20,015 nt of DNA from a virus. Positions within the stretch are counted from its first letter, which is position 1; each line of letters starts with the position of its first letter. The DNA lies in IMG/VR virus record IMGVR_UViG_3300037492_000149, positions 1-20,015 of that record. One strand, given 5' to 3'. Under the pieces are notes generated by a model. That model did no database searches. It was given only the letters and a program-made list of their open reading frames with translations, and had not been told where the DNA came from. The translations under genes and the position numbers were made by a program. This document shows, piece after piece, positions 1-20,015 of this stretch.

Positions 1-1
1 G

Positions 2-250
2 AACGAACAGCAAGACAAGATCGACCGCGCGCGGCGCGCAGTCGTCGATGCATTGGTCGCGCACCTTCTGCGCGACGAACGCGGCACCTATCGCACCTTC
101 GAAGGGGCCTTAAACGTCTACCTCGGCCAGCTGAGCCTTGCCGGGGCGAGCAGCGCCACGGTCGGCGACGAATGCGACCGGATTCATCAGGACGCACTAT
201 TCGCGGCCCAGGAAGGTGCCAGCGAACGCGCAGAATTGGGGGCATCTTGA
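2..250 (+). CDS. Partial hypothetical protein, 5' end outside window
   Basis: The frame is open from base 2, so this is the C-terminal 82 residues of a gene that starts before the window. A TTG exists at 53, but the frame upstream of it is equally open and reads plausibly (many Asp, Arg, Gln), so I treat the gene as truncated by the window edge. The visible part is Ala/Arg/Glu-rich and probably helical, with no signal peptide or membrane segment. I recognise no family. Its stop (TGA, 248-250) overlaps the TTG start of the next gene in a TTGA junction, which suggests translational coupling within the upstream gene module. Confidence 0.55.
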   Translation, partial: NEQQDKIDRARRAVVDALVAHLLRDERGTYRTFEGALNVYLGQLSLAGASSATVGDECDRIHQDALFAAQEGASERAELGAS

Positions 251-747
251 GATACGACCACGAACGAACGGCGGCGGAAATTGCGGCGGCGCTTCCGTGC
301 GTCGCCATGGATTGGGACGCGGTTCTCGGGCAATTCTTCGCGGCTGCGAAGCGGGGGCCGGACGGGACGCCGACCGTCCCATGGGAAGACGCTAGCGGCT
401 GGTGGGTAGTCTATTCCGTTGGTCGTCGCTACTGCGGGGCGGAAGAGGGCGGGACATGGGCGGACGTAGGCACCGTCGAGGCTGCGATCCGATCGACCCG
501 ACGCGTGGTTTGGATTGAAGACGGCGACGCTCGGCTCCCGCACTACTGCGACGAAAGGGCGGACGGCTTGCGCTTCGTCGATGATGCGACCATCGCAGTG
601 TGTGCGGCATTGGAAGCGGAGCATGGGCCGCGCTGCGGATTTGGCGGATCGGCTGGAAACGTCGGCGGCGCGGAGCTTCGCCTGTGCTGGCATCGTGGCG
701 ACGATCTGCCCCCCGCTGGGTACGACGAAGGGGGGAGCTATGAATAG
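247..747 (+). CDS. Hypothetical protein (166 aa), TTG start
   Basis: I place the start at the TTG at 247, which overlaps the stop of the previous gene (TTGA). The frame is open further upstream, but that would mean a long overlap with the preceding coding frame. The protein begins with the residues MRYDHERTAAEIAAAL and has a Trp-rich stretch (PWEDASGWWVVYSVG) about a third of the way in. It is acidic and Gly/Ala-rich, without membrane segments, and the family is not recognised. Its end overlaps the start of the next gene by 8 bases, again an operon-like arrangement. The gene uses many GCG, GAC and CGG codons, more GC-skewed than the late genes to the right. Confidence 0.6.
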   Translation: MRYDHERTAAEIAAALPCVAMDWDAVLGQFFAAAKRGPDGTPTVPWEDASGWWVVYSVGRRYCGAEEGGTWADVGTVEAAIRSTRRVVWIEDGDARLPHYCDERADGLRFVDDATIAVCAALEAEHGPRCGFGGSAGNVGGAELRLCWHRGDDLPPAGYDEGGSYE

Positions 748-1021
748 CTCGCCCCTAGTGCAACGGGTCGCGTCGGCGCTCGGCCAACGGTTCTCCGCCC
801 TCGTCGATGCGCAGTGCATTGACCTAGCGACGGCTGCGGTGGAAATTGTCCGCGCGGACGGCATGAAGCCTACGTTCTTCACCGTGCTTTCGTGCGCGGT
901 GGAATGCGCTCGCGACCAATGGGCGGAAATGGCGGATGAGCGTCGGGCCGAGTTCGCGCTCGACGATGCCGATGATCAATGGGCGGACGCGTTCGATGCC
1001 CAATGGCGAATTGAAGACTAG
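740..1021 (+). CDS. Hypothetical acidic protein (93 aa)
   Basis: The ATG at 740 is preceded by a purine-rich GGGGGGAG ribosome site and sits inside the end of the upstream gene. A longer open frame exists from 515, but it lies wholly in the shadow of the upstream gene, and the strong ribosome site decides for 740. The small protein has a helical middle and a C-terminal third rich in Asp and Trp (repeated DQWAD/DAQW-type words). No cysteine motif, signal peptide or membrane segment is visible. The family is not recognised. An acidic small phage protein of this type could bind a host protein or mimic DNA, but nothing in the sequence proves that. Confidence 0.6.
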   Translation: MNSSPLVQRVASALGQRFSALVDAQCIDLATAAVEIVRADGMKPTFFTVLSCAVECARDQWAEMADERRAEFALDDADDQWADAFDAQWRIED

Positions 1022-1044
1022 AAACCAGCAACAGAGGAACAGAA

Positions 1045-1806
1045 ATGCTACTCAACAGACAGCAACAGCAACGGCAACAGCAGAAGGCGAGGGGCACGAT
1101 CCTGTACGAGGGGCCGTCGCTGCTCGATGGCGCGCCGATCGTGGCTATCGCCACGCACGAAAGTGCAAACGAGAAAACTGGCGACATGGTACAAACATGG
1201 ATCTTGCGCCAGGATCTTGCGCCACTCGCTGCCGTGAAAAGCGGGGCGGATCGGTCGGTATGCGGGAATTGCCCGCATCGTGGGCCGCGCGCGTTCTTCG
1301 GCCATCCTCGCCGAACGTGCTACGTGAACGTCGGGCAAGCGCCCCAGGGCATCTGGAAAGCCTGGACGCGGGGCGTCTACGTCCATGGTCCGCTGCCAGC
1401 CTGGAAACCCGTACGGGTCGGTAGCTACGGTGATCCGGCTGCGGTTCCTTTCGAAGTATGGGAGCCGCTACTCTCGCCCGATGCCCCCCGTCGTACAGGC
1501 TACACGCATCAATGGCGAGCGGCGGACGAACGGCTGCGTTCGCTAGTGATGGCTTCCTGCGATTCTCCTTCGGAAGCGATCGACGCGGCGCGGGCCGGTT
1601 GGCGGACGTTCCTTGTGAGGGCGGCGGACTACGTCGAGAGCCTCGACCCCGCCCCGATTCGGTCGCTAGAATGCTTGAGCGAAAGCAAGGGGCTGGAATG
1701 CGCAGCTTGCGCAGCTTGCGATGGTGCGGACGCACGATCGACGCGTGCCCATATTTGGAACCGAGCCCATGGAACGGCCAAGGCTTTCGTCGGTGGGGCA
1801 GATTGA
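1045..1806 (+). CDS. Conserved phage protein with Cys-Xaa2-Cys motifs (253 aa)
   Basis: It begins at an ATG behind AGAGGAA. The N-terminus is a Gln-rich run (residues 6-13) encoded by CAACAG-like repeats that also extend upstream of the start. Residues 18-60 (ILYEGPSLLDGAPIVAIAT, then KTGDMVQTWILR) are followed by C73-G-N-C76-P-H-R and C92-Y-V-N-V. The C-terminal third contains a second cysteine group (ECAACAAC). From memory this matches a widespread family of phage and prophage hypothetical proteins with the same GPSLLDG / KTG-MVQT / CG-CPHRG / CYVN pattern (I associate it with DUF7227). The cysteines and His78 suggest a zinc site. The function is unknown. It is the last gene before a strong terminator. 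Confidence 0.75.
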   Translation: MLLNRQQQQRQQQKARGTILYEGPSLLDGAPIVAIATHESANEKTGDMVQTWILRQDLAPLAAVKSGADRSVCGNCPHRGPRAFFGHPRRTCYVNVGQAPQGIWKAWTRGVYVHGPLPAWKPVRVGSYGDPAAVPFEVWEPLLSPDAPRRTGYTHQWRAADERLRSLVMASCDSPSEAIDAARAGWRTFLVRAADYVESLDPAPIRSLECLSESKGLECAACAACDGADARSTRAHIWNRAHGTAKAFVGGAD

Positions 1807-1816
1807 TCTAGCAGCG

Positions 1817-1852
1817 CCGCCCCGTAGCTCACAAGGCTAGCGGGGCGGTTTC
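1817..1852 (+). terminator. Rho-independent terminator after upstream module
   Basis: CCGCCCCG-TAGC (1817-1828) pairs with GCTA-G-CGGGGCGG (1836-1848), giving 12 base pairs with one bulged G and a 7-base loop, followed by TTTC. It lies 10 bases after the stop at 1806 and closes the upstream gene module. The T tract is short, so termination may be partial. Confidence 0.75.
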
Positions 1853-1881
1853 ATGTACCGGGCGGAGGGGGCGGCTGCAAG

Positions 1882-1932
1882 CCGAGCCGAGACGGGGAGA
1901 ATCCGAGCCGAGCCGAGCCGAGCCGAGCCGAG
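1882..1932. repeat. Tandem CCGAG pentamers (2 + 6 copies)
   Basis: Two perfect CCGAG units at 1882-1891 are separated by 11 bases from six perfect contiguous units at 1903-1932. The 5-base period is about half a helical turn, so alternate units face the same side of the DNA. The array lies 30-80 bases after the terminator. Confidence 0.85.
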
Positions 1933-2058
1933 CAGGTGGACAGTAGGGAAACCGCCATCGGGGCAAGGCCGAAGGCCGTTCCGTCGTGGCGGTACATGCT
2001 AGCGAGCGGGGCGGCACGCAGTGCACGCCAAGGCGAGCGGTCTGGCATCGGACGGCTC

Positions 2059-2085
2059 CAGTACTCCGGAAGGGTACTGTACTGG
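2059..2085. repeat. Inverted repeat with three GTACT words
   Basis: CCAGTAC (2059-2065) is the exact reverse complement of GTACTGG (2079-2085), separated by 13 bases. GTACT occurs at 2061, 2074 and 2079, the last two directly adjacent. It could be a hairpin or a dimeric operator. No promoter is obvious next to it. Confidence 0.55.
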
Positions 2086-2269
2086 GAGGGACCATAGCGA
2101 CGGTCGATTGACCGATGCGCCCCCTGGCGCTGCCCATGGCGAGGGCAGACGATCGGCCATCGTGCGCCATCGTCGGCCCCCTGCCGTAGTATGACCGACC
2201 GACCGACCGTCGATTGTGTGGCATCGTGGCACACCGCATCGGCATTGACTGGGCATCGACGGCAGTATC

Positions 2270-2356
2270 GGTCGGCATGGGCATGGTCGGCATGGTCGCG
2301 AGCCCTCTCCTCCTCCTCGCGAGCATTCGCGAGCCCTCGCCGAGCATTCGCGAGCC
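2270..2356. repeat. Short direct repeats (11-mer and 15-mer pairs)
   Basis: GGTCGGCATGG occurs at 2270-2280 and 2285-2295 (15-base period). GAGCATTCGCGAGCC occurs at 2321-2335 and 2342-2356 (21-base period, about two helical turns), and related TCGCGAGCC words flank them. All copies are perfect. They sit in the centre of the non-coding region and have the spacing expected for iteron-like protein sites, though that role is inference. Confidence 0.7.
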
Positions 2357-2518
2357 ATCGCCATCGCATCGTCCAGCCGACCCGCCAGCCGATCCTCGTT
2401 TGCACGACCATCGTGGCGACGAATGTTGCAGCCCACACCAGCCACGCCTCACTGACTTTGGGTCCCATACCCCCGGTGAGCCCCCCAATCGCGGCGAGTC
2501 GAAGAGCAATAGGCACCT

Positions 2519-2589
2519 ATCCCTCTCCGCCCCCACTTTCCCAGTTTTACTTTTATCCCTTACCCAGGGACCCCTTTGTCCCTTTCCCA
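2519..2589. other. Pyrimidine-rich tract with repeated CTTTGTCCCTTT
   Basis: About 70 bases in which the forward strand is mostly C and T, in contrast to the mixed sequence on either side. The 12-mer CTTTGTCCCTTT at 2574-2585 recurs exactly at 2653-2664, inside the possible promoter spacer downstream. CCCAT-ATGA-ATGGG (2586-2599) forms a small hairpin at the right end. Confidence 0.55.
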
Positions 2590-2644
2590 TATGAATGGGT
2601 CCCATCGAGAAGAGGAATCCGCCCCAGTTTTTTTGCTACGCGGC

Positions 2645-2673
2645 TTGACAGACTTTGTCCCTTTACCTGTGTG
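2645..2673 (+). promoter_or_regulatory. Possible promoter (perfect -35, poor -10)
   Basis: TTGACA at 2645-2650 is a perfect sigma70 -35 element, but the hexamer 17 bases on (TGTGTG, 2668-2673) is a poor -10 match. It would give a leader of about 55 bases before the ATG at 2734. An activator or a phage factor would probably be needed. Confidence 0.3.
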
Positions 2674-2733
2674 CCCGTGCCCAATTCTGCACGCCTTGCC
2701 GAATCCGTGCATAGGCGGTATGGTGCGCCCACG

Positions 2734-3084
2734 ATGAGCATGTACAACAGTGGTCACGGTTCGACGGAGACGGCATACAAGAACGCGGCGGCGCTCGACC
2801 GGGAGGTGAGCAAGGCTTGTCTCTACTCGGATGACGTTGCGTTCCGCGTCGATCTGCACAAGGGTGAGATGGAGGGCAAGCAAGCGGTCCTCGACATCGT
2901 GGAGGTGAGCGAGGTGCTGGAGTGCCTGTTCAACCTGGAGCACCACACTGTGATGTTGCTGCGCGCCCTCGAAAAGTCCTTGGAGGCTGAAGGGAACATG
3001 TCTGAGGCTCTGAAGAGCAGCCGGTTCTCCCACGCCCTTTTGACGCTGCGCCGCCTGCTGCGGATGGATCAGCGCCTCGCTTGA
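2734..3084 (+). CDS. Hypothetical helical protein (116 aa)
   Basis: The frame is open from far upstream, but credible protein sequence begins only around the ATG at 2734 (a second ATG lies at 2740), and the repeat region upstream reads as low complexity. The ribosome site is weak (AGGCGG at 2713-2718, some 15 bases away). The protein starts MSMYNSGHGSTETAY and is followed by long amphipathic helices (KQAVLDIVEVSEVLECL, then HHTVMLLRALEKSLEAE) and a basic C-terminus (LLTLRRLLRM). It has no signal peptide or membrane segment, and I recognise no family. It stands alone between the repeat region and the promoter at 3081, whose -35 box overlaps its stop codon. A regulatory role is possible but unsupported. 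Confidence 0.65.
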   Translation: MSMYNSGHGSTETAYKNAAALDREVSKACLYSDDVAFRVDLHKGEMEGKQAVLDIVEVSEVLECLFNLEHHTVMLLRALEKSLEAEGNMSEALKSSRFSHALLTLRRLLRMDQRLA

Positions 3085-3109
3085 CACGGCGCTGCGGATT
3101 CGGTAGGAT
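3081..3109 (+). promoter_or_regulatory. Strong sigma70-type promoter for RNA cluster and late operon
   Basis: A perfect -35 box TTGACA (3081-3086) is followed by a 17-base spacer and TAGGAT (3104-3109), which matches four of six -10 positions, including the key TA and final T. The predicted start is about 3115-3118, directly upstream of the first structured RNA. The -35 overlaps the TGA stop of the preceding gene. I see no terminator between here and the terminase genes, so transcription may continue into the late operon. Confidence 0.7.
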
Positions 3110-3129
3110 CATCGGCACGGTCAGACCAA

Positions 3130-3253
3130 CCAGCAGTCACCTTCGATTCGTCTAGTGGTAGGATCAGGGCCAGTAAGCCTTCACACGGGGCACGCGTGAA
3201 GGCCGACAGCCCGAAGACGGCGGTTCGATTCCGGCCATCGAGGGTGCTGCTGG
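3130..3253 (+). tRNA. tRNA-like RNA with 31-base hairpin insertion in the anticodon loop
   Basis: Typical tRNA parts are present in order. The acceptor strand is 3141-3147. The D-arm is GTCT-AGTGGTA-GGAT (3150-3164). The T-loop TTCGATT (3224-3230) sits on a 5-base stem with one flaw (G-G mismatch or bulged G3234). The 3' acceptor strand is 3237-3243. Between the D and T arms there are 54 bases instead of about 23. AGGGC (3166-3170) can pair with GCCCG (3209-3213) except at the outermost pair, leaving a normal 5-base variable loop AAGAC. The enlarged loop then reads CAGTAA, 31 extra bases, A. The extra bases contain a perfect 8-bp hairpin (3177-3184 with 3196-3203) and sit at the classical 37/38 intron position. 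The spliced loop CAGTAAA would carry anticodon GTA (Tyr), but base 33 is A instead of the conserved T. The acceptor helix continues outward for 10 more pairs with one bulge (3130-3140 with 3244-3253), and no CCA is encoded. Alternatives are a degenerate tRNA or a tRNA mimic. Confidence 0.5.
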
Positions 3254-3278
3254 TCTTTCTTTGAAACACTTGAAGTTC

Positions 3279-3377
3279 GCACGGCATGGTGCTGCGGGAG
3301 ATCCGCAGACGGGTTGGTGTCGCCGCCCTATGGGAATGGGGCGGTGAAGGCTTTGTTCACCCCATGAAACACCGTGC
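3279..3377 (+). ncRNA. Structured RNA with branched fold between the two tRNA-like RNAs
   Basis: The closing stem pairs GCACGG-CATGG (3279-3289) with CCATG-AAACA-CCGTGC (3362-3377), 11 base pairs with a 5-base bulge. Inside are CTGCGG/CCGCAG (3292-3297 with 3303-3308), CGCCGCCC/GGGGCGGTG (3321-3328 with 3339-3346) and GGTGAA/TTCACC (3343-3348 with 3356-3361, 7-base loop). The last two share bases 3343-3346 and therefore compete. No T-loop or D-loop consensus is visible, so I do not call it a tRNA. No known RNA family was recognised. It could be a leader, an attenuator-like switch or a processing element. Confidence 0.35.
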
Positions 3378-3388
3378 AGCTTCTTTCC

Positions 3389-3481
3389 CCCGGCGTGGTG
3401 TAGTGGGCACACGTAGTCCCGACGCGGTCTTGCGACTGTCGGAGGGTAGAACGCGAGGCGGGTTCAACTCCCGGCACCGGG
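3389..3481 (+). tRNA. tRNA-like RNA with enlarged anticodon/variable region
   Basis: Acceptor strands 3389-3395 and 3475-3481 pair at six of seven positions (one C-A). The D-arm is perfect: GTGT-AGTGGGC-ACAC (3398-3412). The T-arm has loop TTCAACT (3463-3469) on a GC stem with a G-G mismatch at its base (3458/3474), much like the flaw in the tRNA-like RNA upstream. Between the D and T arms there are 45 bases, about 22 more than in an ordinary tRNA. TAGTC (3414-3418) can pair with GACTG (3434-3438), leaving a 15-base loop and a 19-base variable region; alternatively CCGAC/GTCGG (3419-3423 with 3438-3442) forms a hairpin. I cannot assign an anticodon with confidence. No CCA is encoded. It may be an intron-bearing, class II-like or degenerate tRNA. 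Confidence 0.42.
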
Positions 3482-3486
3482 TGCAT

Positions 3487-3515
3487 TTGCGTCTAGCCGT
3501 TCGGTCTGGTATGCT
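3487..3515 (+). promoter_or_regulatory. Possible extended -10 promoter just before first late gene
   Basis: TGG-TATGCT (3507-3515) has the TGn extension and four of six -10 bases. A weak TTGCGT lies 17 bases upstream. The predicted start is about 3521-3523, immediately before the ATG at 3524, so transcripts from it would be leaderless. Confidence 0.28.
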
Positions 3516-3523
3516 TCCGCCGA

Positions 3524-3745
3524 ATGAGCAACCAACAGCACGAAGTTACCGTCGCCGAGAAGGTCCTGATGCGGACGATCCAGCTTCTTGCTGGGCTGAC
3601 CGAATACCAGCTTGGGGTCTTGCTGTTCGAGACCAGCGACGAGTGCCTCCGCGACTTGGGGGACAACTGGACTGAGTCGCGGCAAGCCGAGTACATCGTC
3701 AAGGCGTGCCTTCTCCTCAAGGAGAAGCCTTGGGAGAACAACTGA
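3524..3745 (+). CDS. Hypothetical small phage protein (73 aa)
   Basis: First gene of the late operon. It starts at an ATG with no recognisable ribosome site upstream (the preceding bases are TTCCGCCGA), so either translation is inefficient or the message is leaderless. The protein is probably all helical (EVTVAEKVLMRTIQLLAGL, then YQLGVLLFETSDECLRDL, then EYIVKACLLLKEK), soluble and without a recognisable family. The fold pattern suggests a small helical adaptor or regulator, but I do not assign a function. The stop overlaps the next start by one base (TGATG), so the two genes are probably translationally coupled. Confidence 0.6.
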   Translation: MSNQQHEVTVAEKVLMRTIQLLAGLTEYQLGVLLFETSDECLRDLGDNWTESRQAEYIVKACLLLKEKPWENN

Positions 3746-3843
3746 TGCTCACCTTCCTGTTCTGCGTCGTAGTCGGGGCGTTCCTGCTCATGGCGTTTGG
3801 CGGCTGGGTGATGGGGGATTTCGAGGACGATGAAGCGACCTGA
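3745..3843 (+). CDS. Small single-span membrane protein (32 aa)
   Basis: A 32-residue frame starts at the ATG at 3745, overlapping the previous stop by one base, with GGGAG about 10 bases upstream. Residues 3-24 form one hydrophobic segment (TFLFCVVVGAFLLMAFGGWV), followed by a short acidic tail (GDFEDDEAT). This is the size and layout of small phage inner-membrane proteins, for example holin-like or superinfection-related peptides, but the family cannot be told from sequence. It overlaps the following gene by 14 bases. Tight coupling on both sides and the clean hydrophobic profile support a real gene. Confidence 0.5.
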   Translation: MLTFLFCVVVGAFLLMAFGGWVMGDFEDDEAT

Positions 3844-4081
3844 GCAACGCGCAGTAGGTGGGAAGGCGAGGGAGTCACGCAGCGAGAGGGGGCAGGGTCC
3901 AGTGAAATACCCCGACTCGTTGGTGGACACGGTTCGCGGGCTGTATCAGCTAGGGGAGTTGGGATACACGAAGCTCGCGGTCATGTTCAACCTGCCGCGT
4001 TCCACCGTTCGCGACTGGATCAGTTTCCGCAGGCGGGAGAAGCAGAAGGTGAAGGGGGAGGAAGATGGTCGGGGTTCCTAA
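3830..4081 (+). CDS. Small helix-turn-helix protein upstream of terminase (83 aa)
   Basis: The ATG at 3830 lies inside the previous gene, with GGGGGATT/CGAGGA upstream. The first 25 residues are basic and probably disordered. Residues 27-66 fit a homeodomain-like helix-turn-helix: VDTVRGLYQLGELGYTKLAV, a turn at MFNLP, then the recognition helix RSTVRDWISFRRR. The C-terminus is basic (KQKVKGEED). It overlaps the terminase small subunit gene by 17 bases. Small HTH proteins here may help recognise the packaging site or regulate late genes. I cannot distinguish these roles. Confidence 0.65.
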   Translation: MKRPEQRAVGGKARESRSERGQGPVKYPDSLVDTVRGLYQLGELGYTKLAVMFNLPRSTVRDWISFRRREKQKVKGEEDGRGS

Positions 4082-4574
4082 GTATGACTGGGATGAGGTG
4101 CTGGAGGATGTCCTCGACTGGATCAGGGAGGGGAAGACGCTGACGAGCTACTGCAAGCAGGAGGGGAAGCCGTCGCGCAGCAAGACCTGGAAGGCGATCA
4201 AGGCCACGCCCGAGCGGATGGAGGCGTATGAGGAAGCGAAGGAGGAGGGTGTCGATGTGCTTGTGGAGAGCACGCTGTCGATGATCCGGTCCACGCCGCA
4301 GGTTGACCGCTTCGGCAGGATCGATGCCGGTCAGATCCAGTGGATGAAGTTGCGGCTGGAGCACTGCATGAGGCTGGCAGGCGTGTGGTCGAGTCGCTAC
4401 AGCCCGAAGAAGCAGGTAGAGCACACGGGCGGGGTGACGTTCCAGGTCATCACTGGGGTGCCAGATCCGAAGGCGGAACTGGAGTTCCAGGCAGCGAAGT
4501 TGCTGGACATCAAGATCGGGGATCCTGTGAAGGAGGAAGTGGAAGCGGATGGCGGCTCAGACACAGACAGTTGA
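4065..4574 (+). CDS. Terminase small subunit (169 aa)
   Basis: It starts at an ATG behind a strong GGGGGAGGAAG site. The N-terminus (YDWDEVLEDVLDWIREGKTL, then SYCKQEGKPSRSKTWKAI) is the helix-turn-helix region typical of phage small terminase subunits with the EGKTLTxxCxQEGKPSRS pattern. This region binds the packaging site. The middle is helical (probable oligomerisation region) and the C-terminus is acidic. The gene overlaps the large terminase gene by 26 bases, the expected neighbour. The subunit would recognise phage DNA and load the large subunit motor onto it at the procapsid. Confidence 0.88.
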   Translation: MVGVPKYDWDEVLEDVLDWIREGKTLTSYCKQEGKPSRSKTWKAIKATPERMEAYEEAKEEGVDVLVESTLSMIRSTPQVDRFGRIDAGQIQWMKLRLEHCMRLAGVWSSRYSPKKQVEHTGGVTFQVITGVPDPKAELEFQAAKLLDIKIGDPVKEEVEADGGSDTDS

Positions 4575-5883
4575 TCTAGGGTATCGTCCTCGTCAGTGGC
4601 AGTACGAGTGCCACATGAGCCGTCAGCGGTTCAACGTCTACGTGCTGCACCGTCGAGCGGGGAAGACGGTGTTGGCGAGCATGAACCTGATTCGTGCCGC
4701 GCAGATGCACACGAAGCAGCTTGGGCAGTTCGCGTATGTCGCGCCCTACTTGAAGCAGGCGAAGACCAACATGTGGTCCCTGCTGAAGCAGCGTCTCGAA
4801 CCGCTGCGGCTTGTGGGCGGCGTCGATGTGAGTGAGGGCGAGTTGCTCGTGCGCTTCGCGAACGGGTCGATCATCCGGCTGTTCGGTGCGGACAATCCAG
4901 ATGCCCTGCGTGGTATCCGCTTGTCGGGCGTCGTGATCGACGAAGTGGCGCAGGTAGAGCCACTGGTGTGGGACGAGATCATCCAGCCAGCCCTTTCGGA
5001 CGAGCTAGGGTGGTCGGACTTCATCGGGACGCCGAAGGGCATCAACCTGTTCTCGCAGTTGTATTTTCAGGCTGAGAACAAGAATGGCTGGAGCCGTCAG
5101 CTTTACACCGTGCATCAGACGCAGGCGATCGACCCCTCCGAAGTAGAGCGGCTGAAGGGCACGATGTCGGACACGGCGTGGCGTCGTGAGTATCTCTGCG
5201 ACTTCTCGGCTGCTGGCGACGATCAGTTGGTGTCGCTGACCGATGTCGAGCAGTCGGCGAAGCGTGTCTACACCGAGCGGGATGTGATGGGTGCTCCCAA
5301 GATCTTCGGCGTGGACCCTGCGCGCTTTGGCGATGACCGTTCGGTGCTGATCATGCGGAGGGGCTTGCAAGCCTTCGACCCGATTGTCTGGCGCGGTCTG
5401 GACAACATGGAGGTGGCGGCGCGTGTCGCGGCGCGCATCGAGGACGAGCGACCGGATGCGGTGTTCATCGACTCTGGTGCTGGTGCTGGCATCATCGACC
5501 GGTTGCGGCAGTTGGGCCTCGATGTGATCGAGGTGCCGTTCGGCGCGAAGGCGTTGAAGGCGGACCAGTATGTGAACCGTCGCGCGGAGATGTGGTGGGA
5601 GATGTCGCAGTGGATCCGCAACGGTGGCGCGATCCCGAATCGGATGGACCTGAAGCAGGAGTTGGCTACGCCGACCTTCTGGTATGACCCGTCAGGGCGC
5701 AGGATTCTGGAGAGTAAGGATGACATCAAGTCGAGGCTAAAGGGTGAGTCGAGTCCCGACATCGCAGATGCGCTCGCTCTCACCTTTGCTGCCCCGGTTC
5801 GCTGCCGCGATGCCTACGAGGAGTATGGCGTCAAGAAGGTGAAGGACCGCAAGTTGGACTTCAACCCATACGACCTCCTGTGA
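4549..5883 (+). CDS. terL: Terminase large subunit (444 aa)
   Basis: ATP-driven DNA packaging motor and nuclease. The N-terminal ATPase has Walker A HRRAGKT (residues 34-40) and Walker B VVIDEVAQ, with Asp131 and Glu132 as the metal and catalytic pair. The C-terminal RNase H-like nuclease has FGVDPARFGDD (Asp256), VFIDSGAGAG (Asp308) and DIADALALTFA (Asp404/Asp407), which fit the metal-binding acids. The length is normal. AGGAGG lies at 4531-4536, 12 bases before the ATG. It partners the small subunit gene upstream and the portal gene downstream, with three small genes in between. All key residues are present, so it is probably functional. Confidence 0.95.
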   Translation: MAAQTQTVDLGYRPRQWQYECHMSRQRFNVYVLHRRAGKTVLASMNLIRAAQMHTKQLGQFAYVAPYLKQAKTNMWSLLKQRLEPLRLVGGVDVSEGELLVRFANGSIIRLFGADNPDALRGIRLSGVVIDEVAQVEPLVWDEIIQPALSDELGWSDFIGTPKGINLFSQLYFQAENKNGWSRQLYTVHQTQAIDPSEVERLKGTMSDTAWRREYLCDFSAAGDDQLVSLTDVEQSAKRVYTERDVMGAPKIFGVDPARFGDDRSVLIMRRGLQAFDPIVWRGLDNMEVAARVAARIEDERPDAVFIDSGAGAGIIDRLRQLGLDVIEVPFGAKALKADQYVNRRAEMWWEMSQWIRNGGAIPNRMDLKQELATPTFWYDPSGRRILESKDDIKSRLKGESSPDIADALALTFAAPVRCRDAYEEYGVKKVKDRKLDFNPYDLL

Positions 5884-6224
5884 AACCTCAACCGTCGCTC
5901 ACTTGGTTCAGCACCCGCAAGAACAGGAAGCGCAAGACGTTCAACGTCGCGTGGGGCGTGTCGCCCGACCTGGACAGCTGGGACTTGCTGATGTGGCAGC
6001 GGACTTGCCAGGAGTTCTGCTTGTTCGACCGTCTTGGCGAGTTGTTCGCCTACTACCGCGACAATCTTCCGGGCGACTTCGACGCTGGCGTCACGACGCC
6101 TGCTGCGGATTCTGGTGAATGCCTGCACTGCCCCGACCATCTCGTGGACAAGGTGCGTGACATAGTGGTGACTGCGCAGGGGCACTTCGCCAAGACATAC
6201 TACGTGGGGGCGCACAATGGGTGA
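5880..6224 (+). CDS. Hypothetical protein (114 aa), GTG start
   Basis: The start is the GTG at 5880, which overlaps the terminase stop in a GTGA junction; the next in-frame ATG is too far in to serve. The N-terminus is basic (RKNRKRK), followed by aromatic-rich sequence (WDLLMWQRTCQEFCLFDRL, then LFAYYRDN). A pair of cysteines lies near residues 81-84 (ECLHC). It has no membrane segment or signal peptide. The family is not recognised. Many podoviruses carry small unassigned genes between terminase and portal. Confidence 0.65.
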   Translation: MKPQPSLTWFSTRKNRKRKTFNVAWGVSPDLDSWDLLMWQRTCQEFCLFDRLGELFAYYRDNLPGDFDAGVTTPAADSGECLHCPDHLVDKVRDIVVTAQGHFAKTYYVGAHNG

Positions 6225-6245
6225 TTCCGAAGGTAGATTCCGCTC

Positions 6246-6695
6246 GTGATCCGACAAGCCGAAAAGTCGGACCTAGACGAACTGGTTGCCTTGGGTGGCC
6301 GGTTCTTTCGGGCTTCTCCGCACTCTGAGTTGATGGCGGTGAAGGATAGTGACATACGCGACGGCTTGAGCAACGTGCTGGAAAGCGGCGTGGTGTTCGC
6401 GGCGGAACTAGACGGCAAGCTGGTCGGGATGTGCGCAGGAGCGATGACTTCGCTTTGGTTCTCGCCTTCCGTCCAGGTCGCTACCGAGTTGGCGTGGTGG
6501 GTTGACCCAGAGCATCGAACGGGACCTAGCGGCTTGAAGTTGCTGTTGTCGTTCGAGGCGTGGGGCATCCGCAACGGTGCGAAGTTCATCTGCATGACCG
6601 ACCTGATGACGGACGGCGCGCAGGCTGACAACAAGTCGCTGTTCCAGAAGCTCGGATACCGGGCGATGGAGCGAGCGATGGTGAGGGAGGTCTGA
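6246..6695 (+). CDS. GNAT-family N-acetyltransferase (149 aa)
   Basis: GTG start at 6246 with GAAGGT upstream. The N-terminus MIRQAEKSDLDELVAL is the usual first strand and helix of a GNAT fold. The central strand GVVFAAELDGKLVGMCAGAM leads to ELAWWVDPEHRTGPSGLKLL, which fits the acetyl-CoA-binding motif A in a phage-type variant (R-T-G-P-S-G-L). The C-terminal NKSLFQKLGYRAMERAMVRE matches the late motif with Gly-Tyr. GNAT genes of this type often sit beside terminase and portal genes in podoviruses. The substrate is unknown; it could be a virion protein, a host protein or a small molecule. The stop is directly followed by the next ATG. Confidence 0.85.
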   Translation: MIRQAEKSDLDELVALGGRFFRASPHSELMAVKDSDIRDGLSNVLESGVVFAAELDGKLVGMCAGAMTSLWFSPSVQVATELAWWVDPEHRTGPSGLKLLLSFEAWGIRNGAKFICMTDLMTDGAQADNKSLFQKLGYRAMERAMVREV

Positions 6696-7022
6696 ATGGG
6701 TGGGTTCTCTTCGTGGGCATCTATTTTTGGTGGTAGTACCGTCGCACAGGTCCAGCAGTCCCGCGATCAGCGCAAGCTCCAGAAGCAGGCGTTGAACGAG
6801 CAGAAGGCACTACAGGAGAAGGCTCTCGCCGCCGCGAACAAGCAGGCTCGGCTCAACGAGGCCGAGTTGGCGAAGGCGAACCAGAAGCAGCCCGACATGC
6901 TTGAGCTACTGACCGGTGCCCAGCGCGCAGGCAACGCAGGACCATCAACGATGCTCACCGGCTCGAAGGGCTTGGACCCGCTCAAGATGAAGTTGCAACG
7001 CCCTAGCCTCTTGGGAGAGTAA
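6696..7022 (+). CDS. Conserved small virion-cluster protein with coiled coil (108 aa)
   Basis: The ATG directly follows the previous stop, with GGGAGG at 6685-6690. The N-terminus is Gly/Ser-rich. Residues 20-65 are a Gln/Lys/Ala-rich coiled coil (QQSRDQRKLQKQALNEQKAL). The C-terminal part (MLELLTGAQRAGNAGPSTML) matches, from memory, a short protein found next to the connector gene in many podoviruses. Its role is not established; it might be a minor head or ejection protein. It overlaps the connector gene by one base (TAATG). Confidence 0.7.
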   Translation: MGGFSSWASIFGGSTVAQVQQSRDQRKLQKQALNEQKALQEKALAAANKQARLNEAELAKANQKQPDMLELLTGAQRAGNAGPSTMLTGSKGLDPLKMKLQRPSLLGE

Positions 7023-8734
7023 TGGAATCACCCGCCAACGGTCAGCGTCCTCGGCGCGACAAGATCCTCACGAGGTGGTCCGCACTCAAGAGCGAGCGGG
7101 CTTCGTGGGTGTCGCACTGGCAAGAGATCTCGGACTACATCGTCCCTCGCGCCGGTCGCTTCTTCGTGCAGGACCGCAACCGTGGCGAGAAGAGGCACGG
7201 CAAGATCTACGACAGCACGGCGACGTTGGCGATGCGGATCCTCGGTGCGGGCATGATGGCTGGCGCATCGAGCCCTGCTCGTCAGTGGTTCCGGCTCTCT
7301 ACGTCCGACCCAGATGTCAACTACTACTACCCGGTCAAGGTGTGGTTGGATGACGTAACGCGGCGGATGCAGGCAGTGTTCCATCGGTCGAACACGTATC
7401 GCACGCTGCACACGATGTATGAGGACTTGGCGACGTTCGGCACTTCGGTGTCGGTCATGTTGCCAGACTACGAAGGGGTGATTCACCACTTCCCTATCCC
7501 GGTAGGCGAGTTCGCGCTCGCGAGCAACTACAAAGGCCAGATCGACACTTGCTACCGCGAGTTCGACAAGACGGTCGCCGAGTTGGTGAAGGAGTTCGGC
7601 TACGACAAATGCACGCTCAACACGCGGCAGATGTATGACCGTGGCGAACTTGATCGGTGGGTGTCCATCATCCATGCGATCGAGCCGCGTGCTGACCGCG
7701 ACCACACCAAGTCCGACAGCAAGAACATGCCGTGGCGCTCGTGTTACTTCGAGATCGGCGCGGACCCTGGTCAGTATCTGCGCGAGTCTGGCTTCAAGTA
7801 TTTCCCGGTGCTCGCGCCGCGCTGGGCGGTGAACGCTGGCGACATCTACGGCCACAGTGCTGGCATGGAAGCCTTGCCGTTCGTGAAGCAGTTGCAGCAC
7901 CAGCAGCTGCGCAAGGCGCAAGGCATCGACTACATGACTCGTCCGCCGCTCCAGGTGCCGACGAGCATGAAGAACCGGGACCTCGACACGTTGCCAGGAG
8001 GCATCTCGTTCGTCGATGGTGCGTCGGCGCAGGCTGGCATCCGCACTTCGTTCGAGACGAAGCTCGACCTCAACTACATGTTGGCGGACATTCAGGACGT
8101 TCGCGCCGGTATCCGCGCGTCGTTCTACGCCGACCTGTTCTTGATGCTGGCGAACGCGCCGGTCAACTCGCGCATGACGGCGACTGAGGTTGCGGAGCGT
8201 CACGAGGAGAAGTTGTTGATGCTCGGCCCGGTGTTGGAGCGTCTGCACAACGAACTGCTCGCGCCGCTGATCGACCTGACGTTCAACTACATGTGGGACG
8301 CCGGTCTGATCCCGCCGCCGCCTCGCGAGATCCAAGGCATGGACCTGAAGCCCGACTTCGTGTCGATGCTCGCCCAGGCGCAGAAAGCGGTGTCGGCGAA
8401 CGCGATGGACAAGTTCCTCGGTGTCCTCGGCATCATCGGGCAGTTGAAGCCAGAATCGGTAGACAAGCTCAACGCCGACGAGTTGATCGACAACTACGCC
8501 GACGTTCTCAGCATCCCGCCGCAGATCGTCATGTCGGACGAGCAGATCCAAGACCTCCGCGCCGCGCGTGCAGAAGCGCAGGCTGCGAAGGAGCAGTCGG
8601 CGGCAATGGAGCAGCAGGCTGCGTCGATCAACGACCTCGCCTCTGCGCAGACATCGCAGCCGTCCGCCCTCACCGACGCGGTGTCCATGTTCAGCGGTTA
8701 CTCGACTGCCCCGCCCCCCGCCGCAAACGCCTAA
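7022..8734 (+). CDS. Head-to-tail connecting (portal) protein (570 aa)
   Basis: The dodecameric portal forms the packaging channel and the tail attachment site. The length and sequence fit the bacteriophage head-to-tail connecting family: an N-terminal region with WQEISDYIVPRAGRF and ILGAGMMAGASSPARQWFRL, the central PVLAPRWAVNAGDIYGHSAG segment typical of this family, and TEVAERHEEKLLMLGPVLER. The C-terminal 60 residues are Ala/Gln-rich and probably the helical barrel or crown. The start overlaps the previous stop by one base, with GGGAGA upstream. It works with the terminase (packaging) and with the adaptor domain encoded at 15024-17192. Confidence 0.95.
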   Translation: MESPANGQRPRRDKILTRWSALKSERASWVSHWQEISDYIVPRAGRFFVQDRNRGEKRHGKIYDSTATLAMRILGAGMMAGASSPARQWFRLSTSDPDVNYYYPVKVWLDDVTRRMQAVFHRSNTYRTLHTMYEDLATFGTSVSVMLPDYEGVIHHFPIPVGEFALASNYKGQIDTCYREFDKTVAELVKEFGYDKCTLNTRQMYDRGELDRWVSIIHAIEPRADRDHTKSDSKNMPWRSCYFEIGADPGQYLRESGFKYFPVLAPRWAVNAGDIYGHSAGMEALPFVKQLQHQQLRKAQGIDYMTRPPLQVPTSMKNRDLDTLPGGISFVDGASAQAGIRTSFETKLDLNYMLADIQDVRAGIRASFYADLFLMLANAPVNSRMTATEVAERHEEKLLMLGPVLERLHNELLAPLIDLTFNYMWDAGLIPPPPREIQGMDLKPDFVSMLAQAQKAVSANAMDKFLGVLGIIGQLKPESVDKLNADELIDNYADVLSIPPQIVMSDEQIQDLRAARAEAQAAKEQSAAMEQQAASINDLASAQTSQPSALTDAVSMFSGYSTAPPPAANA

Positions 8735-8752
8735 GACAGCTACAGGAATACC

Positions 8753-9133
8753 ATGGCAGAAGTTACCCCTACCATCACGCCCATCTCGCAGACTGGCGGT
8801 CGCCTCGTCACCTGGGCTCTCTCTCCGAACAACCCAGATAACGGTGTCGGCGTGTTCGTCGGCGCAGCGACGGATGTGGCATTCACGGTGAACATCACCG
8901 CAGCATTCAGCATCGGGACGCTTACGTGGCAAGGTAGCCACGACAACTCGACCTGGGCCACGCTCAATAACAAGGCTGGCAGTGCGGTTATCGCGACCTA
9001 CACTGGCTCTTCCGCAGGCATGTTGTTGTGGGGCACGACCGGCTCGATGCCGCTCTACATCCGCCCAAGCACCACCGGAGGAGCCGCTTCGTCGGCCTGC
9101 ACTGCCATCCTGCACATCAAGGACAAGCAGTAG
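8753..9133 (+). CDS. Probable virion surface/decoration-type beta protein (126 aa)
   Basis: ATG start behind ACAGGA. The protein is rich in Thr, Gly, Ala and Ser and apparently all beta. Core words are FTVNITAAFSIGTLTWQGSH, DNSTWATLNNKAG and PLYIRPSTTGG. The pattern 'strand - TW-GSNDGTxW-xL - YIRP' is common in small phage structural or carbohydrate-binding-like domains that decorate heads or fibers. I infer a surface virion role from composition and from its place between the portal and capsid genes. It has no signal peptide. Confidence 0.6.
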   Translation: MAEVTPTITPISQTGGRLVTWALSPNNPDNGVGVFVGAATDVAFTVNITAAFSIGTLTWQGSHDNSTWATLNNKAGSAVIATYTGSSAGMLLWGTTGSMPLYIRPSTTGGAASSACTAILHIKDKQ

Positions 9134-9142
9134 TCAGAAGCG

Positions 9143-9337
9143 ATGACGATGCCGCATGAACGGTTGAACGCCTTGCATTTCGCGAGGCGTTTCCTTCTGG
9201 ACCTTCTGGACCCGAGCAAGACTCCGAAGGTCCCGCGAGAGGTGCGCCGCCGCGCTTCGGCTGCACTCAAGCATTTCCCGTTCGACTTTGAGCTAGATGC
9301 GCTCAAGAACCACAAGCTCTTCAAGGATCCACTGTGA
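9143..9337 (+). CDS. BPSL0761-like small protein (64 aa)
   Basis: ATG at 9143 (a second ATG at 9149) with a weak AGAAG site. The sequence pattern, MTMPHERLNALHFARRFLLD, then LLDPSKTPKVPREVRRRASA, then LKHFPFDFELDAL, matches from memory the BPSL0761 family of small conserved proteins frequent in podoviruses and proteobacterial prophages. The family's function is unknown. Its stop overlaps the GTG start of the next gene (GTGA). Confidence 0.7.
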   Translation: MTMPHERLNALHFARRFLLDLLDPSKTPKVPREVRRRASAALKHFPFDFELDALKNHKLFKDPL

Positions 9338-11262
9338 AAGCCATTCTAGCCTTCTTCCTTCTCGTCGCCGCTGCCTTCGCGCAGAAGTCACAGATCATCT
9401 TCCAGAACCTCGCGACTGCACGTCAGACGGCATGGGTGTTTGTCGGTATCCCCACATCCCACTTGCTTCCTCGCAAGGCTGGCTACCTGACGGACAGCGA
9501 GACCATCAAAGCTCCATACGTCCGCGAGGAGCGCGGCATCCGAGTGCTGGTGTCGCTTGCTGCTGGGCAGACTGTTGCTCTGACCGCAAACGATGCTGAC
9601 GGCATTCCTGAGCCGTTTGCGTTTCACCCTGCCATCAGTAGCAACCTACTCGCCATCGCACCGTCGTTCTTCCTTGGAGACGAAGCGCCAACACCTCCGA
9701 CGCTGGATCTAGTCCGTGCCTCCGCAGCGGCACAGGTATGGCGCATCCGCGCCCACTGGCCCACCAAGAAGGTGACGGTCGATTGCTGGGCCACCGTTTT
9801 GAGCGGCTCGCCTGTGGTCGAGTTCGTGACCCACGCCGTCTACGGGACCACGTCAAACGACGGTCAAGCCCAGGTGGCGACGTTCTCTGAGTTGTCGATG
9901 GTGAGTGCCGCGAAGTTGCACCCTGACTTCGTGCAGCGCAACGGTGGTTCGCTGGCAAGCTGGAGCGCAGGGCCAAAGTGGACGCTCACGCTCGTGGCCG
10001 CAGGAACGCGCTGGCACCGCGCCAGTCGCTTTGAGACGAGGGGGGCTATCCTTGCCATGCCCGACGAGGTTCGCGAGCAAGCAAGGCCCATGCAGGGGCT
10101 CTACACCGGCTGGCAGGGCTCGTGGATGGCCCTCGGCCAGATCCCCGCGCAGACGGCGGACATGGTGCCGTTCCGCGCGCAGTTGCGCGCCGCATACCTG
10201 AACCCGCAGTGGGGGGCATATTCGCAGTCTCGCCCTCGTGCGCAGATGCAGACTTCTGGCACGACCGGCGAGCAGCCTGATTTCGGATGGGCCAGCGACC
10301 TCGCCGTGGTCACCAACGAGCCGTGGGAGATCCACGACGCGCTATGGCAGTGCCAGTCGTTCGCCCAGAGGCCGACCGGCAACCGCGAACCCGGTGGTGC
10401 GCCGATGCAGGCACGCTTGCATCCGAAGGCAGAGACAATCAACCAGCGGCCCGATCTTGGGTGGGGACCGGAGGACCGCCTCGGCTGGCCGGGTGTCAAC
10501 CAGATCGGCTGGATTCCAGCACCATCGACGGTTCTCTGGACTACGAGCGACGATCAGCATAGAGCCGACAACCTGCTTCACGCGACCCTCGCGCTGACCC
10601 GCGACCCGGCGTTGGAAGCGATCGTTGCCGATCACATCCAGCTCGACCAGACCGACTGGTATCTGAAGAACGACGCGCCGCCGTCGCCTCGCGCTGTCGG
10701 TCGGTTGGGCTTGACGCGAGCCAACCAACTGTGGCTCGGATTCGCCGACGCACAGGCAACGCTGCGCGATGGTCTCGACGCTGCCGCTCGTAAGTGGCCG
10801 GTGGGCCAAGAACCTGCGATCGAAGAGGCCAAATACGGCTGGCAGATGAGCGACGGCAGCGGGCCGGTCTACGGCTGGCAACCGTGGCAGAAGGCCATCG
10901 AACTCGGCGGGTTCCGGGCCGCTGCGATGGTCACGAAGGACCCGCGCTACATGGCAGCGAGTCGATCACTTGCGATCGCTTGCGTGCAGCAAGGATGGAA
11001 GGAAGTGGGCACTGCCTACTGGCACGCCTACGCGCTGCGTTGGACACCCGATGCGCCGCGTTGGCCTACCGCGCTGAACCGCGACAACGAAGGCTGGACC
11101 GACGATGTCTACGTGTCGAGCGCCGCTGCGTCGTGGACGGTCGCCGCGTGTGTCTTGCTTGCCGACGAGAAGACTCCTGTCGGCATCCAAGCCAAGCGTG
11201 TCGTGACGTTCATGGGTGCGCCGAAGAACGCGAGCGAGTCGAGGTGGAGGGCGATTCGTTGA
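9334..11262 (+). CDS. Large Trp-rich protein with N-terminal signal peptide (642 aa)
   Basis: GTG start at 9334, overlapping the previous stop. The N-terminus is a textbook Sec signal peptide: MKAILAFFLLVAAAFA with an A-F-A cleavage site before QKSQ. The mature part begins with beta-rich sequence (residues 17-240, including a long TLDLVRASAAAQVWRIRAHW stretch). The second half is helical with many Gly-Trp words (GWQGSW, LGWPGVNQIGW, YGWQPWQKA) and pairs of helices such as ADNLLHATLALTRDPALEAI and FRAAAMVTKDPRYMAASRSL, which look like an (alpha/alpha)-toroid as in some polysaccharide lyases and glycosidases. I count 30 Trp residues. An exported protein in the middle of a virion operon is unusual. 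Function unknown; a glycan-active or envelope-directed role is inference. Confidence 0.8.
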   Translation: MKAILAFFLLVAAAFAQKSQIIFQNLATARQTAWVFVGIPTSHLLPRKAGYLTDSETIKAPYVREERGIRVLVSLAAGQTVALTANDADGIPEPFAFHPAISSNLLAIAPSFFLGDEAPTPPTLDLVRASAAAQVWRIRAHWPTKKVTVDCWATVLSGSPVVEFVTHAVYGTTSNDGQAQVATFSELSMVSAAKLHPDFVQRNGGSLASWSAGPKWTLTLVAAGTRWHRASRFETRGAILAMPDEVREQARPMQGLYTGWQGSWMALGQIPAQTADMVPFRAQLRAAYLNPQWGAYSQSRPRAQMQTSGTTGEQPDFGWASDLAVVTNEPWEIHDALWQCQSFAQRPTGNREPGGAPMQARLHPKAETINQRPDLGWGPEDRLGWPGVNQIGWIPAPSTVLWTTSDDQHRADNLLHATLALTRDPALEAIVADHIQLDQTDWYLKNDAPPSPRAVGRLGLTRANQLWLGFADAQATLRDGLDAAARKWPVGQEPAIEEAKYGWQMSDGSGPVYGWQPWQKAIELGGFRAAAMVTKDPRYMAASRSLAIACVQQGWKEVGTAYWHAYALRWTPDAPRWPTALNRDNEGWTDDVYVSSAAASWTVAACVLLADEKTPVGIQAKRVVTFMGAPKNASESRWRAIR

Positions 11263-11606
11263 GCGGTCACCTAGAGCACGCGCCAGAGTTCATGCAGTTG
11301 GCTGGCATCGATCCTGACACCGCGAAGCTGATAATGAAGCGGCTCAAAAAGGGTCACAAGGAGTATGGTGATGCAAGCTACGAATTGCCTCCACCTTCGC
11401 TGTTTGCCGAGATTGAGCAAGAAGCGCAGGATCTTGTCGGCTGGCCTTTCATCATGTGGCGCAAGATGCAGTTGATACTGCAAGACAACAGGTCAGCACC
11501 TGCCAAGCTTTATGCTGAAGAGGTTGCGAAGGCTATGGTGCTCGTTGCCGCCGATGCTGGCGTCATGCTTGAGCACATTCGCGAACTGAAAACTCAGTTC
11601 ACGTAA
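11259..11606 (+). CDS. Small helical protein, possibly MazG-like (115 aa), TTG start
   Basis: The start is the TTG at 11259, overlapping the previous stop (TTGA), with GGAGG about 12 bases upstream. The frame is open further left but only as a shadow of the upstream gene. Residues 30-66 read KKGHKEYGDASYELPPPSLF, then AEIEQEAQDLVGWPFIMW. The E51-x3-E55-x2-D58 cluster in a helix after a 'YGD' word recalls all-alpha NTP pyrophosphohydrolases (MazG-type), which degrade or house-clean nucleotides. The second half is helical without a clear second acidic motif, so the enzyme assignment is tentative. Confidence 0.6.
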   Translation: MSGHLEHAPEFMQLAGIDPDTAKLIMKRLKKGHKEYGDASYELPPPSLFAEIEQEAQDLVGWPFIMWRKMQLILQDNRSAPAKLYAEEVAKAMVLVAADAGVMLEHIRELKTQFT

Positions 11607-11651
11607 TCGAGGGGGCGCATATTATTCCACGAGGGGGGTAATTTCCCGCCC

Positions 11652-11993
11652 GTGGTCCAATACGACCCGCACGACCTTGGAAGCGAAACTCGCGTTCGCG
11701 AGCAAAAGCAAGCTCGCGACCGTTTTGATGCTGAAGGTGATGCGGCTCTCGTGCGCTGGATTATGAGCGGCAAACGTGGACGTGCGTTCATGTGGTGGCT
11801 GCTCTCCGAGTCTGGCATCTGGCGCTCGTCGTTCAACCCCAACGCTATTCAGATGGCGTTTGCAGAGGGTAATCGGAACTTCGGGCTGAAGGTGCTTGAA
11901 CAAATCCACATCGCTTGCCCCGAACTGGAGGCAACGATGCGCGAGGAGAACAAGAATGGCAGAGTCGATGCTGACGCAGAGCGAGCAAACTAA
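11652..11993 (+). CDS. Bbp19-like phage protein (113 aa), GTG start
   Basis: GTG at 11652 with GAGGGGGG about 13 bases upstream. The core GRAFMWWLLSESGIWRSSF, then NPNAIQMAFAEGNRNFGLKV, then LEQIHIACPEL matches the Bbp19 family of Bordetella phage BPP-1 and relatives (pattern GR-F-W-LL---G-F--SF----A---AF-EG-RN-GL). The gene normally sits just upstream of scaffold and capsid genes, as here. Its exact role is not established. It overlaps the scaffold gene by 38 bases. Confidence 0.85.
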   Translation: MVQYDPHDLGSETRVREQKQARDRFDAEGDAALVRWIMSGKRGRAFMWWLLSESGIWRSSFNPNAIQMAFAEGNRNFGLKVLEQIHIACPELEATMREENKNGRVDADAERAN

Positions 11994-12609
11994 CACCGCT
12001 ACTGCGGCAGATACTAAGCCTGTCACCGGAGCGCCGGAACAGGGTCAGCAGCAGAAGGCTGAGGGTCAGAATCCGAAGGGGGACACCAACTCCACCTCGG
12101 ATCAGCAGAAGGGAGATTCCACCGCAAAGGCTCAGGCAGATGCGGCTCCGTATGAGGTCAAGACGCCGGAAGGTGTTGACTTCGATGCGGATGTACTCAA
12201 GTCGTACACGGACATCGCCAACAAGCTGAAGCTGCCACAAGAAGCCGCGCAGAAGATGCTGGAGCAGATCGCCCCTCGAATGAAGGAGCGTGCTGAACAG
12301 CAGATGAAGGAAGTGCAGGACCAGTGGCTTGACGCCAGTAAGTCGGACAAGGAGTTCGGCGGCGACAAGCTGAATGAGAACCTGTCGGTAGCCAAGAAGG
12401 CTCTCGACCAGTTCGGAACCCCTGCCCTCCGCGCGCTGCTCGATGAGTCTGGCCTGGGGAATCACCCTGAGATCATCAGGGCCTTCTTCAAGGCCGGGAA
12501 AGCGATCAGTGAGGACTCCATCGTCACGGCATCGAAACAGGGGGTCAAGTCTGACTCCCCGATGACGTTCAACGATCTCGCGGAGACCCTCTACCCCTCA
12601 AAGAAGTGA
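11956..12609 (+). CDS. Head scaffolding protein (217 aa)
   Basis: I choose the ATG at 11956 (AGGAG at 11943-11947), although the frame is open from 11896; translation upstream of 11956 is atypical (Arg/Cys-rich). The N-terminal 60 residues are Gln/Thr/Lys low complexity (EQGQQQKAEGQNPKGDTNST). Residues 70-125 are a helical, coiled-coil-prone region (LPQEAAQKMLEQIAPRMKER), and the C-terminus contains the NHPEIIRAFFKAGKAISED segment typical of podovirus scaffold/capsid assembly proteins. It lies directly upstream of the major capsid gene, as usual. It would guide capsid assembly and leave or be degraded before DNA filling. Confidence 0.82.
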   Translation: MAESMLTQSEQTNTATAADTKPVTGAPEQGQQQKAEGQNPKGDTNSTSDQQKGDSTAKAQADAAPYEVKTPEGVDFDADVLKSYTDIANKLKLPQEAAQKMLEQIAPRMKERAEQQMKEVQDQWLDASKSDKEFGGDKLNENLSVAKKALDQFGTPALRALLDESGLGNHPEIIRAFFKAGKAISEDSIVTASKQGVKSDSPMTFNDLAETLYPSKK

Positions 12610-12620
12610 GCTTCTGAACC

Positions 12621-13667
12621 ATGGCAACTCTTTCTGCTACCAACCTCACGCTCGCCGATTGGGCGAAGCGTGTCGATCCGAATGGCAGCGTTCCAGTCGT
12701 TGCGGAATTGCTTTCGCAAACGAACGAGATCCTCACCGACTGCGTGTTCAAGGAAGGCAATCTGCCGACCGGCGACCGTGTCGTGATCCGCACTGGCCTG
12801 CCGACCGTCTACTGGCGCGCGCTGAACCAAGGCATCCCGTCGAGCAAGAGCACGACTGCTCAGGTCGATGAGGCTTGCGGCATCCTCGAAGCTCGTTCGG
12901 AGATCGACAAGGATCTCGCGATGCTGAACGGCAACACGGCTCAGTTCCGGCTCTCGGAGGACACCGCGTTCCTCGAAAGCATGAACCAGACGATGGCGAG
13001 CACGCTGTTCTACGGCAACCCCGCCTCGGACCCGAAGCAGCCGCTCGGCTTGGCTCCTCGCTACTCGGCTACGTCGGCTGGCAACGGTCAGAACATCGTC
13101 CTCGGCGGCGGCTCTGGCTCCGACAACACGAGCATTTGGCTCGTCGTGTGGGGCGACCAGACGATCTACTGCCCGTTCCCGAAGGGCAGCAAGGCTGGCC
13201 TGATCCATGAGGATCTCGGCGAGCAAACGGTCTACACGCCTTCTGGCCTTGGCTTGACCACGGCTTCGGCGACCGACCGTATGCAGGCTCTCGTGACGCG
13301 CTACCAGTGGAAGACTGGTCTCGTGGTCAAGGACTGGCGATATGCGGTTCGCATCCCGAACATCGATGTCAGCGAGGCTGCGGCGCTCGCGAGTTCGCAG
13401 CTGCCGACTGCCTACACCACGATGCTGCACACGATGGCGAAGGCTGTCTGCCGCGTCCCGAATCTGCGCATGGGTCGCCCGGTGTTCTACATGAACCGCA
13501 CGGTCTACTCGGCGCTCATGCGTCTCGCTCTGGAGAAGTCGGCGGCGACCCTCTCGATCCAGACGGCTCTGAGCCAGTTCGGCACCCCCATCTCGTGGGG
13601 CACGTTCATGGGCATCCCGCTGCGTTGCGTGGACAGCCTGCTCAACACCGAAGCCCTCATCTCCTGA
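12621..13667 (+). CDS. Major capsid protein, epsilon15/BPP-1 (GP7) type (348 aa)
   Basis: Forms the icosahedral shell (HK97 fold). The N-terminus MATLSATNLTLADWAKRVDP and the next segment (VVAELLSQTNEILTDCVFKE, then GNLPTGDRVVIRTGLPTVYW) match the capsid family of epsilon15 gp7 and Bordetella phage BPP-1, and the length is normal for it. The central MNQTMASTLFYGNPASDPKQ and the C-terminal TFMGIPLRCVDSLLNTEA are also characteristic. The gene uses a narrow set of GC-ending codons, fitting high expression. The ribosome site before the ATG at 12621 is weak. It is flanked by the scaffold and cement protein genes. Confidence 0.93.
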   Translation: MATLSATNLTLADWAKRVDPNGSVPVVAELLSQTNEILTDCVFKEGNLPTGDRVVIRTGLPTVYWRALNQGIPSSKSTTAQVDEACGILEARSEIDKDLAMLNGNTAQFRLSEDTAFLESMNQTMASTLFYGNPASDPKQPLGLAPRYSATSAGNGQNIVLGGGSGSDNTSIWLVVWGDQTIYCPFPKGSKAGLIHEDLGEQTVYTPSGLGLTTASATDRMQALVTRYQWKTGLVVKDWRYAVRIPNIDVSEAAALASSQLPTAYTTMLHTMAKAVCRVPNLRMGRPVFYMNRTVYSALMRLALEKSAATLSIQTALSQFGTPISWGTFMGIPLRCVDSLLNTEALIS

Positions 13668-13683
13668 TTCCGGAGGATACACA

Positions 13684-14151
13684 ATGTTCATCGACTACAA
13701 CCTTCGGGTTTCCGAGAACCAAGCGGTCATTACGACCATCGAGTCCACCAACACCATCGACCTCGGCGTGGCGCGGGAACTCGGCGAGGGCAATGCCCTG
13801 GAGTTCCACATCACGCCTACGGCAACGGTCACTGCGGCTGGCGCTGCGACTGTCACCTTCGAGGTGATCGGCGCAACCAATGCCGCGCTGAACGCTGGTG
13901 TGGTGGTGCTCGGCAAGTCGGAAGCCATCGCGAAGTCGGCGCTCGCCGCGTCCGTCGCGCTGAATGGCGTCCCGGCTACGCCGATCGTGGTTGCGTTCAA
14001 CCCGTTCATCACCAGTCTCGGTGCTCGCTACCTCGGTGTGCGCTACACGATTGGCATTGGTCCGCTCACCGCTGGCACCTTCACCGCTGACCTCGTGGTC
14101 AACCTGCAAGGCAACCGCAAGCACTACCCAACTAGCGTCACCATCTCGTGA
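13684..14151 (+). CDS. Bbp16-like capsid cement protein, copy A (155 aa)
   Basis: ATG at 13684 with CGGAGGA upstream. The N-terminus MFIDYNLRVSENQAVITTIE followed by STNTIDLG and the beta-rich body (TVTFEVIGATNAALNAG) match the Bbp16 family, proteins that bind the outside of the capsid and strengthen it. The C-terminus LGARYLGVRYTIGIGPLTAG, then FTADLVVNLQ, is typical. It shows GC-ending codons as in the capsid gene. The next gene is a clear paralogue. Confidence 0.85.
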   Translation: MFIDYNLRVSENQAVITTIESTNTIDLGVARELGEGNALEFHITPTATVTAAGAATVTFEVIGATNAALNAGVVVLGKSEAIAKSALAASVALNGVPATPIVVAFNPFITSLGARYLGVRYTIGIGPLTAGTFTADLVVNLQGNRKHYPTSVTIS

Positions 14152-14164
14152 CCGGGAGCAACGC

Positions 14165-14716
14165 ATGATCACTGACTATTCGTTGCGACTCGCGGAGAAC
14201 CAACAGCGTCTTGCTGTTGGTGCCGCCGCGACGGACCACCTCATCGACTTGCAGGACGCGAGGAACATCGCACTAGGCGAGCCTTTGTATGCGGTCATCT
14301 CGATCACTGAAGACTACACCGCTGCCGCACTTGGTGATGCGTTGATTTCTTGGCAGTTTTACCAGAGCGTAAACACCTCGAAGACCGACATCGCTTCAGC
14401 AATTGAGCTTGGATCTACCAAGGCATACTCGGTCAACTTCTCTGGTCTGCTACCCAGAAACTTGCATAAGGGCCAGCGTATCTCACTTGCCCTGTCCCCG
14501 ATGACGGTTACTTCAACCGACACGACTGCTGCAAACACTTTGACCACGGCTGGTGCCAGATACATCTACGGCGTTGTCACCGTTGCCACCGATCCCTTCA
14601 CCGCTGGCAAGTTCACGATCGACATCTGCACGCAAGCGATGCTTGGCGGCAGCTACGGAGGGGCAGCCGGATACTCAGACATCCCCGTCTACCCGACCGG
14701 CATCACAATCGCCTGA
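14165..14716 (+). CDS. Bbp16-like capsid cement protein, copy B (183 aa)
   Basis: The ATG at 14165 follows GGGAG; the open frame further upstream (from 13964) is a shadow of copy A. The N-terminus MITDYSLRLAENQQRL aligns with copy A (DY-LR--ENQ), then LIDL (IDLG in A). Near the C-terminus AGARYIYGVVTVATDPFTAG, then KFTIDI, aligns with the same segment of A. It is about 28 residues longer, with a Gly-rich insert near the end (GGSYGGAAGYS). Its codon use is looser and its GC content lower than in copy A. It is probably a second cement or decoration protein with a different site or stoichiometry. Confidence 0.75.
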   Translation: MITDYSLRLAENQQRLAVGAAATDHLIDLQDARNIALGEPLYAVISITEDYTAAALGDALISWQFYQSVNTSKTDIASAIELGSTKAYSVNFSGLLPRNLHKGQRISLALSPMTVTSTDTTAANTLTTAGARYIYGVVTVATDPFTAGKFTIDICTQAMLGGSYGGAAGYSDIPVYPTGITIA

Positions 14717-14717
14717 C

Positions 14718-14933
14718 ATGAGAGTCCGAGCAAAAGAAGTGTGCTTCATCGACAACATGCTGCGTCAGCCCGGTGAAGAGTTCGACTACACCGGGAAAGT
14801 CGGCAGCGCCATGGATGTCATCAGCAAGGAAGAAAGTGATGACGAAGTGCAGTCTGATGAAGACCAACACCCTGCCCCGGCTGCGAAGCGGGGGCCGGGA
14901 CGCCCACGAAAGGCATCTGCGTCAACGAACTGA
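14718..14933 (+). CDS. Small protein with C-terminal AT-hook motif (71 aa)
   Basis: The start is the ATG at 14718, one base after the previous stop; the open frame upstream is a shadow. The N-terminus MRVRAKEVCFIDNMLRQPGE with EFDYTG matches a small phage protein type found after capsid genes (basic strand, then 'R-PGE-F'). The middle is acidic (SKEESDDEVQSDEDQ). The C-terminus has an AT-hook, GPGRPRK at residues 59-65, in a basic context, as in other phage proteins of this type. DNA binding is plausible from the motif; the real role is unknown. A terminator follows. Confidence 0.7.
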   Translation: MRVRAKEVCFIDNMLRQPGEEFDYTGKVGSAMDVISKEESDDEVQSDEDQHPAPAAKRGPGRPRKASASTN

Positions 14934-14972
14934 CGCTCGTATCGCGCTCTCGTGCGGGCGCTTCATTTCTGT

Positions 14973-15010
14973 GGACGCCGCCTCTCCGCTACCAGGGGTG
15001 GCGTCCTTTT
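14973..15010 (+). terminator. Strong rho-independent terminator after capsid genes
   Basis: GGACGCCG-CCTCT (14973-14985) pairs with AGGGG-T-GGCGTCC (14994-15006), a 13-bp stem with two G-T pairs and an 8-base loop, followed by TTTT (15007-15010). It sits between the capsid cluster and the tail genes, where podoviruses often place a terminator to raise capsid expression over tail expression. The tail transcripts then depend on read-through or an unseen promoter. Confidence 0.88.
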
Positions 15011-15023
15011 CCATAGGTGAGGC

Positions 15024-17192
15024 ATGACGGTTGAGACTTGCACTGGGCCTGGGACGGCGACCTGGACTAGCGACCGATACGAGACTACCGTCAACAGCGT
15101 CAGCAACTACGTCGTGCAATGGGACACTTTCCTGCAAACCGATGGAAGCATTGAGGGGAGCATCGGTAGCGCCATGAAGAAGTGCATGACGAAGTGGGGA
15201 GCCACGGAAACCGTCACGCTTCTTGTCGAACTTATCGACGGCACTGGTCCGGTGACCAGTTACGAGATGCTGCCGGACTTCGACGATGTCACGGCGACGA
15301 TCGTTGGCGGCAATCTTAGCTTGTCTGTCCCGGCTGGACGAAAGTTCCGCCTTCACGTAAATGGTGACAGGCTCAAGCCGCTTTACGTTACGTCTGGGCC
15401 GCTCCAGTCCTCTATCCCGAGCGGGTCGGTGTCGTTCCCCGACTACGTGATCGCCAACGGGATGCCAACCCTCATCCCTGACGGGACTAAGATCCACTTT
15501 CCAGCAGGCGAGCACACGATCCCGACAACTCTCAATGTTGGGCTTGTCGTCGGCGACAACTGTGTTCTGCACGTTGACAGGAATGCCATTCTTGATTCCA
15601 GGTTCTTTAACGGCGTCGCCGACAACTCTCTGTTCCAGGGCGCTGGATACGTCCACAACACCAGCGTAGATCCAGAAGCAGTGTGGGTTCTCATCGAAGC
15701 TGGGGCTGTGACTTACGATGAGTTGCAGCTCTACTCGATGTTTACTAGCGTTGGTGGGTCCTACTTAAGCACGAACACCGTCAAGGAGTGGACCCTGTTC
15801 GGATGCGGCTTCCACTTCATCAGCGGCGGCATCAATCGTATTGAGGACACTACCTGGATTGCTTACGGGCGCGGTGGCATTGGCAACGGACCAGCACCTA
15901 GACCGGGAGGTGCGGCGCTGACGAGCTACTTGCTCAGGAGCTTTGTGGACGCTGGTGACGACGCCGTCTTTGCTACGGCAGTCGAGGGCAACATCACGAT
16001 CCAAGACTGCACCGTGGGGACGCACCTGAACTCCACTGTTCACCTTGGGTATTGGGCGTATGGGTCTGGACCGGACGAAACTAACGTGAACCCTGGGCCT
16101 CTGGTAGAAAACTGCCACCTATACCACCTAGCCAAAGCTGACACAAACGACGAAGACATCTACCCCGCCATCGGAGATCAGACTGTCTTTGCGTGCCGAG
16201 TAGACGCAACCAACGAGGAAGGATTTGGTCGTGGTCGCGGCCACTACAACGTCACCATCCGCGACTGCCGAGTCTACGGTCCTGTTCGCGCTCGCCTTAT
16301 CTTCCTGCGTAACGAGCTTTACCCTTACGACTTGGACATTCGATACGACGCCGCTGGCAACGTGTCGAACTTCATGTTTGAGAATCTTGTAGTAGACGAA
16401 ACGCCTGGGCAGTTGTCATATCTTGTAGGACGAGACTTCGGTGCGTGCCCGAACAACATCACGTTCAAAAACGTGACCATAGGCGGCGAACGTCTGCTGG
16501 CTTGGAACTATTCTGACTTCTTCGTAACCAACTTCGCTCTATACCGTGTCAAGTTTAACGGTCATCCAATGGCAACTGAAGTAGACATCTGCAACCTCGC
16601 TCTCTCGTTTTTGGGTGACTCGGCGCAAATCACCGGTATCGACCCGGCTGACGGTAGTGCGCAAGCCGAGGCATGTGCTCGGTTCTACGACATCGCCCTC
16701 AACGGCATCCTTGAGATGCACCCATGGGGCTTTGCGACGAAGTATGTTGCACTGACGGAGATCACGACCAACGAGCGCACGGAGTGGGACTACAGCTACC
16801 AAGTCCCTGCTGACATGCTTCGACCGCTGCTCGTTCTTCCGCCTGACACGATCGACGACTACCCGGCGCAGCCAGCGAATCAGGTCGAGTTCACGGTCGA
16901 GCAAGACGAGAACGACGATCTGGTTATCTACACCGATCAGGAAGAAGCAGTGCTGCGTTACGTCGCATACGTAACCAACACTGGTCTGTTCCCACCGTTG
17001 TTCCAGATGGCACTGTCATACCACCTTGCCGGTCTTCTTGCTGGGGTGATCATCAAGGGCGATGAAGGTGCAAAGCATTCTATGCGCTGCACGCAGATGA
17101 TGATGGCGTATCTGGCGAAGGCCAGTGCTAACGACTCGCACACGCGATCTGTGAAGCCAACCCACTTGCCTGCCTGGATGTCAGGACGCTGA
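15024..17192 (+). CDS. Beta-helix tailspike-like domain fused to tail adaptor (722 aa)
   Basis: ATG at 15024 behind AGGTGAGG. Residues 1-515 look like a tail-fibre or tailspike module: an N-terminal region (1-130), then a right-handed parallel beta-helix with regular short strands (GDNCVLHVDRNAILDS, NITIQDCTVG, NVTIRDCRVYGP, NITFKNVTIGG) and an AGDDAVF motif (Asp312-Asp313) resembling the acid pair of beta-helix glycosidases. At residue 516 it switches directly, without a stop, to MATEVDICNLALSFLGDSAQ and ITGIDPADGSAQAEACARFY, the exact usual beginning of the T7 gp11-like tail adaptor (tail tubular protein A). Residues 516-722 are full length for that family. The adaptor ring links portal and nozzle. 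The fusion could be real, the ATG at 16569 could also serve as an internal start (no clear ribosome site), or a lost stop or frameshift could join two genes. Confidence 0.85.
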   Translation: MTVETCTGPGTATWTSDRYETTVNSVSNYVVQWDTFLQTDGSIEGSIGSAMKKCMTKWGATETVTLLVELIDGTGPVTSYEMLPDFDDVTATIVGGNLSLSVPAGRKFRLHVNGDRLKPLYVTSGPLQSSIPSGSVSFPDYVIANGMPTLIPDGTKIHFPAGEHTIPTTLNVGLVVGDNCVLHVDRNAILDSRFFNGVADNSLFQGAGYVHNTSVDPEAVWVLIEAGAVTYDELQLYSMFTSVGGSYLSTNTVKEWTLFGCGFHFISGGINRIEDTTWIAYGRGGIGNGPAPRPGGAALTSYLLRSFVDAGDDAVFATAVEGNITIQDCTVGTHLNSTVHLGYWAYGSGPDETNVNPGPLVENCHLYHLAKADTNDEDIYPAIGDQTVFACRVDATNEEGFGRGRGHYNVTIRDCRVYGPVRARLIFLRNELYPYDLDIRYDAAGNVSNFMFENLVVDETPGQLSYLVGRDFGACPNNITFKNVTIGGERLLAWNYSDFFVTNFALYRVKFNGHPMATEVDICNLALSFLGDSAQITGIDPADGSAQAEACARFYDIALNGILEMHPWGFATKYVALTEITTNERTEWDYSYQVPADMLRPLLVLPPDTIDDYPAQPANQVEFTVEQDENDDLVIYTDQEEAVLRYVAYVTNTGLFPPLFQMALSYHLAGLLAGVIIKGDEGAKHSMRCTQMMMAYLAKASANDSHTRSVKPTHLPAWMSGR

Positions 17193-17194
17193 AC

Positions 17195-19897
17195 ATGGCA
17201 CAGAACCGCCCCCTCACACAGACCCGCACCTACAACCGATCGTTCTCAGCAGGCGTTGTCAGTCCTGAGATGTTCTCGCGCCTTGATTTGCCGCAGAATC
17301 AGACGGGGCTTCGGGAGTCTGTGAACATGGTCACGATGCCGCAAGGACCTGCGCGTCGGCGTCCAGGCACGCAATACGTCGCCGATCAAAAGAGTTCAGC
17401 ACAAGACGCCGTTCTCATCCCGTTTACTTACAGCACGACGCAGAGCATGGTGCTGGAGTTCGGCAACACATACATCAGGTTTCACACAGACGGCGCTGCT
17501 CTTTCGGTGTCGGTGTACACGGACTACAGGTCGGCAGCTACTGTCACGTTTACCAGCGGCACTGATGTAGTTAACTGGGCAGCGCACGGGTTGGCGGCTG
17601 GTGAGCCATTCTTGTTCAGCAATGGAGGCGGTGCTGTTGTCCCAACCGGCCTTGTATTCGACACAGTCTACTACGTTGTAAATCCAGCCGCGGGGACGTT
17701 TCAAATTGCCACTACCGTAGGTGGCACTCCTATCAATTTCACCACTGACGGCTCAGGCACGATGACTGGCAAGCGTCGATACAGCCTCGGCGATGTGGTC
17801 TCGAATGCTGGAACCTACCACTACTGCACTGCTCAAAACGACAGCACCGCACTAGGGTCGAACCCACCGTGGTATGCAATGACTGGGACGGTCTTTGAGA
17901 TCCCGTCTCCATATGCTCAAGCCGACCTCTACGACCTCCACTACGTCCAGAGTTACGACGTGATGACGATCACGCATGTAGGTTACCAAACCAGAGAACT
18001 ACGGCGCACTGGTGTGAATGGCTGGACGCTAGTTGCAGTGACGTTTGCAGCGTTACTATCTGCTCCTGGTAGCGTCACGGCTACTGCGACATTCGCAGAG
18101 CAATGCGTGATCAGTGCTATCGCCCTCGGCACCGGGACGTTGACCTTGAACGGATTCGTAGCTGCTGGAGCTGAAATCCCGTTTTCCAATGGCGATCAGG
18201 TATACGTCTACGGAGTCCTTGGCACGACCGATCTGCCAAACGGCTTCTACATTGTCTACAACCGAACCGGATCAAGCGTTCGCCTTGCCCCTGTCAGCAC
18301 CGGCATTGTTGACTTGGCATACACCAATGCCTATACCGCTAACAGCGGGAAGATGTTGTTTGCTGAACAGAGTGCCGACACGACCAACTACTACAAGGTC
18401 ACGGCTGTCACCAGCGACTTGCAAGAATCTGATCCGAGCAGCGAGGCGTCAGTACTCAACATCTTGACCTCGACTGGCGCATACAACACCGTATCGTGGG
18501 CTGCTGTCACTGGCGCAGAACGCTACTACGTCTACAAGAAGCAGAGCGGACTGTTCGGCTACATCGGCCAGACCGAGACCACGAGCTTCGTCGATGACAA
18601 CATCGCTCCAGACATGGGGCGGACGCCTCCGATCCGAGATGCTGGCGAACTCGCTGCGGTGGATGACTACCCAGGTGCCGTCTCCTACTTCGAGCAGCGT
18701 CGATGCTTTGCTGGCACTAATAACGACGCCCAGACCATTTGGATGACACGGTCAAACACTGAGTCTGACATGTCATACTCGCTGCCGAGTCAGGACACTG
18801 ACCGCATCAAGTTCGACGTTGTCGCCCGCGAAAACGCCACTATCCGCCACATCGTCCCGCTAGGTGAACTGTTGCTTCTGACCAATTCTTCTGAGTGGCG
18901 CGTGTCTGCGGTCGGCTCGGAGGCGATCACTCCGTCGAGCGTCAGCGTCCGCCCTCAGAGCTACATCGGCAGCAGCAACGTGCAGCCTGTTGTAGTCAAC
19001 AACTCACTGCTGTTTTGCGCCGCTCGTGGCGGTCATGTTCGAGAGCTTGGGTTCAACTGGCAGTCGCAGGGCTACGTCACTGGCGATCTATCGCTGCGTG
19101 CGAGCCACCTGTTCGACAACTACACGATCAAGCAGGTTGCCTACCAGAAGGCTCCAATCCCAATCATGTGGGCGGTTCGCGATGACGGCAAGCTGCTAGG
19201 ACTCACCTACGTCCCAGAGGAGTCAATCGGAGGATGGCACACTCACGAACTCGGTGTCAACGTGAAGTCGGTGTGTGTCGTTCCAGAAGGCGACGAAGAC
19301 CGGGTCTACTTGATTGTGCAGAGGCTTGTCAACGGCACCAGCAAGCGGTTCATCGAGCGTCTTGGGACGTTTAACTATGGCACTGATGTCGAGGCTTATT
19401 TTGTGGACTGCGGTCTCCAGTTACTTACCAGTGCTACGGTTAGCACTGTGACCTTGGCACATCTTCCTAACGAGACTGTTTCACTGCTTGTTGACGGAGA
19501 TGTCCTTGATGATCGCACCGCAAACGGTTCAGGTGTTGCGACTCTCGACCTAGCAGTCTCGTCTGGGAAATACATCTCCTGCGGCTTGTCCTTCGACTCA
19601 TACTTTAAGACGTTGCCGATGGCTATCGAAACTCCAGGTTACGGCCAAGGCAGGCCAAAGAACATCAACAACGCTTGGCTGCGCGTCTACAAGAGCACAA
19701 ACTTCAAAGTCGGGCCTAACGCGAGCCAATTGGTTGCCGCGCCACAATACACCACGAGCGACGCGCTGCTTACTGACGAGGTCGAGGTTGTTCTTCGACC
19801 AAGCTGGAACTCAGACGGAAGCGTTTATGTGTTGCAAGACAAGCCGTTGCCTCTTATGGTTACCGGCATTACCGTAGAAGTTTCGATCGGAGGGTAA
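17195..19897 (+). CDS. Tail nozzle (tail tubular protein B-like) (900 aa)
   Basis: ATG two bases after the previous stop, with AGGA upstream. The N-terminus RSFSAGVVSPEMFSRLDLPQ, then QTGLRESVNMVTMPQGPARR and RPGTQYVADQK, is the diagnostic start of podovirus tail nozzle proteins (pattern F-GE-SP---R-D---Y-----N----QG---RRPGT). The body is beta-rich, as in the propeller-like nozzle, with conserved late segments (ERLGTFNYGTDVEAYFVDCG; KNINNAWLRVYKST). The length is within the family's range. It forms the distal tail tube below the adaptor ring, and its neighbours on both sides fit. Confidence 0.92.
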   Translation: MAQNRPLTQTRTYNRSFSAGVVSPEMFSRLDLPQNQTGLRESVNMVTMPQGPARRRPGTQYVADQKSSAQDAVLIPFTYSTTQSMVLEFGNTYIRFHTDGAALSVSVYTDYRSAATVTFTSGTDVVNWAAHGLAAGEPFLFSNGGGAVVPTGLVFDTVYYVVNPAAGTFQIATTVGGTPINFTTDGSGTMTGKRRYSLGDVVSNAGTYHYCTAQNDSTALGSNPPWYAMTGTVFEIPSPYAQADLYDLHYVQSYDVMTITHVGYQTRELRRTGVNGWTLVAVTFAALLSAPGSVTATATFAEQCVISAIALGTGTLTLNGFVAAGAEIPFSNGDQVYVYGVLGTTDLPNGFYIVYNRTGSSVRLAPVSTGIVDLAYTNAYTANSGKMLFAEQSADTTNYYKVTAVTSDLQESDPSSEASVLNILTSTGAYNTVSWAAVTGAERYYVYKKQSGLFGYIGQTETTSFVDDNIAPDMGRTPPIRDAGELAAVDDYPGAVSYFEQRRCFAGTNNDAQTIWMTRSNTESDMSYSLPSQDTDRIKFDVVARENATIRHIVPLGELLLLTNSSEWRVSAVGSEAITPSSVSVRPQSYIGSSNVQPVVVNNSLLFCAARGGHVRELGFNWQSQGYVTGDLSLRASHLFDNYTIKQVAYQKAPIPIMWAVRDDGKLLGLTYVPEESIGGWHTHELGVNVKSVCVVPEGDEDRVYLIVQRLVNGTSKRFIERLGTFNYGTDVEAYFVDCGLQLLTSATVSTVTLAHLPNETVSLLVDGDVLDDRTANGSGVATLDLAVSSGKYISCGLSFDSYFKTLPMAIETPGYGQGRPKNINNAWLRVYKSTNFKVGPNASQLVAAPQYTTSDALLTDEVEVVLRPSWNSDGSVYVLQDKPLPLMVTGITVEVSIGG

Positions 19898-19898
19898 C

Positions 19899-20015
19899 AT
19901 GGGACCAGCAGCAATTGCCTTGATGGCTGTCGGGGCGACGCAAAGCGCGATCGGCGCGTTCTACAGCGCCAAGACGCAGCAGTACCAAGCCAAGTCGGCG
20001 GCTGCGGACTACGAG
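19899..20015 (+). CDS. Start of probable internal virion protein (39 codons visible)
   Basis: ATG at 19899 with GGAGGG 6 bases upstream; the gene continues beyond the window. The visible residues (MGPAAIALMAVGATQSAIGA, then FYSAKTQQYQAKSAAADYE) show a hydrophobic Ala/Gly-rich N-terminus followed by a Gln/Ala-rich helix. This is the usual beginning of T7 gp14-like or equivalent ejection proteins encoded after the nozzle gene. The assignment rests on position and composition. Confidence 0.65.
   Translation, partial: MGPAAIALMAVGATQSAIGAFYSAKTQQYQAKSAAADYE

Follow-up and report, generated by a model that had tools for sequence, protein, structure and literature searches.

The locus described here raises the question of whether a phage tRNA-like sequence that carries a perfect hairpin in its anticodon region is a tRNA gene with a small intron or an RNA that does not decode. 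To our knowledge, small structured inserts are unexpected in the tRNA genes of bacterial viruses, where the known tRNA introns are group I ribozymes. Gene content and similarity searches identify the window (the whole stretch of 20,015 nt that was analysed) as a fragment of a BPP-1-like podophage, whose host is therefore probably bacterial. The large terminase shares 61-63% identity with those of Manatee Spring podophages, and its connector is 64% identical to that of Limnohabitans phage DC33 and 57% to that of Bordetella phage BPP-1. The DC33 record (PQ492659.1, L045; 39 kb) has a tailed-phage connector gene and a taxonomy line that says Inoviridae, a filing that looks wrong. Between a gene ending at 3084 and a gene starting at 3524, near the packaging genes, lies a non-coding cassette made up, in this order, of a putative promoter, a tRNA-like element (w1), a structured RNA and another tRNA-like element (w2) (Table 1). 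The original prediction concerned w1 and had missed both w2 and the structured RNA.

Table 1. Features of the window and, in the last row, loci of the GC-rich family in other records
Feature	Position	Strand	Basis or remark
Putative sigma-70-type promoter, TTGACA-17-TAGGAT	3081-3109	+	upstream of RNA cassette; consensus match only
w1, whole tRNA-like element including extended acceptor helix	3129-3254	+	fold z = -5.45; covariance-model matches
5' acceptor extension, ACCAGCAG-U-CAC	3129-3140	+	pairs with 3244-3254; fold
Acceptor stem, 5' strand, CTTCGAT	3141-3147	+	7 pairs with 3237-3243, one G-U
D arm, GTCTAGTGGTAGGAT, Glu/Asp-type	3150-3164	+	sequence
Anticodon-stem position, 5' strand, AGGGC	3166-3170	+	4 of 5 pairs with 3209-3213, GCCCG
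Hairpin, 5' arm, GCCTTCAC	3177-3184	+	perfect 8 bp with 3196-3203
Hairpin, 3' arm, GTGAAGGC	3196-3203	+	perfect 8 bp with 3177-3184
ACAGC after hairpin, at place of family-i CNGCA motif	3206-3210	+	R2 alignment
T arm, GGCGG-TTCGATT-CCGGCC	3219-3236	+	sequence; mismatch or bulge
Acceptor stem, 3' strand, ATCGAGG	3237-3243	+	pairs with 3141-3147
3' acceptor extension, GTGCTGCTGGT	3244-3254	+	pairs with 3129-3140; fold
Structured RNA between w1 and w2, not tRNA-like	3272-3383	+	z = -4.32
w2, tRNA-like element	3389-3481	+	R1 and R2 matches; ARAGORN with introns = Lys(CTT)
w2 acceptor strands	3389-3395/3475-3481		1 mismatch
w2 D arm	3398-3412		
w2 T arm	3458-3474		
Small and large terminase	4065-5883		
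GNAT acetyltransferase	6246-6695		
Portal/head-tail connector	7022-8734		
Major head protein	12621-13667		
GC-rich family loci	L281 (Arthrobacter phage EvePickles) 2988-3096; L265, L070, L270-L279		

The acceptor strands, a D loop with GG and a T loop of the TTCRANY type follow one another in w1 in the order of a tRNA, as originally predicted, and the 54 nt between the D and T arms and the perfect 8-bp hairpin with its 11-nt loop are also confirmed. The D arm is almost identical to that of element B of Aeromonas phage Aeh1, and the T stem forms four of five pairs, or five with a bulged G, around the loop TTCGATT. The fold of the whole element reaches -64.0 kcal/mol, compared with -43.6 +/- 3.7 kcal/mol for shuffles. 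In this minimum-energy fold both the hairpin and the acceptor extension are retained and the D and T regions are paired differently, which is common in computed folds of unmodified tRNA sequences. The acceptor helix does extend well beyond the normal length, by 11 pairs arranged as three pairs, a bulged U (3137) and eight further pairs that reach 3129/3254. CCA is not encoded; positions 3244-3246 are GTG and are paired.

The 54-nt spacer consists of C, AGGGC, CAGTAA, the hairpin, CGACA, GCCCG and AAGAC. A perfect 8-bp hairpin is found in 0.5% of shuffled spacers, and together with a stem of at least four pairs at the anticodon position in 0.035%. The proposed anticodon stem AGGGC/GCCCG stood in part, since four of its pairs form and an A-G mismatch occupies 27/43. 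It meets the hairpin through small internal loops (GGGC-CA-GU-AA-hairpin-CG-AC-A-GCCC), so that placing the excess exactly between positions 37 and 38 is arbitrary and the arm can be read, from its repeats and stems, as one long imperfect hairpin. This arm is spanned by an inverted repeat of 20 nt (3168-3187/3193-3212) with 15 of 20 positions paired (75% complementary).

The anticodon arm was taken as canonical when removal of one contiguous segment left five positions paired, 7 nt in the loop with U at 33 and R at 37, and 4-6 nt in the variable loop. No single-segment removal gives such an arm in w1 or w2, and ARAGORN recognises no tRNA in w1 after any of 1,235 single deletions. The loop CAGTAAA, which the 37/38 reading requires, has A at position 33 and closes on the mismatched stem. 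Taken together, these results bring down the claim of a minimal intron at 37/38. A bulge-helix-bulge of the 3-4-3 type was also sought in the w1 fold and is absent, small internal loops being present instead. The ARAGORN check suggested at the outset detected no tRNA in the window, nor in 33 loci, when introns were disallowed; with introns allowed it called only w2 in the window, and relaxed-score runs produced many meaningless calls. Rfam gave no match to the window at gathering score, RF00005 being absent at w1 and w2, and below gathering a tRNA-Sec match of 14.7 bits fell on w2. A group I intron in w1 likewise failed, the excess being 31 nt without any Rfam match, whereas a group I ribozyme core takes about 200 nt or more.

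The architecture of w1 recurs in other phages. A spacing pattern composed of the D arm of w1, 40-70 nt and a T arm matched, over viral contigs, two near-identical copies of the element, Aeromonas phages Aeh1, PX29 and phiAS5 with three tandem long-spacer tRNA-like genes each, and three chance or tandem-tRNA hits. Similarity searches reached Vibrio phages QD01, KVP40, nt-1 and others, as well as Synechococcus phage BUCT-ZZ01, Aeromonas phage Ahp1, Xanthomonas phage XbC2 and a 735-kb uncultured phage. Many phages carry such inserts, and short inserts in tRNA genes can no longer be regarded as peculiar to archaea and eukaryotes. Further pattern scans yielded 151 distinct spacers of 45-100 nt, and 66 of these tRNA-likes become canonical after removal of one insert, compared with a mean of 1.5 and a maximum of 3 in the shuffled control. 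The insert follows nt 28 or 29 in about 46 of the 66, and the anticodons obtained include Asn, Lys, Glu, Gln, Pro, Arg, Ile, Met, Ser, Cys, Gly, Thr, Asp and Leu; as a consistency check, the Glu-type D arms of L075 and L080 go with the anticodon UUC. Selected genes were ARAGORN tRNAs in 34 cases out of 34 after insert removal and in none before. Since deletions shifted by 3-7 nt also pass in 171 of 204 cases, ARAGORN is permissive here and the insert borders are not fixed by it.

In 30 aligned genes, compensatory changes affect 20 of 22 consensus pairs, every one of the six in the insert hairpin among them, and the motif C-N-G-C-A that follows this hairpin is invariant. We call this group family i (34 genes; L051 2549-2791, L052 5053-5164, L060 2630-2750, L075, L101, L133 and others). 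Its 38-57-nt insert, with hairpin and CNGCA, lies after nt 28 or 29 and leaves canonical tRNAs of many isotypes when removed; it is possibly an undescribed small tRNA intron. The Rfam tRNA model gives 37-51 bits on insert-bearing phage genes, and Rfam has no family for the insert. An acceptor with at least seven extra pairs occurs in 13 of 186 long-insert tRNA-likes and in 1 of 589 normal-spacing tRNAs, counts in which related phages are not independent, and Aeh1, KVP40 and QD01 share an order with the long-acceptor tRNA-likes first. Element A of Aeh1 (L035 9177-9292) and its PX29 and phiAS5 equivalents contain an additional T arm (ACGGTTCGATTCCGT) inside their 67-69-nt spacer and are nested or duplicated tRNA-likes. 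A 27-nt family-i pattern found no match in viral contigs. Most of what the spacing-pattern scan of genome contigs returned was tRNA genes of archaea and artefacts of tandem duplication among bacterial tRNAs. Two Myxococcota MAG contigs (L224 7872-7963, L229 5087-5178) each have a tRNA-like gene with an insert resembling that of family i; the class may therefore also exist in bacteria or in prophages of theirs.

A GC-rich family was traced from the motif AGUA, which it has in common with w1. Its 13 elements come from Arthrobacter phage EvePickles and 12 viral contigs, and their extended anticodon arm contains AGUAGGGAUCGAGNCCC, which is a T-loop-like hairpin, then a hairpin and GCAAGUGGCCAC. 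Compensatory changes are found in 15 of 28 pairs, among others in the acceptor, the D stem, the anticodon stem and two pairs beyond it. No U33 loop was seen in these elements, which therefore seem to be conserved non-decoding tRNA-likes. L065, L083 and L076, which were picked out solely by their D arm and spacing, have hairpin-extended anticodon arms too, with unrelated inserts. A recurrent spacer of about 50 nt (AGGAACCUCUUCACGGUGAAGGACCAAAUGCCAGAGGGUAAACCAAGCC) accompanies GCTCAGTTGGTAGAGC D arms in L106, L127, L134, L136, L140, L151 and L157, and its removal yields no canonical tRNA. A third insert type, AGGAACCUCUUCACGGUGAAGGACC, which w1 resembles (CTTCAC..GTGAAGG), was discarded, the hairpin being unconserved there.

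Covariance models were built from the GC-rich family (R1) and from full-length family i (R2), and a further model from the family-i insert alone (R3). Over the whole window, the best match of R1 without filters is w1 (18.3 bits, E 0.021), followed by w2 (17.1 bits, E 0.035), and R2 gives the same order (21.4 bits, E 0.00076, and 14.0 bits, E 0.054), the E-values of both being roughly calibrated and the two models sharing the tRNA body. As two models that were built separately both put w1 at the top and w2 next among all matches in the 20 kb, the two elements descend from tRNAs. In the R2 alignment the family hairpin is matched by that of w1 and the invariant motif by ACAGC, and 25 model positions are missing where the anticodon loop should be. 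R3 gives no match in the window at E up to 10; the evidence is therefore for tRNA descent and architecture and not for a particular insert family, and the correspondence of ACAGC to CNGCA may be due to chance. Membership of w1 in family i was rejected on this ground; insert removal also fails to restore a canonical tRNA. The R1 alignment of w1 pairs GU with AC beyond the anticodon stem, as in the extended arm of the GC-rich family, and the invariant AGUAGGGAUCGAGNCCC core with AGUAGGG is absent, AGUA alone being shared (3172-3175). The insert of w1 itself fits neither family.

Concerning the rest of the cassette, the promoter agrees with the consensus at 10 of 12 positions, with 0.1 such matches expected in shuffles. 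In w2, 45 nt separate the D and T arms, the T stem is also defective and the fold is no better than shuffles (z = +1.1). The middle RNA is closed by GCACGG/CCGTGC and contains 6-bp and 12-bp hairpins; a homologue was sought and none found. The w1 insert region 3203-3222 is complementary to the w2 anticodon region 3423-3442 at 16 of 20 positions, and the hairpin arm 3175-3184 is a perfect 10-nt complement of 3344-3353 in the middle RNA, which may reflect pairing between the three RNAs or chance.

The only near-identical copies of w1 are in L002 and L003, where the 5' flank differs and the element is unchanged apart from the outermost acceptor-extension pair, which becomes G-U. Being invariant across the element, these copies provide no covariation. 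Directly 5' of the w1 equivalent, where the window differs, both carry a GGCACGG/CCGTGCC hairpin that could compete with the outer acceptor extension. A search of phage-record DNA with 2700-3600 as query found no relevant match. Neither ARAGORN nor R1 detected a tRNA-like element in the terminase relatives L004-L034 or the known relatives L043-L046, so that no covariation can be obtained for w1 itself. In about 0.3 Mb of terminase relatives, model matches were confined to the two near-identical contigs, the cassette being absent from relatives at about 60% identity.

Since w1 has no usable anticodon, we tentatively favour, as the likeliest explanation, that w1 and w2 are tRNA-derived cassette genes and that w1 is a non-decoding tRNA mimic, which probably acts on a host factor that binds tRNA, as its decoy or regulator. 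Both would group broadly with the phage tRNA-likes that have an anticodon-arm insert and often a lengthened acceptor helix. The cassette would be transcribed from the putative promoter, and w1 would adopt an L fold that keeps the elbow of D and T loops read by tRNA-handling proteins. With the anticodon arm drawn out and the usable anticodon gone, it would show a double-stranded rod in place of the anticodon loop, and the sealed acceptor end would prevent charging. Such a molecule could act against, for example, an anticodon nuclease or another tRNA-targeting defence, a proposal based on the reported evasion of such defences by phage tRNAs (PMC10264068, PMC11555353). The alternative offered in the original prediction, a mimic or non-standard molecule with an extended acceptor, fits better than its intron. 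It is favoured by the extended anticodon arms of the GC-rich family, L065, L083 and L076, and by the recurrence of acceptor extensions together with inserts. Against the mimic we count that w1 homologues with sequence variation were not found, hence no sign of selection on the hairpin, that R3 has no match and the AGUAGGG core is lacking, that the T-stem defects of both elements and the poor w2 fold fit decay, and that relatives lack the cassette.

The main and serious rival, which we consider unlikely on balance, is that w1 is an insert-bearing phage tRNA in decay, now a pseudogene, from which about 25 nt were lost, and with them the loop and the 3' strand of the anticodon arm. The R2 alignment, with its matched hairpin and motif followed by 25 omitted positions, is what such a loss would leave, and the T-stem mismatches of w1 and w2, the w2 acceptor mismatch, the w2 fold and the relatives without the cassette point the same way. 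However, the perfect hairpin, 18 acceptor and extension pairs and a GGGC/GCCC stem would not be expected under neutral decay (hairpin and stem together in 0.035% of shuffles, as above), a good promoter match is present, and w1 is unchanged in two other contigs despite their altered 5' flank. That w1 and w2 are instead precursors of working tRNAs, the insert being spliced out by a route of a new kind at other exon borders, perhaps along with further changes, for example editing, appears improbable. The 66 long-spacer genes restored elsewhere, the 34 accepted by ARAGORN only after removal, and the shared, covarying hairpin with its CNGCA lend weight to splicing in general, but neither element has a canonical decomposition, no single w1 deletion satisfies a program that is itself permissive, CCA is not encoded and R3 is silent in the window.

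A chance likeness of an unrelated hairpin-rich RNA to tRNA would account for the low scores (14-21 bits) and for the missing Rfam tRNA match; it is very improbable in view of two adjacent genes whose D and T arms agree with tRNA in order, spacing and identity and which are also the top two window matches of two models. We give scarcely any credence to an archaeal or eukaryotic-type short intron at 37/38 of a tRNA-Tyr (GTA): the hairpin does sit in the anticodon region and archaeal tRNA genes are among the matches to the same spacing pattern, but A33, the A-G mismatch and the missing bulge-helix-bulge oppose it, as does a BPP-1-like phage with a probably bacterial host. An attP remnant was considered and judged unlikely, as both tRNA ends and the D arm are present where the 3' tRNA end alone would be expected.

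A wider proposal, somewhat doubtful at present, is that of an undescribed class of phage tRNA genes with structured anticodon-arm inserts of 31-57 nt, spread over T4-like, jumbo, cyanophage, podophage and actinophage genomes. One branch would comprise true small introns at a fixed anticodon-stem site in some 15 isotypes, spliced by a bacterial or phage route of a new kind; the other, including w1, would comprise mimics that have given up the anticodon and act against tRNA-reading host factors. Most of the insert-bearing phage cases are unannotated or labelled as pseudogenes. If the inserts are introns, a tRNA-splicing route new to bacteria or phages exists; if they stay in the RNA, whole families of tRNA mimics are made by phages. 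The open-access literature searched for phage tRNA introns and pseudo-tRNAs contains no description of these inserts.

Among known systems, archaeal and eukaryotic tRNA introns are, like the w1 insert, short and located in the anticodon arm, but their removal leaves a canonical anticodon loop and the archaeal ones are cut at a bulge-helix-bulge, whereas w1 yields no canonical loop and has no such motif. Bacterial group I introns are also inserted in the anticodon arm, and the 31-nt excess of w1 is far too small for a ribozyme. The stable RNAs C and D of T4 (species 1 and 2) are likewise encoded beside phage tRNAs, and RNA C has a T arm; their folds differ, and R2 gives no match to rnaC or rnaD in L047. 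The GC-rich family has in common with w1 the tRNA body, the extended anticodon arm (one mismatch, two extra pairs) and the lack of U33, but its AGUAGGG core and second hairpin are missing from w1, in spite of the R1 match. In T4-like phages, the three Aeh1 elements and tRNA-Pseudo-3, -4 and -5 of KVP40, the latter annotated as tRNA-OTHER or pseudo, are tRNA-like with a long spacer (60-73 nt) and a hairpin insert, as is w1, and several of them also have a lengthened acceptor helix; their inserts are AT-rich with CNGCA and many become canonical on removal, unlike w1. Nolan et al. (2006), in whose newly sequenced genomes group I introns were looked for and not found (PMC1524935), report three 'Pseudo' tRNAs of Aeh1, which we take to be these three elements. 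Finally, the defence-evading phage tRNAs (PMC10264068, PMC11555353) still decode, whereas w1 is without an anticodon loop; the purpose possibly common to both would be interference with tRNA-targeting nucleases.
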